In this document: in pieces, positions 1 through 64,000 of the stretch | How positions within the stretch are numbered: position 1 is the first letter of the stretch | Layout of the letters: every line of letters begins with the position of its first letter | DNA from: Oceaniferula flava | GTDB lineage: Bacteria > Verrucomicrobiota > Verrucomicrobiia > Verrucomicrobiales > Akkermansiaceae | Direction of reading: 5' to 3' | Assembly: GCF_016811075.1 (NCBI RefSeq) | Contig: NZ_JAFBGL010000001.1 | Span: forward strand, 620,001 to 684,000 | Length of the DNA: 64,000 bases | Translations under genes and position numbers: made by a program | Notes under the pieces: generated by a model | Told to the model about the DNA's origin: nothing | Databases searched by the model: none | What the model saw: only the letters and a program-made list of their open reading frames with translations

Positions 1-986
1 TCGCGGAAGGCGGGGGGAACCAGCATGCACATCGAGTGCTCCAGCGAGCGGCCGGAGAGGGTGAGTAGCTCCAGCGCGTGGTCGAGGCTGGCGGAGTCAC
101 TTTCGTCTTCGCGGAGAACATTCTTCAGCAGCTCGACATCTTCGCCCCAGATTTCGGATTCGAAGAATTCCTCACGGGAGGCCATCCAGTTGCGGTTGCC
201 GCGCACGGTGTTGATTTCCCCGTTGTGGCACATCATGCGGAATGGCTGACCGAGCGGCCAAGCGGGGAATGTGTTGGTGGAGAAACGTTGGTGGTAAAGA
301 CAGATGGCGGTCTCGAACTCAGGATTCTGGAGATCGAGGTAGAAGGCCTTGAGGGTGGCTGGCATGGCCAGGCCCTTGTAAGAGATCAATCGACTGGAAA
401 AGGAGGGGATGTAGAAGTTTTCAATCGTCTTGGTATCGCGCTCGATGCTGCGGCGGCAGAGGTAGAGCTGACGCTCAAAGTGATCGGCGTCCCAGCCCTC
501 GGGTTTTTCCATCAGCAGGTGGAGGATCTGCGGGCGGGTTTTCTGCGCCAGCTTGCCCAGCTCTTCAGGAGCCACGGGAGCCTCGCGCCAGCCAATCAGG
601 GAGATTCCGCGGGCCGCGATAGTTTTGGCCGTCAGCTGCTTGATTTCTTCCTGCGCAGCTTGGTCGTCGAAGGGGAGGAAGAATACGCCCACCGCCAGAT
701 CGGTATCGTCTTTCAGCTCGGTGCCGAATTCAGCGGCAGCCTTGCGGAAAATCGGGTAGGGGATCTGGCTGAGGATGCCTGAGCCGTCGCCGGTTTTCAT
801 ATCAGCGTCAACAGCTCCGCGGTGCGTCATGTTACATACGGACTCGATCGCCAAATCGACGATTTGATATGAGCGCTTGCCGTGGATGTTGGCAATCGCG
901 CCCATGCCGCAGTTATCTCTCTCGGTGGAGAAACTGTGCATGGATCCGGTGCTGTCTGGTGTGTTGTTGTGATATGGGAATGACAT
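1..986 (-). CDS. gltB: Glutamate synthase large subunit, N-terminal part (partial)
   Basis: The minus strand is open from an ATG at 984-986 to the left edge, giving about 328 residues of the N-terminal glutamine amidotransferase (class II) domain. This domain releases ammonia from glutamine for the synthesis of glutamate from 2-oxoglutarate. The likely nucleophile is Cys26 in the motif NCGMG. It is followed by MTHRGAVDADMKTGDGSG and later by a LSGRSLEHSMCMLVPPAF stretch, both typical of GltB. Family members of this kind are usually made with a short propeptide that is cleaved before the cysteine, and the 25 residues before Cys26 fit that. The FMN and glutamate synthase domains lie outside the window, so completeness cannot be judged. 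The long open frames on the plus strand here are antisense shadows. Confidence 0.95.
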   Translation of the reverse strand, partial: MSFPYHNNTPDSTGSMHSFSTERDNCGMGAIANIHGKRSYQIVDLAIESVCNMTHRGAVDADMKTGDGSGILSQIPYPIFRKAAAEFGTELKDDTDLAVGVFFLPFDDQAAQEEIKQLTAKTIAARGISLIGWREAPVAPEELGKLAQKTRPQILHLLMEKPEGWDADHFERQLYLCRRSIERDTKTIENFYIPSFSSRLISYKGLAMPATLKAFYLDLQNPEFETAICLYHQRFSTNTFPAWPLGQPFRMMCHNGEINTVRGNRNWMASREEFFESEIWGEDVELLKNVLREDESDSASLDHALELLTLSGRSLEHSMCMLVPPAFR

Positions 987-1148
987 GATGAGAAAAACTG
1001 ATTCGTTGAAAATGAGGGGCTTGTCTTCAGGGTGGAAGTCGAAGCTCGTCATCGGGCGATTCGGCGGCAGAGCAATTAAGCCCTTAGCAGGTCGCTTGCC
1101 AAGTGCGAAGTCTGTCAGGACAAAGGCGGAGCGAGGGGGCTGAAATGG

Positions 1149-1628
1149 TTAGATTTTGCCGGACAGAAGCACGATAGCCGAGATTCCGATGGTGACTAGA
1201 TAGAGGATCAGCATGATGAGGATCATGATTCCCATTTGAGTCCAGAACGTTCGCTGGTGGGCGATCGCTTGCTCGAGATCCTCGATGCGATGGCTGATGT
1301 TGAGCCGGGTGATCGAGCGCTCGTATCTCGAGAGTCTGAGAGAGGGGATGATGAACAGCACTGCCAGCACCAGGTAGAAGGAAGCCAGCAGGATGATTGA
1401 GAGCAGAGGAAAGCTGCCCAGCATCTTGCGCGCGGTCATCGCCGCGATAATCAGGATGAACCCTGCTGTGATATAACCGGCTAAGCTACAGAATTTCACC
1501 CAAGGGCGGGTATGACGCAGGTGCTCTACCACCAGTGCGGGAGCCTCGCCGGGCTGCTGTGGGGCGGAGTCATGCCACTCCTCGATCTCGGGAGACTCCA
1601 AGGGTGGGCGGTAGGGATCTTCGTTCAC
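1149..1628 (-). CDS. DUF5362-like small membrane protein
   Basis: A 159-residue protein starting at a GTG. The first 35 residues are acidic and proline-rich (NEDPYRPPLESPEIEEW), then comes a conserved-looking LRHTRPWVKF segment leading into three or four hydrophobic helices (about residues 45-65, 72-96 and 132-158). The soluble stretch between them contains a short amphipathic helix with several Arg and Glu. The arrangement N-terminal PYRPP plus TRPWVKF resembles DUF5362-type proteins that I know as membrane proteins of unknown role. It stands alone between gltB and the divergent MATE gene. No function is assigned. Confidence 0.7.
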   Translation of the reverse strand: MNEDPYRPPLESPEIEEWHDSAPQQPGEAPALVVEHLRHTRPWVKFCSLAGYITAGFILIIAAMTARKMLGSFPLLSIILLASFYLVLAVLFIIPSLRLSRYERSITRLNISHRIEDLEQAIAHQRTFWTQMGIMILIMLILYLVTIGISAIVLLSGKI

Positions 1629-1745
1629 GGGCCAGATTCTAATCTCTTAAAACAAATTTTGGCACTTCCAAGTTACGAAAAAGAACGATAGTTCGGTGCT
1701 CGTCACCGCGATGACTTGAAGTTATCCAGTGGTCATTAGCAAAAA

Positions 1746-3224
1746 ATGAGTAGTGAGGAATTCCAGGCCGTGGAGAGTGGCGACGGGCTATCGGTGATCG
1801 ATGAGCCCCCGGCCGTTGCTGTGCCGATGGAGTTAGGTGGGAAGCTTGCCGGCCTCTCACTACCTCGGCAGGTGCTGGCTCTTGCGCTGTGGCCATTTTT
1901 ACAAAACCTGATGGGCGTGGGTGTCGGTTTCGCAGACATGATGATCGCGGGCCGGATGGAAAGTGGCGAAGCCAGTGAGGCAGTCATGGATATGATGGGA
2001 GCAGGCATGTATCTTATGTGGCTGCTGATGATTCTTCAAGGGGCGATGGCGACTGGTGCGATGGCCTTGGTGTCACGTGCCACCGGCGCACGTGATATTA
2101 AATCGGCCAACCTTGCCCTGGGGCAGTCGCTGCTACTGGGAGTGGTCTCCGGTTTCCTCAGTGGGGTGCTGATCTGGCTGGTGGTTCCTCACATGGGGCG
2201 TTTCTTCGGTCTGAGTGACTTGGCTCAGGAATATGTGGTGGATTACATGCGCATCGGAGCTCTGTTGGCTCCGTTCAGTGGTGTGATGTTTGTCGCCAGC
2301 AGTTGCCTGCGAGCTTATGGCGATACGGTGAAGCCCTTTATGGCGATGCTGTTAGTCAATGTGATCAACGTTGGTGTCAGCCTCTATTTTGTTTATGAAC
2401 TCGGCTGGGGCGTGCAAGGCCTTGCCGGCGGCACGGTGATCGGCTGGGCCTGCGGCGCGGCGATGATTCTCTGGTTCCTGCGCCCCGGTGGTGGACTGAG
2501 TCAGCGCCAATCCAAGAAAAGCGCAAATTCATTGGACCCACTGGTGCTGCGCTTGGAAAACATGCGCTACGATATGCCAATGCTGCGCCGAATCTGGCGG
2601 ATTAGCTGGCCGTCGATGATCGAAATCATCGGTATGTGGTCGGTGCATGCCGTGGGGGTCTATTTTATCGGCTCGATGAAAGCGGGCACCATTGGGGCAC
2701 ATGCGATGGTGGTTCGTCTGGAGTCGGTGAGTTTCATGCCGGGGTTCGCCATTGGCATGGCGGCGAGCACACTCACCGGTCAGTATCTCGGCGCCAAGGA
2801 TCCGGAAATGGCGAAAAAGGCAGTGCGTTTCTGCTGGGTTCTGGCCGTGGTGACCATGGGAGGTGCTGGCGTTTTGATCTCCGTGTTTAATACCGAATTC
2901 CTCGCATTGTTCGGCGATCCGTCGTCGGCCCAATTCCAGATGGCGGCACCGGTTATTCGCTTTGTTGGTCTGATGCAGGTGCTGACGGCCTCGATGATGG
3001 TGATGAAAATGTCGATGCGTGGTGCGGGGGATACGCGCACGGTGACGATCTATTCATTCACCTCCATGGGCTTGATCCGGGTGGGAGTGCTCTGGTGGGT
3101 CATCCGGAATTACGACATCGACCTGATGGGGATTTGGCAGGTGATGATCTGTGATGTGCTGCTGCAAAGTGCAATCTTCGTCTGGCTCCACTTCCGCGGC
3201 CGCTGGCTGACAAGGGAGGTGTAA
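1746..3224 (+). CDS. MATE family efflux transporter
   Basis: A 492-residue polytopic inner-membrane protein with about 12 hydrophobic segments, arranged as two similar halves as in the MATE (multidrug and toxin extrusion) family. Recognisable family-like stretches are ALWPFLQNLMGVGVGFADMM near residue 55 and ISWPSMIEIIGMWSVHAVG near 290, which are the equivalent first helices of each half. MATE proteins exchange Na+ or H+ for cationic compounds. The first 45 residues are soluble and acidic, which is longer than usual, so the start could be further downstream. No dedicated regulator is adjacent, so the substrate cannot be inferred. It converges with the gene ending at 3233. Confidence 0.9.
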   Translation: MSSEEFQAVESGDGLSVIDEPPAVAVPMELGGKLAGLSLPRQVLALALWPFLQNLMGVGVGFADMMIAGRMESGEASEAVMDMMGAGMYLMWLLMILQGAMATGAMALVSRATGARDIKSANLALGQSLLLGVVSGFLSGVLIWLVVPHMGRFFGLSDLAQEYVVDYMRIGALLAPFSGVMFVASSCLRAYGDTVKPFMAMLLVNVINVGVSLYFVYELGWGVQGLAGGTVIGWACGAAMILWFLRPGGGLSQRQSKKSANSLDPLVLRLENMRYDMPMLRRIWRISWPSMIEIIGMWSVHAVGVYFIGSMKAGTIGAHAMVVRLESVSFMPGFAIGMAASTLTGQYLGAKDPEMAKKAVRFCWVLAVVTMGGAGVLISVFNTEFLALFGDPSSAQFQMAAPVIRFVGLMQVLTASMMVMKMSMRGAGDTRTVTIYSFTSMGLIRVGVLWWVIRNYDIDLMGIWQVMICDVLLQSAIFVWLHFRGRWLTREV

Positions 3225-3232
3225 TTAGTAAG

Positions 3233-3925
3233 CTATTTCTGGAGCAGGCGACGCCAGCGTGAGCGTTTCCTTTTTTTCGAAAAACCGGGGATTCCCGTTT
3301 TGATTCGGCTGAAGGAGGTGGCGTCGGTGGTGAGAAAGTCTGGAGGGCTGGCTTGCTCGAGATCGCGGATCGCTTTTTCGAACTGTTGACCGACCTCGGC
3401 GCTGATCGTCCGAGTTGCGGCGTCGATGATTTTGGTGACCGTCTCATCGTCGCACAGTTCCGGCAGTGGTTTCGCCGGAGCATAGGCAGCCCCCTGATCC
3501 AACATTTCATCATAGAGGTCGGCCAAGATCAGCACGAGGTAATCGCGGTCATCCGAGGTTAGAGGATTGACGCCCTTCATGGATGAGTAGTTGTGCACCA
3601 AGGTTTCAATATCAGCACCCACGATGGCACGGAGGTATTGCCGTTTCTCGGGAGTCATCCCTAATTTGTCGCCAAAACTGCCGTAAAGATAGGCCGAGTG
3701 TAACATGCCGGCAACCACCATGTCAGGGCGCTCGCCCCAGTGCGCGAGCACGCTGGCGGTGCCGATCAAATGGCAAACGAAAGGCTTTTGGTTGGGGCGA
3801 TAGGCATTGGCAAAGAGCTTTTGCGAAACATCGTAAGCGGCCCTCACGGTGGTGAGATCGGCATCGCTCCAACGGGCTTCCCTAAGCTGATTGTATAGCT
3901 GCAGATTCGTTTGTGCGACGTTCAT
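3233..3925 (-). CDS. DUF6817-like (degenerate HD-domain) protein
   Basis: A 230-residue cytoplasmic protein. Residues 40-80 read like an altered HD phosphohydrolase: a KPFVCHLIGTASVL helix with His52, then VVAGMLHSAY with His76. In the RelA/SpoT-type HD fold this last motif would be HD, but here the Asp is Ser. This resembles the DUF6817 family, often found beside glycosyltransferases. The C-terminus is strongly basic (KKRKRSRWRRLLQK). It begins 2 nt after the stop of the glycosyltransferase upstream, so the two are co-transcribed and may act in the same surface-glycan process. The function is not known to me. Confidence 0.65.
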   Translation of the reverse strand: MNVAQTNLQLYNQLREARWSDADLTTVRAAYDVSQKLFANAYRPNQKPFVCHLIGTASVLAHWGERPDMVVAGMLHSAYLYGSFGDKLGMTPEKRQYLRAIVGADIETLVHNYSSMKGVNPLTSDDRDYLVLILADLYDEMLDQGAAYAPAKPLPELCDDETVTKIIDAATRTISAEVGQQFEKAIRDLEQASPPDFLTTDATSFSRIKTGIPGFSKKRKRSRWRRLLQK

Positions 3926-3927
3926 GT

Positions 3928-4908
3928 TTAGGCGGGGTATTTAAAGCGATTCCAGCGATGCTCCAAGGGACTGAAGATTTTCTTCTCGTAGAACCGTCCG
4001 ACTTTTTTGCCAAACATTTTGCGAACCTTACGAATACTCCCACAGGCGTATCGGCGGTGCATCCGAAGCCACTTCAGACCCGGGTTCTTCTTTTTGGGGT
4101 GGGGATCCAGACCCCATTTTTGATCGAAGTGTTCTTGGTTGGCGCTGATCTTTGCCTCGCTCCATCGGGAGAAGAAGAAATCACGATCTTCGCGTGTCAA
4201 TTTCGAGGGGGGCACATAGGTGATTTTAGAAGCCGGCTCGAGCCAGATCTCATATCCATGTTGGGTGGCTGTCATGGAAATATCGCCATGCTCAGCGTGG
4301 CAGACCAAGCCATCGTCAAAGCCTCCAATTTTCGTTAGAAAATCCATGCGAACCAGCACCGTGTGAAATTCAATCAACTCCGTGGTCTTCCGCACGAGTT
4401 CGGACTCCAATTTTTCGACAGGGAGGTGTTGGCAGTCGTGATGTTCGTAGTAGGCCAGTCGGTCATGTTTATTGCGTTTGATGCCACAGACACCGCCATA
4501 CATATGGATTTTTGAGCATTCCGGGAGGTGCTCATAATAAGTGGGGCCTACGAGCCCAGCCTTTGTCTCTTCGGCACATTGTACCAGCGCAGACAGCCAG
4601 TCCTTGCTCACCAAGACGTCATTGTCCACGAACACCATGTAATCTGTGTCGGTGTTTTTCTTGGCCCAATCATAGGCCATGTTACGTGCACGGTTCGGGG
4701 TTAAGTAGGACTCGGTGCGGATGAGAGTAAAGCCTTTCTCTTTGGAGAACTTTTCCAGAAACGACTTTGTTTTTGAGTCGGAATTGCCATCGATACAGAC
4801 TAGGTCAAATGGCGTATCGGTGATCTCATAAAGCCTTCTCAGGCTTTTTTCGGTGGTGCTAAAGACCTCTCTGGGGACAAAGGCGACAACGGGGCAATCA
4901 CTGGGCAT
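3928..4908 (-). CDS. Glycosyltransferase family 2 protein
   Basis: A 326-residue GT-A fold glycosyltransferase. The N-terminal nucleotide-binding half has the β-strand VCIDGNSDSKT and the acidic metal/nucleotide motif DND at residues 95-97 (VFVDNDVLVS). GT2 enzymes move a sugar from a nucleotide-sugar to a growing glycan. No membrane segment is visible, so it is probably a cytoplasmic or peripheral enzyme. The C-terminal 80 residues are very rich in Lys and Arg, which could dock it to the membrane. It is the first gene of a two-gene operon with the DUF6817-like gene and is divergent from another GT2 gene. Confidence 0.88.
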   Translation of the reverse strand: MPSDCPVVAFVPREVFSTTEKSLRRLYEITDTPFDLVCIDGNSDSKTKSFLEKFSKEKGFTLIRTESYLTPNRARNMAYDWAKKNTDTDYMVFVDNDVLVSKDWLSALVQCAEETKAGLVGPTYYEHLPECSKIHMYGGVCGIKRNKHDRLAYYEHHDCQHLPVEKLESELVRKTTELIEFHTVLVRMDFLTKIGGFDDGLVCHAEHGDISMTATQHGYEIWLEPASKITYVPPSKLTREDRDFFFSRWSEAKISANQEHFDQKWGLDPHPKKKNPGLKWLRMHRRYACGSIRKVRKMFGKKVGRFYEKKIFSPLEHRWNRFKYPA

Positions 4909-5083
4909 GCGGTTAGGTTATGGTATAAAATTCCATTTAGTCAGCTAAAAAACTTGCCTAAGCCAAATTCAAGTCATGAGGTGTCGGCGTTGAGAAACTA
5001 GTGATGCTTATTTTAACGCAATAAGCTGCGATGTCCTAAGCTTCTCTTCGCCTCGATCCCACCTTCACCGATTCAACTTTGTC

Positions 5084-5998
5084 ATGGAACAACCCCTCGT
5101 GAGCATCGTGATTCCCTGCTACAATGCAGCGACCTATCTCGAAGCGTGTTTGCAAAGCCTCTACGCGCAAACCTACCCTCATTTGGAAATCATTTTGATC
5201 GACGACGGTTCGAGCGATGGCACCTTGGAAATCATCAAGCAGCAAGGTGACCGCGTTCTCTACCGCACTGGTCCGAACCAAGGGGCGAATGCTGCGCGCA
5301 ACACCGGCATGGATATGGCACGGGGAAAATATCTGAAGTTCTTCGATGCTGATGATATCATGTTGCGTGACGCCATCGCTATGCAGGTGGATGGCATGGA
5401 GAAGTTGCAGCCTCATCAATTTATCTATGGTGATGTGGTAGACCTCGACAGCAAGAAGCCGGTTTTTGACAATATTTTTACCTCTTCAGAGGTCACGCGG
5501 GATGAAATGATTTATCAGCTATTTGAAGGGAATATCCTGACTGGCTGCCCCCTTCATCAACGGCAGTTTATCGTTGATCATGGTCTGCGTTTCGAAGAGT
5601 GTTTGTTATCGGCGCAGGAGTGGGATTTTCATCTTCAAATTGCACTCGCTGGTGGGATCTTTGTGCATCAAGACACACTGATTTATTATTATCGTGATCA
5701 TGATGAGCCCGACCGCATCAATCAGGTGATGAAGCAGCGTGAAGTAAAACTCAGGGAATTCTGTCTGCGTTACGAGGTAGCATGTCCCAAAATCATTGCT
5801 GGATACGCCAATCAAGTGATGTATCCACCGATAAAAACGATCATCCGTAATCGTCTCGCTAAGATAGAAGCCAAACTTGTTCGGGCGAAGCAACAAGATG
5901 AAGCGTTGAACGTGCGTGAGATTCGCAAGGACCTGGACCCGCTGTGGCGCGTTCTATTGATGGATCTTCGCTATATTTGTCGACGACATTTCAAATGA
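5084..5998 (+). CDS. Glycosyltransferase family 2 protein
   Basis: A 304-residue GT2 enzyme starting with the classic VSIVIPCYNAATYLEACL signature, then LIDDGSSDGT at residues 39-47 (nucleotide binding) and the DXD motif FFDADD at 87-91. The C-terminal 60 residues are basic and helical. It lacks transmembrane helices and would act at the cytoplasmic face of the membrane on surface polysaccharide or a lipid-linked glycan. It is divergent from the other GT2 gene across a 175-bp AT-rich spacer. No polymerase or flippase is in view, so the glycan is unknown. Confidence 0.9.
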   Translation: MEQPLVSIVIPCYNAATYLEACLQSLYAQTYPHLEIILIDDGSSDGTLEIIKQQGDRVLYRTGPNQGANAARNTGMDMARGKYLKFFDADDIMLRDAIAMQVDGMEKLQPHQFIYGDVVDLDSKKPVFDNIFTSSEVTRDEMIYQLFEGNILTGCPLHQRQFIVDHGLRFEECLLSAQEWDFHLQIALAGGIFVHQDTLIYYYRDHDEPDRINQVMKQREVKLREFCLRYEVACPKIIAGYANQVMYPPIKTIIRNRLAKIEAKLVRAKQQDEALNVREIRKDLDPLWRVLLMDLRYICRRHFK

Positions 5999-6143
5999 TC
6001 AGGTGTCAGACTTTCATCGCAATCTCGGATGTTTGGGCCAATTCCACAGCATCCAAACAGGGCGGAAATGAAGACTTTGATTTTTTTGCAAAAACAACGT
6101 TGCAATACTCTGGGGAACCTGCTTCATTCCGCCCGTCTTCAGT

Positions 6144-6230
6144 GCGCGCGTGGCGGAATTGGTAGACGCGCATGATTCAGGTTCATGTGTCCGCAAGGAC
6201 GTGGAGGTTCGATTCCTCTCGCGCGCACCA
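6144..6230 (+). tRNA. tRNA-Leu(CAG)
   Basis: The 87-nt sequence folds as a class II tRNA. The acceptor stem GCGCGCG pairs with CGCGCGC, followed by discriminator A and an encoded CCA. The D-arm holds TGGCGGAATTGGTAGA. The anticodon stem is closed around loop TTCAGGT, giving anticodon CAG. There is a long variable arm (TGTCCGCAAGGACG), and a T-arm with TTCGATT. A Rho-independent terminator follows 20 nt downstream. Confidence 0.97.
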
Positions 6231-6250
6231 TTGAAGATCATCGATAATAG

Positions 6251-6280
6251 GCCCTCGTCAGTGACGAGGGCTTTTTCGTT
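6251..6280 (+). terminator. Rho-independent terminator of tRNA-Leu
   Basis: A perfect 10-bp inverted repeat (GCCCTCGTCA at 6251-6260 with TGACGAGGGC at 6262-6271) is followed by TTTTTCGTTTT. It ends the tRNA-Leu transcript before the convergent gene. Confidence 0.9.
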
Positions 6281-6292
6281 TTAACGGTGGCG

Positions 6293-7096
6293 TTACCATC
6301 GACCGATAATGGCTGATAGGCTGATCTCGCTTTTTTCGCCCGCCTTGACAAATGACATCCCCACGGAGGTGTGCGGGAGATTGGCGGTGAGGAAGGGGGA
6401 GCCGGTGAATTGACCGGTAGCGGCGGTGATGGTGCCGGAGCGCACATAGCCGCCGTAGGGATCGACGTAGCGGATTTTAAACGACTGAGCTTCCGGCGGG
6501 AGTTTGCTTGGGATTTCTGTGACCACGACAAAGTGGGCACGGATAGGCCACCAAGATCGGCCGCCGATGGCTGCGCTGTAGCGGTAGGCGTAACGGCGTA
6601 GGCTGATGATGGGAGGCAGTCCTTTTTTCAGCGACTTCGCCATGCGTGCGTGGCTGCGTTTCAGGAGCTCTCGGCGGCTTTCTTTTTTATCGAGGGTCAG
6701 GACCTCGTATTTGATTTTGGGAAGAAAATGTCCGCTGCGCATTTCATTCGCCATGTCGGTGAGATCGAGTAGGTTGATCCCTTGCTTCACGTTCCAGCGC
6801 TTCAGTCCCTCGATATGTTTGGAGGGGCGATTGCCCCAAGCGGCAATGACGTAGCGGATGCGACTCCGGCTGTTATTTCCCGGCACGGCCTGGTAGGCTT
6901 TCTGCCATTTTTCATCGCCGTATTGAAAGGCGTTCAGTAGCGATGCAGGGCCGCAGGCGTTGCCGTAAGCCCTGCGCTGATTGATGGGCTCGGCCTTTTC
7001 GTTAGGAGCCTTGAGCAAGTGCTGCGCAGGCAGAGACGAGGGGAGCCAACAAGAGAGCGCAAGGATGGAGATGAGGGTCCGCAGCGGCAACAGCAT
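6293..7096 (-). CDS. Secreted papain-fold (C39-like) putative cysteine peptidase
   Basis: A 267-residue protein with an N-terminal signal peptide (hydrophobic core at about residues 7-22, cleavage near LPAQ). The mature part has the pattern of a papain-like fold: nucleophile Cys48 in GNACGPASLLNAF, His188 in RAHFVVVTE and Asp212 in RYVDPYGG. This spacing and the ACGPASL context resemble peptidase C39-like proteins, but I do not recognise the exact family. The residues between 130 and 175 are very basic. It probably acts in the periplasm or outside the cell. It could be a peptidase, a transpeptidase-like enzyme or an inactive relative. It stands alone between tRNA-Leu and the rrf2 gene. Confidence 0.65.
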   Translation of the reverse strand: MLLPLRTLISILALSCWLPSSLPAQHLLKAPNEKAEPINQRRAYGNACGPASLLNAFQYGDEKWQKAYQAVPGNNSRSRIRYVIAAWGNRPSKHIEGLKRWNVKQGINLLDLTDMANEMRSGHFLPKIKYEVLTLDKKESRRELLKRSHARMAKSLKKGLPPIISLRRYAYRYSAAIGGRSWWPIRAHFVVVTEIPSKLPPEAQSFKIRYVDPYGGYVRSGTITAATGQFTGSPFLTANLPHTSVGMSFVKAGEKSEISLSAIIGRW

Positions 7097-7131
7097 GACC
7101 TAATCAAAGCGCAAAAGCGTGCGCTGGCAAC

Positions 7132-7539
7132 TTATATGTAGAACATCGGGGCCTCGGTGCAGAGTGAATCGAGGTTGATTTCGTTGAGGGCTCCGTCGAG
7201 CGACTTGCTGATCGAAGCCCAGGCGTCCTTGATAGATTTTCCTGACTCACCCTCTTCGGAAACGTTGGGGATGAGCATGCCGGGTTCCACCGCCATGGTG
7301 ATGTGCTGCAGGGTGATCTCGCGCGGCTCTCTGGCCAGCAGGTAGCCGCCAGCTTTACCTCGCTTGCTAATGATTAATCCGGCCCGTTTTAGATCGTTGA
7401 GGATTTGCACCAAAAAGTTTGCAGACACGGCTTCACGTTGCGCGAGGTCATCAAGTCGTGTAAGAGTCTGTCCGTCGTGATGCCGAGCGAGTTGAACCAT
7501 TGCCCGACACGCGTATTCAAGTTTTTGAGAAATCCTCAC
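7132..7539 (-). CDS. Rrf2 family transcriptional regulator (CymR-like)
   Basis: A 135-residue winged-helix regulator with the Rrf2 opening RISQKLEYACRAMVQLA, a recognition region VSANFLVQILNDLKRAGLI and the wing SKRGKAGGYLL. The start codon is GTG at 7537-7539. IscR/NsrR-type members bind a [2Fe-2S] cluster through three clustered cysteines. This protein has only Cys11 and Cys127, so a cluster is unlikely, and the better comparison is CymR, which controls cysteine synthesis. Its head-to-head position with the serine acetyltransferase gene cysE supports that reading, but the target is an inference. Confidence 0.88.
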   Translation of the reverse strand: MRISQKLEYACRAMVQLARHHDGQTLTRLDDLAQREAVSANFLVQILNDLKRAGLIISKRGKAGGYLLAREPREITLQHITMAVEPGMLIPNVSEEGESGKSIKDAWASISKSLDGALNEINLDSLCTEAPMFYI

Positions 7540-7547
7540 AAGAGATA

Positions 7548-8408
7548 ATGGAACATAAAAACCAAACCAAGGCCAGTGCCAACGAGTTTAACCTCTGTCA
7601 TGGCCGATTAAGTCAGGAGGAGCTCGATGAGATTTGGGCGGGAGTCCATGAGGCGGCGGAAAAAATCATCCAAAGCGAGCCGCAGCTACGACACTTACTC
7701 ACCGATGTGGTGATCTCCAGAAAGTGTATGGCGCGTGGTTTGGCCGCTCGCTTGGCGCGAAAGTTGGCACGCGAAGACATGCAGCGCGATGAGCTTGAGC
7801 CGCTTCTCTGCGACATCCTGATCAATAATGGGGCGCTGGTGCGTAGTGCGGCCAGGGATATGCAGGCGATTGTCGACCGTGACCCGGCATGCCAATCAGC
7901 GCTTGAACCCTTATTATTCTACAAAGGTTTCCTGGCCATTACGTCCTACCGGATCTCACATCACCTGTGGGGCACGGGCCGCCACGCCTTGGCGCTTTAT
8001 TTCCAAAGTATTTCCAGCGAAATCTTCGGGGTGGATATTCATCCGGCGGCGCGGATTGGTTGTGGTATTTTGTTAGATCACGCCACCAGTGTGGTGGTGG
8101 GGGAGACTTCCATCATCGAGGACGATGTGTCGATTTTGCATGAAGTGACGCTCGGCGGCACCGGCAAGGTCAGTGGCGATCGCCACCCGATCGTGCGCTC
8201 AGGTGTGCTGATCGGCGCCGGTTCGAAAATTCTCGGTCGGGTGACCATTGGCACCTGTGCCAAGGTGGGTGCCGGCAGTGTGGTTCTGGAAGATGTGCCT
8301 CCCCATAAAACTGTGGCCGGCGTGCCGGCGGTGGTGATGGGTGAGAGCAACGAGGAGAACCCCGCGCTGGGAATGAACCAGAGCCTGTGCGATGGGAATC
8401 GGATCTAA
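7548..8408 (+). CDS. cysE: Serine O-acetyltransferase
   Basis: A 286-residue enzyme (from the ATG at 7548) that makes O-acetylserine from serine and acetyl-CoA, the first step of cysteine synthesis. It has the N-terminal helical domain (LSQEELDEIW, then FYKGFLAITSYRISHHLW) and the C-terminal left-handed β-helix with DIHPAARIGCGILLDHAT, GETSIIEDDVSILHEVTLGGTGK and GDRHPIV. The C-terminal tail ends in Ile, as in enzymes inhibited by cysteine and forming a complex with CysK. An in-frame ATG at 7500 would overlap the regulator gene. I prefer 7548 because it brings the start close to that of E. coli CysE. Confidence 0.93.
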   Translation: MEHKNQTKASANEFNLCHGRLSQEELDEIWAGVHEAAEKIIQSEPQLRHLLTDVVISRKCMARGLAARLARKLAREDMQRDELEPLLCDILINNGALVRSAARDMQAIVDRDPACQSALEPLLFYKGFLAITSYRISHHLWGTGRHALALYFQSISSEIFGVDIHPAARIGCGILLDHATSVVVGETSIIEDDVSILHEVTLGGTGKVSGDRHPIVRSGVLIGAGSKILGRVTIGTCAKVGAGSVVLEDVPPHKTVAGVPAVVMGESNEENPALGMNQSLCDGNRI

Positions 8409-8414
8409 CCGTCC

Positions 8415-8636
8415 CTACTCTGCCTCTGCCAAACCGCTGATGCGTCCCTTTTCAAAATCGAAAGGGGTGAGCTCCAGGGTGACTTTGACGCCGGCTTCGA
8501 GGTCGGCGTGCAAATGTTGCAGTGCTTTGGGGATGTGACCGATGATTTCCTTGCCGTTGGGCAGGGAAACGAAATAGATGTTAGGCTTGGGCGAGCGAAT
8601 GATGGTGCCGGTGGTGGTGACTGGAGGATCGAACAT
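8415..8636 (-). CDS. infA: Translation initiation factor IF-1 (possibly a divergent paralogue)
   Basis: A 73-residue OB-fold protein. It aligns over its full length with IF-1: TTTGTIIRSPKPNIYFVSL matches the GTV..LPN..FRVEL strand pair, NGKEIIGHIPKALQ follows, and KVTLELTPFDFEKGRISG matches the very conserved VTVELTPYDLSKGRI. IF-1 binds the ribosomal A site during initiation. The N-terminus (MFDPPVTT) differs from the common MAKED/MAKEE opening and the end is acidic (GLAEAE), so this may be a second, specialised copy. It lies 61 nt after luxC on the same strand and ends 6 nt from the end of cysE. Confidence 0.85.
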   Translation of the reverse strand: MFDPPVTTTGTIIRSPKPNIYFVSLPNGKEIIGHIPKALQHLHADLEAGVKVTLELTPFDFEKGRISGLAEAE

Positions 8637-8697
8637 GATGGTGATGGGGCGTTGCAATGAGGAGATGGCAGCGGGAGATCGCTGCGGCGATGGGGTG

Positions 8698-9768
8698 TTA
8701 GCCGATGTCCTTCCATTTGACCAGCGAAGCGAGTGGTGCAAATCCATCGTGGTGCCAGAACAATGATGGTTCTTGGCTTTTGCCAAGTGGGCAAATGCGG
8801 TGCGCTGGAAGTTCGGCAAGGCGTTCGGCGAGATCTGGATCGAAGGGGTGAAGGGCGATGGTGGATAGGTAGTGGGCTTCGGCACCGAGTGTTTCTGCGG
8901 TGCATGGCTCCGGTAGGGGTTTGATATATACACAGCGGTTTAGGCAGGACAACTTGAGTGTGCTGTCGTTTTCCCAGATCACCGTCCAGGCCAAGTCGCC
9001 GCTGTGCCAGAGCTCGGTGGTGTCTTCATTAGCGGCCAGGAAACGTGTGGTTTCACGAAGGTTGGCCACGGCTCCGGCTTCGGAGAGACTGAGGGACTCT
9101 GCCGGTGTGTGTTGATTGAAGCGTGCCATTTCCTGGGCCAGCAGGGTGGCAAATTTCCGAGCGTCACCCTGAACATAGATGGCGTGCGGCGATAGGCAGC
9201 CGCGTTGATTGAATAAGGAGCTGTCTTTGGCGGCCAGAGTGGCGGCCCGCTCAAAATCTTCAGTGACGACGCCGATGGACAGCTTGTGGCCGTGCGGGAT
9301 GAAGGTTTGGTCGGGGCGGACCTGCTCTTGCACCTGCTGCATAGTCGCGTCTGATCCGATGGCGACAACCACAGTAGCCCGTTGCCAGTGGTTGTCTGTT
9401 AGCTCTGTTGTGCTGATCGCCAGCGCTTGCAGTGCATCGGGCAGGCTGCCGATCCAGCGTGTCAGTTCCGGGAGACCGGACGAGGGGAGTTTGATGGTGT
9501 TGTGCGATCCTAGCAGCAGTCCTCGCAGCAGATTTTGGAAGGCGGCGTGTGGCGTATTGCCACTGACGATGTGGAGAATGTGAGCGGGAGCAATCGCCCG
9601 ACTCCGTATCGGTCCGTGAGGGCGAAAGCGATCGAGAGCATCAGCCCGACCCAGCTCCGCAGCAACCCAGTCGCTGAGTGCTGAGCTGTCGATTGGCCCC
9701 AGCAGACGAGCCAGATCAGGGTGCCGACAGGCCTGGGCTAACAGTTCGATGCGTTGAGCGGTGGTCAT
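8698..9768 (-). CDS. luxC: LuxC-like acyl-CoA / acyl-protein reductase
   Basis: A 356-residue member of the LuxC family, which reduces activated fatty acids to aldehydes with NADPH. Seen in the protein are HILHIVSGNTPHAAFQNLLRGLLLGS (residues 63-89, the nucleotide/acyl-binding core), VVVAIGSDATM, and the nucleophile context FNQRGCLSPHAIYV with Cys191, matching the active-site Cys of LuxC. The start ATG overlaps the stop of luxE (ATGA), so translation is coupled. A longer upstream start would run into luxE and is rejected. No luciferase gene is nearby, so the role is fatty aldehyde supply for something other than light. Confidence 0.87.
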   Translation of the reverse strand: MTTAQRIELLAQACRHPDLARLLGPIDSSALSDWVAAELGRADALDRFRPHGPIRSRAIAPAHILHIVSGNTPHAAFQNLLRGLLLGSHNTIKLPSSGLPELTRWIGSLPDALQALAISTTELTDNHWQRATVVVAIGSDATMQQVQEQVRPDQTFIPHGHKLSIGVVTEDFERAATLAAKDSSLFNQRGCLSPHAIYVQGDARKFATLLAQEMARFNQHTPAESLSLSEAGAVANLRETTRFLAANEDTTELWHSGDLAWTVIWENDSTLKLSCLNRCVYIKPLPEPCTAETLGAEAHYLSTIALHPFDPDLAERLAELPAHRICPLGKSQEPSLFWHHDGFAPLASLVKWKDIG

Positions 9769-10817
9769 GACGATTGCATGGCGTGGTCGGCCGCGCGCGA
9801 ACAACCGCGCGGTAGGGCGCTGGGGTCGCGACCGAGGAGTTGAAAAGAGCCCTGATGGGTCGCCACCGCGATATCCTGTGTTTGGATCGCCATGACGGAA
9901 TGCAAGTTCGCGAGATCGTAAATAGCAAGGTAGCCAGGTTCGCCGGGCGCGGCTTCGTGGCCAGTTCTGGGGTCGATCACCTGGGTTCTGGTCCATGATG
10001 GCCCATGGTGGGGCTCGCCGAGTCCACGGGTGTAAAACTGGCTGCTGAGTTCGGTCATGGAATACTCATTGATGATGGATTCGGGGGGCAAACCGAGCTG
10101 ACGCTGAAACAGCGCGTAGAGATCCTCCTTTTCCATCTGCCGACCAGTGCCCTTGTAGCCGCCGGTTTCCATGGCAAAGCTGCCGGCTGGAAGTGGCAGT
10201 CGATGGTTTTCGCACAGATGCAGGAAAGCCAGGGCCGTGCCGAGTATAGCGATGGGGCTTTGTTGGGCGACGGCGCTTTCAATGAGATCGATATCGATCT
10301 GCCCGTGATCATCGATTGCCCACAGGACGGAGGCCCCTTCATAGTGTTGCTCAAGAACGCCCATCATATGGCTGAGCGAGGAATGGGGGGCGTTCTCAGG
10401 TTTGGGTGTTAGGATGATGACGTTCGCTGGCTCTGGAAGGTCAAGTGTCTTCCACGCGGCAATGATCGAGCTTTCGTAAAGTGTGATTGTTGGAAAAAAA
10501 TGCTGACCTCTAACGTCTTGGGTGGTGCCCGATGTTAGGAATTTGTGACTGGCTGCATTTGTTGGAAAACAGACTAGTGGGTGGGCTTGGCTTTTAAAAG
10601 CATCCGTCGTAATGGCGGGGATCTGTTTCCAGTGGCTCACATTGTCGGGCGAGACTTCCAGTGCCTCGCAGTATCGCTGATACGGGAGATTGTGGCGAAA
10701 TTGATAGGCAAAGACCTCGCTCGCCACAGAGGAGAAATCCAGTTCATCTGAAACCTGAGCACGCATTAGTGACTGGATTTTAAATTCCAGGTCCTTGGGC
10801 TGAGGTGTGAATGTCAT
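9765..10817 (-). CDS. luxE: LuxE-like acyl-protein synthetase
   Basis: A 350-residue protein of the LuxE acyl-protein synthetase / adenylate-forming family. It carries the family pattern FLTSGTTQDVRGQHFF (TSGTT at residues 95-99, the ATP-binding loop) and a later ETGGYKGTGRQM followed by INEYSMTELSSQFY, comparable to the A5 motif of acyl-AMP ligases. LuxE activates a fatty acid as acyl-AMP, loads it on its own Cys and passes it to LuxC. The gene is first in a luxE-luxC-infA operon. The start at 10817 (MTFTP) is chosen over one 23 codons upstream because the family begins here. Confidence 0.87.
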   Translation of the reverse strand: MTFTPQPKDLEFKIQSLMRAQVSDELDFSSVASEVFAYQFRHNLPYQRYCEALEVSPDNVSHWKQIPAITTDAFKSQAHPLVCFPTNAASHKFLTSGTTQDVRGQHFFPTITLYESSIIAAWKTLDLPEPANVIILTPKPENAPHSSLSHMMGVLEQHYEGASVLWAIDDHGQIDIDLIESAVAQQSPIAILGTALAFLHLCENHRLPLPAGSFAMETGGYKGTGRQMEKEDLYALFQRQLGLPPESIINEYSMTELSSQFYTRGLGEPHHGPSWTRTQVIDPRTGHEAAPGEPGYLAIYDLANLHSVMAIQTQDIAVATHQGSFQLLGRDPSALPRGCSRAADHAMQSS

Positions 10818-10986
10818 GGGCGCGGTATGAAGAAAAAGGACTGTTCTGAATTTGTCTGTGACAATCAAGCCCCGAATCCGACTCAAATATCACGTTAGCA
10901 AGCTTGAAGTGGATGATCCCTCTGATAGGCTACTAGTTGATATTCGGTTTAATCCGGAAATCATATAACATCCCAAACACAATAAC

Positions 10987-12204
10987 ATGATACAACCACT
11001 ATTATTACTCGCTGCCAATGATTCCTTTGGTGACAAGTTCAACCAGTTCATGATGAATATTCGTCAGGGCGTTGATACACTTGGCCCAATTGGAGCCATT
11101 ATTCTGGCCATTTTGGTCTTTGTCGTTGGGCGAATTTTCGCCCGTATGTTGCGCGGACTTATTATCAAGGCTCTCGGTAAAACCGATCTTGATGACAAGC
11201 TTGCCAAAATGATTGGTCACGAAAGTGGTGCCGCCAAAGGGATCGCCAATTTCGTTTACTACCTGATACTCCTCTACCTAGCCATCTTTGCGCTGGGTGT
11301 GGCTGAGCTCGATGAGATCAGCGGACCTCTCCAAGACATGCTTGGCAAGTTCTTGAACTTCATCCCTAACATTGTCGGTGCCGGAGTTCTGTTGTTCTTC
11401 GTTCTCATTGTCGCCAAGGTGGTTAAAAACCTCGCTGCCGGCGTGCTCGATGGTGCGAAACTCGACGAGCGTCTCGGCTCGAAGCCGGGAGAGAAGCCCG
11501 TTTCCAGCGCTTTGGTGACTGCTCTCTACTGCTTCATTGTGCTGATGTTCATCCCGTCAGTGTTGCATTTTTTGAACATTGATAGCGTTTCCGAACCCGT
11601 GAGTGGGGTGGTCAATAGCATTCTTGGCGTAGTGCCCAACATCATCGTGGCCTGCATCTTGGTGGCTGTTGGGATCCTGATCGGTCAGATTGCTCGTCGC
11701 TTGGTGACCAATCTACTCGATGCCGCTGGCGCAAATACTTGGCCGTCCAAGCTTGGTCTTGATGTGCCTCAAGAAGGTAGCCGTTCACTGAGCCACGTGG
11801 TGGGGTTGATCGTGATGATCAGCGTTGCCGTGCTACTGATCAGTGCTGCAATCAATGTTCTGGAAATCAGCATTCTCTCCAGCGCCTCGGAGGGCTTTGT
11901 CGAAGGATACTTCCGCATCCTTCTGGCCGTGATCATCTTCGGTGTGGGATTGTTGCTATCCAAGTTTGCCTACACGAATTTGGCCGATAAGAACATCACC
12001 CTCGCGAAGGCTGCCCGGATTGGTATCCTTGTGCTGACCACCGTAGTGGCTCTCAATCGTGCCAACCTGGCTCCTGAGCTAACCGGGCTGCCTTACGAGT
12101 ATGCCATTTATGCTCTTGCCACGGCCTTTGGGATTGGTGGAGCCATTGCCATCGGCTTGGGCGGTAAAGATTACGTCGCACGCTGGCTTGAGCGTAAGGG
12201 TTAG
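10987..12204 (+). CDS. Membrane channel protein with TM-helix repeats (CmpX-like)
   Basis: A 405-residue membrane protein with about ten hydrophobic helices arranged in repeated pairs. Each unit holds a variant of FIPNIVGAGVLLFFVLIVAKVVKNL (near residue 125) or VVPNIIVACILVAVGILIGQIARRL (near 220). This N-P-x-I-x-A repeat is characteristic of the conserved TM-helix family linked to mechanosensitive channels (CmpX of Pseudomonas). The β-domain of true MscS is absent. The C-terminal GIGGAIAIGLGGKDYVARWLE is also typical. A TATAAC box lies at 10964-10969, about 18 nt before the ATG, which would leave a very short leader. Role: probably osmotic or envelope-stress homeostasis. Confidence 0.82.
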   Translation: MIQPLLLLAANDSFGDKFNQFMMNIRQGVDTLGPIGAIILAILVFVVGRIFARMLRGLIIKALGKTDLDDKLAKMIGHESGAAKGIANFVYYLILLYLAIFALGVAELDEISGPLQDMLGKFLNFIPNIVGAGVLLFFVLIVAKVVKNLAAGVLDGAKLDERLGSKPGEKPVSSALVTALYCFIVLMFIPSVLHFLNIDSVSEPVSGVVNSILGVVPNIIVACILVAVGILIGQIARRLVTNLLDAAGANTWPSKLGLDVPQEGSRSLSHVVGLIVMISVAVLLISAAINVLEISILSSASEGFVEGYFRILLAVIIFGVGLLLSKFAYTNLADKNITLAKAARIGILVLTTVVALNRANLAPELTGLPYEYAIYALATAFGIGGAIAIGLGGKDYVARWLERKG

Positions 12205-12220
12205 AACCTAACGAACTTAC

Positions 12221-12267
12221 ACGGAGCGGGGGCTCTCACCTGAGGTGTCCCTCCGCTCCGTTTTTTT
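12221..12267 (+). terminator. Rho-independent terminator
   Basis: ACGGAGCGG at 12221-12229 pairs with CCGCTCCGT ending at 12261, and a run of seven T follows. The loop is long (about 22 nt). It closes the channel gene. Confidence 0.85.
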
Positions 12268-12493
12268 ATTCAGTCATCCGGTGGTGGATTCAAAACCGGA
12301 GAGCATCTGCCCCAGCCTGTGCTGTGACATAGATTTATCTGATGCCAAAAGACTAGGACTTGACTTGCTATTATTAAGGGCTGAGAATCTGCGTGCTGCT
12401 GGTTTTCCCGCCTCTGATGAAGTAGGGAGATAGCCGATTAGCGAGAGCTGATATCATATTTTTAATAAACTGATTTCCAATAAACCGTATACC

Positions 12494-12907
12494 ATGAAGG
12501 ACTTAACTAAACTTATCATTCTGCCACTAGGCTTCGTTGCCCTCGTCGGTGCCTGTGCTCCTTATCCACCTTATCCAGGTCAGGAGCCGCAACAGCAGCA
12601 GATCCATCCTACGCCTCCTCAGCAGAGTGTGGCCGATGAACAACAGCGCAAGCTTGAAGAGAGCCGCGCTCGCTTGAGACGCGAAGAAGAACGTCGTCAG
12701 CAGGAAGCCCAAGCGGCAACTCCTTCGATCAATAACCAAGCCAAACCCAAGCCTAAATACCCAACAGCAGCCGCTGTCCCAGGTAAGCCTGGCTTCGTAT
12801 TCAACCCCTTCACACACAACATCGTGGATGTGAAAGGCATTGGTTCAGGGAAACTGGTGAAAGATCCGGAAGACTCTGATCCAACACACAAGTTCCGTGT
12901 GCCGTAA
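12494..12907 (+). CDS. Small Gln-rich lipoprotein
   Basis: A 137-residue lipoprotein: a basic N-terminus, hydrophobic core and lipobox VGAC with Cys21, so it should be lipidated and anchored in the envelope. Residues 25-70 are rich in Pro and Gln and then form a charged helix (EEQQRKLEESRARLRREEERRQ-like) likely to be a coiled coil. The last 40 residues form a small globular-looking part, PGKPGFVFNPFTHNIVDVKG ending in FRVP. I believe this C-terminal pattern recurs in short verrucomicrobial lipoproteins, but cannot name the family. The function is unknown. Confidence 0.75.
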   Translation: MKDLTKLIILPLGFVALVGACAPYPPYPGQEPQQQQIHPTPPQQSVADEQQRKLEESRARLRREEERRQQEAQAATPSINNQAKPKPKYPTAAAVPGKPGFVFNPFTHNIVDVKGIGSGKLVKDPEDSDPTHKFRVP

Positions 12908-12924
12908 ATAGAACGGGTTTCAAC

Positions 12925-12951
12925 GATGGCGCTATAACCTCTGGCGCCATC
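12925..12951 (+). terminator. Hairpin after the lipoprotein gene
   Basis: GATGGCGC (12925-12932) and GCGCCATC (12944-12951) form an 8-bp stem 17 nt after the stop codon, followed by AACCTATTTTC. The T-run is weak, so termination may be partial. Confidence 0.55.
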
Positions 12952-12963
12952 AACCTATTTTCA

Positions 12964-12999
12964 AAGAACCGATGCTGCAATTTAAGCGCGTCGGTTCTT
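12964..12999 (+). promoter_or_regulatory. Second hairpin in the tyrA leader
   Basis: AAGAACCGA (12964-12972) pairs perfectly with TCGGTTCTT (12991-12999) around an 18-nt loop. It sits 34 nt before the preferred tyrA start and would be in its leader if transcription reads through from upstream. No U-run follows, so it is not a simple terminator. A processing site or leader structure is possible. Confidence 0.4.
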
Positions 13000-13033
13000 G
13001 CATTTAGTCCCCGACGTGGCAGTGATTGCGCGC

Positions 13034-13900
13034 ATGAAACGGATGGCAGTTCTTGGGAGCGGCTTGCTAGGTGGATCGATCGTCCTAGCGGCGCAAAAGC
13101 ACCGACCCGGACTGAGCGTATGTCTCTGGGGACGGCGCGAAGCGGGTGTCAGCGAGGCGCGTGAACGGGGGATTCACGAAGCGACCACAGACTTGGCCGA
13201 AGCCGTGTCCGGAGCCTATGTTATCATTCTAGCCTCTCCGGTGGGGGCGATGTTGGAAATCCTCAAAGCGGCTGCTGAAACCACCTCATTGGAAGGCGTG
13301 ATTATCAGCGACGTGGGCAGCGTGAAGCTGACTCCTCGCGATACTCTCGAAGACCTGGTCAAGGAGGTGGGGGCTCTTTATATCGGTAGCCATCCGATGG
13401 CTGGTTCCGAGCAGGCAGGAGTAGGCGCTGCGACAGAAGATTTATTTCAAGGCGCCGCCTGCGTCATGACCAACGATTTCAACCATCCTGACAGTCAGGT
13501 GGAGGCACTGCGATCGATGTGGGAAAGCCTCGGCTGCCGTTGTTACCTGACATCCTCCGAAGACCACGATCGTGTCATGGCGCGAGTCAGTCACCTGCCG
13601 CACATTCTGGCCTCCGTGGGTAGTCTGGTAGGATTGAAAAACCCAGACGACGGACTGTTTGCCGGGAATGGTATGCGCGACACCACACGGGTGGCATCCG
13701 GGCATCCCGGGATGTGGGCTGAAATTTTACAACGCAACAAGGCGGCTCTCAAGCAACCGCTGGAAGAGACCATCAGCTACTTGCGCGAAATGCTTGCTAT
13801 GCTCGATGATTCAAGCGATGAACGGGTCATCCGATTTTTGCAGGACGCCAAGACACTGCGCGATGGCCTGGGGCCTCGCCGCCAATCGTCCGACGACTAA
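13034..13900 (+). CDS. tyrA: Prephenate dehydrogenase
   Basis: A 288-residue NAD(P)-dependent enzyme that oxidatively decarboxylates prephenate (or arogenate) towards tyrosine. It has the N-terminal Rossmann motif VLGSGLLGGS, the TyrA stretch SDVGSVK, and the catalytic-region SHPMAGSEQAG, where the His is the conserved catalytic residue. The helical C-terminal half contains DHDRVMARVSHLPH. The frame is open to an ATG at 12998, but that start lies within a hairpin and adds 12 residues before the Rossmann fold, so I chose 13034. No ACT domain is present, so tyrosine feedback would have to act on the catalytic domain. First gene of tyrA-aroA-cmk-plsC. Confidence 0.92.
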   Translation: MKRMAVLGSGLLGGSIVLAAQKHRPGLSVCLWGRREAGVSEARERGIHEATTDLAEAVSGAYVIILASPVGAMLEILKAAAETTSLEGVIISDVGSVKLTPRDTLEDLVKEVGALYIGSHPMAGSEQAGVGAATEDLFQGAACVMTNDFNHPDSQVEALRSMWESLGCRCYLTSSEDHDRVMARVSHLPHILASVGSLVGLKNPDDGLFAGNGMRDTTRVASGHPGMWAEILQRNKAALKQPLEETISYLREMLAMLDDSSDERVIRFLQDAKTLRDGLGPRRQSSDD

Positions 13901-13938
13901 GTCCCATGCGGGCGGAAAAAACAAAACCTTCTATATTT

Positions 13939-15261
13939 ATGTCATCCATCAAGGTAAAGCCGATCAAAGATCTTTGGGCCGAATTCGAAGTCCCCGGAGA
14001 TAAAAGCATCTCTCACCGTGCCGCGATTCTGGCAGGCCTGTCTAACGGCCCTTGCCAGATCGACAACTATCTTCCCAGTGAAGACTGCATCTGCACCCTC
14101 AATGCCATGTCAAATCTGGGGGTGGATTATGAAGTGTTGGAAGCAATGGAGGGCTTTGGCCCTACTTCCTTGATCATCCGAGGGAAGAAGATGGATCTCA
14201 GCAAGCCTGAGGAAGAAGTCGATTGCGGCAACTCCGGCACCGGCATGCGTCTGCTCGCCGGTCTGCTGGCTGCTCAGCCATTTGAGTCGGTTCTCACCGG
14301 AGACGCCTCGCTTTGTTCTCGCCCCATGGGGCGGATCATGAAGCCGCTGGCTGAAATGGGGGCAAGCATTGAAGCGCTCGGCGAGAAGCCTGGCTGCGCA
14401 CCACTCCGTATCACCGGAGGCAAGCTCAAGGAGATGACTTACGAGATGCCGGTCGCCAGTGCTCAGGTTAAAAGTGCCATTCTGCTTGCCGGTTTGTTTA
14501 CCGAAGGGAAAACCACGGTGGTGCAGCCCTCGGAAACACGCGACCACACCGAGCGGATGCTGGCGTATTTCCAAGTGCGTTCGGTGCGCGATGGTAATCA
14601 CATCTCCGTTTACGGCGGGCAGATGCCGGAATCTCGCGATTTCCGCATTCCCGGCGATATTTCATCCGCTGCTTTCTGGATTGTCGCTGCCGCCTGTCTG
14701 CCCGGTGCCCATTTGTTGATTAAAAATGTGGGCTTGAACCCCACGCGCACCGCGCTGCTGGACGTGCTGATCCGCATGGGAGCGCAGATCAAAGACGTCG
14801 TCCTCTCTGAAGAATACGGTGAGCCTTACGGCAACATCGAGATCACCGGAAAATCTCTGCATGGCACGGAAATCAAACCTGAAGAAGTGCCAAATCTCAT
14901 CGATGAGGTGCCCATCCTCGCCGTTGCCGGTGCGCTGGCCCAAGGCAAGATGAGCATCCGCAATGCCAAGGAACTGCGGGTCAAGGAAAGCGACCGCATT
15001 TCCACCGTTGCCGACAACCTTCGTGCCATGGGTGCCGAGGTGGAGGAATACGAGGATGGAATGGAAATTTCAGGTGGAAAACCACTTCACGGACAGGTTC
15101 TGGATAGCTTTGGCGATCACCGGATTGCCATGGCCTTCGCCATCGCGGGTCTTCACGCCAAGGGCGAAACAGAGATCACCAACACCGATTGCATCAACAC
15201 CTCATACCCTGGTTTCTCCAAACATCTCGAGGCCATCAAGGCTGGGAAATCTCCCAAGTAA
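13939..15261 (+). CDS. aroA: 3-phosphoshikimate 1-carboxyvinyltransferase (EPSP synthase)
   Basis: A 440-residue enzyme of the shikimate pathway that joins PEP and shikimate-3-phosphate. It shows the family signatures VPGDKSISHRAAILAG (residues 18-33), GNSGTGMRLLAGLLAAQPF, a LRVKESDRI motif near residue 350 and GDHRIAMAFAIAG near 395. Length and motif order are normal for EPSP synthase. An upstream ATG at 13906 in frame would add 11 residues. I use 13939 since the β-strand IKVKPIKDL is where the family begins. It follows tyrA closely, placing two aromatic amino acid steps in one operon. Confidence 0.95.
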   Translation: MSSIKVKPIKDLWAEFEVPGDKSISHRAAILAGLSNGPCQIDNYLPSEDCICTLNAMSNLGVDYEVLEAMEGFGPTSLIIRGKKMDLSKPEEEVDCGNSGTGMRLLAGLLAAQPFESVLTGDASLCSRPMGRIMKPLAEMGASIEALGEKPGCAPLRITGGKLKEMTYEMPVASAQVKSAILLAGLFTEGKTTVVQPSETRDHTERMLAYFQVRSVRDGNHISVYGGQMPESRDFRIPGDISSAAFWIVAAACLPGAHLLIKNVGLNPTRTALLDVLIRMGAQIKDVVLSEEYGEPYGNIEITGKSLHGTEIKPEEVPNLIDEVPILAVAGALAQGKMSIRNAKELRVKESDRISTVADNLRAMGAEVEEYEDGMEISGGKPLHGQVLDSFGDHRIAMAFAIAGLHAKGETEITNTDCINTSYPGFSKHLEAIKAGKSPK

Positions 15262-15286
15262 GGAGAAGATCTAATATTACAATTTC

Positions 15287-15940
15287 ATGTCCGATAGTTC
15301 AAACTTCGCCGTCGCCATCGACGGCCCTGCAGCCTCTGGAAAAAGCACGGTCGCTCGTCGGCTGGCCGAGCGCTTAGGTCTGATTATGATTAACACCGGC
15401 GCGATGTATCGTGCCATTGCCTGGGCGACCATCGAGAATGAGGTGGACGCGGCAGATAGTGCTGCGGTGCTTGCCATGTTAGATAAGCTTGAGGTCACCT
15501 GCGGAGTGAAGGATGGCACATCCACCATCCTGATCGACGGCACCGACCCAGGCGATGCCCTGCGCGAGGACGCGGTGAATTCCCGTGTCTCCACGGTGGC
15601 GGCGATCCCTGAAGTTCGTCATCTGTTAGTGGAGAAACAGCGTGAGTATCTCAAACTGGGTAGCCTGGTGATGGAAGGCCGCGATATCGGTTCGGTGGTT
15701 TTCCCCGACACCCCTTACAAAATTTACATCGATGCCTCGGAGGAGGTTCGCTTGGCTCGCCGCTCCGCCGAAGGGCTTACCGATGTGGTGAGCAAGCGCG
15801 ATGAGGAGGATAGCAAACGTAAAACCTCACCCTTAGTCGTGGCAGAAGGGGCAACGGTCATTGATAGTTCTGAAATGGATATTGATGAGGTTGTGGAAGC
15901 CGCTCTGGCGACGCTTCGCACACAGGGAATGAACGATTAA
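15287..15940 (+). CDS. cmk: Cytidylate kinase
   Basis: A 217-residue P-loop kinase that phosphorylates CMP and dCMP. It has the Walker A GPAASGKS at residues 13-20, the CMP-binding NTGAMYRAIAWA, and the later GRDIGSVVFPDTPYKIYIDAS followed by RLARR, all typical of bacterial Cmk. It sits between aroA and plsC, a gene order seen in many bacteria (aroA-cmk, often followed by plsC and rpsA). No rpsA follows here. Confidence 0.95.
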   Translation: MSDSSNFAVAIDGPAASGKSTVARRLAERLGLIMINTGAMYRAIAWATIENEVDAADSAAVLAMLDKLEVTCGVKDGTSTILIDGTDPGDALREDAVNSRVSTVAAIPEVRHLLVEKQREYLKLGSLVMEGRDIGSVVFPDTPYKIYIDASEEVRLARRSAEGLTDVVSKRDEEDSKRKTSPLVVAEGATVIDSSEMDIDEVVEAALATLRTQGMND

Positions 15941-15958
15941 ACATTTTGATATAGCTTT

Positions 15959-16567
15959 ATGAAAACGATCTACTGGTTCTGTTACCGTCTTTGGCAGAAG
16001 TGCTTTGTGTGCTTTTTTGCTTATCGCGTGATTGGCAAAGAGAAATTGGTCACCGATGGCCCGGTGCTCATCGCATCGAACCATGAAAGCTTCCTCGATC
16101 CGCCGCTGGTGGGGATCGCATATGAACAAGAGGTCTACTACCTGGCTCGCAAAACCTTGTTCCGTGGCTTTGGGGCCTGGCTCTATCCTCGACTCAATTC
16201 CATCCCGGTGGATCAAGAGCGTCCGGACATGACCAGCCTGAAAACGATCATCAAGCTACTCAGACAGGGGAATCAAGTGGTGGTCTTTCCTGAAGGGGCT
16301 CGCACCTTGGACGGCAAGCTCCAGAAAGCTGAAGCAGGAACCGGTTTGATTGTGGCGAAAAGTAAGGCGGTGGTTCAGCCGGTTCGTATTTTCGGCGCCC
16401 GCAAAGCGCTTCCACGAGGTTCTAGCAAGATGAATTTCTGCCCGATCACATTGGTCGTGGGCGATCCGATTAGCTTCACCCCGGAAGAGCTCAAGGCCAA
16501 GGGACGTGACGATTACCAGAAGATCTCAGATAAGATCATGGCAGAAATTGCCAAATTGGAGATGTAA
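15959..16567 (+). CDS. plsC: 1-acyl-sn-glycerol-3-phosphate acyltransferase
   Basis: A 202-residue membrane-associated acyltransferase that converts lysophosphatidic acid to phosphatidic acid. The catalytic NHESFLD motif (His42, Asp47) and the glycerol-phosphate-binding FPEGAR (residues 110-115) are both present at the usual spacing. The N-terminus has one hydrophobic stretch (about residues 8-22). Last gene of the tyrA-aroA-cmk-plsC operon, 18 nt after cmk. It is short, as is common for PlsC proteins in this operon position. Confidence 0.92.
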   Translation: MKTIYWFCYRLWQKCFVCFFAYRVIGKEKLVTDGPVLIASNHESFLDPPLVGIAYEQEVYYLARKTLFRGFGAWLYPRLNSIPVDQERPDMTSLKTIIKLLRQGNQVVVFPEGARTLDGKLQKAEAGTGLIVAKSKAVVQPVRIFGARKALPRGSSKMNFCPITLVVGDPISFTPEELKAKGRDDYQKISDKIMAEIAKLEM

Positions 16568-16569
16568 GC

Positions 16570-16596
16570 ATCTGCAGCGTAGAGATCTGCAGCGTA
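16570..16596 (+). repeat. Short tandem direct repeat after plsC
   Basis: The 12-mer ATCTGCAGCGTA occurs at 16570-16581 and again at 16585-16596, a 15-nt period with two copies only. It lies directly after the plsC stop codon. No function is evident. Confidence 0.6.
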
Positions 16597-16674
16597 AGGA
16601 AGTGCGATGACCTGAGAGCCTGACGCTCTCGCCTGCGTCGGAATGCCCCCTTCGTGATGCCGTGGCTGTTTCCG

Positions 16675-17706
16675 TCACTTGATGATCACTAGAAGCGCTC
16701 GGTGATCGCTGCCAGTTTCCCAATCGGCAGGGTCTAGGATCTTGCTGTTTTCCTGATCAATGAAGGGGGTGAGGGCTAAGCTGCTCATGCAGAAATCGAT
16801 GCGCGAGTAAATGTCCTCGCGTTTCCAGTGATGGGTCCAGAGCTCGCCTCGGGAGTCGGCAAGCTCGATCATTTCTAGGCGCTTGCGGCTATTGGCACGG
16901 CCCTTGATCGTGTAAACGGATTTGGTCCGTTTGGTGTCGTTGAGATCACCGTAAACCATCAGCATGGCCTTGGGGTCGTCTGTCAGTATGGTATCGATGT
17001 GTTTGCGCACAATAGCTGCTTCGTTACGGCGCATCATCTCCTCATCGGCCTCCTTGATGGGGCGTTTCGATTTTAGATGGGCTCCGATGAAACGGACGGT
17101 TTTGTTTGGCAGGTGGATGCTGGCATCAAGCACGCCTCGGCTGATCTGAAATGGGTTGCCGGAGAGGGTGTAGCTATCGACTTTTGGTTTGGCGGTGGCA
17201 ACGATCGGGTATTTTGAAAGGATGGCCAGTGAGCGGACGGTATCGGCTCCCTGTACGAGGTGAGCATGAGGGAGGTCGAGGCCTAGCTTGGCCAAGCGCT
17301 GTTGCAGATCGCTAAGGTCTTTCTTACTGCCAATTTCGCAGAGCCCCAAGATATCCGGCTTGCCGTTGACGATGACCTTCAGTACGGCGGAAATTTCCTC
17401 TTCCGGCTTTCCTCGTCTGTTCGCCTTGCCGTCGATGTAACGGATCATGGTGAGGTAGTTTCGCAGGTTGTAAGCGAGGAAACGGACATTGCCGCTGGGT
17501 TCCGATTCTGTGATGGCGCTTGAATCTGGCTGGTCTGGTTCCTCCGTGCTCACCATCTGGCTTGAGCTCGGAGCGGTTTCAGTCTGATTGTTCCAGTCTT
17601 CCGTGGAAGCGGTGGATTTTTCCTCTCCACAGCACGAGAGAAGGAGGCAAAAAAAGGCCCCGAAGATCATCGAGGCGCTTTTGATTGAAATTGGGGGTTG
17701 GAGCAT
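16675..17706 (-). CDS. Endonuclease/exonuclease/phosphatase-family lipoprotein
   Basis: A 343-residue protein with a lipoprotein signal (hydrophobic core, then LLLSCC) and an acidic Ser/Thr/Gln-rich linker of about 60 residues, followed by an EEP-fold domain. Family hallmarks are FLAYNLRNY, ILGLCEIG (metal-binding Glu), YGDLNDTKRT and the C-terminal SDHRALL (catalytic Asp-His). EEP enzymes cleave phosphodiester bonds in nucleic acids, phospholipids or inositol phosphates, and an extracytoplasmic one may scavenge phosphate. The start at 17706 avoids overlap with tatA and gives a proper signal. It follows tatA after 7 nt on the same strand. Confidence 0.83.
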   Translation of the reverse strand: MLQPPISIKSASMIFGAFFCLLLSCCGEEKSTASTEDWNNQTETAPSSSQMVSTEEPDQPDSSAITESEPSGNVRFLAYNLRNYLTMIRYIDGKANRRGKPEEEISAVLKVIVNGKPDILGLCEIGSKKDLSDLQQRLAKLGLDLPHAHLVQGADTVRSLAILSKYPIVATAKPKVDSYTLSGNPFQISRGVLDASIHLPNKTVRFIGAHLKSKRPIKEADEEMMRRNEAAIVRKHIDTILTDDPKAMLMVYGDLNDTKRTKSVYTIKGRANSRKRLEMIELADSRGELWTHHWKREDIYSRIDFCMSSLALTPFIDQENSKILDPADWETGSDHRALLVIIK

Positions 17707-17713
17707 GACCGTC

Positions 17714-17944
17714 TTAGCTTTCGGATTCCTCGGAGCGGGCGGTGCTTTCCTTGGGCTTGCTGGACGAGGTGGTGACTTCGTCCTCGCCGCGGGTGATCTC
17801 ATGTTCGAATTCTTCTTTGGCTTTTTTAAATTCGCCCATGCTCTTACCTAAGCCGCGAGCGAGCTGAGGAAGTTTTTTAGCTCCAAAGAGCAAGAGGATG
17901 ATCAGGAAAATGACCACCATTTCTGGATATCCGAGAGGTCCCAT
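17714..17944 (-). CDS. tatA: Twin-arginine translocase subunit TatA/TatE
   Basis: A 76-residue protein with one N-terminal membrane helix (EMVVIFLIILLLFG, residues 8-21), the FG hinge and an amphipathic helix KKLPQLARGLGKSMGEFKKA, then a charged, Ser-rich tail. This is the TatA/TatE architecture, which forms the size-variable pore for folded proteins. A longer frame adds 17 residues that do not resemble the family. tatB and tatC are not in the window. Confidence 0.92.
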   Translation of the reverse strand: MGPLGYPEMVVIFLIILLLFGAKKLPQLARGLGKSMGEFKKAKEEFEHEITRGEDEVTTSSSKPKESTARSEESES

Positions 17945-18069
17945 AATAAGATAGATGTGTTGGTAATTGAATGCGGACTCCGCTGTGGGAGTCAATCGAC
18001 GATAAGGTCAGAATGCCGGTTTGGCAAATGGAATCGCCACTCCGGTTACGCACCCTGTGACGACAACTT

Positions 18070-18876
18070 TCAAGATTCCGCGGCAATCTCACGCGATCTA
18101 GCCGCTGCGGCTGCCACTCCGGTGGCGACGCTTTTCTCGAAACCACTGTCAGTCAATGCCTTCAAGCCTGCCAGGGTGGTGCCACCGGGTGAAGTGACCT
18201 GGTTGCGAAGTTCGGCAGGGGACATCGGTGATTGTTCCACCATTCGGGCGGCGCCAATGACGGTTTGGGTGGCGAGCTGCAGTGCGTCATCGGCATCGAG
18301 GCCTTCTTTCACTCCCTGCGCAGCCAGTTCTTCGATGAAGGTGTAAACATAGGCTGGACCGCTGCCGGACACTCCAGTGACTGCATCAAGCTGGTCTTCG
18401 CGGGTTTCCAAAACGATGCCGACCGAACCGAGAAGTTTCTGGGCAATGGCAATGTCCGCATCGGTGGCATGGCTTCCTTTGCTGATGCCGGTGGCTCCCA
18501 TTCCGATGAGCGATGGGGTGTTCGGCATGGCCCGGATAATGCGTGTGCCCTCTGGGCTGGCGCCTTCCATGCTCTGGAGGGTGATGCCGGCGGCGACCGA
18601 GACCAGGCAGGTATCTCCAGGTAGTTCGGCTGAAATCTCGTTAAGAATATCGATGATTTGGTAAGGTTTGCAGCCGAGCAGCACGAGATCGCTTTCACGG
18701 GCGACTTGGCTGTTGTTTTCAGCCACCACGGCACCGCATTTATCGGCTAATGTTTGTGCTGACTCCTTGCTTCGGCTACTCAGTAGCACGTCACTGGAGG
18801 CGACTAAGCCTGCTGTAATTGCGCCTTCAATCAATGCTCCTCCCATGCGGCCGCAGCCAATCAGTCCAATCTTCAT
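18070..18876 (-). CDS. proC: Pyrroline-5-carboxylate reductase
   Basis: A 268-residue enzyme for the last step of proline synthesis. It has the N-terminal Rossmann motif IGLIGCGRMGGALIEG, LVLLGCKPYQI, and the family signature in the helical dimerisation domain: GVSGSGPAYVYTFIEELAAQGVKEGLDADDAL and LRNQVTSPGGTTLAGL. The start at 18876 places the first β-strand two residues from the N-terminus. It is divergent from the tetR-type gene. tatA follows 125 nt downstream on the same strand. Confidence 0.95.
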   Translation of the reverse strand: MKIGLIGCGRMGGALIEGAITAGLVASSDVLLSSRSKESAQTLADKCGAVVAENNSQVARESDLVLLGCKPYQIIDILNEISAELPGDTCLVSVAAGITLQSMEGASPEGTRIIRAMPNTPSLIGMGATGISKGSHATDADIAIAQKLLGSVGIVLETREDQLDAVTGVSGSGPAYVYTFIEELAAQGVKEGLDADDALQLATQTVIGAARMVEQSPMSPAELRNQVTSPGGTTLAGLKALTDSGFEKSVATGVAAAAARSREIAAES

Positions 18877-18941
18877 GCGCCGATCTATGGACCACGTAGT
18901 TTGCAATGCAAGGGCTGAGGCTGACTTTATCTAACAGATAT

Positions 18942-18957
18942 CCTGGTTTCAAACAGG
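18942..18957. promoter_or_regulatory. Possible operator in the proC/tetR spacer
   Basis: The 16-bp sequence CCTGGTTTCAAACAGG is an imperfect palindrome (6 of 8 positions paired). It lies 42 nt before the TetR-type start, immediately before a TTGACG box at 18961. TetR-family regulators often repress their own operon from such a site. The assignment is an inference from position and symmetry only. Confidence 0.3.
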
Positions 18958-18999
18958 TGCTTGACGCTTGTGGTTGCAATTTAAGCAGGTGATTGAATC

Positions 19000-19653
19000 A
19001 TGTGCTTCATGCCTGCTGAAAAAGTCACCACGAAAGAGAAGATCCTGAATGCGACTGAGCACCTGCTGGCTGAGCGTGGCTTTGATGCTGTTTCTTTGCG
19101 CGACATCACCAATAGGGCGGAGGTCAACGTGGCGGCGGTGAATTACCACTTCGGTAGTAAGGAAAAATTATTCGAAGCCGTGCAGTGCCAATGCATGAAC
19201 CCTATCAATGAACAGCGTATCCAATTGTTGGAAAGCTTGACGGCCGGTGGGCAAGTCGCTGGTATTCGCGATATCTTGGATGCCTTTATGAGACCTTTCC
19301 TCACAATGACGATTCAGAGCGAGCTGAAAGAGCAGGTTTTTTACAAACTCATGGGGCGCTGCTTAAGCGATCAGCATCAGGATATTCCCGATGCGGCGTT
19401 GCCTTTGTTGGACAAAATGGTGGCTGATTTCAGTCGAGCCATCAGCGCCGCGCTGCCACATCTCCCCGTGGATCAGCAATTGTGGCGGCTGCATTATAGC
19501 TTTGGAGTCATGATTCACACCTTGATGTATGCCGATACCGTGCAAAAGCTCACCAAAGGTGCTTGCGGTGAACCGGACATGGAGCAACAACTCGAGTGGA
19601 TGATCGATTTTTGCCATGCAGGATTCCTCAACAAGGAGGAGATGACTTCATGA
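19000..19653 (+). CDS. TetR/AcrR family regulator (CerR-type)
   Basis: A 217-residue regulator with a TetR N-terminal helix-turn-helix (TTKEKILNATEHLLAERGFDAVSLRDI, then VNVAAVNYHFGSKEKLFEAV). The C-terminal ligand domain resembles the CerR/DUF1956 type often found before RND pumps. ATG codons at 19000 and 19009 are both possible starts. The stop codon overlaps the start of the outer-membrane factor gene (ATGA), so it belongs to the efflux operon and very probably represses it. The inducing compound is unknown. Confidence 0.9.
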   Translation: MCFMPAEKVTTKEKILNATEHLLAERGFDAVSLRDITNRAEVNVAAVNYHFGSKEKLFEAVQCQCMNPINEQRIQLLESLTAGGQVAGIRDILDAFMRPFLTMTIQSELKEQVFYKLMGRCLSDQHQDIPDAALPLLDKMVADFSRAISAALPHLPVDQQLWRLHYSFGVMIHTLMYADTVQKLTKGACGEPDMEQQLEWMIDFCHAGFLNKEEMTS

Positions 19654-21077
19654 AATTGAATCAGGCTCAGGCGATAGCTCGTCGTTATTCAGTCTGTGGT
19701 CTGGCCACATTATTGATAGGTTGCGTGGGGAAACCACCGGCTTCTTCGATCGGAAAAGTCGCAGGCGTAGCTCCCGGGAGTTGGTCGGCGACCCAACAGG
19801 CGAAGGCAGGTGTTGATGACAACTGGGTTTCCCGTTTTGGCGACAGCCGACTAAATGGGCTTGTGCGCGAGGCCTTGTCGCAAAACCACGACATGCGCAT
19901 TGCTGCGGAGCGTGTTTATCGTGCTGCCGAGGCGGCTAAAATCTCCGATGCCACCTCGCGCCCGCAGGTGGGGCTGAGTGCTGATGGCACGCGCCAGAAA
20001 GTGAACTACGTCGGCTTTCCCTTTGGCGGTGCGTTTATTTCCAACTCCTTTGGGGTGGAGATGTCGGTTGATTGGGAACCGGATATCTGGGGCAGTGCCA
20101 GAGCGGGGAAATCGGCGGCCTTGGCCGAGTGGCAGGCGGGCGGACAGGATTACCGTGCCGCCCGCGCATCGCTCGCTGCGCAGGTGTGCAAGGCATGGTT
20201 TGCACTGGCCGAGGCCAACGAACAGGTGGCGCTGGCGAAAGAAGCGCTGGCCATCCGGAAGAAGACAGAAACGGCGGTGCGTGAGCGCTTCGAGCGGAAT
20301 TTGATCGAGGAAGGTGGCTCGGCATCCCAGCTGAGACTGGCTCAAACCGATGTCGCCTCGGCAAAGGCGGACTTGTCCGGACAGCAGGGGGATCTGGAAT
20401 CGGCACGGAGGCAGCTTGAGTTGTTAGTCGGGCGTTATCCCGCAGGAAAAATCTCCGGTAGCGTGCGTATGCCGCGGGTGCCATCGAGCCCACCTTCCGG
20501 GCTACCATCGGAGCTCTTGCTGCGTCGTCCGGATATCATCGCAGCCGAGCGCCGCTACTCCGGCACCATCAAACGAGTTAAAGAAGCCAAGCTCTCCGTC
20601 TTTCCCAGTTTCAAACTCACAGGCACGAGTGGCACAACCACCTCCTCCCTGGGGCAGATTCTCAACAGTGATTTTGGTGTGTGGTCGCTCGGCTCAAGCA
20701 TTGCCTTGCCGGTGCTGACGGGGGGACGAGTCACGTCGGAAATCCGCAGTCGGCGGTCTAACCAACGTGAAGCATTGGCGACCTTGCACAAGACGGTGCT
20801 GGAAGCATTCGGCGAGGTGGAAAAAGCCCTGGCCGCGGAACGTTGGCTGAAACGTCGCGAGGCCGAAATGGCCGAGGCTGTGACCCTGGCCAAGGATGCC
20901 GCGCAAGCTGCCGATGACGATTTTCGCGATGGCAATGGTGACGCCCTGACTCTTTTCTCCGCCCAGACGCGCCGCATCCAGCTGCAGTCTCAATATGCTT
21001 CTCTGCGCCGAGTGCGCCTGACCAATCGGGTCGATCTCCACCTCGCCCTGGGCGGTGGTTTTAAAGTTTCCCCCTAA
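19650..21077 (+). CDS. Outer-membrane efflux lipoprotein (TolC/OprM/NodT family)
   Basis: A 475-residue outer-membrane factor with a lipoprotein signal (ATLLIGC, Cys25). It has two OEP repeats rich in long helices. Family-like stretches are FGDSRLNGLVREALSQNHD, VDWEPDIWGSARAGKSAA (the W-E-x-D-x-W-G motif of NodT-type factors) and LPSELLLRRPDIIAAER near residue 285. It would form the trimeric exit duct of the RND pump encoded downstream. Translation is coupled to the tetR gene. It ends 10 nt before the adaptor gene. Confidence 0.93.
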   Translation: MKLNQAQAIARRYSVCGLATLLIGCVGKPPASSIGKVAGVAPGSWSATQQAKAGVDDNWVSRFGDSRLNGLVREALSQNHDMRIAAERVYRAAEAAKISDATSRPQVGLSADGTRQKVNYVGFPFGGAFISNSFGVEMSVDWEPDIWGSARAGKSAALAEWQAGGQDYRAARASLAAQVCKAWFALAEANEQVALAKEALAIRKKTETAVRERFERNLIEEGGSASQLRLAQTDVASAKADLSGQQGDLESARRQLELLVGRYPAGKISGSVRMPRVPSSPPSGLPSELLLRRPDIIAAERRYSGTIKRVKEAKLSVFPSFKLTGTSGTTTSSLGQILNSDFGVWSLGSSIALPVLTGGRVTSEIRSRRSNQREALATLHKTVLEAFGEVEKALAAERWLKRREAEMAEAVTLAKDAAQAADDDFRDGNGDALTLFSAQTRRIQLQSQYASLRRVRLTNRVDLHLALGGGFKVSP

Positions 21078-21087
21078 CTCACATCGA

Positions 21088-22278
21088 ATGAAAATCTCTT
21101 CAATCAACTCCCACCGCAGCGCTGCTGGCTCTGTCCGCACCGTGGTGATCATCGTCGTGGTCCTGGCCATCCTGGTTCTCGGGCTGATCGGCATGGTGGT
21201 CCTGCAGAAAACCGGACCCACCGCCGATAAAAGCTCTCCTCCACGTGCAATTCCCACGGTGAAAATCATCGTGGCTGAAAAAGGCGACCACCAACTCTAC
21301 GTTCGCACCCAAGGTGAGGTGAAGGCGAGTATGTCCACCCAGTTATCGTCGCAGGTGATGGGGCGTGCCACCATGGTATCGCCGAAGCTGAAAGCCGGCG
21401 GGTCGTTTGCCAAGAATGAGGTGATGATCGAAATCGAACGGGCGGATTATGTCTCGGCTCTGGCCCGTGCGGAGTCCGCGCTGGCAGATGCCCAGTTAGC
21501 GCTCCAGCAGGAGCAGGCGAGAGCGGAACAATCACTGCGCGACTGGGCGAAACTCGGCAAAGGGGCCGCCCCCGACCTGGTGGCTCGGAAACCTCAAATC
21601 GTCAGTGCCAAAGCCCGGGTGACCGCGGCCGAAGCTGATGTTGTGCGTGCCACCCGCGATTTGGAACGCACCACCATCCGCGCCCCCTACCGCTGTCGGG
21701 TGGATCAGGCCTATGTCGACTTTGGCGCCACCATTGCTGCTGGCATGCGGGTTGCGGATGTTTATTCCACCGATGTGCGAGAGCTGCGGGTGCCTGTGCC
21801 ACTGGACGAGCTGGGCTATCTCAATGAAGGAGGGCTGGTAGGCTCACCAGTCGACATCGAAGCCGAGTTCGCCGGGGAAACCAGGACCTGGAGCGGGGAA
21901 ATTATTCGCAGCGAAGGGCAGGTGGATCGGACCGCGATGATGATGTATCAGGTGGTGGAGATTGCCGCTTCCGATGAGCAACCGCTCAGCGACTTACCCC
22001 CGCCCGGACTCTTTGTCAGGGCATCCATCAAGGGACGTGAGATGAAGCAGATTGTGGAAATTCCTCGCACCGCACTGAATGCCGACCACTCTGTCTTGCT
22101 GGTCGATGACCAGGATCAGTTGCAAGTGGTGGACGTGAAAGTCGCCCGCACGATGCAGGATACGGTGCTGATTTCCTCCGGAATTTCCGCAGGTGATCGG
22201 GTCATCGTCAGTGCCATCGAGACACCTGTCACAGGGATGAAGCTTGAGATCGAAACCGTAGTCAACGAGGAGAAGTAA
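21088..22278 (+). CDS. RND efflux periplasmic adaptor (membrane fusion protein)
   Basis: A 396-residue HlyD/AcrA-type adaptor anchored by one N-terminal helix (about residues 18-40). After it come the lipoyl half-motif VRTQGEVKASMSTQLSSQV, a helical hairpin (ALARAESALADAQLALQQEQ), the second lipoyl half ATRDLERTTIRAPYRCRVD, and β-barrel and membrane-proximal domains. It links the inner-membrane pump to the outer-membrane factor. Its TAA stop overlaps the ATG of the pump gene by one base, so all four genes of the operon are translationally linked. Confidence 0.93.
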   Translation: MKISSINSHRSAAGSVRTVVIIVVVLAILVLGLIGMVVLQKTGPTADKSSPPRAIPTVKIIVAEKGDHQLYVRTQGEVKASMSTQLSSQVMGRATMVSPKLKAGGSFAKNEVMIEIERADYVSALARAESALADAQLALQQEQARAEQSLRDWAKLGKGAAPDLVARKPQIVSAKARVTAAEADVVRATRDLERTTIRAPYRCRVDQAYVDFGATIAAGMRVADVYSTDVRELRVPVPLDELGYLNEGGLVGSPVDIEAEFAGETRTWSGEIIRSEGQVDRTAMMMYQVVEIAASDEQPLSDLPPPGLFVRASIKGREMKQIVEIPRTALNADHSVLLVDDQDQLQVVDVKVARTMQDTVLISSGISAGDRVIVSAIETPVTGMKLEIETVVNEEK

Positions 22279-25200
22279 TGGAAAAAGCCATCCATTGGTT
22301 CAGTAAGAACCACGTTGCGGCGAACTTCGTCATGCTGCTTGTTCTCCTGGCTGGGTTCACCACCTGGTTCAAGCTGAAGAAGGAAGTGTTTCCCAACGTT
22401 TCGCTCGATGCGGTGCTGATCCAGGTGCCGTTTCCCAATGCCACCCCCGAAGAGGTGGAAGACGGGATTTTGCTGCCGGTGGAAGATGCCATCGCAGATG
22501 TCGACGGCATCAAGCGGGTGACCTCGACCGCCATGGAGTCGATGGGCGCCGTCACCGTGGAGGTGGAAACTGGCTACGATGTCCGCGAGGTGATGACGGA
22601 TGTGAAAACCAAGGTGGATGCCATCACCAACCTCCCGGAAGAAGCGGAGAAGGCGACCATTGAAGAGGCTCGTCTGGATATGCAGGTGATGAGCGTCGCG
22701 GTCTCAGCCGATGTCGATGAAAAGACTCTGCGGCAAATTGGGGAGAGGGTTAGAGATGGTTTGTTAGACTACCAGCCAGCACCTCCAACCAAAGATTTTG
22801 CCGGCATGAAGGACGGCATCATGCGGATGCTGCGCGGCGTCCCGAAGATTACCAAGGCGGAGCTGTCAGCGGTCCGCCCCTATGAGATATCCATCGAGGT
22901 GTCCGAGCAAACATTGCGCAGCTATCAGTTAACGCTGGGGCAGGTGGCGGATGCGGTTAGACGCAGTTCGCTCGATCTTCCCAGTGGCTCCGTGCGGACC
23001 TCTGCCGGTGAAGTGGTGATCCGTGCCAAGGGCAAACGTTACACCGCGAAGGAGTTCGAAAATGTGGTGGTGGCCACCAAGCCGGACGGCTCTCAACTGC
23101 TGCTCCACGACGTTGCCGAGGTGGTCGATGGTTTTGAAGATGTCGACATCAGCTCCCACTTTGACGGTCGGCGCACGGTATTGATCAATGTGTTCCGCAC
23201 TGGCGAGCAAGACACGCTTCTGATGGCGGAAGGGGTGCGTGATTATATTGAAAATGTCGCCCCCCAGGATCTCCCCGAGGGCGTTCAGTTAGAGCTGTGG
23301 AATGACGGCAGTTTGCTCTTGGACGGTCGACTGAGCCTGCTGCTTCGCAATGGTGCTACCGGCTTGATTCTGGTGTTCATCGTCTTGGCGCTGTTTCTTC
23401 GTCCGAGCCTGGCCTTCTTGGTGGCACTCGGGATTCCCGTTTCCTTTGCAGGAGGAATCTGGCTGATGCCTGAAATGGATATTTCGGTGAATATGATTTC
23501 ACTCTTCGCCTTCATCCTGGTGCTTGGTATCGTGGTGGACGATGCCATTGTGGTGGGTGAGAACGTTTACAGTAGAATCCAAAAAGGAGAGCATCCACGT
23601 GAAGCCAGTTGGAAGGGCACCCACGAAGTTGGCACGGTGGTCATTTTCGGCATTCTAACCACCATGGCCGCATTCACGCCGATGTTAGGCTTGAGTGGAG
23701 TTAGTGGTAAAATTTGGCCGAACATCCCCCTCATCGTCATTCCGGTGCTGTTGTTCTCGCTGCTGCAATCGAAGTTGGTGCTGCCGTCTCACCTGGCATT
23801 GCTGCGGCCTCACAACGACAATCAGAACGTGAATTTCATCTTCCGTTTGCAGCGTCGCGTGGCCAAGGGGCTGGAGCGCTTTGTCGAGCATTTCTACCGC
23901 CCGCTGCTTAGCTGGTGCCTGCGCTTCCGCTACATTGTGTGGTCGGCATTCATCGCCTTGTTTTTCCTGATGATCGGTCTGGTGGCCGGCAAGTGGGTGC
24001 CCTTCGAGTTTATGCCCAAGGTGGAAGGGGACGTGGTCACCGCCAAATTGGAAATGCCGGTGGGTATTGCCTTCAAGAGCACCGAGGCGGAAATCGAGAA
24101 GATGGAGAAAGCCGCCCAGCGCGTGGGAAATCGGCACAAGGACATCCATGGAGATCCGGTGCTGGTACACGTCCTCGCCACAGCTGGCACGCAGCCGTTT
24201 CAGACTGGCTTCGGCGGCCAAAGCGTGCCCATTGGCAGCAATGTGGGTGAGGTCACTGTGCAGCTGTCTGCCGCTGCCGATCGCACGATCTCCGCCGACG
24301 AGTTCATCACCGAGTGGCGCAAGGAGATCGGAATGATCGCCGGGGTAGTGGAGCTGAGTTTCCGACAAGAAACCGGTGCCGGCGGGAATGCCATCGACAT
24401 TGAAATCTCCGGTCGCGATCTCGAGATGTTGCAAAAGGCGTCCGACCACATTACCTCCGAGTTAGCTGGCTACAGCGGGGTGAAAGATATTTCCACCAAC
24501 AGCCGGAAAGGCAAACGTGAGATGGTCTTCGATGAAATCACTCCGGCGGGTAAAGCGCTTGGGTTTGACTTGGCGAGCGTTTCCAACCAAGTCCGCCAGG
24601 CATTTTATGGCGACGAGGTGCAGCGTATTCAGCGGGGGCGTGATGAGGTGAAGGTGATGGTGCGCTATCCGGAGGACGAGCGTCGATCAATTGAAAATCT
24701 GGAGGATGTTAGACTGCGAACCGAGACCGGCGACGAAGTGCCACTCGGCGTGGTGGCCAAGGCGGTGCCAGCACGTGGACCGGCGTCGATTCATCGGGTC
24801 GACCGCAAACGGGCGATCAAAATCAGCGCGGACGTGGATCGGGCCAGAGCCAATGCCAACGAAGTGGTCGATCGCTTTAACTCGGAGGTGTTAGATGATC
24901 TCTCGGTGAAATTCCCTGGAGTCAAGTGGGACTATCTTGGTGAGCAAAAGGATCAGAAAGACAGCATGACCGAGATGAGTCAGAAATTCATCTTTGCCTT
25001 GTTAGGTATCTATGTGCTGATGGCAATTCCGCTGAAATCCTACGTGCAGCCGATCATCGTCATGGCTGTGATTCCTTTTGGCATCGTCGGAGCGGTGCTG
25101 GGTCACATTGTGATGGGAATGGAGCTCAGCATCATGTCGATGTGCGGGCTGATTGCGCTCTCCGGTGTGGTGGTCAACGATAGCTTGGTGTTAGTCGAAT

Positions 25201-25493
25201 ACGTCAACCGTCACCGCAAGGAAGCTGGCGGACTGCATGAGGCGGTGAACAATGCCGGTGCCGCCCGATTCCGCCCGATTCTGCTGACCTCGCTCACCAC
25301 CTTTGCGGGGCTCATGCCGATGCTGGTGGAGACGGATATGCAGGCGCGTTTCCTGATCCCAATGGCGGTGTCGCTTGGTTTCGGCATCTTGTTTGCCACC
25401 TTCATCACCTTGCTGTTAGTTCCCTCGGTGTATGTGATGATGGAAGACCTGGCTAATTTGTTCAGAGGCAAAAAACAAAGCAGCGAGAGCTAA
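22278..25493 (+). CDS. RND family efflux transporter permease (AcrB/MdtB-like)
   Basis: A 1071-residue inner-membrane proton antiporter with 12 transmembrane helices and two large periplasmic loops. The proton-relay pair Asp421-Asp422 lies in LGIVVDDAIVVGENV (TM4). Other family motifs are PNVSLDAVLIQVPFPNATPEEVE and the TM10-11 segment ALSGVVVNDSLVLVEYVN. It belongs to the hydrophobe/amphiphile branch, but the substrate cannot be told from sequence. It works with the adaptor and outer-membrane factor upstream. Its stop codon is 4 nt from the end of the convergent arsS. Confidence 0.95.
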   Translation: MEKAIHWFSKNHVAANFVMLLVLLAGFTTWFKLKKEVFPNVSLDAVLIQVPFPNATPEEVEDGILLPVEDAIADVDGIKRVTSTAMESMGAVTVEVETGYDVREVMTDVKTKVDAITNLPEEAEKATIEEARLDMQVMSVAVSADVDEKTLRQIGERVRDGLLDYQPAPPTKDFAGMKDGIMRMLRGVPKITKAELSAVRPYEISIEVSEQTLRSYQLTLGQVADAVRRSSLDLPSGSVRTSAGEVVIRAKGKRYTAKEFENVVVATKPDGSQLLLHDVAEVVDGFEDVDISSHFDGRRTVLINVFRTGEQDTLLMAEGVRDYIENVAPQDLPEGVQLELWNDGSLLLDGRLSLLLRNGATGLILVFIVLALFLRPSLAFLVALGIPVSFAGGIWLMPEMDISVNMISLFAFILVLGIVVDDAIVVGENVYSRIQKGEHPREASWKGTHEVGTVVIFGILTTMAAFTPMLGLSGVSGKIWPNIPLIVIPVLLFSLLQSKLVLPSHLALLRPHNDNQNVNFIFRLQRRVAKGLERFVEHFYRPLLSWCLRFRYIVWSAFIALFFLMIGLVAGKWVPFEFMPKVEGDVVTAKLEMPVGIAFKSTEAEIEKMEKAAQRVGNRHKDIHGDPVLVHVLATAGTQPFQTGFGGQSVPIGSNVGEVTVQLSAAADRTISADEFITEWRKEIGMIAGVVELSFRQETGAGGNAIDIEISGRDLEMLQKASDHITSELAGYSGVKDISTNSRKGKREMVFDEITPAGKALGFDLASVSNQVRQAFYGDEVQRIQRGRDEVKVMVRYPEDERRSIENLEDVRLRTETGDEVPLGVVAKAVPARGPASIHRVDRKRAIKISADVDRARANANEVVDRFNSEVLDDLSVKFPGVKWDYLGEQKDQKDSMTEMSQKFIFALLGIYVLMAIPLKSYVQPIIVMAVIPFGIVGAVLGHIVMGMELSIMSMCGLIALSGVVVNDSLVLVEYVNRHRKEAGGLHEAVNNAGAARFRPILLTSLTTFAGLMPMLVETDMQARFLIPMAVSLGFGILFATFITLLLVPSVYVMMEDLANLFRGKKQSSES

Positions 25494-25497
25494 TCGA

Positions 25498-26475
25498 TCA
25501 CTCCAGGCTGCCACCGCATGAGGACCCGTGCCCTGCGGTGCAGCCGAAACAATGGTCGCCGATCTGGATGGGGATTTCAGCGTAGCTGTTAGGATCGATA
25601 TCCCAGACCATCAGCGGTTCTTGGGTGGTCTCGTTTTTCAGTCCCATCTTCAGCATTTGGTTGAAATCGCAGTCGAAGACTTCGCCGGTCCATGAGCTGT
25701 TGATGGTGTTCCTGCACATCAATCCATCGACGGTGGCGGGGTTGAATGCCTCGCGCAGCGTTTGCATGTATTCGTCCAGCTGACCATTGCGTTTCAAGTA
25801 GGAAGCAAAGCGGGCGATCGGCATGTTGGTGATGGCGTAGAGATCGTTGAAATCGATTCCGAAATGCTTCTTCATCTCGCGTTTGTAATCCGCCTTCAGA
25901 GCCTCCTGTTCCGGCGGCAGGAAGCCTCCGTTTGGGTTGTAGACAAAGTGCAGCGGCAGCTTGGGGTTCCGACCGTAACCGAGCTCGTTGAGCTTCTGGA
26001 AGGCGGAGATGGAGGAGTCAAAGACGCCGTTGCCGCGCTGTTCGTTGACATTTTCCGGGCTGTAACACGGCATCGAGGCGATGACCGTGATTTGGTGGCT
26101 GGCGTGATACTCGGGGATCCACTCGTAACCAGGTTCATTGATGATCGTGGCATTCAGCCGGGTCATGACCTCGCGCGGCTGATTAAAGGAACGCACGCTA
26201 TCCACCAGGTGCCGAAAACCGGGAACCATCTCGGGAGTGCCGCCTGTGAGGTCGAGGGTGGGGATGTCTGTTTGGGCAAACCATTGGATGATGCGATCGA
26301 TGGTTTCATCGGTCATGATCTCCTTACGGGCCGGCCCGGCATTCACATGGCAATGGACGCAGGTCAGGTTGCACAGCTTGCCGGTGTTTAGCTGTAGAAT
26401 TTCAGGTGTCGATCTGGTGAGTGGCGTGTGGGCTCTGGCGAGTGCTTGTTGGAAAGATTCGGGCATTGGGGACAT
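25498..26475 (-). CDS. arsS: Arsenosugar biosynthesis radical SAM protein ArsS-like
   Basis: A 325-residue radical SAM enzyme. The cluster-binding CxxxCxxC is CNLTCVHC (Cys35, 39, 42), followed by HVNAGPAR, DLTGGTPEM and the C-terminal DUF3641 region with FDCDFNQML and GDHCFGCTAGHGSSCGG. This combination is specific for ArsS, which adds the 5-deoxyadenosyl group to dimethylarsinous acid to build arsenosugars. No in-frame TGA is present, so it is a cysteine form, not a selenoprotein. arsM is not adjacent. An ATG at 26466 is an alternative start. Confidence 0.88.
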   Translation of the reverse strand: MSPMPESFQQALARAHTPLTRSTPEILQLNTGKLCNLTCVHCHVNAGPARKEIMTDETIDRIIQWFAQTDIPTLDLTGGTPEMVPGFRHLVDSVRSFNQPREVMTRLNATIINEPGYEWIPEYHASHQITVIASMPCYSPENVNEQRGNGVFDSSISAFQKLNELGYGRNPKLPLHFVYNPNGGFLPPEQEALKADYKREMKKHFGIDFNDLYAITNMPIARFASYLKRNGQLDEYMQTLREAFNPATVDGLMCRNTINSSWTGEVFDCDFNQMLKMGLKNETTQEPLMVWDIDPNSYAEIPIQIGDHCFGCTAGHGSSCGGSLE

Positions 26476-26576
26476 GTGTGATAAACCTCGGGTCGTTTTG
26501 TAATGGCAATGAGTGAAAATACTCATATTGTATGAATCATCCACTCGCTGGATTATTCCAACAAATATCATCCGCT

Positions 26577-27170
26577 ATGACCATCCTATACATTATTCTC
26601 GCGATCCTCGTCGGTGTTGTTCTCATTGCTGTGTTCTGGGCAATGGGAACTTACAACGGCTTAGTCAAACTTCGCAACCGCTACCGCAATGCCTTTTCCC
26701 AAATCGACGTGCAGCTGAAGCGTCGGCACGACCTCATCCCGAACTTGGTGGAAACTGCCAAGGGGTTCATGAAACATGAACGTGAAACGCTCGAGGCTGT
26801 GATCGAAGCTCGGAATATGGCCAGCAGCGCACGCAAGGATGCCAGCACCGAGGACGCCGAATCGATGGGCGCTCTGATGGCTGCCGAAGGCGGACTGGGC
26901 AATGCCTTGGGGCGCTTGTTTGCGCTGTCCGAAGCCTATCCGGATATCAAGAGCAACGCCAATATGATGCAGCTAAGCGAGGAGCTGACATCGACCGAAA
27001 ACAAGGTCGCTTTTTCCCGTCAGGCATACAACGACGCGGTGACGGAATACAACACCCGCACCGAGGTGTTTCCAGCCAGTGTCATTGCCGGAACGTTTAA
27101 TTTTGGCCAGGCGACCCTTTTCGAAGTGGCCTCCGAGAGCGAGCGCGATCCGGTGAAAGTCGAATTTTAA
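26577..27170 (+). CDS. lemA: LemA family protein
   Basis: A 197-residue membrane protein with one N-terminal helix (about residues 3-22) and a long helical bundle. LemA signatures are YNGLVKLRNRYRNAFSQIDVQLKRRHDLIPNLVETAKGFM, then ALSEAYPDIKSN and ENKVAFSRQAYNDAVTEYNT. The membrane topology puts the short N-terminus outside and the bundle inside or the reverse, which I cannot decide. In many bacteria lemA sits next to an M48 peptidase gene, as here. The process they serve is still poorly defined. Confidence 0.93.
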   Translation: MTILYIILAILVGVVLIAVFWAMGTYNGLVKLRNRYRNAFSQIDVQLKRRHDLIPNLVETAKGFMKHERETLEAVIEARNMASSARKDASTEDAESMGALMAAEGGLGNALGRLFALSEAYPDIKSNANMMQLSEELTSTENKVAFSRQAYNDAVTEYNTRTEVFPASVIAGTFNFGQATLFEVASESERDPVKVEF

Positions 27171-27250
27171 GCATCAGCGGACGGGGCACAGTAGTAGGAG
27201 GGCAGGAAAACTTTTGCGTAACGAGCGTATTTCGCGGTCGAACCGGAATA

Positions 27251-27375
27251 ATCAACCCCAGCAATGTGCGTGCATTCCGTGCATTGCGTGGTTCAAAATG
27301 AGTGATCAACCCCAGCAAAAAAAAATCGCCCAATTCGTCAGATTCGTGGTCAAACGCCGTAGGCATCAACCCAAG
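27251..27375 (+). repeat. Spaced direct repeats between lemA and the M48 gene
   Basis: The 14-mer ATCAACCCCAGCAA occurs exactly at 27251-27264 and 27305-27318. A partial copy (ATCAACCCAAG) is at 27365-27375. Spacing is 54 and 60 nt. Between copies are phrases such as GTGCATTCCGTGCATTGCG and AATTCGTCAGATTCGTGGTC that are internally repetitive. The 256-bp spacer between the genes shows no convincing coding frame. Confidence 0.6.
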
Positions 27376-27426
27376 TCTTTCCCTCAGATACGGGACTCAT
27401 TTCGCAAATTTTCTCAGTAACAAAAG

Positions 27427-29340
27427 ATGAACTTCTTCCAAGCTCAGGACGATGCCCGCCGTCGCACCAAATGGCTGGTGCTCTATTTCATCTTGGCGGT
27501 GATCGGCGTGATCCTCTCGGTCTACGCCATCGTGGCGGCGGCGATGACTTACCTGGGGGCTGGCAATCCGCTGATGCCCGGCGTGTTCATCATGACCGCT
27601 CTGATCACAGGCGGCGTCATGGGGACGGGGAGCTTATTCAAATCCATGCAGCTGAATGGCGGGGGCTCGGTCGTTGCGCGCGACATGGGCGCACGCCAGG
27701 TGGATGCTCATACCACCGATACCGACGAGCGGCGGCTGGTCAATGTGGTGGAAGAAATGGCCATCGCTTCAGGTGTCCCCGTGCCGGAAATCTGGCTGAT
27801 GGATGATGAGCTGGGTATCAATGCCTTCGCGGCCGGCACCGAGCCGGGGAATGCGGTGGTGGCGGTGACCCGTGGCTGTCTCCAGCGTCTAACACGATCT
27901 GAACTTCAGGGGGTGGTGGCGCACGAATTCAGCCATATTTTGAATGGCGACATGAGGCTCAACATGCGCCTGATGGGCCTGCTGTTTGGAATCTTGATGA
28001 TTTCAATGATCGGTCGCACCCTGTTCCATGCCCTGCGCTTCGTCAACGTCCGCGGCTCGTCACGCGATAGCAAAGGTGGCGGGGGTGCCGTGGTGATTGC
28101 GATTTTGTTAGCCGGGGTGGGCTTGATGATTGTGGGCAGTATCGGCGTCTTTTTCGGTCGACTCATCCAAGCGGCGATCTCGCGTCAGCGCGAGTATCTC
28201 GCGGATGCCTCGGCGGTGCAATTCACGCGTGATACCGATGGTATTGCCGGCGCGCTGATGAAGATCGGCGGCCAGCAGTATGGATCCAAGATCAATGCGG
28301 CCAAGGCGGCGGAGGCGAGCCATTTGTTTTTTGCCGACGGGGGCATGTTCAGTTACGGCTTGGCCACCCATCCTCCCTTGGATCAACGGATCAAGGCCCT
28401 GCAGAAAAGCTGGGACGGTGAGTTTATCGAGACCCATCTGCCGGACGTCGCCACCGGCCGTTCCGCATCAAGGGACGCTCGGATGAGCGGGTTTTCCGGC
28501 CACACACCACCACCGCTTCCCGGTCGCGGTAATGTGGACCGGGTGGAAATGCAGAACCTGGGCGAACCCTCGCAGGTGAATATCAGCATCGGTAGCCAAT
28601 TGCATGAGAGCCTGGAGCGCGAGTGGATCCACGCCTGCCACGACCGCGAAGAAGCTCAAGCGCTGATCTTCGGCCTGCTACTCGCCGAGGACAACGAGCT
28701 GCGTCAGGAAGAGGTGCTGTTTGTCAACAATGGGGCTGGCCAGGACGCCGGGGCCTTGGCTGTGGAGTGGAATCACTCCCTCTCCGGATTGCATTCCTCG
28801 GTGAAAATCGCCTTGATCGACCTCTGCGTCCCGACCCTGCGGAGACTGAGCCGACCCGAATACGAGCGCTTTGTCGAAATCACCCAGTGGCTGATTGCCA
28901 GCGACGGGCAGGTGGACCTTTTTGAATTCATGCTGCAACACATCGTGGAACGGCATCTCGACAGTCATTTCCAGCGTCGGGGATACGGTAAGATTCGTTA
29001 CCGGAGGATCGAGCAGCTGGAGCGGGAGTCCAATGTCCTGCTCACCACCTTGGCGGCACTTGGTGGCGAACAGCAGATGCAGGAGGCTTATCAGGCGGCA
29101 CTGAGCGATTCCGGCAAAACGATGGAAATGCTGCCTCCCGAAGCCTGCGGGCTGAAGAACGTCGAGCAAGCTTTGGAGAAATTCGATGCTGCCACGCCCT
29201 TGGTCAAAAAGCAGCTGCTGCGGATGCTGGGAGTGGCGGTGATGCATGATGGCGTGATTGAAAGCCGCGAGGCGGAGCTGCTGCGCGCCACCGCGGATGC
29301 CATCGGCTGTGCGGTGCCGCCCTTCGTCAAAAACCGTTGA
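27427..29340 (+). CDS. M48 family zinc metallopeptidase (HtpX-like) with extra C-terminal domain
   Basis: A 637-residue membrane protease. Two N-terminal helices (about 20-45 and 55-70) precede the catalytic domain with HEFSH at 166-170, two further hydrophobic helices, and the third zinc ligand region REYLADASAVQFTR. This is the HtpX/M48B layout, used elsewhere to degrade damaged membrane proteins. After about residue 350 comes a long C-terminal part not present in HtpX. Its last 200 residues are helical and acidic, with a TerB-like pattern near the end (LGVAVMHDGVIESREAELLRATADAIGC). The pairing with lemA is common for this longer type. Confidence 0.9.
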   Translation: MNFFQAQDDARRRTKWLVLYFILAVIGVILSVYAIVAAAMTYLGAGNPLMPGVFIMTALITGGVMGTGSLFKSMQLNGGGSVVARDMGARQVDAHTTDTDERRLVNVVEEMAIASGVPVPEIWLMDDELGINAFAAGTEPGNAVVAVTRGCLQRLTRSELQGVVAHEFSHILNGDMRLNMRLMGLLFGILMISMIGRTLFHALRFVNVRGSSRDSKGGGGAVVIAILLAGVGLMIVGSIGVFFGRLIQAAISRQREYLADASAVQFTRDTDGIAGALMKIGGQQYGSKINAAKAAEASHLFFADGGMFSYGLATHPPLDQRIKALQKSWDGEFIETHLPDVATGRSASRDARMSGFSGHTPPPLPGRGNVDRVEMQNLGEPSQVNISIGSQLHESLEREWIHACHDREEAQALIFGLLLAEDNELRQEEVLFVNNGAGQDAGALAVEWNHSLSGLHSSVKIALIDLCVPTLRRLSRPEYERFVEITQWLIASDGQVDLFEFMLQHIVERHLDSHFQRRGYGKIRYRRIEQLERESNVLLTTLAALGGEQQMQEAYQAALSDSGKTMEMLPPEACGLKNVEQALEKFDAATPLVKKQLLRMLGVAVMHDGVIESREAELLRATADAIGCAVPPFVKNR

Positions 29341-29464
29341 AGATCAGTGGTAAGTGGTGTTTTATTCCAGCTGATACCATGTGGGTTTTGCAGCAGTAGA
29401 TGGGGATTTTAGAAACATGAATCTTATTGCCCCGTATCTAAGGCCACTGAATACTTCCCTGCAG

Positions 29465-32400
29465 ATGATTTCCCATAAAAACGTTCTTATTCTCGGACTG
29501 TCCTTGATCACCGCCTCCAGTCCCGCGGTCTTCGGTCAGAAGAAAATGCTCTCCCAGCGCAAGCAGGCGTTCTCTCCAGAGCAACAGCTGAAGCAGTTCC
29601 AACTGCCAGAGGGGTTTGTCATCGAGCTGGTGGCTTCAGAAAAAAATGGCCTGATCAACCCGATCGATCTGACCTTTGACGATGCGGGTCGACTGTGGAC
29701 GCAAACGGCACGGATGTATCCATTGGACCCGGTGACCGGCATCCGATTCAGCCAGGCGCTGAAAATGATGAAGGACCCGAACTTGGCGGAAAAATTCCCC
29801 CGGGTGGCGGAAATTCAGCAGCTTTATAAACTGGAAAAAAAGGGGAGAGACCAAATTCTCATTGTTGATGACCCGACAGAGACAGCCGATGGCCCACTCA
29901 AGGTGTGGGCGGACGGGCTCTCGATTCCACAAAGCATCTACCCCTACAAGAACGGTTGTTTCGTGGCGCATGGGTCGGAGTTTTTATACCTCAAAGACAG
30001 CGATAACGATGGCAAACAGGACGAGTTCGAGAGCGTGATGAGCGGCTTCGGGTTTTTCGATACCCACACCATGGCGCACTCGATTGTGCGAGGTCCCGGC
30101 GGCTGGCTGTATTTCACCCACGGCGCTCTGAACTCAGGTAAGGTGAAGGTGACCAAGACCGGCCAAGAGCTCGAGGTGAGCTACGCCAAAAACCTACGGG
30201 CCAAACTGGATGGCAGCAAGCTGGAGATCATCGGCACCGCCAAGGACAACGTTTGGGGTTACCAAATTCGCTCGAATGGTCAGTGGTATTCTACATCGGC
30301 CAACGACAACGGCCTCTCCGTGCTGCCCACCGAGGAGCAAACGGGCATCAGTGGTATCGGTGGCGATTCCATCCGTCCCTACCAGCCCTTGTTGGACAAG
30401 GTGCACAAGTTCCGGGTCGGTGGCACAGGCATCTCCGGTCTCGCGTTTTCAGAGGATGGTGCCTACGGGTTTCCCAAGGAGTGGAAAAACGTCGCCTTTC
30501 TCGCCAACCCCATCACCAATGGCATCAGCTGCGTGAGGATCGATCGCTTACCGTCCGGCGAGGTCAAAGCCGAGCTCCTGCCGGATTTCCTCAAATGCGA
30601 AGACGACTGGTTTCGCCCGGTGAATATCGAGTTCGGCCCGGACGGCTGTCTGTATATTGCCGACTGGTATAACAAGGTGGTTTCCCACAACGAGATCAGC
30701 ACCGATCACCCGGACAGGGATCGGAAACACGGCCGCATCTGGAGAATCCGCCACAAGGATCAGAAGACCTTTGAGATTCCCAACATTGCCAAGGTGGCCA
30801 ATCAGGACCTGCTCAAGCATCTGAACGGACGCACGCTCTGGGAAAAACGCGCAGCGTGGCAGCAGATTGTCGATCGCCAAGCCACGGAATTGACACCAGA
30901 GCTGAAGAAGCTGGCACTCGACCGCTCGATCGACCAAAGCGTCCGCATTCTCGCCATCTGGAGCCTCGAGGGCCTGAACCAGTATGACGAATCGGTGCTC
31001 AAGCAACTCATCGCCGATCAAGATGGTGACATTGTCCGGGAAGCGATCCGCACGCTGTCGAACTCCAGCCTGCCAGCGGCAAAAGTGGCCGCGCTCATTG
31101 GCGGTCAGATTGAGTCCGAGAATGCCATGGTGCGCTCGCAAAGCATCAGAACCCTCGAGGAAATTGGCAAAGCGGACCTGAACAGCATCGATCTTCTGGT
31201 CACTGCCTGTAAGCCGGCAGCTCCAGGGAAAAGCTTCGGTGGCGCCTACGAGCGCAACTTCGAGCGATTCTTGGCTCGCAAGGCGCTGGAGAATTACCCC
31301 AGCGAGTTGGTGCAATACCTCGCGACGGATGCCGCGAAGAAGCAGCCGGCTGGAAATGTTTTGTGGGCGATTCAAGCCCTGCCAGCGCAGCAGCGGGTGG
31401 ACGTTTTTGTCAAAGTGTGGGACCAAGCAACCCAGGGAGAAATCGATCAAAACACCTTCATCGCGGTGAGTAAGATGCTCAACAATCCGAAGGTGCTCGC
31501 CACCGTGCAAACGACCTTTGACAAGCGGGCCGACGAACTCCTGCCGATGGCCATCGCGAATAAGTCGATGATCGACGGGCCGGCGGTGTCGCAATTCTAT
31601 CAAAAGAAAATTGCCGCGCTGTTCAACTCCGGTGACGAACAACAACAACGTGAAGCACTGCAATTGGTCAATGACCTGCGGGCGCCGCATCATCTGAAAT
31701 CGATTACTAAAATTCTGGGGTCGAAATCCAAGTCGAGCCTCCACCAGGCGGCAATCGAGGCGGTGCTGCACAGCAAAGGAAACCACGCGGAACTCTACCA
31801 GGCCGTGGCGGCCGATCCGGCATACGGTTTCGAAGTCCGACTGCACGCCGCCGCCGCCCTCTGCATCAGCGATGGCAAGGCTGCGAGGGGAGTGGTGGCC
31901 AAGATGGTCGACGAACTGAATGACGCTCAGAAAAGCCAGCTGGTCCGCCGATTGAGCTTCAGCAAACAAGGCAACAACGTCCTGTTCCCGCTCTGGAATC
32001 AGAAAAAGATCACGCCGAAGCACTGGGACTACCCCTCCGCCGCCAGAGTGGCTCAGCTGCAGAAGCGCAATAAAACTGCGAAGGCCATCTACGCTGCGAT
32101 GAAGAAGCAAGAGATGTCCGATCGGAAAAAGCTGACTGAAAAGGTGGAGCATTACGCCAAGGTGGTGGATCAACTGAAAGGCAACCCCATGGTTGGCCAA
32201 GGTCTGTTTGGCTCCTGCCTCGCCTGCCACGCGGTGGGGGATCAAGGGCAGAAGATCGCACCGCCACTCGACGGCTCGGCTTCGCGCGACACCGAACATT
32301 TGCTAACCGCCATCGTCAACCCGGACGAAGCCATGGAATCGGCCTTTGGTCTGTATTTCGCGACCCGGAAAGACGGATTGGGCGTGGAAGGTTACTTGGC

Positions 32401-32581
32401 TAAACGCGACGACAACGGCATTGTCATCGCCATCCCCGGAGGTGCCGAGGTCTTCATCGCTCGCTCCTCTCTGATCGCTGACGGAGCCATCAATGGGCGT
32501 TCCTTCATGCCGCGTGGCTTTGGTGAGCTGCCCGATCAAACTATGGCCGATCTGCTGGCCTATATCAAAACGCTGAAGTAA
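29465..32581 (+). CDS. PVC-type heme-binding dehydrogenase with HEAT repeats and cytochrome c
   Basis: A 1038-residue exported protein. A signal peptide (residues 1-22) leads to a β-propeller 'membrane-bound dehydrogenase' domain (about 45-440; FDDAGRLWTQTARMYPLD, YNKVVSHNE). This is followed by HEAT-like helical repeats (about 470-830) and a C-terminal class I cytochrome c domain with CLACH near residue 920. This domain order is hallmark of Planctomycetes and Verrucomicrobia, where it probably oxidises sugars or related compounds in the periplasm and passes electrons through heme c. The substrate is unknown. A terminator follows 30 nt after the stop. Confidence 0.92.
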   Translation: MISHKNVLILGLSLITASSPAVFGQKKMLSQRKQAFSPEQQLKQFQLPEGFVIELVASEKNGLINPIDLTFDDAGRLWTQTARMYPLDPVTGIRFSQALKMMKDPNLAEKFPRVAEIQQLYKLEKKGRDQILIVDDPTETADGPLKVWADGLSIPQSIYPYKNGCFVAHGSEFLYLKDSDNDGKQDEFESVMSGFGFFDTHTMAHSIVRGPGGWLYFTHGALNSGKVKVTKTGQELEVSYAKNLRAKLDGSKLEIIGTAKDNVWGYQIRSNGQWYSTSANDNGLSVLPTEEQTGISGIGGDSIRPYQPLLDKVHKFRVGGTGISGLAFSEDGAYGFPKEWKNVAFLANPITNGISCVRIDRLPSGEVKAELLPDFLKCEDDWFRPVNIEFGPDGCLYIADWYNKVVSHNEISTDHPDRDRKHGRIWRIRHKDQKTFEIPNIAKVANQDLLKHLNGRTLWEKRAAWQQIVDRQATELTPELKKLALDRSIDQSVRILAIWSLEGLNQYDESVLKQLIADQDGDIVREAIRTLSNSSLPAAKVAALIGGQIESENAMVRSQSIRTLEEIGKADLNSIDLLVTACKPAAPGKSFGGAYERNFERFLARKALENYPSELVQYLATDAAKKQPAGNVLWAIQALPAQQRVDVFVKVWDQATQGEIDQNTFIAVSKMLNNPKVLATVQTTFDKRADELLPMAIANKSMIDGPAVSQFYQKKIAALFNSGDEQQQREALQLVNDLRAPHHLKSITKILGSKSKSSLHQAAIEAVLHSKGNHAELYQAVAADPAYGFEVRLHAAAALCISDGKAARGVVAKMVDELNDAQKSQLVRRLSFSKQGNNVLFPLWNQKKITPKHWDYPSAARVAQLQKRNKTAKAIYAAMKKQEMSDRKKLTEKVEHYAKVVDQLKGNPMVGQGLFGSCLACHAVGDQGQKIAPPLDGSASRDTEHLLTAIVNPDEAMESAFGLYFATRKDGLGVEGYLAKRDDNGIVIAIPGGAEVFIARSSLIADGAINGRSFMPRGFGELPDQTMADLLAYIKTLK

Positions 32582-32611
32582 GCGGCGGCTTCTAACTCAT
32601 TTTTTCACCAT

Positions 32612-32646
32612 CGCAGTCCGGAGCGTCCCGGGCTGCGTTTTTTTTT
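32612..32646 (+). terminator. Rho-independent terminator
   Basis: CGCAG(T)CCGG pairs with CCGGG/CTGCG to form a GC-rich hairpin at 32612-32637, followed by nine T. It ends the PVC cytochrome gene. Confidence 0.88.
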
Positions 32647-32743
32647 GTGGTCGTTGGGCTCAGCATCGTCTCTCTGTGACAGCGACCGACTTCCATCTTT
32701 ACACTTTTATGAAGGCGGCTCATTTTGATTGAATTAATCATTC

Positions 32744-34075
32744 ATGAATAAGCTGTTATTTTGGTCGATCACCTCTGCGCTGGCGGGGTTTCTCTTTGGT
32801 TTTGATACCGTCGTGATCTCTGGCGCCGAGCAGAGGATTCAAGAGCTTTGGGGGCTGAGCGATATGTTGCACGGCTTTGCCATCGGCGCGGCGCTCTACG
32901 GCACAGTGATCGGTGCGCTCATCGGCGGCTGGCCGACGGATCGCTTTGGTAGAAAACAGACACTACTATGGATCGGCGTGCTGTATCTCGTGTCGGCCAT
33001 CGGTTCGGCGCTGGCACCGGATGTCTATTCATTCATTGCCGCCCGTTTCATTGGCGGTTTGGGCGTGGGGATCTCAACTATCGCAGCTCCTCTCTATATT
33101 TCCGAAATCGCTCCAGCCGACAAACGTGGAAGATTAACCGGCATGTTCCAGTTCAACATTGTGTTCGGGATTTTGATCGCCTTTCTCTCCAACGCCCTGA
33201 TCAGTGACGTGGGCGAGGATGCCTGGCGCTGGATGTTGGGCGTGGAGGCCTTTCCTGCCCTCGTCTACGCTCTGATGTGTCGCTTCATTCCCGAGAGCCC
33301 ACGCTGGCTGATCGGTAACCGTGGCGATCGGGAGGAGGCTAGCCGCATCCTGCGTGAGGTCGATCCCAGCGCCTCCGCGGAGTCGGTGGATCTGCTGGTG
33401 GACGAGATTCAACAACATTATCACCAACAAACGAGCCGTGTCCGTCGGCCATTCTGGGTGAAGAAACTCAAGGCTCCGATTCTGCTCGCCCTGCTCATTG
33501 CCTTTTTCAACCAACTCTCCGGCATTAATGCGATCCTCTACTTCGCGCCCCGGATTTTTGAAATGACAGGGCTGGGGGAAAAAGCGGCGCTGCTGCAATC
33601 CACCGGCATCGGGGTGACCAACCTAGTGTTCACCTTTGTGGGGCTGTGGATGATCGATCGGATGGGGCGTCGAGTGCTGCTCTACATCGGATCGGTCGGT
33701 TACATCCTCTCCCTGGGGCTGGTCGCCTGGGCATTCCAGTCCGAGCACTACTCCATCGTGCCTGCCTGCATCTTCGCCTTCATCGCCGCCCACGCCATCG
33801 GTCAGGGGGCTGTGATCTGGGTATTCATCGCGGAAATTTTCCCCAATGAATACCGTGCCAGAGGGCAATCGCTCGGTTGCTCCACCCACTGGGTTTTCGC
33901 TGCCTTGCTGACCACCTTTTTCCCAAAAATGGTCACCGCCTTCGCTCCGGCCACCGTCTTCGCCTTCTTTGCCGGCATGATGGTGCTCCAGCTCATCTGG
34001 GTCTGGCTGATGGTGCCGGAAACCAAGGGCATCAGCCTGGAAAGCCTGGAAGACGATCTCGTGGCGGAGCGATAG
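32744..34075 (+). CDS. Sugar porter family MFS transporter (H+/sugar symporter-like)
   Basis: A 443-residue transporter with 12 transmembrane helices. It carries sugar-porter signatures: FGFDTVVISGA in TM1, DRFGRKQ in loop 2-3, PESPRWL at the end of the first half, QLSGINAILYFAP in TM7 (sugar-binding), DRMGRR in loop 8-9, and PETKG after TM12. The closest named relatives are XylE/GalP/AraE-type proton symporters, so it likely imports a hexose or pentose. It is a single gene with no catabolic neighbours. The preceding PVC dehydrogenase might supply a substrate, but nothing proves that. Confidence 0.93.
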   Translation: MNKLLFWSITSALAGFLFGFDTVVISGAEQRIQELWGLSDMLHGFAIGAALYGTVIGALIGGWPTDRFGRKQTLLWIGVLYLVSAIGSALAPDVYSFIAARFIGGLGVGISTIAAPLYISEIAPADKRGRLTGMFQFNIVFGILIAFLSNALISDVGEDAWRWMLGVEAFPALVYALMCRFIPESPRWLIGNRGDREEASRILREVDPSASAESVDLLVDEIQQHYHQQTSRVRRPFWVKKLKAPILLALLIAFFNQLSGINAILYFAPRIFEMTGLGEKAALLQSTGIGVTNLVFTFVGLWMIDRMGRRVLLYIGSVGYILSLGLVAWAFQSEHYSIVPACIFAFIAAHAIGQGAVIWVFIAEIFPNEYRARGQSLGCSTHWVFAALLTTFFPKMVTAFAPATVFAFFAGMMVLQLIWVWLMVPETKGISLESLEDDLVAER

Positions 34076-34085
34076 GACGACAAAA

Positions 34086-34117
34086 AAACGCCCCAGTTTT
34101 TTCAAACTGGAGCGTTT
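34086..34117. terminator. Bidirectional terminator between the MFS gene and tmRNA
   Basis: AAACGCCCCAGTTT (34086-34099) and AAACTGGAGCGTTT (34104-34117) form a 14-bp stem with one mismatch around a 4-nt loop. A-run on the left gives a U-run for the minus-strand tmRNA, and the TTTC on the right serves the plus-strand MFS gene more weakly. Confidence 0.85.
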
Positions 34118-34125
34118 CTTGGAAA

Positions 34126-34483
34126 TGGTGGAGGCGACGGGAGTTGAACCCGTGTCCTAGATGTCTTCTACTTGAGCTTCTACATGTTTAGCTGATGATA
34201 GGTGTTTAAGAAGACGTGTCGCTCACCAGCGGCTAACGTTTTCCGATTAACCTGTTGAATCTCACCTTGGACCCGGTCACCCGATCCTTGGCCAGTCCAC
34301 TGTTTTGGCGCCTTTTACCCTAGTGGACGTCGGGTAAATAGACGTTGCCGTCAATTAAGCAGCAAGTGCGAGCTCGTTAGAGTCTGCAATTAGTTTGTTT
34401 GAACGGCTTTTTTAAGAGGCCAACCGATCAACCTCTACATGCGACCCATGTTTCCAACATCCAGTCGAAACCATGACGCCCCC
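34126..34483 (-). ncRNA. ssrA: Transfer-messenger RNA (tmRNA)
   Basis: The 358-nt minus-strand RNA begins GGGGGCGTCATGGTTTCGAC and ends with the tRNA-like GGTTCAACTCCCGTCGCC followed by TCCACCA. The ends pair as a 7-bp acceptor stem (GGGGGCG with CGCCTCC, one G-U). The tag frame is complement 34355-34387. Its resume codon GCA is preceded by CTAATT, and it encodes ADSNELALAA then TAA. The tag ends in the LAA proteolysis signal. tmRNA rescues stalled ribosomes with SmpB. It is the one-piece form. A shared terminator follows its 3' end. Confidence 0.96.
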
Positions 34484-34555
34484 AAAAAGATGTCATCCTT
34501 CAGGAGATGGGGAGAAGGTGCTTCACATTGGCGGATTTGCAAGTGGAAATTTGGG

Positions 34556-34595
34556 CATAAAAAATCCCCCGATAGCGTGAGCTACGGGGGGATTT
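34556..34595 (-). terminator. Rho-independent terminator of the 34619 gene
   Basis: AAATCCCCCGATAGC and GCTACGGGGGGATTT pair around GTGA with one bulged base. On the minus strand it is followed by a T-rich stretch (ATTTTTTATG). It separates the secreted-protein gene from the tmRNA gene. Confidence 0.85.
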
Positions 34596-34618
34596 CGGAA
34601 TATAGAACGGTTAATCGT

Positions 34619-35197
34619 TTAGTTGCGGATGCTGGAGTTCATGATGGTATCGAGTTTACCATTCTTGAAACTGACCATTTTTCCCTGTTTACCGTCACCT
34701 GTTGGAAGGCTGACCTGCCAAGCGTGGTAAGGTTGATCTTTTTGACGCATTTCACTGCGAAGGTAGTAGCTGACGTAGACTTTCTTATCGGTAATAGGTG
34801 CGAAGCCCAGGGCTTCGAGAGCGGTCTTGGCTTTGCTAACGGAGTCTTCGATCAAGACCTCACTGGGAGCGGGGAGCTTGCTGAAGTCGAGGTCTTCAAA
34901 AATGCGCATCGAGCTTTTGTCTCGGGCGTAGTAGTTGGCCTTACCTTTGTCATCAACGCTGACGCTGTGCGTTTTATCGCCACCGTCGTAGAAGCTGAAT
35001 GACCAGCGTTTGCGGGTGCCATCGTAGTTGCTGGACATTGAGTAGAGTTTCATCTTTTCACCCGCGGCGGCGATCGTCTCGTTCTTGAGTGCGATATCGA
35101 GGGCTTCCTTGGGGGTATTGACATCGGCCATAGCGGCTGTGGCCATGGCAAATGCGGCAAAACATGTGGTTGCGAGTTTGTGGGTTATTGTTTTCAT
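34619..35197 (-). CDS. Secreted protein of unknown function
   Basis: A 192-residue protein with a clear Sec signal peptide (KTITHKLATTCFAAFAMATAAMA, cut near residue 24). The mature domain has alternating β-strands and one helix: KMKLYSMSSNYDGTRKRWSFSFYDGG, then HSVSVDDKGKANYY and VSYYLRSEMRQKDQPYHAWQVSLP. The helix-plus-strands pattern with W-x-F-x-F-Y-D and Y-H-A-W-x-V faintly recalls PepSY-like periplasmic domains, but I cannot confirm it. It is monocistronic, with its own terminator. The frame starts 7 codons earlier, but MKTITHK gives the proper signal. Confidence 0.7.
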   Translation of the reverse strand: MKTITHKLATTCFAAFAMATAAMADVNTPKEALDIALKNETIAAAGEKMKLYSMSSNYDGTRKRWSFSFYDGGDKTHSVSVDDKGKANYYARDKSSMRIFEDLDFSKLPAPSEVLIEDSVSKAKTALEALGFAPITDKKVYVSYYLRSEMRQKDQPYHAWQVSLPTGDGKQGKMVSFKNGKLDTIMNSSIRN

Positions 35198-35277
35198 AAC
35201 GTATATTAGATTACACAAACGTTCGGATTTCTAGCAAGACGTAATGACGAAAAAACTATTCATTATTTAGAATATAA

Positions 35278-35318
35278 AAGCCTCGCAAAGATGAATATGA
35301 AACTCATCTGCAAGGCTT
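35278..35318 (-). terminator. Terminator of the ribBA operon
   Basis: On the minus strand AAGCCTTGCAGATGA pairs with TCATCTTTGCGAGGCTT (small internal mismatch), then TTATATT. It lies 36 nt after the ribBA stop codon and ends the long minus-strand run of genes. Confidence 0.75.
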
Positions 35319-35353
35319 GGTGTGTTGGTTGTAAGTTATTTACTATGAATGTT

Positions 35354-36565
35354 TTACAGGGTGTGACCCATGCGGTCTTTTTTCGTCTGCAAATACTTCT
35401 GGTTGTGAGGATTGGCAGGTAAACTGAGCGGGATTTGCTCGATGATTTCGAGGTTGTAACCCTCGAGCCCGATCATTTTTTTCGGATTGTTGGTGAGCAG
35501 TTTGATCTTTCTGACGCCGAGATCGTAGAGGATTTGCGCCCCCATGCCGTAGTTCCGCAGGTCTTCGCCGTAGCCCAACTTTTCGTTGGCCTCGATGGTA
35601 TCCAATCCTTGCTCTTGCAGCTTGTAGGCGTGGATTTTGGCGGGCAATCCGATGCCGCGTCCTTCCTGGCGAAGGTAGAGCAGGACGCCTCCTTCTTCGG
35701 CAATCTGGCGCATGGCCGCATCCAACTGGCCCCCGCAGTCACAACGCTGGGAGTGGAACACGTCACCGGTGAGGCATTCCGAGTGCACCCGCACGAGCGT
35801 CGGCTCATCGGGAGATATCTCACCCCGGGTGAACGCGAGGTGATGGCCGCCGCTGGTGGTGTCTTCGGCATCGACGTAGTAGAGGTGACAGTCGAACTTG
35901 CCGTAGTCGGTGGGCATGTCGATGGTCTCGCCGCGCTGCACCAGTTTTTCGGACCGGCGACGGAATTCAATCAGGTCGGCGATGGTGCAGGCTTTGAGTT
36001 GGTGGGTTTGTTGATACTCGCCGAGGTCACCGGCGCGGGCCATGGTGCCGTCTTCGTTCATGATTTCGCAGATGACACCGGCCTCCGGCAGTCCGGCCAT
36101 GCGGGCGAGATCCACGGCGGCTTCGGTGTGTCCGGCGCGGCGCAGCACCCCTCCGGGGATCGCTTGCAGGGGGAAGATGTGGCCCGGCTGGACAAAGGCA
36201 TCTGCCTTCGCCTCGGGGTTCGCGAGCAGGTGAATGGCGCGCGCGCGGTCGGCGGCGGAGATGCCCGTGGTGACGCCTTCGGCGGCATCGATGGAAACGG
36301 TGAAGGCGGTCTTCATCGATTCCGTGTTGCGCGCGGTCATCGGCGGTAAATCCAGCTCGGTAGCGCGCTGGGCGGTGATGGGGGCACAGATCAGGCCGCG
36401 ACCGTGATTGGCCATGAAGGCGATGATTTCAGGGGTCACCATGGAAGCGGCGGCCACGAGGTCGGCCTCATTTTCGCGGCCGGGGTCGTCGGTGACGATG
36501 ACCATTTTGCCAGCGGCAATTTCGGAGATGATCTCATCGATGGGATGGAGTGTGAGTGAGGACAT
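35354..36565 (-). CDS. ribBA: Bifunctional DHBP synthase / GTP cyclohydrolase II
   Basis: A 403-residue two-domain riboflavin enzyme. Residues 1-200 are 3,4-dihydroxy-2-butanone-4-phosphate synthase (DDPGRENEADLVAAAS, GHTEAAVDLARMAG, CEIMNEDGTMAR). Residues 205-403 are GTP cyclohydrolase II, with the zinc site SECLTGDVFHSQRCDCGGQL and the active-site YLRQEGRGIGL. The two products feed lumazine synthase from both sides. It is the last gene of a minus-strand run from the TPR gene through coaD, sdaA and mscS. No FMN riboswitch is seen in the 25 nt before it. Confidence 0.96.
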   Translation of the reverse strand: MSSLTLHPIDEIISEIAAGKMVIVTDDPGRENEADLVAAASMVTPEIIAFMANHGRGLICAPITAQRATELDLPPMTARNTESMKTAFTVSIDAAEGVTTGISAADRARAIHLLANPEAKADAFVQPGHIFPLQAIPGGVLRRAGHTEAAVDLARMAGLPEAGVICEIMNEDGTMARAGDLGEYQQTHQLKACTIADLIEFRRRSEKLVQRGETIDMPTDYGKFDCHLYYVDAEDTTSGGHHLAFTRGEISPDEPTLVRVHSECLTGDVFHSQRCDCGGQLDAAMRQIAEEGGVLLYLRQEGRGIGLPAKIHAYKLQEQGLDTIEANEKLGYGEDLRNYGMGAQILYDLGVRKIKLLTNNPKKMIGLEGYNLEIIEQIPLSLPANPHNQKYLQTKKDRMGHTL

Positions 36566-36590
36566 GTTCTGTAGAATTTGGAAAATGGAG

Positions 36591-37916
36591 TTAGGAAATG
36601 GGATCTTTCGCTGGTGGGGCCGTCAGGGTGAGGCTGTGGCCGGATTTGATATGGAGATCGCGCTGCGGGAAGGGGATCTCGATTTCGTGCTCTTTGAAGG
36701 CCTTCCAGACAGCGAGCAGCACTTCGGAGCGAATGTTGCTGACCCCCTGAGGCGCGTCATCAATCCAGAAGCGCACCTGAAGATCAATCGAAGAATCACC
36801 GAATCCCATCAGCAGGCAGTTGGGTTCGGGGTCATTGAGCACCCGGGGCAGCGAGCGGACTGCCTTTTTGCAGATCTCAATGGCTTCCGGCACATCGGTG
36901 GCGTAGGAGACGCCGACGTCTGCTTTGATGCGGACAATGCGATCGGTGAACGACCAGTTGACCACCTTATTGGTTACAAAGTCCTCGTTCGGGATGAGGA
37001 TCTCTTTGCGGTCGCGGGTGATCACCGAGATGTAGCGGGTGCGGATGGAATTGATCCAGCCGAAGGTGCCGTCGATTTCGATAACGTCGCCCGGCTTGAT
37101 CGATTTATCCAGCAGGATGATTACGCCGGAGACCAGGTTGGAGATGACCTTTTGCAGACCAAAACCAAGACCGAGACCCAGGGCTCCGGAGAATACGGCC
37201 AGACCACCGAGCGGGACGCCGCCAATTTTCAAGGCCCAGATGCAGGCGCCGAAGTAGAGTAAAATTCGCGACCCCTTACCGATCAGCACCTTGATCGACG
37301 GGGGGATGTCGCTGCGTGGTTTGACCACGGCATCGATGAAGCGGGTGGAAAGCCCGACCAGCCAGAGCAGCAGAAACAGGGCGGCGATGCCGGCTGTGAT
37401 CGACCACAGGTTAATCTCGATGCTACCCAGCGGCAGGCGGATGTTTTGCAATGCCTGGCTGAGCGGGGTCAACCAGCCAAAGAGGTGTAGGGCGAAAATG
37501 AAAAGCATGGCGCCACCGAGCAGTCGAGGCGCGGCCCGGCCTTTCGACAGAGCGGTGGCAAACTGATAGATGACAAAGGCGGTGACCAGCAGGGCGGTGG
37601 TGTAAATGTAGCCACTGGGCACGGGGGCAAGGCCCTTGGCGACCTGACTGGCCGACCAATTTATCCGCGCCGACCAAGTGATCCACAGCAGGAAGCAGGT
37701 CAGCGCCGGCACGCCATTGATGCCCTTGCCAAGTTCAAAGAAGCGGGTGACGAACTTCTGGCAGACCGAGCCTGGGGCGAACAGGGTTCTGCGAATCAGG
37801 TGGGTGCCCACTACGCCACCAGCCGCACAGAGAATGATGACCGCCCACTGCCAGTAATCCTGGCGGTCGTTGACGAGGGCAAAGAGGGTGCTCTTGATGG
37901 CTTCGAGGTCGATCAT
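36591..37916 (-). CDS. Mechanosensitive ion channel, MscS family
   Basis: A 441-residue MscS-type channel. Six or so N-terminal hydrophobic helices precede the pore helix FSGALGLGLGFGLQKVISNLVSGVIILLD (about residues 258-286), rich in Gly as in MscS TM3, and the β-domain with IDGTFGWINSIRTRYISVITRD and EILIPNEDFVTNKVVNWSF. The C-terminus has the α/β vestibule. Such channels open under membrane tension in hypo-osmotic shock. It is larger than E. coli MscS, nearer to MscM/YbiO-type sizes. It lies between sdaA and ribBA in the same operon. Confidence 0.93.
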   Translation of the reverse strand: MIDLEAIKSTLFALVNDRQDYWQWAVIILCAAGGVVGTHLIRRTLFAPGSVCQKFVTRFFELGKGINGVPALTCFLLWITWSARINWSASQVAKGLAPVPSGYIYTTALLVTAFVIYQFATALSKGRAAPRLLGGAMLFIFALHLFGWLTPLSQALQNIRLPLGSIEINLWSITAGIAALFLLLWLVGLSTRFIDAVVKPRSDIPPSIKVLIGKGSRILLYFGACIWALKIGGVPLGGLAVFSGALGLGLGFGLQKVISNLVSGVIILLDKSIKPGDVIEIDGTFGWINSIRTRYISVITRDRKEILIPNEDFVTNKVVNWSFTDRIVRIKADVGVSYATDVPEAIEICKKAVRSLPRVLNDPEPNCLLMGFGDSSIDLQVRFWIDDAPQGVSNIRSEVLLAVWKAFKEHEIEIPFPQRDLHIKSGHSLTLTAPPAKDPIS

Positions 37917-37959
37917 CGGGGTGGTGAACACTAGGTGCTGACGTGGCAAATAGCGAGTT

Positions 37960-39351
<1,392 letters not shown>

Positions 39352-39361
39352 TACAAAAAAG

Positions 39362-39853
39362 CTAGGCGGGATCGATTTCTTCCAAAGCACTGAACACGGG
39401 ACCTGGCACGTAGCGGCGGACCGTTTCCTGCCAACCAGCCGGGCCGATCAGACTCTTAACCATGCTGGACGAGAGTTCGGCGATATCGCGTGGAGGCATC
39501 AGGAAGGTGGTGGTGATGTTGGGCGCCATATCGGCATTGATGTGGCGCATCACACGCTCGTATTCGTAATCGTCCGCCGCCCGGATGCCACGCAGGATAT
39601 ACTGGGCACCGACTTCGCGGGCGTAATCGACCAAATAACGATTATTGAACTCGGAAATCGTGAGTCGCTCGCAGGAAGGAATCGATTCCCGCAGCAGTTG
39701 CAAGCGTTCGTCCACGCTGAAGCTATAATTCTTGGCTGGGTTGCTTCCGATAGCGACATAGAGTCGATCGAAGAGTTCCAGGCCCTGTTTGATCATCCAG
39801 AGGTGACCATTGGTGGGGGGATCAAAAGATCCGGCGTAGACGGCGGTGCGCAT
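39362..39853 (-). CDS. coaD: Pantetheine-phosphate adenylyltransferase
   Basis: A 163-residue nucleotidyltransferase of coenzyme A synthesis, joining 4'-phosphopantetheine and ATP to dephospho-CoA. It shows the T/HxGH motif in AGSFDPPTNGH (residues 7-17), NPAKNYSFSVDER, LRGIRAADDYEYE, and the second nucleotide motif ELSSSMVKSL. Length is normal. It follows the TPR gene after 34 nt. Confidence 0.96.
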   Translation of the reverse strand: MRTAVYAGSFDPPTNGHLWMIKQGLELFDRLYVAIGSNPAKNYSFSVDERLQLLRESIPSCERLTISEFNNRYLVDYAREVGAQYILRGIRAADDYEYERVMRHINADMAPNITTTFLMPPRDIAELSSSMVKSLIGPAGWQETVRRYVPGPVFSALEEIDPA

Positions 39854-39887
39854 GAGAACGTGTTAGGTAGGTGTGATGGATGCTGGT

Positions 39888-42512
39888 TTAGTCTTCCCAG
39901 ATCATGTGAGTTTTCGCGAGATTGTTGGCGCGCTTGGCCGCTTCCTCCGCGCGGGGGCCTTTGAACGTGGCGATACGGCGGGCGAATTTCACCGCAGCCT
40001 CCCAGCGTTTGTCGCTTTCCAACATGGCGAGGGCCTTGAATCCACAGCGGTAGAACCATAGCCATTCGACTTCGTTCAGGGGCAGAACTTGACCGGCATC
40101 AGCCTGGATAATGACATCAATGTAGGAGTCCAGAGCCTTGCCGCGTTGTTTGTTGCTTTCGTAAGTCTGGCCTCGGAGGAAATGAATACGGTTATGCCAT
40201 GCCAGTGGCAGGTTTTTTTCCGCGAGGAGGTCGTTGTAAATGGCGATGGCTTGATCGTATTTCGCACTATCGGTTGACCCCTGACGGTGCAAGCAGTCGG
40301 CTAACAGCACGCCGGCAGCCCGACGGATGGAAGGGTCCTTAGCCTTTTGCAGCGGAGCCAAGGTCTTCTCGGCTTTCTCATACTGGCGTAGGTCGATCAG
40401 CACCCGGCTCTGCTGAATGCGAGCTTCAGTGGCGAGCGGGTGATCGCTTTCGATGATCTGTTGGAACATCGAAATGCTCTCTTCCCGGGCCTGGGAGGTG
40501 CCTCCCAAGCGAGCAGCCATGGCGGCGTAAAACTCGGCGTAAGGTTTGTAGGGGCTGTCAGGATATTTGGCGGCAACCTCTTGGAAAATCCGGCGTGCCT
40601 TGTTGAAATCCTCGTTGTGATAGTGAGCCTCGCCCATCTTCACCATCATGCTGGGCAGGTAGAGGCTGTCTTTGAATTTGCGAATGAAGCTTTCGGCAAT
40701 CTTGGCTGCGGCCGGCCAGTTCTGGATCAACTCCTCGGCACGGATAGCGATGCGGGCGATGGTGTGCAGGTCTTCCTGGGTGGTGAGTCGACTGCGAATG
40801 ATCTCGAGGTGGGCCTTGGCCAGCTCCACGTCCGGGGGGCTGATATCGACACAGGCAGATGCCAGAGCGAGGTGGGCTTCGTTCACTCGCGGATGGTCCG
40901 GGTGCGCCATGATGAAACTATCCAGATCGCTTCGGCCGGCGATGTCACCCTGGCTACATTTCCACAAGGCTCGCTCGAGTGTTAATGAGGTCAGGATTTT
41001 TTGGTCCTGGGTGGAGGCTGCGATTTTGTCGAAACTCTTCAGATTGCTGGAAAGCAGTGACATCACACCGGCATTGATGCTGGCGGCGGAGGCGATGTCC
41101 GACGAGGCGGATTCGAGCGCAAAGTTAAATGCCGGCAGAGCCTGCTTCGGTTGGCCGGCCTTGGCTAACAGCAGTCCACGAAGAAAGCTCGCTTGATCTT
41201 TGAGGCGCGGGGAGAAGGCGATTTTTTCCATCACCTCGAGCGTGTAAGTCGCCAGCTCCGGTTGATTACGTTTGAGATGGAGGTAAGCGGTGTCGAGCAG
41301 TGAGGCCGATGATAGGCGCATGTAGAGCTCGTTGGCGTAGATGTTGTGGGAAAACTGGATGGCTCGCAATCGCGTCAGTAAGGCCAGGGCCTTGAGGTGG
41401 TTGTTCGGATCGGCCGAACGCGCGAGCAGTTTGGCCCGATAGTAGAGCGAGAGGGTGATCCGATCGCTGTAGGCGGTGGTGGAGGGAGTTTGGATGGGGA
41501 TGGCATCGGCGCTGGCGCCGGCGAGGTAGAGGGGATTATCGAGCACCGGTGCCTCATCGCTCCATTCACGCAGCTTGACCAAGGTGGGGTGATCCATGGG
41601 GACTTCTTCAGGCAGGAGACGAATCAAGCGCAGGAACAGCGGCTGCAGGACTGAGGAGTCGGGGTGATCGGTGATGTATTGCACCAGGGTGGCGATGGCT
41701 TTGTCATTTTGCTCACTCGCGGCCTGGGCGTCGGCGAGTCCCAGCACGCAGGCGCGGAAGATGCGCTCGCTGAGGTGGTCCGGGGCGGTGATTAACGACT
41801 GAAAACGATTGATGGCCTCCTCGGCCTTGCCCTCGCTGAGCTGCTTTCGGGCATTCAAATACTCCTTCAATTTCGCGGCGCCGGAATTTTGCTCATCGAC
41901 TCGGTTCAGAGCTTCCTCGGCGGCTTCAAAGTGGCCGAGGTTGATGTGGATCTCGGCGGCGAGCAGGTTGGCGGTGTTGCGGATTTCGGGGTGCTTGGAT
42001 TGATCCAAGGCGGTGAGTGTGGCAGTTGCGGCGGAGGTTTGGTTCAGTGCCAGCTGGATGCGGGCGCGAGCGAGTTGGGTTTCACTGAATTGGGCATGAG
42101 TCTTGGGCACCTCGGCGAGAGCGGCTTCTGCTTCTTGGTAGCGGCCCAACGATGCAAGCGCTTCCGCTTTCCAAACGACGGCAGATGAAACCTCGGCAAG
42201 CTTCTCACTATTCAGGATTTTCAGCGCTTCTTCGGCCTGCAATCGGGTGCCTTGCTGGGAGAGGCTGGAGCGGATCAATGCCTCGGCGAGGGCCAATGAA
42301 GTATATGCTCTGGCGTCCTCCCCGAGCTTTGCTTGATCGAGCACGGTGCGGAATTTTTGGATCGCAATGTCCGCCAGTTGACCATCCATCGCCTTGGCCC
42401 CTTCCTGATAGGTCGCATTTTTGGCCAGCTCACGCATCGCCTTAGATTGACTGGGCGCGGCGGTGAGTGAGATGGTCAGCAGGCTGATCAGGATGAGAAG
42501 TCGCAGAAGCAC
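39888..42512 (-). CDS. Exported tetratricopeptide-repeat protein
   Basis: An 874-residue protein starting at GTG, with a signal peptide (LLRLLILISLLTISLTAAPSQ) and helical repeats throughout. TPR-like units can be seen, for example ADIAIQKFRTVLDQAKLGEDARAYTSLALAEALI and FNKARRIFQEVAAKYPDSPYKPYAEFYAAMAARL. The latter resembles the tol-pal YbgF type, where repeats count on KYPDSPY. It is probably a periplasmic or outer-membrane-associated scaffold. No enzymatic domain is visible. It is the first gene of a run with coaD, sdaA, mscS and ribBA. The specific role is unknown. Confidence 0.82.
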   Translation of the reverse strand: MLLRLLILISLLTISLTAAPSQSKAMRELAKNATYQEGAKAMDGQLADIAIQKFRTVLDQAKLGEDARAYTSLALAEALIRSSLSQQGTRLQAEEALKILNSEKLAEVSSAVVWKAEALASLGRYQEAEAALAEVPKTHAQFSETQLARARIQLALNQTSAATATLTALDQSKHPEIRNTANLLAAEIHINLGHFEAAEEALNRVDEQNSGAAKLKEYLNARKQLSEGKAEEAINRFQSLITAPDHLSERIFRACVLGLADAQAASEQNDKAIATLVQYITDHPDSSVLQPLFLRLIRLLPEEVPMDHPTLVKLREWSDEAPVLDNPLYLAGASADAIPIQTPSTTAYSDRITLSLYYRAKLLARSADPNNHLKALALLTRLRAIQFSHNIYANELYMRLSSASLLDTAYLHLKRNQPELATYTLEVMEKIAFSPRLKDQASFLRGLLLAKAGQPKQALPAFNFALESASSDIASAASINAGVMSLLSSNLKSFDKIAASTQDQKILTSLTLERALWKCSQGDIAGRSDLDSFIMAHPDHPRVNEAHLALASACVDISPPDVELAKAHLEIIRSRLTTQEDLHTIARIAIRAEELIQNWPAAAKIAESFIRKFKDSLYLPSMMVKMGEAHYHNEDFNKARRIFQEVAAKYPDSPYKPYAEFYAAMAARLGGTSQAREESISMFQQIIESDHPLATEARIQQSRVLIDLRQYEKAEKTLAPLQKAKDPSIRRAAGVLLADCLHRQGSTDSAKYDQAIAIYNDLLAEKNLPLAWHNRIHFLRGQTYESNKQRGKALDSYIDVIIQADAGQVLPLNEVEWLWFYRCGFKALAMLESDKRWEAAVKFARRIATFKGPRAEEAAKRANNLAKTHMIWED

Positions 42513-42628
42513 AAACGCATTATGCTTTATTTTGGGCAGAATTACAGGATTTGTTCGTGGAAAATAATGATCGATTTACGAGGAATTGTTTTGGGTTCCA
42601 ACCAATTTTCACCTGCAATGGCGGCGAT

Positions 42629-43528
42629 ATGAAACAACTCACAGACATCGGTGAAGATGCGTTGATTGCCCGACTGGTGCGAGACCTGGAATCGGGTGCC
42701 GATGTGGTGACCGGACCGGGCGACGACTGTGCGGTGGTGGACATCGGACATGCCGACCGGTATCAACTTTTAAAAACCGACTGTCTGGTGGAGGGGGTGC
42801 ATTATCTCGCCGATGCCGAGGCTGAAAAAGTAGGTTGGAAAGCGATCGCCAGAGTGGTCAGCGATTTTGCCGCAATGGGTGGCACGCCTTCGCAACTTCT
42901 GGTCACCCTGGTGATGCCCGGTGGGCAATCGGTGGACTATCTCGAGCAGCTGTATCGCGGCATGCAGCAATGCGCGGCGCAATTCGGTGCGGTGATCAGC
43001 GGAGGTGAAACCAGTTCCGTGCCGACCGGTTCAGCCGCGGTGATCTCGGTCGCCGGCACCGGCTGGGTGCGCAAAGACCAGTTGGTTTTGCGCAGTGGTG
43101 GGCAGGTAGGCGACCTGGTGATGGTGACTGGCTTGTTAGGTGGCTCCATCCGTGGAAAACACCTCAGCTTCACACCGCGTGTCACTGAGGCGGCGTGGCT
43201 GGCCGAATACTTTCCGCTGCACGCGATGATGGATCTCTCCGATGGGGTGGCGAAGGATTTACCCCGACTCGCGACCATGAGTGGCTGCGGATTTATCATT
43301 CGGGAGGATCAGGTGCCCTGTTCGGAAAACGTCGACGTGGCGGCAGCCTTGGGAGATGGCGAAGACTACGAGCTGCTGTTCACGATCGCTCCCGATCATT
43401 TGGAGCGACTGCAGAGTGAGTGGGGGCGGCAATTTCCCGATCTCGCCCTCAGTGTGTTGGGTGAACTGACTGTGGCAGAGGTAGGGATTCAGTCGGAGGC
43501 TGGCGGCTGGGAACATTTCACATCCTGA
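42629..43528 (+). CDS. thiL: Thiamine-monophosphate kinase
   Basis: A 299-residue ATP-dependent kinase making thiamine diphosphate. It has the PurM-like N-terminal half with PGDDCAVV, LLKTDCLVEGVHYLADA and DFAAMGGTPSQLLVTLVMP, and the C-terminal MMDLSDGVAKDL followed by GEDYELLFTI. The start at 42629 (MKQLTDIGE) fits the family. Its 3' end overlaps the end of the convergent Lgt-like gene by 40 nt. Confidence 0.95.
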   Translation: MKQLTDIGEDALIARLVRDLESGADVVTGPGDDCAVVDIGHADRYQLLKTDCLVEGVHYLADAEAEKVGWKAIARVVSDFAAMGGTPSQLLVTLVMPGGQSVDYLEQLYRGMQQCAAQFGAVISGGETSSVPTGSAAVISVAGTGWVRKDQLVLRSGGQVGDLVMVTGLLGGSIRGKHLSFTPRVTEAAWLAEYFPLHAMMDLSDGVAKDLPRLATMSGCGFIIREDQVPCSENVDVAAALGDGEDYELLFTIAPDHLERLQSEWGRQFPDLALSVLGELTVAEVGIQSEAGGWEHFTS

Positions 43529-44208
43529 CGGAGCGTCCGCTTGCGTCTGACGTAAGCGACTCCACCCAGTAGTGCGATGGCCAGGGCGATCAGCTGATAG
43601 CCGGACATTCCGGCGAAGGGCTTGGGGGTGGCACGGAGGAACTCGTGGAAAAAGCGGAACAGGCCGTATGCCATCAGGTAGAGGTGGAAGTGCTGCCACT
43701 GCTGGGATCGCCTGCGTCGCAGCCAGATGAAGACGAGGATCGCTGCGACATTGAAGGCGATCTCCATCGGCACTGCCGGCCAGCGATTGATCCCCGCCGG
43801 GAGTTGGCAGGCTATGCCCGGGCAGCATCCCTGACTCAGACATCCGAATCGTCCCAAGATGATGCTGATGGGCACAATAAGGGCGAAACGGTCACCGGTG
43901 ATCTTACGGTATCCGAACCATTTCTTGAAGACCTCAACACCCAGATAGCCTCCTAACAGAGCTCCGGTGATCGATTTTCCCGACAGCCAATGCAGCCATC
44001 GATCGTCGCCGGTATGCATCCACCCTTCGGAAACGAGGTAGGCCAATTTCGCTCCCACGAAGGCACAGGCGAGGGCGCAGAAGTAAACCTTCGGGAGGAG
44101 GGCGTCATCACGCGACATCTGGAGCCAATAAAAGGCACTCAGTAAGATCGCTGCCAGCATCGTCAGGCTATACCAGCTGAGCGATGTGTTCTGGAGAATC
44201 TCAGGCAT
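43489..44208 (-). CDS. Lgt-like membrane protein (prolipoprotein diacylglyceryl transferase family)
   Basis: A 239-residue membrane protein with about seven helices. The central region KSITGALLGGYLGVEVFKKWFG followed by IVPISIILGRFGCLSQGCCPG has the Lgt layout (a first GG-rich motif, then the conserved G-R-x-G after a D/P-containing helix). The usual GRIGNFINGE motif is replaced by GRFGCLSQGCC. True Lgt moves diacylglycerol to lipoprotein cysteines. This is a divergent relative, so the acceptor may differ. The start overlaps the stop of the preceding gene by 8 nt (coupled). Part of a psd-radical SAM group. Confidence 0.72.
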   Translation of the reverse strand: MPEILQNTSLSWYSLTMLAAILLSAFYWLQMSRDDALLPKVYFCALACAFVGAKLAYLVSEGWMHTGDDRWLHWLSGKSITGALLGGYLGVEVFKKWFGYRKITGDRFALIVPISIILGRFGCLSQGCCPGIACQLPAGINRWPAVPMEIAFNVAAILVFIWLRRRRSQQWQHFHLYLMAYGLFRFFHEFLRATPKPFAGMSGYQLIALAIALLGGVAYVRRKRTLRQDVKCSQPPASD

Positions 44209-44623
44209 TGGCGACGATGGCAACTGCGCAGAGGCCAAAGGCCAGAACGATGACGGTTGCTGGAGCGACGAGGATTTGCCAGAAGGCGAATTTGACACTG
44301 TGCTCTAACAGAGGTTGTAAAAGTGGGGTTCCATTTTCCTTGGGAACACCGGGCGCTAGGAAGGCGTCACAGGCGCCGATCAACAATGTGATGATTGCAG
44401 CTAAAAACAGATACACCGCCCCGTGCAGTGGGTAAAAATTATAGCCTAGACTAAGCAATATTAAACAAGTTGGCCCAGGAGATATCCAGATCATGAAGCG
44501 GAAAAACTTGATCCCAGGGTTCGGTTCGCTACGTAACAAGGGCTGTTGTGGCGGATGCCTTTGTTCGAGGTCGAACACGTCTTCCAAGGGCGACTGTGGA
44601 TCTTTTGGTGGCACGGGTTCCAT
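44201..44623 (-). CDS. Small membrane protein of unknown function
   Basis: A 140-residue protein with a hydrophilic, Pro-rich N-terminus (PPKDPQSPLEDVFDLEQR) and three or four membrane helices (about residues 42-62, 66-88 and 110-138). I do not recognise the family. It lies 5 nt after the radical SAM gene and overlaps the Lgt-like gene, so the three are co-transcribed and probably act together. Confidence 0.65.
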   Translation of the reverse strand: MEPVPPKDPQSPLEDVFDLEQRHPPQQPLLRSEPNPGIKFFRFMIWISPGPTCLILLSLGYNFYPLHGAVYLFLAAIITLLIGACDAFLAPGVPKENGTPLLQPLLEHSVKFAFWQILVAPATVIVLAFGLCAVAIVANA

Positions 44624-44628
44624 GATGT

Positions 44629-46011
44629 CTAACTGTTTTGTATTCCGGAGTGATAATAGCGGCAGAAGGAATCTAGTTTTCCATCGGGGCGGATGACATG
44701 GGTGCAGCAGCGGTCGATGCGATCTTCATCCCAGGTCCATGAATCCATGAAGGGTTTGATGAACAGGCGGAAGGTATCTTTTTCCTCCATTTCGAACTTG
44801 TGCAGAAGTTCACCTAAGGCGGTGTTCTCACAGCCGCATTGCTGCAGGTCCGCCAGCTCGTAACGCACCTTGTCCTGGAGGAAATCCTGCACCGTGGAGA
44901 AATCGATGAAGTCGCTGATGGAGCGCACACCGAGGGGAGTTTTCAGCAAATACCCAATCGTCGCGCAGTTGGGATCGCCACAGGGGAGGGGTGTAAAATC
45001 TTCGAACTTGATGGTTCCGTCCGACTGATCGACGCAGCCTAAAATAATATCCGCGGCATTTAGTCGTGATGCTTCGGGTGTGAGTTGATTCGCAGCAATG
45101 CCGTCGGGCATCCGGCCCGACCAGAACATCGGTTGAAAACTGACTCCGCGGCAGTTGTCGTGGGCAAGGCCGAACTGGATGGTGCTCCAGAGCTCGGCGA
45201 CGTTCTGAGGGGTGACGGTCATGGCGAGAGTGACGGGAATGTTTTCCTGCGCACAGCGTTCCATGACGCGTTGTTTCATCGCTCTGAGGTCCCCACCGCG
45301 CAGAGCTTTCTGAGCTTCCGGGCCGGTGCCATCGAACTGCAGGTAGAGTTGGAAATTGCCACGGCGCGCCCGTTGCCCCAGTTCGGTGAGGAAAACATCG
45401 TCCTTGGCGATGAGAACACCGTTGGTATTGACCAAGACATAATCGATGCCGTCACGCTCATGAATCCAATCGAGCAGTTCGAAAAACTGCGGGTGCAAGG
45501 TGGGCTCGCCACCGGAGAGTTGCAGGATCTCGATGTTCTTTTTACGATCTAACACACCTTCGATGCGTTCTTGGATGTTTTCCAATGAGTGGTAGTCCAG
45601 CTTCTCATTGACGCCGGTCGGTGAGGCGGCGAAGCACGTGGGGCAAGCCAGATTACAGGAATCGACAATTTCGATCAGCGCGAGGCAGGTCGAGAGCGTT
45701 TCCACCGTCTGTCCCTTCTCGGCAAGTGCATTTCTCCCCAAGGTGCCATCGTTGCCGGTAGGGTCCGCGCAGCAGGCGCCACTACCGCAGCAGGCATTAT
45801 CGTCGCTGCCCTTCGACATCCAGTAGAACCGAGCATCGGAAGAAATACACATGCTCGCCTCGCCGTGTTCTGGGCAGGTGCGCGTGAGGTAAACTTTCGA
45901 TGGGGTTGCATTGGTTTTCCAAACCTCTGCGGGGCAAAGGTCATGGCAAACCGGGCAGCGTGAGCGGGTGTGCTTGAGATGGGTTCGGAAGGATGGAAGA
46001 GAAGCAATCAT
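44629..46011 (-). CDS. Radical SAM protein, MJ0619/Tes-like
   Basis: A 460-residue enzyme. An N-terminal Cys-rich part (Cys19, 22, 26, 46 and the pairs CC at 74-75 and 80-81) is followed by the SAM-cluster motif CNLACPTCF (Cys119, 123, 126), ILQLSGGEPTLHP and YVLVNTNGV. A further Cys-rich C-terminus has CGDPNC, QCGCEN and RCCTHVIRPDGK. The CNLxCPxCF motif and N-terminal zinc-ribbon-like cysteines are typical of the family that includes the pterin methylase MJ0619 and archaeal tetraether lipid synthase. Its neighbours (psd, an Lgt relative) favour a lipid substrate, but that is an inference. Confidence 0.75.
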   Translation of the reverse strand: MIASLPSFRTHLKHTRSRCPVCHDLCPAEVWKTNATPSKVYLTRTCPEHGEASMCISSDARFYWMSKGSDDNACCGSGACCADPTGNDGTLGRNALAEKGQTVETLSTCLALIEIVDSCNLACPTCFAASPTGVNEKLDYHSLENIQERIEGVLDRKKNIEILQLSGGEPTLHPQFFELLDWIHERDGIDYVLVNTNGVLIAKDDVFLTELGQRARRGNFQLYLQFDGTGPEAQKALRGGDLRAMKQRVMERCAQENIPVTLAMTVTPQNVAELWSTIQFGLAHDNCRGVSFQPMFWSGRMPDGIAANQLTPEASRLNAADIILGCVDQSDGTIKFEDFTPLPCGDPNCATIGYLLKTPLGVRSISDFIDFSTVQDFLQDKVRYELADLQQCGCENTALGELLHKFEMEEKDTFRLFIKPFMDSWTWDEDRIDRCCTHVIRPDGKLDSFCRYYHSGIQNS

Positions 46012-46082
46012 AGAAGGTCTTTGATGCTTCTAACACAGCCTCCACGGATCGAAGAATCGAAAAAACAACCGAAAACATCGGC

Positions 46083-47012
46083 TCAAGCAATGCTTCCCAT
46101 GGTGTCACCCATACGGGCGTAAGTTTCCACCTGCTTCGCTGAATTGGCTAACAAATCATCGGCGAGCTGGATTTTCCCCGGCTCAAAAACGGTGATCGTG
46201 GAAGATCCGCCAAAGGCAAAGTATCCCTTCTCGGCGCCTTTGGTCATCGCTTGGTTAGCTTGATAGGTCTGCAAAATGCTGCCCACACAGGTGGCACCAA
46301 TTTCCAACATCAGCACGGTCCCCATCGATTCGGTCTCGATCTGAGTGACGGTGCGTTTGTTTTCCCAAAGGTAAGCGAGCCTGCGGCGAAGCGCGATGGG
46401 GGAGACGGAAAACAGCGGACCGTTGATCAGTTGGGTCTCCCCGGGTGTGCCGCTCACTGGGAAGTGAAAGCGATGGTAATCCACCGGGCAGAGGCGGGAG
46501 AGAACCAGCGATCCACCACGGAATCGCTCGGTCAACTGGTCATCGACTAACAACTTGGCCAGATCGAACTGCTGGCCTTTGACAAAAAATCCACCGATGT
46601 CATCGATGTTGGCAAAACCGAGATGTCGGCCGTCGGCAGGGAAAACCACCTCGGCGTCAGAGACTGGGCGGGCTTCCTGCTTGAGCTTGCGATAGAAAAA
46701 CTCATTGAAGGTGGCGTAGCTCTCCGGTGCATCGGCAAACTCGGCGGCATCCATATCATAGTCATCGATGAATGGCAGCACCTTGCTCTGGCTCTCGGGC
46801 TGATCCATCCTGTGGCCATACCATTTCGAAAAGAAAGGACGTTTCACGAAGCTGTGCAGCGCGATTTTTCCCAATGGATTGCCGTAGGCCCACTGCAGGA
46901 AGCTTTCACCGTAGACCTGCTCGGTTTCCATCGTCTGCGAATAGCGGTTGTAATACTGGATCTCTTTCACTGGCGCGGAGACTAGCACTAGCGAAGCCGC
47001 AGCGACCAGCAT
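46083..47012 (-). CDS. psd: Phosphatidylserine decarboxylase proenzyme
   Basis: A 309-residue enzyme that makes phosphatidylethanolamine from phosphatidylserine. The self-cleavage motif GGSST near residue 280 (FAFGGSSTITVF) gives the pyruvoyl group. VFPADGRHLG and CPVDYHRFHFPVSG contain the Asp and His used in processing. It is the longer type with N-terminal FNEFFYRKLKQEARP. The frame is open up to 47078, but that start lies inside a terminator hairpin, so the start at 47012, just after it, is preferred. The adjacent minus-strand genes (radical SAM, Lgt-like) may share its lipid theme. Confidence 0.93.
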   Translation of the reverse strand: MLVAAASLVLVSAPVKEIQYYNRYSQTMETEQVYGESFLQWAYGNPLGKIALHSFVKRPFFSKWYGHRMDQPESQSKVLPFIDDYDMDAAEFADAPESYATFNEFFYRKLKQEARPVSDAEVVFPADGRHLGFANIDDIGGFFVKGQQFDLAKLLVDDQLTERFRGGSLVLSRLCPVDYHRFHFPVSGTPGETQLINGPLFSVSPIALRRRLAYLWENKRTVTQIETESMGTVLMLEIGATCVGSILQTYQANQAMTKGAEKGYFAFGGSSTITVFEPGKIQLADDLLANSAKQVETYARMGDTMGSIA

Positions 47013-47043
47013 AACCCGCAGCGATGATTGTAGAATGAGGTAC

Positions 47044-47075
47044 AAAAAAACAGGCGGGGAGAAGCTCCCCGCCTG
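47044..47075 (-). terminator. Rho-independent terminator of the AP2-like gene
   Basis: CAGGCGGGGAG (47051-47061) and CTCCCCGCCTG (47065-47075) form a perfect 11-bp stem with a 3-nt loop. On the minus strand seven T follow. It lies 106 nt after the stop of the small gene at 47182 and before psd. Confidence 0.92.
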
Positions 47076-47181
47076 CATATATGGAATTCTTTGTTTGGTT
47101 AGTTTGTTAGTAGAGGCCTAACCCTGTTAAATCGATTAAATGGGACCGATGCTGGTTCTCGACCGTGACGTTCGCCTTCGC

Positions 47182-47442
47182 TTACGCCGACTTGAGTAGC
47201 TTCTGTGCTTTAGCGATGGTGGACTTGCTGAGCTTGCCGTTCACTTTACGTGAGTTATCGAGCAATTCTTTAAGTTCCGCCAATGTGGCATCAGCAGTTT
47301 TCAGTGCCTTCCGTTCTCCACCGTATTTCTTATCAGAGAAATATTTGGTGAATGTGGTTCCAGTACGGCTAAGGCAAAGGCGCCAGCCCTGGAATGCGGT
47401 TGTTTCGTATGTGAAACGCGTTAGGTTCTTTTTGGATTTCAT
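47182..47442 (-). CDS. AP2-like DNA-binding small protein
   Basis: An 86-residue basic protein. Residues 12-45 read GWRLCLSRTGTTFTKYFSDKKYGGERKAL, which matches the β-strand-then-helix pattern of bacterial AP2/ERF-like domains (W-x-V-x-h-x-R-x-G-x-x-x-x-x-Y-F). The second half is a short helix with Lys and Leu (LAELKELLDNSRKVNGKLSK). Such domains often bind DNA and occur in phage-related or homing proteins, but this one stands alone with its own terminator. A role as a small DNA-binding or nucleoid protein is plausible, not proven. Confidence 0.6.
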   Translation of the reverse strand: MKSKKNLTRFTYETTAFQGWRLCLSRTGTTFTKYFSDKKYGGERKALKTADATLAELKELLDNSRKVNGKLSKSTIAKAQKLLKSA

Positions 47443-47606
47443 AGTGTTGTGTGTGTTGATTCCGAAAGACTGTTAACTGATAGATTGGGTTCTGTCCAAC
47501 GAAGTTGCGTCATTTTTTGTGATTTTTGTCAAACAAACGTTCTAACAAGATAACAGAATGAGTCTTCACAGTCCCATATTTCAAAGGGGGGACAAGGGAT
47601 TGAGGT

Positions 47607-47642
47607 ATAAAAAAACACGCAACCCAAAAGAGGGTTGCGTGT
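47607..47642. terminator. Bidirectional terminator after rplQ
   Basis: ACACGCAACCC (47615-47625) pairs exactly with GGGTTGCGTGT (47632-47642). Seven A on the left give a U-run for the minus-strand rpoA-rplQ transcript, and TAATTTTTTG on the right would act for plus-strand transcripts. Confidence 0.9.
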
Positions 47643-47693
47643 TAATTTTTTGTTAAGATATTGTTGGGTGATAGGGTGATTCCCTAACAAACC

Positions 47694-48086
47694 CTACTCA
47701 TCGTCTTCAGTGGCGGCGACAGCGAGGTCTTCGATGTCGGTCCACTCGATGTATGCCATCGGAGCGGAGTCACTGGTGCGTGCACCGAGCTTGGTGATCC
47801 GGCAGTAACCACCCTGGCGGTCTTCGCAGACTGGGGCGATTTCGCTGAACAGCTTGGCCACCACGTCTTTCTGACGGAGGAAAGCCACCGCCTGACGGCG
47901 AGCGTGGATGTCGCCGCGTTTGGCGAGGGTCACCATTTTTTCAGCCACTGGGCGGAGAGCCTTGGCTTTAGCGAGGGTGGTGCGGATGCGGCCGTGTTCG
48001 ATCAGGCTGCAAGCAAGGTTAGCAAGCAGTGAACGACGGTGTGCGGCGTCGCGTTGAAGTTTGACAGTCTTTTTTCTGTGTCTCAT
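47694..48086 (-). CDS. rplQ: 50S ribosomal protein L17
   Basis: A 130-residue ribosomal protein with the L17 opening [38 protein letters not shown] good AAGGA ribosome-binding site lies upstream. L17 follows rpoA here as in most bacteria. The C-terminal acidic extension (AATEDDE) is longer than in E. coli L17. Confidence 0.96.
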
Positions 48087-48135
48087 TGGGATAAGGTCCT
48101 TTCGGACAAGTTAGTGGATCGGAAATGATCCGTTA

Positions 48136-49266
48136 TTAATCATTAAGGTTTTGGGCGATAAGGTCAGCGAGGCCGACAGGAGCTTCTTCTTCTGCACCGA
48201 GGCGAGGAGCGGCCACGGATGGCAGCGAGCCGGTGAGCAGGGAAGGATCGATGTTCATGCCGAGGCCAAGGCCGAGTTCGACGAGCTTTTCTTTGATCTC
48301 GTTGAGCGACTTCTTACCGAAGTTACGGTATTTGAGCATTTCTGCTTCAGTCTTGGTGGCCAGCTGTCCAACGGTGGTGATGTTCGCGTTGTTGAGGCAG
48401 TTGGCGGCACGGACGGAGAGTTCGATCTCGTTGACGCTCATGTTGAGCAGTTTCTTGAGAGCGGCGTTCTCTTCGCTCTGCTCGGCAGGTGCTTCTTCGA
48501 AGTCGACGGCGTTTTCATCGTAGTTGACGAAGACGTCGAGGTGGTGACGAAGGATGGCAGACGCTTGCAGCAGGGCATCGGATGGGTCGACGCGACCGTC
48601 GGTCCAGACGTCGAGAACCAATTTATCGTAATCGGTCATTTGACCCACACGAGTGGCTTCGACGGCGTATTTCACGCGGACGACGGGTGAGAAGATGGAG
48701 TCAATCGCGATGACGCCGATGGGCATGTCCTTACGCTTGTTTTCGTCGCCAGTGTTGAATCCACGGCCGACTTTGACTTCGAATTCGCAGTCAAACTTCA
48801 CCTTGCGGTCAAGGTGACAGATGATTTGGTCTTTGTTGACCACCTCATACATGTTGTCGTCGTTGATGTCGGCAGCGGTGATGACGCCTTCTTTTTCCAA
48901 CTTGATGGTCAGAACGCGAGGCTCTTTGCCATGGTGTTTGAACTTAACCTTCTTGAGGTTGAGGATGACGTCGGTGACATCTTCCACGCAGCCTGGGAGG
49001 CTGGAAAATTCGTGTTGAACACCGGCGATACGCACGGACGTGATGGCGGCACCCTCGAGGGAGGAAAGCAGCACACGGCGCAGTGAGTTACCGATGGTGT
49101 GACCATAACCACCTTCAAATGGCTCAGCGGTGAACTGGGCGTAGGTCTCGGACTCAGTGTCCTCGTTTTTGGTCAGGCGGCTTGGGAGTTCGAAACGGTC
49201 CAGCTTGAATGCTGTGCTTGTTTCTTCTTCTGTGGTTTCAATGGTATTATTTGTTTCTTCAGACAT
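48136..49266 (-). CDS. rpoA: DNA-directed RNA polymerase subunit alpha
   Basis: A 376-residue protein. αNTD shows YAQFTAEPFEGGYGHTIGNSLRRVLLSSLEGAAI, and the αCTD shows LSVRAANCLNNANITTVGQL followed by KSLNEIKEKLVELGL. An acidic linker (EEAPAEQSEENA) joins the domains, and the C-terminus carries about 35 extra residues after the αCTD. It is cotranscribed with rplQ. Unusually, no rpsM-rpsK-rpsD genes are upstream; the next gene is a divergent nfeD. Confidence 0.96.
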   Translation of the reverse strand: MSEETNNTIETTEEETSTAFKLDRFELPSRLTKNEDTESETYAQFTAEPFEGGYGHTIGNSLRRVLLSSLEGAAITSVRIAGVQHEFSSLPGCVEDVTDVILNLKKVKFKHHGKEPRVLTIKLEKEGVITAADINDDNMYEVVNKDQIICHLDRKVKFDCEFEVKVGRGFNTGDENKRKDMPIGVIAIDSIFSPVVRVKYAVEATRVGQMTDYDKLVLDVWTDGRVDPSDALLQASAILRHHLDVFVNYDENAVDFEEAPAEQSEENAALKKLLNMSVNEIELSVRAANCLNNANITTVGQLATKTEAEMLKYRNFGKKSLNEIKEKLVELGLGLGMNIDPSLLTGSLPSVAAPRLGAEEEAPVGLADLIAQNLND

Positions 49267-49577
49267 AATGTAGTCGTGTTAACCGGGTTACCCTCCGGCG
49301 AGTATGGACCAGCGGATCGTCAAGGAGTGACAGTTGGCTGATTTTCGGAGGACCTACGGCGATTGGATGAACTCGCGGGGCGGGGAATTAAGGGGATAAG
49401 CACTTGGAATGCAATCGTTTTTTTATGAATTTACTTGGGCCGCAGAGAGGGGGGAACAGGCTTGATGATTGGACTGGCGAGACGATGTGAAGGGAATGTT
49501 GGAGCAGGGGGATCGGCAAATGCAATTCGTCGCTGTTTGCGGTATCGTTTTTTCCGCAATGTGTGTAAGTTGCAGGT
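49267..49577. other. Intergenic region between rpoA and nfeD (311 bp)
   Basis: No coding frame or RNA gene is convincing. It must hold the divergent promoters of rpoA-rplQ and nfeD. The central part has the T-run ATCGTTTTTTTATG near 49420 and G-rich tracts. I cannot place -35/-10 boxes with confidence. Confidence 0.6.
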
Positions 49578-51044
49578 ATGAGACTTACTTCCTCCCCGAT
49601 TTCTCAAACATTTCTCGTTCGCTTGCTTTTTGCCGCGCTGATGCTGACGTCGTTCACCACGGCGGCCAGTGCTGAGAAGCGTGTTTTTGGTAAGTCCGAT
49701 GAAGAAAGCTTCGCCGGCAAGGTGGTGGTGATCGAGGTGGGTGAGAAGGACCTGATCAATAAACACGCGTTCAAATTCTGGCGCCGCGTGATTGAGCGGG
49801 TGAATGCGGAAGAGGCGCAGGCCGTGGTGTTTGATCTGAATACACCGGGTGGCCTGGCGATGGATACGGCGGATTTGATCATGGTGCAGCTGCAGAAGCT
49901 CAAGGTGCCTTCCTATGCCTTCGTCAATCAGAAGGCGCTCAGTGCCGGTGCGCTAGTGGCCTCCGGCACCGATGGAATTTACATGCATCCGGTGTCCGCC
50001 ATCGGAGCGGCGGCCCTGGTTAATGGCAATGGCACAGAAATCGACGAAGTGATGCGCTCGAAGATTGAGTCCGCCTTCGATGCCTATGTGCGCGCCGTGG
50101 CCGAAAGTAAGGAGCGCAATGCGGATGTCCTGCGGGCGATGATGTTTCGCGAGAAGGAGTTCGAATTTGGAGATATCAAGGTGGAAAAAGGTGAGCTGCT
50201 TAGTCTGACGGCCTCCGAGGCAGCGCGAGAGTTTGAAGGCAAGCCCTTGCTGGCTAAGGGGATTGTGAAGTCCATCGACGAGCTTTTGGAAAAGGAAGGC
50301 CTCTCCGAGTATGAGGTCATCATAGCAGAGCCTTCCGGCATGGAGAAAATCGCATACTGGGTCACGGCAATGTCGGCTGTTCTTATTCTGGTCGGCATCG
50401 GCGGTGCTTATCTGGAGATGAAGACACCTGGATTCGGTCTGGGCGGAGGCATCTCTCTGCTTGCCTTTGGCTTGTTTTTCTTCGGCAACTACCTGGCTGG
50501 AAATATGGCAGGCTACGGGCTGATGGTGCTCTTTGTCATTGGGGTGATCCTGGTGATTGTGGAGCTGTTTGTTATTCCCGGAACCTTGGTGGCGGGAATT
50601 GTCGGTGGCGTTTTGATTTTGGTGTCTCTGTTTATGGCCATGATCGATGGTTACGCGTTTGAAGACAATAGCGTGCGAGGCTGGGACACGGCACAATCGT
50701 GGGATTTTATCAACGGACCTTCGCTGGCTCTGGCTATTGGCTTGATCGGCTCGGTGGTGCTGGTGCTGCTGATGATGAAATTTCTGCCTTCGGTGCCTTT
50801 GTTCAATCGTTTGGTGATGACTCGTGAGTTGGTAAAAGGGTCCGGGATGGAGGTTTCCCCGGATAGCTCGGAGCACATTGGCCTGCGCGGCAAGGCGATT
50901 ACGGACCTTCGCCCTGCTGGTAAGGGGGTGTTCGAAGGCAAGGTGCTGGATGTTACCGCAGCCAACGGCTTTATAGAATCCGGGCAAGAAATTGTAATTC
51001 TCTCCGAAGACGGCCTTCGTATCCTCGTGCAGGAGCTGAAGTAA
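49578..51044 (+). CDS. NfeD family membrane serine protease-like protein (long form)
   Basis: A 488-residue protein: signal peptide (about 1-32), ClpP-like protease domain, membrane helices (about 250-345 and 380-410), and a C-terminal NfeD OB-fold domain (GLRGKAITDLRPAGKGVFEGKVLDVTA). The ClpP-like part has Ser122 in NQKALSAGALVASG and Lys162 in VMRSKIESAF, which match the Ser-Lys dyad of archaeal 1510-N protease in spacing. Long NfeD proteins often pair with stomatin-like (FloA/FloT) proteins, but no such gene is next to it here. Probably involved in membrane-protein quality control. Confidence 0.88.
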   Translation: MRLTSSPISQTFLVRLLFAALMLTSFTTAASAEKRVFGKSDEESFAGKVVVIEVGEKDLINKHAFKFWRRVIERVNAEEAQAVVFDLNTPGGLAMDTADLIMVQLQKLKVPSYAFVNQKALSAGALVASGTDGIYMHPVSAIGAAALVNGNGTEIDEVMRSKIESAFDAYVRAVAESKERNADVLRAMMFREKEFEFGDIKVEKGELLSLTASEAAREFEGKPLLAKGIVKSIDELLEKEGLSEYEVIIAEPSGMEKIAYWVTAMSAVLILVGIGGAYLEMKTPGFGLGGGISLLAFGLFFFGNYLAGNMAGYGLMVLFVIGVILVIVELFVIPGTLVAGIVGGVLILVSLFMAMIDGYAFEDNSVRGWDTAQSWDFINGPSLALAIGLIGSVVLVLLMMKFLPSVPLFNRLVMTRELVKGSGMEVSPDSSEHIGLRGKAITDLRPAGKGVFEGKVLDVTAANGFIESGQEIVILSEDGLRILVQELK

Positions 51045-51123
51045 GGGTAAGCTTCCTAGTCGACTTGATAAGCGGTCTATGGACGACGCTGCGGCTGGCT
51101 TTGTCTGTTGTTGCTCCTACAAC

Positions 51124-51573
51124 TCACCGTGGGATTTGCTCTAATCCTTCCTGCTGGATACGCTGGGCCTCTGGCTCGGCATCCTTTTCTTCCAATGGTG
51201 TGATGCCTACCACCCCGATGGCTGTGAACATCAGCCCGAAGGCCAAGGGGGCTAGGGTGAACAGGAGTCTGTTTCCTAAGGTGAAATGTTCGGCTTTGAG
51301 CGTTTCAGGATCATAGAGAACGGTGACGCATTCGCCGGCCTCTGGGCAAGTGGAGCCTCCGTATTGGGAGGTGAACTCTTGAACTTTCCCCTCATGTTGA
51401 AAGGTGATTCGAGGGTGCTTGTTCATATCGGCCCCTTGGAGGTCGATGGCGCTCACGGTGCCGGATGTTTTGATCCAGGAGGAGCGTCGCCACCAGAACC
51501 ATTCATGCCAGCCTGTCAGAACCAGACAGGCGGCTCCTACCAGGATGGCGATGGTATCGACCAGCAGCTCCAT
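51124..51573 (-). CDS. DUF3592-like membrane protein
   Basis: A 149-residue protein with an N-terminal helix (residues 4-22) and a C-terminal helix (about 103-125) flanking a small β-domain: WIKTSGTVSAIDLQGADMNKHPRITFQHEGKVQEFTSQYGG, then VTVLYDPETLKAEHFT. This is the DUF3592 layout. It is convergent with nfeD and separate from the transporter upstream. The function is unknown. Confidence 0.75.
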   Translation of the reverse strand: MELLVDTIAILVGAACLVLTGWHEWFWWRRSSWIKTSGTVSAIDLQGADMNKHPRITFQHEGKVQEFTSQYGGSTCPEAGECVTVLYDPETLKAEHFTLGNRLLFTLAPLAFGLMFTAIGVVGITPLEEKDAEPEAQRIQQEGLEQIPR

Positions 51574-51626
51574 GTCGTTTCACGGATGAGGGGCTGGACT
51601 TGGGCGGAGCGGGGTGCGTGGTTGCG

Positions 51627-53420
51627 CTATTCGCTCTGGTGCATGGATTGTCCGGCTTGGACGACGTGGAGCACGTGATTGGCGATCGCTTCGAAGTGGT
51701 TGTTGATGTCGATGTTGATCATCTCCAGTCGGACATCGCCGTCAGCCATGCGTTTCATGGCGCTCTTGTTGAGCTTCTTACGCATGGCGATGGATGTGCT
51801 CTTGATTTCTTCCGCCTTGTTCATCTGCTCATCGCTGATGCTTTGTAGCAGGTGGGCGTCGGCAAATTGGATAAACTGGGCGGTGTTGCCGGCGTATTCG
51901 CGCAGGGATTCGATTTGATCCGGAGAAAACTGGCGGTTCTTCTTGTAGCGGCGCTCGTTTAGTTTCACCAGGCGGTAGATGCAATCGACGCACTCCTCCA
52001 GTTCCTGGGTGATGCGCAGCATGCCGGCGATGCGTGAGGCGTGCTGGGTGCCGATGTCCTTGGAGGAGCAGCGCACCAGATACTCGGTGATTTCCTGCAT
52101 CATGATATCAGCCTCATCCTCGATCTGTTTCAGCGCCTTGACCTGCTCGGACATGTCATCCTTCGGGTGTTCGAAGACGTCGATGAAGCCATTGAACATC
52201 TTCACGCACTGCTCGGACATGGTGCGGATGGCATTTTCCGCCTCGGCGATGTTGAGTTCGCCCAAGTCAACCAGGGTTTGGGAGATGTAACGCAGGTGGT
52301 GCTGTTCTTGGGTGGTTTGCTCGCTCGGGTCCTTGACCCATTTTTGCACGAGGTTGGCGATTTGTGGCACGAACCACACCAGTAGGAAAATATTCAGCAG
52401 GTTGAACATCGTGTGGAACAGGGCCACAGCAAAGGCAACCACGGTGAGGGGATTGTCCACTTCACCCTTGCCAGTTTTGATTTCCACAATTTCCTTGGGG
52501 AAAAGATCCACCAGTCCCCAGACAAAGGGGATGAGGATGCCAAAGGCCAGGATCGCCCAGATGGTGCCCACCACATTGAACAGGAAGTGAGCGCGGGCAG
52601 CGCGCTTGGCATTGACGCTGGTGCCGATGGAGGCCAGCCAGGCGGTCACGGTGGTGCCGATGTTCTCACCCATCACCACGGCGGCGGAGATGTGGAAGGC
52701 TTCCAGAGGATCTGTGCCGAACCAGCCATTCCACGCACAGGTGATGGTGATGGCCATGGCGGCGGAGGATGACTGCACCACCACCGTCAGGATGATCCCG
52801 GCGATCAGAAACAGCACGGTGGAGCCGGGGCCGAAGCCGTTCAGGAAATCGATGACGTTAATGACCTGTTCTTGCAAGTGGGCGTTCTCGGCGACACCGC
52901 TTTTCAGATCAGGCACCGCATTTTTCAAGGCCGCCAGACCGGTGAACAGGAGGCCGAAACCGATCAGTGACTCACCGATGGCTTTGATTTTTTCTTTGCC
53001 TACAAAGAACAATGGGAGGCCAATGCCGATGATCGGCAGGGCAACTTTGGAAATACTGAACTTTCCGATCCAGGCCACCAGCCAGGCGGTGATGGTCGTT
53101 CCCAAGTTAGCGCCCATGATCACCCCGATGGATTCGACCAAGGTCAGCAGGCCCGCGTTCACAAAGCTCACCACCAGCACGGTGGTGGCGGAGGATGATT
53201 GCACCAGCGAGGTGGTGAAAAAGCCGGTAAACACCGAACTCACACGGTTGTGAGTGAGCGTCGCAAGGGCCTTTCGCATGCCTCCACCGGCAGCCTTCTG
53301 GATGCCTTCGGACATGACTTTCATGCCGTAGAGGAAGATCCCTAATGACCCTAAGATGGTAAGGATCGTAAGTAAAGCGCCCCAGAAAGGGCTAGCAGCA
53401 AGAACGGGTGTGTAAGTCAT
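51627..53420 (-). CDS. Na/Pi cotransporter with PhoU-like domain
   Basis: A 597-residue protein. The membrane part has two inverted Na/Pi repeats with the diagnostic QSSSATT (in TTSLVQSSSATTVLVVSF) and QSSSA (in LTVVVQSSSAAMAITI). The C-terminal third is a helical PhoU-like domain (about residues 365-590) with EDEADIMMQEITEYL and ESLREYAGNTAQFIQFADAHLL. Such NptA/YjbB-type proteins move phosphate with sodium. The start at 53420 follows an 18-bp palindrome 49 nt upstream. Confidence 0.92.
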   Translation of the reverse strand: MTYTPVLAASPFWGALLTILTILGSLGIFLYGMKVMSEGIQKAAGGGMRKALATLTHNRVSSVFTGFFTTSLVQSSSATTVLVVSFVNAGLLTLVESIGVIMGANLGTTITAWLVAWIGKFSISKVALPIIGIGLPLFFVGKEKIKAIGESLIGFGLLFTGLAALKNAVPDLKSGVAENAHLQEQVINVIDFLNGFGPGSTVLFLIAGIILTVVVQSSSAAMAITITCAWNGWFGTDPLEAFHISAAVVMGENIGTTVTAWLASIGTSVNAKRAARAHFLFNVVGTIWAILAFGILIPFVWGLVDLFPKEIVEIKTGKGEVDNPLTVVAFAVALFHTMFNLLNIFLLVWFVPQIANLVQKWVKDPSEQTTQEQHHLRYISQTLVDLGELNIAEAENAIRTMSEQCVKMFNGFIDVFEHPKDDMSEQVKALKQIEDEADIMMQEITEYLVRCSSKDIGTQHASRIAGMLRITQELEECVDCIYRLVKLNERRYKKNRQFSPDQIESLREYAGNTAQFIQFADAHLLQSISDEQMNKAEEIKSTSIAMRKKLNKSAMKRMADGDVRLEMINIDINNHFEAIANHVLHVVQAGQSMHQSE

Positions 53421-53468
53421 GTGGAGGGCGGAGATAGGTGCTGTGTGTCGGAAATGTAACACCGCTTT

Positions 53469-53486
53469 TGTGACAACTCCGTCACA
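53469..53486. promoter_or_regulatory. Palindromic operator candidate before the Na/Pi gene
   Basis: TGTGAC (53469-53474) and GTCACA (53481-53486) form perfect arms around a 6-nt spacer, 49 nt before the start of the phosphate transporter. A further GGTCAC follows at 53488-53493. The arms resemble a dyad bound by a dimeric regulator; the spacing does not fit the CRP site. Which regulator binds is unknown. Confidence 0.4.
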
Positions 53487-53492
53487 CGGTCA

Positions 53493-54344
53493 CTACGTTG
53501 TATGATATGCCTTGTAGAGGGCTGAGAAGTCAAGGGAGGCGTTGCCTTTTTTGCAGCCGTCTTCCATGGCGGCTGATGTAGCGGCGATTCCCGGCGTTTC
53601 GATCCCAGCCCGGTCGGCCAGCTCGAGCGCAAATCGGCTGTCCTTGAGCATATTTTCGAGCGAAAAGTGTGTGTCGAAATCGCCACTCGCCATGGTGGGG
53701 AGTTTCATAGCAGCGAGGATCGAGCCACAGACGTTCGAGGCCACCGACTCCGTCAGCACCTCCGGCTGGATGCCGTTGGCGGTGGTGATGGCAAGAGCTT
53801 CGGAGAGCGCCTGCACGGTGCTCGCTGAGATCAGATTGGTCGCGATCTTGATCACCGTGGCGCTGCCTACCGGGCCGATGAGTTTGATTTCCTTCGAGGT
53901 GGCTTCGAGCACTTGGCGGGAGTGGTCGAGCACTGCCTGATCTCCCCCGACAAAGTAAACCAGCTGCCCCTGACCTGCGGCGACCTTGCTCCCTGTGAAT
54001 GGGCAATCGAGAAATCGGCAGCCGATTTCCTCACACTGCGCCGCCAGCCACTGGGTGGTTTCGAGGTCAATGGTCGAGTGGTTCAGCACCGTTTGTTGTG
54101 GCTGCAGCGTGTCTTGAATCGCGCCGAAGACCTCGCGCATGGCTTGGCCGTCCTTAAGGTAAAAGGCGAGAAAGTCTGCTCCGGTGGCAGCCTCTTGGGG
54201 CGAGCTTACGCTGTCCTCCCGGTCTTTCGGGCTGCGGTTCCAGGTTTTGACGGAAAATCCGTGTTGTTTCAGCTGATCGGCGCTGCGGGAGCCGATGATA
54301 CCGAGTCCGAACACGGCGATGGTGGTGTCTGCAGGTGTAGTCAT
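53493..54344 (-). CDS. NAD(P)-dependent β-hydroxyacid dehydrogenase family protein
   Basis: A 283-residue enzyme with the Rossmann motif AVFGLGIIGSRSADQL, the substrate-binding DCPFTGSKVAAGQGQLVYFVGGD, and the catalytic-Lys region IKIATNLISASTVQALSEAL. This matches the 3-hydroxyisobutyrate dehydrogenase / glyoxylate-succinic semialdehyde reductase family. The exact substrate is not clear, although the FTGSKVAA variant leans to the GLYR1-like reductases that detoxify aldehydes. Followed on the same strand by the Na/Pi gene. Confidence 0.87.
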   Translation of the reverse strand: MTTPADTTIAVFGLGIIGSRSADQLKQHGFSVKTWNRSPKDREDSVSSPQEAATGADFLAFYLKDGQAMREVFGAIQDTLQPQQTVLNHSTIDLETTQWLAAQCEEIGCRFLDCPFTGSKVAAGQGQLVYFVGGDQAVLDHSRQVLEATSKEIKLIGPVGSATVIKIATNLISASTVQALSEALAITTANGIQPEVLTESVASNVCGSILAAMKLPTMASGDFDTHFSLENMLKDSRFALELADRAGIETPGIAATSAAMEDGCKKGNASLDFSALYKAYHTT

Positions 54345-54386
54345 AGTCAGAGAGCAATGGTCTGGGGTGCTGGGGAAAACGAGCTG

Positions 54387-55235
54387 TTAATTTCTCCGTT
54401 TCAGCGCCAAGGCGGCCAGCTTGTTCGCGGCGGTGGAGATGGCTTTGACGTCCTCCTCGCTGGGTTGTCCGCCCTCACCGAGGGTCATGACCTTCTTCAT
54501 TTGCTCGAGAATCCGGCGCATTTCTTTCACGTTCTCCCGATCGGAGATGCGCGGATCGAGCGAGCCTATCGACCCCTCATAGTAGTCGGCAATGTCCTCG
54601 CGGTAGAGCTGTCTGGCGCGCTCGGGCGTGTATTTTTTCTGCACCGCGTGGGAGCTGACCTCCAAGGCGCGGATCCAGCCACCGAGGGAGATCAGGTGGG
54701 CCAGATCGACATCGCGCAGGTGGATCAAATCCGTTTCCACGTCTCTTTGAGTGGCGGTGAGTTCCTTTTTCAATGCCTCGACATTGTTTTTCTTAGCATT
54801 GTCCAGCAGGCTGGCGGCGTGGCGGTTGACCCGCTCACCGGCGCCGAGAGCTCGGCCGTAGCGCTGCAAATCCTTTGCCAGAGGTTCGATCTTGGCCATC
54901 TGACCGCCTTGCACGGCCATGAAGCCATCGGCAATGAGAAAGCCAATCTCCATCGCCAGGTCGGTGCGGTCCAGCGGCATGCGCTTGGGCATCTCGCGCA
55001 CCAGTTCATCGGCGGGGAGGGGGGCGAGTTTGTCGAGATCGTCGAAAATGCGCTTGATCGATGGTGCGGTGAACTCGTTGACACCCAGCTCTTCACGCAC
55101 ATGAGGGTCGTCGATTAGGTCATCCGGGACAGAGGGGCGGGTGACCGGCTGGGGGTCGTCGTCGTCGGCGACGATGGGTGTCAGTCCGGATGCCAGGGCC
55201 AGAAGAACCAAGGCGGCGCGCGTCATCGTTTTCAT
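54387..55235 (-). CDS. Secreted helical protein of unknown function
   Basis: A 282-residue protein with a signal peptide (MTRAALVLLALASGLTPIVA) and an acidic, Asp-rich start of the mature protein. The rest is largely helical: IKRIFDDLDKLAPLPADELVREM, then NRHAASLLDNAKKNNVEALKKELTATQRDVE and the C-terminal MRRILEQMKKVMTLGEGG. No catalytic motif is evident and I do not recognise the family. It is close to the dehydrogenase gene on the same strand (42 nt) and divergent from pdxJ. Confidence 0.7.
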   Translation of the reverse strand: MKTMTRAALVLLALASGLTPIVADDDDPQPVTRPSVPDDLIDDPHVREELGVNEFTAPSIKRIFDDLDKLAPLPADELVREMPKRMPLDRTDLAMEIGFLIADGFMAVQGGQMAKIEPLAKDLQRYGRALGAGERVNRHAASLLDNAKKNNVEALKKELTATQRDVETDLIHLRDVDLAHLISLGGWIRALEVSSHAVQKKYTPERARQLYREDIADYYEGSIGSLDPRISDRENVKEMRRILEQMKKVMTLGEGGQPSEEDVKAISTAANKLAALALKRRN

Positions 55236-55364
55236 GGCTCTAACTAAGTCCCGCATGGCGTAAATTGCAACGGCATTTGTCCGCCCCTCGCTTTTCTCCA
55301 ATCAGGGCTTGGAAAAAGCGGTGAAGGAACGACAATTCAGCGCACTTACCCAACCACAGATTTT

Positions 55365-56111
55365 ATGAGCATACTACTTGGTGTTAATATCGACCACATC
55401 GCCACCCTGCGTCAGGCGCGCTACTCCGACATGCTGGACTCGCCCAATGCGGAGCCCAGTCCACTGCAAGGAGCTTTTGATGCCAAAGCCGGCGGTGCGG
55501 ATTCCATCACCATTCACGTCCGCGGCGATCGTCGTCACATGCAGGAGCAGGATGCTTTTGAAATTCGTGAGAAAATCGATCTGCCACTGAACTTCGAGAT
55601 GGGTAACACCGCTGAAATGGTCGCCATGGCCTTGAAGCTGAAGCCGGATTTCGTCTGTCTGGTGCCGGAAACCCGCGAGGAGGTCACCACCGAGGGTGGA
55701 TTGGACGTCGATGGCCTTTACGATAGCTTGGAGCTCACCGTTTCCACGCTGCAGGCGGAGGGGATCAAGGTCAGCATGTTCATCGATCCGGATGCCAACC
55801 AGGTGGAAGCTTCCGCCCGTATCGGAGCCGAGATGATCGAGCTGCACACCGGCTGCTTTGCCAATGCCTTTGGCGATGAGCGGAAAAGTGAAACCGAGCG
55901 CCTCCGTGCGGCCGCCGAGCTGGGGCACTCTCTCGGGCTGCAGGTGAATGCAGGGCACGGGATCAATCTGCAGAATTTGCCGGAGCTCATGACTGTGCCT
56001 CATTTGGCGGAGCTCAACATCGGCCACACACTGATCGCCTCATCCGTGCGTATCGGACTGACTGCGGCAGTGCTGGAAATGCGTCAAGCGATCGATTCCA
56101 ACGCGTCATGA
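55365..56111 (+). CDS. pdxJ: Pyridoxine 5'-phosphate synthase
   Basis: A 248-residue TIM-barrel enzyme, last step of the DXP-dependent vitamin B6 pathway. It has the signature GVNIDHIATLRQARYSDM (residues 6-23), DSITIHVRGDRRHMQ, NFEMGNTAEMV, and LQVNAGHGINLQN near the end. It overlaps acpS by 4 nt, a gene pair seen widely. Confidence 0.96.
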   Translation: MSILLGVNIDHIATLRQARYSDMLDSPNAEPSPLQGAFDAKAGGADSITIHVRGDRRHMQEQDAFEIREKIDLPLNFEMGNTAEMVAMALKLKPDFVCLVPETREEVTTEGGLDVDGLYDSLELTVSTLQAEGIKVSMFIDPDANQVEASARIGAEMIELHTGCFANAFGDERKSETERLRAAAELGHSLGLQVNAGHGINLQNLPELMTVPHLAELNIGHTLIASSVRIGLTAAVLEMRQAIDSNAS

Positions 56112-56491
56112 ACATCTACGGCATTGGGATCGATGTGGTCGAGGTGGAGCGGATTGGCTCCTCCATGGCGGAGTTTGGCGATCGCTTTGCCGATCGCGTG
56201 TTCACCGCGCCCGAGCGCGATTACTGCGAGCGTCAGAAGCGTCCGGAAATCCACTACGCGGCACGCTTTGCGGCTAAAGAAGCCGTGGCCAAGGCGCTGG
56301 GCACAGGCATCGGTAAAGATCTCGCCTGGCTGGATATGGAAGTCCGCCGTCGCGACAGCGGAGAGCCTGAGGTTTTCCTCTCAGGCGATGGAGCCAAGTT
56401 TGCCGAAAAAATCAAACTGGCTCAGATTAAGATCAGCCTCACTCACGCCCAGCACTACGCCGCGGCGAACGCCGTCGTGCTGGTGGAGTAG
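56108..56491 (+). CDS. acpS: Holo-[acyl-carrier-protein] synthase
   Basis: A 127-residue 4'-phosphopantetheinyl transferase that activates acyl carrier protein. It shows GIGIDVVEVERI (residues 5-16, metal-binding Asp) and YAARFAAKEAVAKALGTG, with a later SLTHAQHYAAANAVV. Translation is coupled to pdxJ (ATGA). Confidence 0.96.
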   Translation: MNIYGIGIDVVEVERIGSSMAEFGDRFADRVFTAPERDYCERQKRPEIHYAARFAAKEAVAKALGTGIGKDLAWLDMEVRRRDSGEPEVFLSGDGAKFAEKIKLAQIKISLTHAQHYAAANAVVLVE

Positions 56492-56512
56492 AGGGATCGT
56501 TGCCGGAGCGCC

Positions 56513-57487
56513 TTACTTGGCTTTGGCAGGAGCTTTAAGCTCGAACTTACGGTGAGAGCTCTTCTCAGCGGTGGGGAAGTCCTCAGGGATGGGGAGCGTC
56601 ACTTTTCCAGAGGCTGCCCACTCGACACCGCGGGTGAAGGTGGTGATGAAGCCGACACCTTCGAAGGAGTAGTCATCGTGACCCAAGGTGGTGTGGAAGA
56701 CGCGACCCTTGTGGTAATCGAGAACCATCAGGATGGGCTCGTGACGATTGGTCGGGGCTCTTTTTGTCATGTCCTTGCCGGTGGCGAGGATGGTCATGTT
56801 CTGTGCTGGTCCGCGCAGTTTGGCGTAGCATTCGTCCTTGGCGGTGATCCAGTGCTTGGGCATGCCCTTGGTGATCGGATGATCCGGAACGCGAATGGTC
56901 ACAGGGACGTTGTGCTGGGCACCGTGGGAGCCTGCTTTGCCCGGTGAGGTGTCGCGCACCAGTTTGCCATCGTTATCGTAGTAAACGTAGGGCCCGTCCT
57001 TTTCGGTCCGACCGTCCCAGCCGCCGAGACCGATCATTTTGTTATACTCTTCCCATTTGCCGAAGGAGTTATCCGCGGCGTGCACGGAGACGAATCCGCC
57101 GCCTTCTTTCATGTATTTCACAAAGGCATCTTGGGTGGCTTTGGGCCAGGTGCTGGCGCCCCAGCCGAAGTTGGAGACGACCACATCGTAGTCGGAGAAC
57201 TTCGGGTTGAAATTCGGATCGGGCTTCGATTTGGGCAGATTCTGGGTCTCGCCAGCGTCAGCCAGTGGCAAGAACTCCTTCTCGCGATTGCCTTTCCAGG
57301 TGAACTTGGAGCGGATCACCTTGACCTCGAACAGGCCGGTGTCTTCGAGATACTGTTTCATCATGATGGTGGATTTTGGCCACACATCATGGTTGTTTTG
57401 CCCGTCGATGATCAGGGCTTTCATTTTCGCACTTCCCACCGCGGAGAGCGATAAGACGGACATCAGGCAGAGGACGGTTGTTTTCAT
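56513..57487 (-). CDS. Exported ThuA domain protein
   Basis: A 324-residue protein with a signal peptide (KTTVLCLMSVLSLSAVGSA) and a ThuA-like glutamine-amidotransferase fold. Recognisable parts are ALIIDGQNNHDVWPKST, YDVVVSNFGWGAS, EGGGFVSVHAADNSF, and GRVFHTTLGHDDYSFEGVGF. ThuA proteins are linked to trehalose and other sugar utilisation, and secreted copies are abundant in Planctomycetes and Verrucomicrobia. The reaction is not established. It converges with acpS. The start at 57487 gives the proper signal peptide. Confidence 0.9.
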   Translation of the reverse strand: MKTTVLCLMSVLSLSAVGSAKMKALIIDGQNNHDVWPKSTIMMKQYLEDTGLFEVKVIRSKFTWKGNREKEFLPLADAGETQNLPKSKPDPNFNPKFSDYDVVVSNFGWGASTWPKATQDAFVKYMKEGGGFVSVHAADNSFGKWEEYNKMIGLGGWDGRTEKDGPYVYYDNDGKLVRDTSPGKAGSHGAQHNVPVTIRVPDHPITKGMPKHWITAKDECYAKLRGPAQNMTILATGKDMTKRAPTNRHEPILMVLDYHKGRVFHTTLGHDDYSFEGVGFITTFTRGVEWAASGKVTLPIPEDFPTAEKSSHRKFELKAPAKAK

Positions 57488-57622
57488 GGTGTTAGGTAAT
57501 TCGTGCAATGGACCACGCAGTGTGGGCAGTCCTTACAATACCCAAGAAATAAATGCTCTCTGTCAGCGAGCAAGCAGTTATTGTGGAAGCATGTGCCAAT
57601 TCTGTGGTGGCGATTGCCGGAT

Positions 57623-57967
57623 TCAGGACGCCAGCCAATCGTCTAACTGGATTTCCACCGCAGAACGCAGCAAGTCGATCAAGGTGGCGTCCATGAAGGG
57701 GAAATCATCGGGGATATCGAGTGAGACGATTTCCGGCAATTCCATCTCGGCGCGGAACCGCTCGCGCAGTCTGGCCGCGTGACGGTTCTCCATGACCATC
57801 ACCAAGTCGGCCCAGGCGAGCAGCTTGGCCGAGACCACGCAGCGGCTCTGCGGACTGAGTCCGGCCGAGCGCACTGTCAGCCTGGCATCATTCTGGTAGA
57901 TCGCCGCAGCCGTGGGGCTACGCCACTGGTTCTTGGCGCAGACGAAGAGGACACGAATCGGGGGCAT
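57623..57967 (-). CDS. Low-molecular-weight phosphotyrosine phosphatase-like protein
   Basis: A 114-residue protein with the LMW-PTP core: the strand VLFVC leads to the phosphate loop CAKNQWRS, a CX5R motif (Cys9, Arg15), and the helix AAAIY. It is shorter than typical LMW phosphatases (about 150) and ends without the usual DPY motif; the segment MDATLIDLLRSAV could partly replace that loop. The motif could also support arsenate reductase-like chemistry. The start at 57967 is preferred. It lies just downstream of tRNA-Asn on the same strand. Confidence 0.75.
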   Translation of the reverse strand: MPPIRVLFVCAKNQWRSPTAAAIYQNDARLTVRSAGLSPQSRCVVSAKLLAWADLVMVMENRHAARLRERFRAEMELPEIVSLDIPDDFPFMDATLIDLLRSAVEIQLDDWLAS

Positions 57968-57983
57968 GGGCGTATCGGTGGAA

Positions 57984-58019
57984 TAAAAAAATCCCACCGA
58001 CCGTTGAGGTGGGTGGGAT
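57984..58019 (-). terminator. Terminator of tRNA-Asn
   Basis: On the minus strand ATCCCACC pairs with GGTGGGAT around a 12-nt loop, then TTTTTTTATT. It sits between tRNA-Asn and the phosphatase-like gene. Confidence 0.8.
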
Positions 58020-58029
58020 AGTTTGGAAA

Positions 58030-58104
58030 TGGCTCCTGCACTTGGGATCGAACCAAGGACCTAGTGATTAACAGTCACCCGCTCTACCGCTGAGCTATGC
58101 AGGA
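58030..58104 (-). tRNA. tRNA-Asn(GTT)
   Basis: The 75-nt minus-strand sequence folds as a normal cloverleaf. The acceptor TCCTGCA pairs with TGCAGGA, discriminator G, encoded CCA. The D-arm is AGCTCAGCGGTAGAGC, the anticodon loop CTGTTAA gives GTT, and the T-arm holds TTCGATC. Confidence 0.97.
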
Positions 58105-58235
58105 TTTGATTTCCATTCTGTCGTCAGCCGCTGTCGGCTGGGACGGGCGGGAAAATGCCAGAATTCTGATTCTTTGCAAGAAGTTTTCGTAGGAAAAATG
58201 CGTTTTTTTTCAGAGGTCGATTTTCACCCCCTCCG

Positions 58236-58272
58236 GACGCAAAAACGGCGACACCGAAGTGTCGCCGTTGGA
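58236..58272 (-). terminator. Rho-independent terminator of secDF
   Basis: AACGGCGACAC (58244-58254) and GTGTCGCCGTT (58259-58269) pair perfectly around CGAA. On the minus strand five T follow the stem. It lies 44 nt after the secDF stop. Confidence 0.92.
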
Positions 58273-58312
58273 TGAATGATGGGTTGATACTGGCTAATTG
58301 AAGCTCAGTTGT

Positions 58313-60817
58313 TTAGCTCTTCGCAGGGTTTACTTCGGCTTCGAGATTGGCATCGAGAAGCTCGCGACGGAGGTTGATGCCGCGCAGTTTGCTCCACATG
58401 TAAACGATGGGGGAAGCGATGAAGATCGAGGAGTAAGTTCCGATCACAACACCCATCATGATGGTGAAGGAGAAGTCGCGCAGGGCAGTTCCGCCGAAGA
58501 TGAACAGCACGAGCACGGCCACGAAGGTCGTGATCGATGTCAGCACGGTCCGTGACAGGGTGCTGGTGATGGCGTTGTTCATCACCTCCTTGACATCACC
58601 ACGTTTGACCCGGAGGTCCTCACGGATGCGGTCAAACACCACGATGGTATCATTGATGGAGTAACCGGCGATGGTCAGGAAGGCGCCGACGTGGATCAGC
58701 GAGAGCTCTTCGCCGCTGAGCACCACAAAACCGAGACAGATGATGATATCGTGAATCAAGGCTGCGAAGGCACCGAGTGCGAAGGAGAATTCGAAACGCA
58801 CGGTGATGTAGATCATGATGGCGATCAGGCCGATCAGCAGGGCCCACACCGCGGTGGTGAGGAATTCCTTACCGAGCGAGGCGCTCACGGTCTCCACATT
58901 GGTCTGCCACTTGTATTCCAGCACGGGCTCGTTGGCGCCGTCCAGTTTGGGTTGACCGTTGTTGTCCAAGGCGGGCACTTGCTCTTGCAGCACAGGGAAG
59001 CTCTTGCGCAGACCTTCCTCGATGACGGGAACATCTTCCACGGCGCAACGCACGGTCAGCAGGTGATTGCCGGCGGAGTTGGTTTCCTCGAACGAGCTCG
59101 CGGTTTTGGAAAGGGTGAGCGACTCGATCACGTCGTGGGCCGCTGTTTGGTCGATCATCACATCACCTTCAAACTGGAAGGTCAGCTGGGCGCCACCGGC
59201 GAAGTCGATGCCGAGAGCGTTGTCGTTTTTGATCCCCAGAGTGGAAATACTGGCGAGAAGGAGCACAGCCGAGACGCTGAATGCCAGTTTGCGCTGACCC
59301 AAGAAGTCGAAGGCGCGGTTTGGGATCAGGTTCATGAAGTTCAGCTTCTTGATCTTCTCCTTGTCAGAGAACCACCAGAACAGCACGCGAGTGCAGAGTA
59401 GGGCGGCGAGCATGGAGGCGAGAATCCCGATGGTCAGTGTCACGGCGAAACCTTTGACGGTGCCGCTGGCACGCCAGAACAGGATGAGCGCGGTGATCAG
59501 GGTGGTGATGTTGGCATCGAAGATGGCGGAGAAGGCCTTATCGTAAGCGGCGGAAATAGCGGCTTTGATGGACTTTCCTGCGGCCAATTCCTCACGGAGA
59601 CGTTCGTAGATCAGCACGTTGGCATCCACGGCAACACCGATGGTGAGGATGATCCCGGCGATACCGGGGAGGGTGAAGGTGAAGCCGAACATGGCCATGG
59701 TGCCGAACAGCACGATGATGTTGAAGGCCAGGCCGATGAGAGCGATCATCCCCGCGAAACGGTAGTAGATCAGCACAAAGATGAGTGTCAGTCCCAGACC
59801 GGCGATACCGGCAAAGATTCCCTGATGCACGGTTTCCTTGCCGAGGGTAGCGGAAACGGCGCGTTGCTCTTCCACCAGCAGTGGGTTTTTCAAGGGGTTC
59901 AGCAGGGCTGCGGCCAGTGATTTGGCCTCGGCGGCATTTTCCATGCCGGAGATTTCGAAGTTCTTGCCGAGTGACGACTGCACCACGGGGGCGCTGAGCA
60001 CTTCACCGTCGAGCACGATCGCTAGGCGGTCTTGGCCGTGGCGCATTTGCTTGGTGAGGTCAAACATCTTGGTGGCACCGTCGCTGTTGAGTTCAACAGA
60101 GAGTTTGCCTTCGTAAGGGCCGTAAAGTTCCTGGGCGTGGACCACGTAGGAGCCGTCGAGCGAGGCGCGGCGGCTGACGAGGATGTTTTCCGCCGTGGCT
60201 TTACCGTCTTCGTCAGTGTCGCGGAGGACTTTCAGCTCGTAGCCGGGGACGATCTCATTTTCAGGGTCGGCAGCCACACGGTCAGCCAAAATACGGCTTT
60301 CGGGGTGCACGGTCTTGAGTTCGAGCTTGGCGATTTGTTCAAGAGTAATACGAACCTCTTCGGCTGCCTGCGGGGAGACGCCGGGCATTTGCACCAGAAT
60401 ACGGTCTTCACCTTGGGCGATGATCAAGAGGTCGCTGGTGCCGAATGCGTTCAAGCGGTCTTCCACCGTCTTGATAGCTTGCTGCACGGAGTTGGAGCTC
60501 AGGGGGATGGGCTCACCATTGGTGTCCTTGCTGGGTTGCACGCGGAGGGTGAACGAGGAACCACCCACGAGGTCGATGCCGCCCTTGAGGTTGGAAGCTT
60601 CGGCGATCGGAGTTTTTCCGGTGATCACGTCCATCCATTTTTCCTTGGGAACAATGGCGAGCATGCTGAAGACCGCGATCAGGGCCACAATGATGGTGCC
60701 GATGTTGCGTTTCTTCCGCTCGAAATCTGTGGCGAAATACCAGAAGAACAGGGCAAGGAGTCCAAGGCCTGCGAGAAAGACCAGTAGGCGGTCGTCACTA
60801 AAGAGAGAGGCTAGCAT
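58313..60817 (-). CDS. secDF: Protein translocase subunit SecDF (fused SecD-SecF)
   Basis: An 834-residue fusion. The SecD half (1 to about 500) has an N-terminal membrane helix, the P1 region with GGIDLVGGSSFTLRV and VLDGEVLSAPVVQSSLG, and five C-terminal helices including DANVLIYERLREELAAGKS. The SecF half (about 520-834) has GIDFAGGAQLTFQFEG and NDTIVVFDRIREDLRV. Both halves keep the proton-path acidic residues in the TM4-like motifs. It uses the proton gradient to help SecYEG release exported proteins. Its upstream neighbours yajC and tgt complete the tgt-yajC-secDF order, although a 700-bp gap separates yajC and secDF. Confidence 0.96.
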   Translation of the reverse strand: MLASLFSDDRLLVFLAGLGLLALFFWYFATDFERKKRNIGTIIVALIAVFSMLAIVPKEKWMDVITGKTPIAEASNLKGGIDLVGGSSFTLRVQPSKDTNGEPIPLSSNSVQQAIKTVEDRLNAFGTSDLLIIAQGEDRILVQMPGVSPQAAEEVRITLEQIAKLELKTVHPESRILADRVAADPENEIVPGYELKVLRDTDEDGKATAENILVSRRASLDGSYVVHAQELYGPYEGKLSVELNSDGATKMFDLTKQMRHGQDRLAIVLDGEVLSAPVVQSSLGKNFEISGMENAAEAKSLAAALLNPLKNPLLVEEQRAVSATLGKETVHQGIFAGIAGLGLTLIFVLIYYRFAGMIALIGLAFNIIVLFGTMAMFGFTFTLPGIAGIILTIGVAVDANVLIYERLREELAAGKSIKAAISAAYDKAFSAIFDANITTLITALILFWRASGTVKGFAVTLTIGILASMLAALLCTRVLFWWFSDKEKIKKLNFMNLIPNRAFDFLGQRKLAFSVSAVLLLASISTLGIKNDNALGIDFAGGAQLTFQFEGDVMIDQTAAHDVIESLTLSKTASSFEETNSAGNHLLTVRCAVEDVPVIEEGLRKSFPVLQEQVPALDNNGQPKLDGANEPVLEYKWQTNVETVSASLGKEFLTTAVWALLIGLIAIMIYITVRFEFSFALGAFAALIHDIIICLGFVVLSGEELSLIHVGAFLTIAGYSINDTIVVFDRIREDLRVKRGDVKEVMNNAITSTLSRTVLTSITTFVAVLVLFIFGGTALRDFSFTIMMGVVIGTYSSIFIASPIVYMWSKLRGINLRRELLDANLEAEVNPAKS

Positions 60818-61213
60818 GAGTATCGGTTATTGGTTTGTCTGAGAATCGGGGGAATTAGTCGCCTAACGCACAATGGTCAGGTGAAGGGTGCATGTAGTCG
60901 CTGAGCAGCTGTTTGGCAAGCGGGGGATTGGGCTGGGGGCGATTTTTTGCAATCTTTGAAGGATCTGGCGCAGGTCGTGGCCGCTGAGGCGACAAGTTTG
61001 AGGTGAATGTGGGCTGTTTTTGCAGGGAGGATTACTTGGTGCCAGGTGGGTAGCTTGCAAGCATGTGCCATTTTGTTGCCGTGGCGTTCTGGCTCATGGG
61101 TCGGTTGCCGCCACGATGGGGCGCTCGTGGATGCGTTGGAGTGGCTGGCGCAGTGACGACATGAAGGAGGCGATCAAACCTTGGCTGTGGGGCTGTTTTC
61201 CATGCCTGGAGTT
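60818..61213. other. Non-coding part of the secDF-yajC gap
   Basis: About 400 bp without a convincing gene. Both strands have only short open frames with no family resemblance. RNase P RNA and SRP RNA signatures are not visible. It should contain the secDF promoter if yajC transcripts stop earlier. Confidence 0.6.
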
Positions 61214-61414
61214 TTAAAAGCGTTTTCCCAAGGTCGATTGCTCTACCGGGGCGCTGAGCACCTGGTCATCGAGGCCAATGGTGCGTGAACCTCTGCGGGT
61301 GCCGCTGAGTGCTTGGAGGCGGAACTGGGTGCCTCCGGCGGGCCCGTGTTTGCTCTTGGCCCGGTTTGCGTTTCCTCCGCCGCTGTTAGTGCGGCGGAGG
61401 GCGCGAGTGATTTT
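61214..61414 (-). pseudogene. SecD-like fragment (remnant)
   Basis: A minus-strand frame of 66 codons ends at TAA (61214-61216) and is bounded upstream by another TAA at 61415. It has no ATG, GTG or TTG in its first part. Its last 19 residues, LDDQVLSAPVEQSTLGKRF, match the SecD segment LDGEVLSAPVVQSSLGKNF of the secDF gene 1.2 kb away in 13 of 19 positions. The rest is Gly/Arg/Thr-rich and unlike SecD. This looks like the degraded C-terminal end of a SecD-P1-like protein, possibly left from a duplication. It could also be the 3' end of a gene with an unseen frameshift. Confidence 0.45.
61374..61400. repeat. Perfect 10-bp inverted repeat
   Basis: CCTCCGCCGC (61374-61383) and GCGGCGGAGG (61391-61400) pair exactly around TGTTAGT. 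On the plus strand a T6 run begins 11 nt after the stem. It lies 118 nt after the yajC stop, inside the SecD-like remnant, and may stop or process tgt-yajC transcripts. Confidence 0.6.
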
Positions 61415-61517
61415 TTACAAGCTGCTGTCAGAGCGTTCTGCAGCGTGGGCTTGGGGGGGGACGATGAAAACCGTCGTGGGGAATGAGGGTCGGGTGCTGG
61501 CGCGTGGCCAGAGTGCC

Positions 61518-61859
61518 TTACTTTTTCTCCTCGGTCTTCGCTTCCGCGTCAGCCTTGGCGGTGAGCACGGTGGCGATGGCGGATTTGTCGTATTTCACGA
61601 AAATGCCTTCGGAGAGTTTCAGGCTGACTGTTTTCTCGCTGACGGCGTTCACAGATGCGTGCATGCCGCCGATGGTGACGACCTTGTCGCCTTTTTTCAG
61701 GCCGGCTTGTTTGGCGGCGAGGGCTTTGCGTTGCTTCTGTTGAGGGCGAATCAGGACGACCCAGAAGATGACGAACATAAGCAGCATCATGATGATGGGG
61801 CTGCCGAAGAGTCCGCCGGAGTTAGTATCGGCGGCGAGGATGAGGATGGTGTTATTCAT
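61518..61859 (-). CDS. yajC: Preprotein translocase subunit YajC
   Basis: A 113-residue protein with a single membrane helix (PIIMMLLMFVIFWVVLI, about 22-38), then RPQQKQRKALAAKQAGLKKGDKVVTIGGMHASV, the YajC core. A Lys/Glu-rich tail follows. YajC associates with SecDF. It starts 2 nt after the tgt stop, so both are cotranscribed. Confidence 0.95.
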   Translation of the reverse strand: MNNTILILAADTNSGGLFGSPIIMMLLMFVIFWVVLIRPQQKQRKALAAKQAGLKKGDKVVTIGGMHASVNAVSEKTVSLKLSEGIFVKYDKSAIATVLTAKADAEAKTEEKK

Positions 61860-61861
61860 GA

Positions 61862-63993
<2,132 letters not shown>

Positions 63994-64000
63994 GTCCGGC

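Follow-up and report, generated by a model that had tools for sequence, protein, structure and literature searches.

A Tes-like radical SAM protein, an Lgt relative and cysteine-ending small membrane proteins suggest an undescribed lipidation route in bacteria

In the Akkermansiaceae species Oceaniferula flava, four minus-strand genes follow each other closely within the 64,000 nucleotides analysed here (the window): psd, a radical SAM gene, a gene for a small membrane protein and one for a relative of Lgt. The locus raises the question of which of these genes belong together and on what substrate their products might act. An earlier note, made from the DNA sequence, had suggested that the four jointly modify membrane lipids or lipoproteins, possibly a lipid derived from PE. 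Throughout, rSAM denotes the radical SAM protein and Lgt-like the divergent Lgt relative. All four genes were found as described (Table 1), and the motifs CNLACPTCF and GRFGC....GCC read as previously given. Among the papers listed in searches of the open-licence PMC literature, none connects a relative of Lgt to a radical SAM protein.

Table 1. Features of the locus (positions refer to the window)
Feature	Position	Strand	Evidence or remark
psd, phosphatidylserine decarboxylase	46083..47078	-	PF02666, 172 bits; neighbour, outside the conserved unit
radical SAM enzyme, MJ0619/Tes fold, 460 aa	44629..46011	-	PF04055, 60 bits; N-terminal Zn-ribbon PF23545
radical SAM CX3CX2C motif (C119, C123, C126; CNLACPTC)	45634..45657	-	invariant in two alignments
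small membrane protein, 140 aa, proposed substrate	44201..44623	-	the only one with the C-terminal Cys motif out of 3 small TM ORFs detected across the window
codon of Cys132, lipobox-like cysteine (VLAFGLC-AVAIVANA)	44228..44230	-	comparable Cys in the neighbours' small proteins
Lgt-like, 239 aa from ATG	43489..44208	-	PF01790, 88 bits; structural match of the predicted fold to E. coli Lgt (5azb) at Z 12.8
Lgt-like signature GRFGCLSQGCC (GRxGNFxNxE in Lgt)	43822..43854	-	sequence comparison

The conserved unit and its distribution

The psd and rSAM genes are separated by 71 nt, rSAM and the small gene by 5 nt, while the small gene overlaps the Lgt-like gene by 8 nt if the latter starts at the ATG at 44208; the longest Lgt-like ORF has a GTG start at 44298. 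Since the listed psd start (47078) lies inside a 12-bp hairpin with a T-run, the true start is probably located downstream. Besides the window, psd was detected in only one of 80 rSAM loci (L019, from the same genome as L002), and weak terminator-like sites are present 3' of its stop codon. Thus, psd was placed outside the conserved unit and its proposed membership in the functional set was abandoned. Joint modification of a PE-derived lipid by all four products would fit the adjacency of the genes in the window and in L002/L019 but, given the single psd among 80 loci, is extremely improbable; the idea of a PE-derived substrate found no support.

Clustering of the ORFs in the rSAM neighbourhoods revealed that only rSAM and Lgt-like are near-universal. 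The small membrane proteins fell into clusters of at most 11 loci each, and the other larger clusters were taken for shadow ORFs. Lgt-like is present in 72 of the 80 loci, in 71 of them on the same strand. Six of the eight remaining loci reach a contig end within 1.14 kb of rSAM; in the other two, the gene lies elsewhere in the genome. Among 60 genomes of the family, a second Lgt, separated by score and coverage from canonical Lgts and split-canonical pieces, was found in all 11 with a full-length rSAM match and was absent from 48 of the 49 without one (p 3.5e-11). The association of the two genes is far beyond chance. The pair also occurs in five of six distant Verrucomicrobiota loci (rSAM identity 30-35%) and in Mycobacterium, Nonomuraea and Persicobacter. 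Four of six inspected plasmid hits have it, and in a reverse search with Lgt-like these four had the highest bit scores of eight records. Hence the neighbourhood survey that the earlier note had called for showed rSAM and Lgt-like kept together across genomes, with small membrane proteins usually present. The conserved unit consists of rSAM, Lgt-like and small proteins of two to three TM helices, and this combination, its small proteins ending in a cysteine motif, occurs in three bacterial phyla. One genome (G388) harbors two Tes-like rSAMs and no Lgt-like match, and in one branch an ICMT/PEMT-like methyltransferase joins the system. An anti-phage role was examined with PADLOC and rejected, as the only hits of the rSAMs were to viperin, in five proteins and with no more than 54 bits.

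Small membrane proteins and their C-terminal cysteine

The small membrane protein of the window matched no Pfam or NCBIfam family. Its counterparts are highly divergent (128 proteins form 84 clusters at 40% identity), number one to five per locus, some being encoded elsewhere, and end in a helix that bears a lipobox-like cysteine close to the C-terminus. Greedy ORF calling initially placed small proteins in only 35 of 80 loci. Because, in our reading, longer ORFs in other frames had displaced real small ORFs, it was replaced by a six-frame count, which gave at least one qualifying ORF in 69 loci and none in 11. Near the pair, 142 small TM ORFs lie on its strand versus 6 on the opposite strand. 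An automated rerun missed the small proteins of L107 and L109, which are plain by eye, and gave no convincing one in L171-L174.

The motif has the form [F/L/W]-[G/A]-[G/A/S]-Cys, followed by a tail of about eight residues (median distance of the cysteine from the C-terminus, 8). First spotted by eye and only afterwards written as a search pattern, it is present in 116 of the 142 small TM ORFs near the pair versus 10 of 36 control ORFs. The pattern is loose, and within 400 kb of genome G000 it also fits 7 of the 17 small TM ORFs. Counted without the motif filter, position -1 is G/A/S in 89 of 128 proteins (background 29%); the window protein has Leu at -1 of Cys132 and Gly at -2. Position -3 is mostly Phe, compared to the Leu of classical lipoboxes. 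In 73 of 86 proteins, K+R are more numerous in the loop preceding the last helix than in the first loop, and in 3 they are less numerous; the topology is derived from hydropathy and charge only.

The motif recurred in cases met after its definition, namely in Persicobacter (protein end GTGICGSLLS), L187, L189, L190 and L191, and two genomes with unlinked rSAM and Lgt-like genes encode motif-bearing small proteins at separate loci. In L188, the cysteine exceptionally follows the first helix, and G352 encodes a small protein with the motif without possessing the pair. A genome test with one small-protein profile yielded 7/12 versus 1/12 (p 0.027); without the two genomes whose proteins had built the profile it was 5/10 versus 1/12 (p 0.056), and after also omitting G032, in which no rSAM was found, 4/9 (p 0.12).

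N-terminal CxxC..CxxC ribbons occur in one group of the small proteins (by pattern, 14 of 116). It is conceivable, albeit very unlikely, that the C-terminal cysteine binds a metal or a redox centre in a small membrane electron carrier serving rSAM, while Lgt-like acts on something else. However, the inferred outer end of the helix is the wrong side for a cytoplasmic rSAM, and the strict partnership with Lgt-like would be left unexplained. The small membrane protein is the key to the system rather than a bystander.

The radical SAM enzyme and the Lgt relative

The assignment of rSAM to the MJ0619/Tes type, as suggested earlier, was borne out by its fold, which aligns with that of Tes (GDGT-MAS, 7tom) at Z 37.4 and rmsd 3.2 across 405 residues, the next structural family reaching Z 19.6. 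Like Tes, the window protein contains the radical SAM cysteines and rubredoxin-type ligands (C19/C22/C46/H49), and a Cys pair (455/456) is kept in the window branch. Of 13 aligned main-clade rows, two are gapped at the rubredoxin positions C9/C12, and in two His36 is replaced by Cys. By contrast, identity to Tes is only 25-29%, and the stretch CPxDCGLCPxH of the N-terminal Tes cluster is replaced by another Cys-rich stretch. At the [4Fe-4S] ligands C73/C77/C80 plus His, the window protein aligns C-G-C and is Cys-rich without the His, in a region of poor model confidence; three cysteines align there in 6 of 13 main-clade rows and in none of the actinobacterial rows, and CxxxCxxC is kept in all six distant and Persicobacter rows. 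In a 27-row tree, rSAM lies on the other side of a branch from Tes with a value of 88/80, which is not strong support in view of the long branches. As to the possibility of a known non-lipid substrate raised in the earlier note, rSAM does not fall inside a clade of known non-lipid function in this tree, which was built without Mss sequences. Among NCBIfam models, the best-scoring was NF045646 (TrsS), with 214.4 bits over residues 14-455 and a cut-off of 490 bits; NF045702 (Tes) was also missed with 176.9 bits (cut-off 450).

Met439 and Tyr459 are invariant among archaeal Tes homologues. They are changed to Lys and Val, respectively, in all 13 main-clade and all 3 actinobacterial rSAM rows. According to passages of one Tes study, mutants at both positions are still active in vitro and the enzyme holds two phospholipids, including those of E. 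coli, with the tails in hydrophobic pockets (PMC9433317). Passages on Mss, a bacterial membrane-spanning lipid synthase acting on bacterial lipids, say that its models keep the Tes catalytic architecture (PMC13274423).

For the fourth gene, the view that it encodes an Lgt relative held, its PF01790 score of 88 bits lying above the cut-off of 24.9 and the next best structural match reaching only Z 5.6. Of the catalytic-site residues, R143 is present in 77 of 77 Lgt-likes and E202, Y235, R239 and E243 in all ungapped rows; G154 is also kept. His103 of the HGGL motif, the acceptor histidine, is essential in E. coli Lgt. Whereas 34 of 37 canonical Lgts have it, none of the 77 Lgt-likes does (L in 29, T in 20, M in 16, V in 11, I in 1). 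In addition, all 77 have Cys in place of Asn146 and Lys or Arg in place of Met100, and 73 have Cys in place of Glu151, which is kept in 3 and is T in 1. Of the polar network of Lgt, N146 is thus always altered, and E151, N149 and Y30 are altered in most rows. Since PG binding in the first site is attributed to E151 of Lgt (PMC4728403), the donor lipid of Lgt-like may differ from that of Lgt. Further differences are a score of 45 bits against the TIGR00544 equivalog cut-off of 118.9, the separation of 21 rSAM-linked Lgt-likes from 11 canonical Lgts in a tree (100/99), and the coexistence of Lgt-like with a canonical Lgt.

These data would also suit a lipid pathway without a protein substrate. 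In such a scheme, rSAM would produce a bacterial lipid that is coupled or spans the membrane, as Tes and Mss do, Lgt-like would pass a glyceryl or diacylglyceryl group from one lipid to another, and the small proteins would serve as adaptors or subunits in the membrane. The Tes fold, the phospholipids held by Tes, the changed Lgt-like signature residues, which allow another substrate, and a related rSAM pair in L192 amid FabG/FabF/FabZ-like genes (named from their sequences) are in line with it. Yet such a pathway accounts neither for the lipobox-like cysteine in very divergent small proteins, often multi-copy and encoded at unlinked loci, nor for the choice of an Lgt as partner, and the exchange of Met439 and Tyr459 speaks against it, tempered by the in vitro activity of the mutants. 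On balance, it is possible but unlikely. Multi-copy, fast-diverging small ORFs beside an rSAM, together with SuiB and SkfB as more distant structural relatives, could on the other hand point to RiPP-like maturation, with rSAM modifying the small proteins themselves (prior to insertion, for example at the cysteine or in the tail) and Lgt-like anchoring or releasing the product. This is quite improbable, as the products resemble three-helix membrane proteins instead of leader-core peptides, no SPASM or leader-binding domain was detected by Pfam, and the match to SuiB reaches only Z 18.8 versus 37.4 to Tes.

Proposed route and its relation to known systems

Lipid or lipoprotein modification, as previously supposed, is the likeliest field for the set. 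Since a Tes-shaped rSAM, an Lgt relative and Cys-ending small proteins co-occur in three phyla, the findings suggest an undescribed route for attaching and modifying lipids on small membrane proteins. The explanation that we consider just about probable, judging from gene linkage and co-occurrence, folds, conserved residues, the Cys motif and the charge pattern, is that a dedicated Lgt lipidates the cysteine of the small proteins and that rSAM alters either this lipid or the protein carrying it. The small polytopic proteins would insert with a K/R-rich cytoplasmic loop and a last helix running from inside to outside, leaving the lipobox-like cysteine at its outer end, a geometry that would copy the lipoprotein signal peptide, but at the C-terminus. 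Lgt-like, in which the Lgt catalytic residues around the group are kept, would transfer a diacylglyceryl group to this cysteine, while the canonical Lgt of the cell would serve ordinary lipoproteins. After or before the transfer, the Tes-fold rSAM would modify the attached lipid or the lipidated protein by C-H activation, and in one branch the methyltransferase would be added. A cytoplasmic rSAM and an Lgt working on the periplasmic side need not share a substrate. In a bolder version, rSAM joins the end of an acyl chain of the diacylglyceryl group on the outer-side cysteine to a lipid chain of the opposite leaflet (or to sulfur), resulting in a membrane-spanning lipoprotein anchor. It is decidedly improbable, but if true, it would unite the lipidation of proteins and the chemistry of membrane-spanning lipids in a single process.

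If the proposed route is correct, polytopic small membrane proteins of bacteria receive a lipid at a C-terminal lipobox from a dedicated second Lgt, and searches for N-terminal lipoprotein signal peptides would miss such proteins. The Tes-like radical SAM enzymes of bacteria would also gain a concrete setting, with proposed substrates and a partner. Passages of published screens take such enzymes as candidates for the synthesis of membrane-spanning lipids (brGDGTs; PMC8941075, PMC11868695); these counts could then include enzymes serving protein lipidation.

rSAM further differs from Tes in its company of Lgt-like and small proteins. Like Lgt substrates, most of the small proteins have G/A/S before a cysteine placed where an in-to-out helix, itself preceded by a K/R region, reaches the outside, a likeness founded on sequence statistics. 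Lipoproteins, however, carry an N-terminal signal peptide that LspA cleaves off, leaving the cysteine as the new N-terminus, whereas here the cysteine is located near the C-terminus. A C-terminal Cys signature is shared with the MYXO-CTERM/myxosortase system, for whose cysteine an Lgt-like lipidation is proposed in passages of PMC11980579. As described there, the MYXO-CTERM cysteine precedes a helix and an Arg-rich cytoplasmic tail, with inverted topology and a CPBP protease. In the small polytopic proteins, by contrast, the cysteine follows an in-to-out helix, reversing the MYXO-CTERM order, the C-terminal tail contains on average 0.55 K+R (86 proteins), and the partner is a radical SAM enzyme.

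Window genes and the two enzymes

The four-gene set described in the earlier note, comprising the phosphatidylserine decarboxylase gene psd and the genes for a radical SAM protein (rSAM), a small membrane protein and a divergent relative of Lgt (Lgt-like), was confirmed in the window, and a canonical Lgt is also encoded elsewhere in the genome. At positions 47050-47078, a 12-bp GC-rich hairpin with a T-run behind it extends over the listed psd start, and the true start of Psd is therefore probably located further downstream.

Window genes of the pair and the small protein, and methyltransferase genes at distant loci
Locus	Feature	Position	Strand	Remarks
Window	rSAM	44629-46011		radical SAM domain and Zn-ribbon PF23545
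Window	small protein	44201-44623		no family matched
Window	Lgt-like	43489-44208		Pfam LGT, 88 bits
L187	ICMT/PEMT-like methyltransferase	4090-4746		between rSAM and Lgt-like
L190	ICMT/PEMT-like methyltransferase	3853-4455		between rSAM and Lgt-like
L191	ICMT/PEMT-like methyltransferase	4641-5300	minus	between rSAM and Lgt-like

Among NCBIfam models, TrsS scored highest for the rSAM with 214 bits against a cut-off of 490, followed by Tes with 177 bits against 450; by the curated standard, the protein is thus a member of neither family. Its closest PDB sequence match is MJ0619 (7tol/7tom), and an AlphaFold model (mean pLDDT 75, residues 67-108 poor) matched 7tom over 405 residues with a Z score of 37.4, the next family reaching 19.6. 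The RS and rubredoxin ligands are retained in the window's protein. The motif of the N-terminal cluster, CPxDCGLCPxH, was found in the rSAMs of Persicobacter and of distant Verrucomicrobiota. In the main clade, which includes the window's protein, its place is taken by a Cys-rich stretch mostly devoid of His; in this poorly modelled region all three Cys positions aligned in 6 of 13 rows, the window's rSAM showing C-G-C. Actinobacterial rows have none of these cysteines. At the positions of Met439 and Tyr459 of Tes, Lys and Val stand in each of the 16 main-clade and actinobacterial rows. Since Tes mutants at each position are described as active in the part of PMC9433317 consulted, these replacements would leave a lipid chemistry possible. 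Because the fold is that of an enzyme taking lipid tails, chemistry directed at a lipid is tentatively favoured, at somewhat below even chances, and protein-directed chemistry would come next.

The model of the Lgt-like protein (pLDDT 92.8) matched E. coli Lgt (5azb) with a Z score of 12.8 (next 5.6). In a comparison of 77 Lgt-likes with 37 canonical Lgts, R143, Y235 and R239 were constant in both groups apart from gaps, while E202 and E243 were constant across the Lgt-likes and nearly so across the canonical enzymes. H103, which the consulted part of PMC4728403 gives as essential in E. coli and as a proposed binder of the acceptor peptide, is replaced in all 77 Lgt-likes, all of which also have Cys for N146 and Lys or Arg for M100; E151, N149 and Y30 are mostly changed. 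The Lgt-likes thus have a retained catalytic site, a changed acceptor side and a partly changed lipid-binding network.

Linkage and co-occurrence of the pair

To identify rSAM relatives, one genome per species was scanned. Among the best 80 of 145 encoded relatives, nearly all named as Verrucomicrobiota, an Lgt-like gene lay within the same locus in 72 cases, in 71 on the same strand, and in 57 of these 71 the longest Lgt-like ORF begins at most 500 nt past the rSAM stop. Six of the eight loci without Lgt-like run into a contig end within 1.14 kb past the rSAM; for L033 and L054, an Lgt-like gene is present elsewhere in the genome. Besides the window, psd was detected at one of the 80 loci (L019, same genome as L002).

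Within the window's family, with Lgt classes assigned from score and coverage, all 60 genomes possess a canonical Lgt, 12 a divergent second Lgt and 11 a full-length rSAM match. The second Lgt is present in all 11 of the latter (Fisher p = 3.5e-11; 4.1e-10 if an rSAM fragment in genome G435 counts as carrier), and the twelfth lies close to a contig end in a genome (G032) that is 84% complete. One full-length carrier (G434, L169) has a single in-frame stop in rSAM, and G435 contains the fragment only (L193 4123-4704) and no Lgt-like, which suggests that the system was lost in some lineages. G322 and G363 retain both genes without linkage, the two being located on separate contigs or at a distance of 333 kb.

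In the rSAM tree, 22 Lgt-linked proteins split from MJ0619 and four unlinked rSAMs with support that is not strong (88/80, long branches); 21 rSAM-linked Lgt-likes separate from 11 canonical Lgts (100/99). Distances in the two families correlate (r 0.95, 21 pairs; reached by none of 5000 permutations), as shared descent would also produce; inside the main clade r was 0.81 (12 members).

Matches to the rSAM were present in 13 of 387 genomes surveyed from the phylum; seven belonged to the main clade and six were distant (28-35% identity). Lgt-like adjoins rSAM at five of the six distant loci (L187-L191), at three of which an ICMT/PEMT-like methyltransferase gene is interposed. The ICMT-like gene of this branch would fit methylation of a lipidated C-terminus, a phospholipid being a possible alternative substrate. 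In the sixth genome (G388), no Lgt-like match was found. Its locus (L192 344-5438) contains two Tes/TrsS-like rSAM genes with Zn-ribbons, whose neighbours read like FabG, FabF and FabZ, and possibly represents a different lipid pathway built on the same enzyme family.

A tblastn search of plasmids with the rSAM yielded 40 records, nine covering at least 80% of the query. Of six plasmids inspected, those of Mycobacterium branderi, M. avium, Nonomuraea and Persicobacter have Lgt-like adjoining rSAM or one to two small genes off, and gave the top bit scores among eight records obtained with the window's Lgt-like. On the M. vanbaalenii and Halorarius plasmids there is no Lgt near rSAM, which is followed by a methyltransferase gene instead. 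This arrangement, a Tes-like rSAM and then a methyltransferase-domain gene, was seen at L105 5965-8333 and L108 5013-7176 (Mycolicibacterium and haloarchaeal plasmids).

Small membrane proteins near the pair

On inspection, the neighbourhoods proved to encode a wide variety of small membrane proteins that have a cysteine close to the end. A six-frame search for ORFs of 50-230 aa with two to four hydrophobic segments, of which the last had to lie near the C-terminus, gave 142 on the pair's strand within 1.5 kb, compared to six on the opposite strand. The rest of the loci (442 kb) contained 13 such ORFs, and 400 kb from the window's genome contained 17. Of the 142, 116 carried the motif [GAS](x)C among their final 25 residues, as did 1/6, 2/13 and 7/17 of the respective controls. 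At least one ORF of this search was present at 69 of the 80 loci, two to five at 30, and the surroundings of 30 canonical lgt genes (115 kb) yielded no such small ORF. The 128 proteins with any Cys in the final 25 residues form 84 clusters at 40% identity; in this unfiltered set position -1 is G/A/S in 89 (background 29%). The motif-filtered set, in which G/A/S is favoured by the filter, has G/A/S at -1 in 88%, G/A at -2 in 60% and F at -3 in 41%, and a median tail of eight residues beyond the Cys. In one subfamily (11 aligned), the motif Cys is among six invariant columns. Among 86 three-segment proteins, K+R was higher in the loop preceding the last helix than in the first loop in 73, lower in three and tied in ten, which, judged from sequence, would place the Cys at the last helix's outer end, on Lgt's side of the membrane. 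Before the helices, the N-terminus has a zinc-ribbon-like pattern in 14 and is proline-rich in 48 of 116 proteins (e.g. L070 4389-4793, L042 5458-5952).

Further loci were checked after the motif idea had been formed. In Persicobacter, a 59-aa ORF overlapping the rSAM stop by 4 nt ends with VIGTGICGSLLS. The Mycobacterium and Nonomuraea proteins, noticed before the pattern was written, end in GxCTGxNPxxY plus a few residues. At the distant loci the ends are GSCFALFSFSQ (L187), GVCFNILKDL (L189), GSCFALVSYN (L190) and GACFGMANGCR (L191, found by eye); L188 differs in that its box (AFGVC, LYGTC) follows the first helix.

Small proteins that act as substrates would be expected at other places in genomes with an unlinked pair. 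A one-subfamily profile gave matches with the cysteine motif away from both pair genes at two places in G322 and three in G363, whose small proteins are not among the profile rows. Overall, it matched 7 of 12 genomes with Lgt-like (11 having rSAM) versus 1 of 12 without (p 0.027); omitting the two genomes that supplied profile rows gave 5/10 versus 1/12 (p 0.056), and omitting G032 as well 4/9 (p 0.12). A three-helix small protein with a C-terminal Cys box (L205 4288-4632) was found in G352, a genome without an rSAM or Lgt-like match, and may be a remnant or be used by the canonical Lgt.

Proposed lipidation and known systems

According to the proposed mechanism, Lgt-like would attach a diacylglyceryl group to the lipobox-like Cys of the nearby small proteins. 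Given the kept catalytic site, the changed acceptor motif and a well-placed membrane Cys nearby, such S-diacylglycerylation is the best explanation and somewhat more probable than not. In open-licence PMC literature no description of a unit of rSAM, Lgt-like and small protein was found. Bacterial Tes homologues are counted as candidates for brGDGT synthesis by published screens, as stated in the consulted parts of PMC8941075 and PMC11868695. The nearest published idea found is that on MYXO-CTERM, for which a lipidation of a C-terminal Cys similar to that by Lgt has been proposed, the consulted part of that article (PMC11980579) making no mention of radical SAM; the topology of MYXO-CTERM is inverted relative to that of the small proteins.
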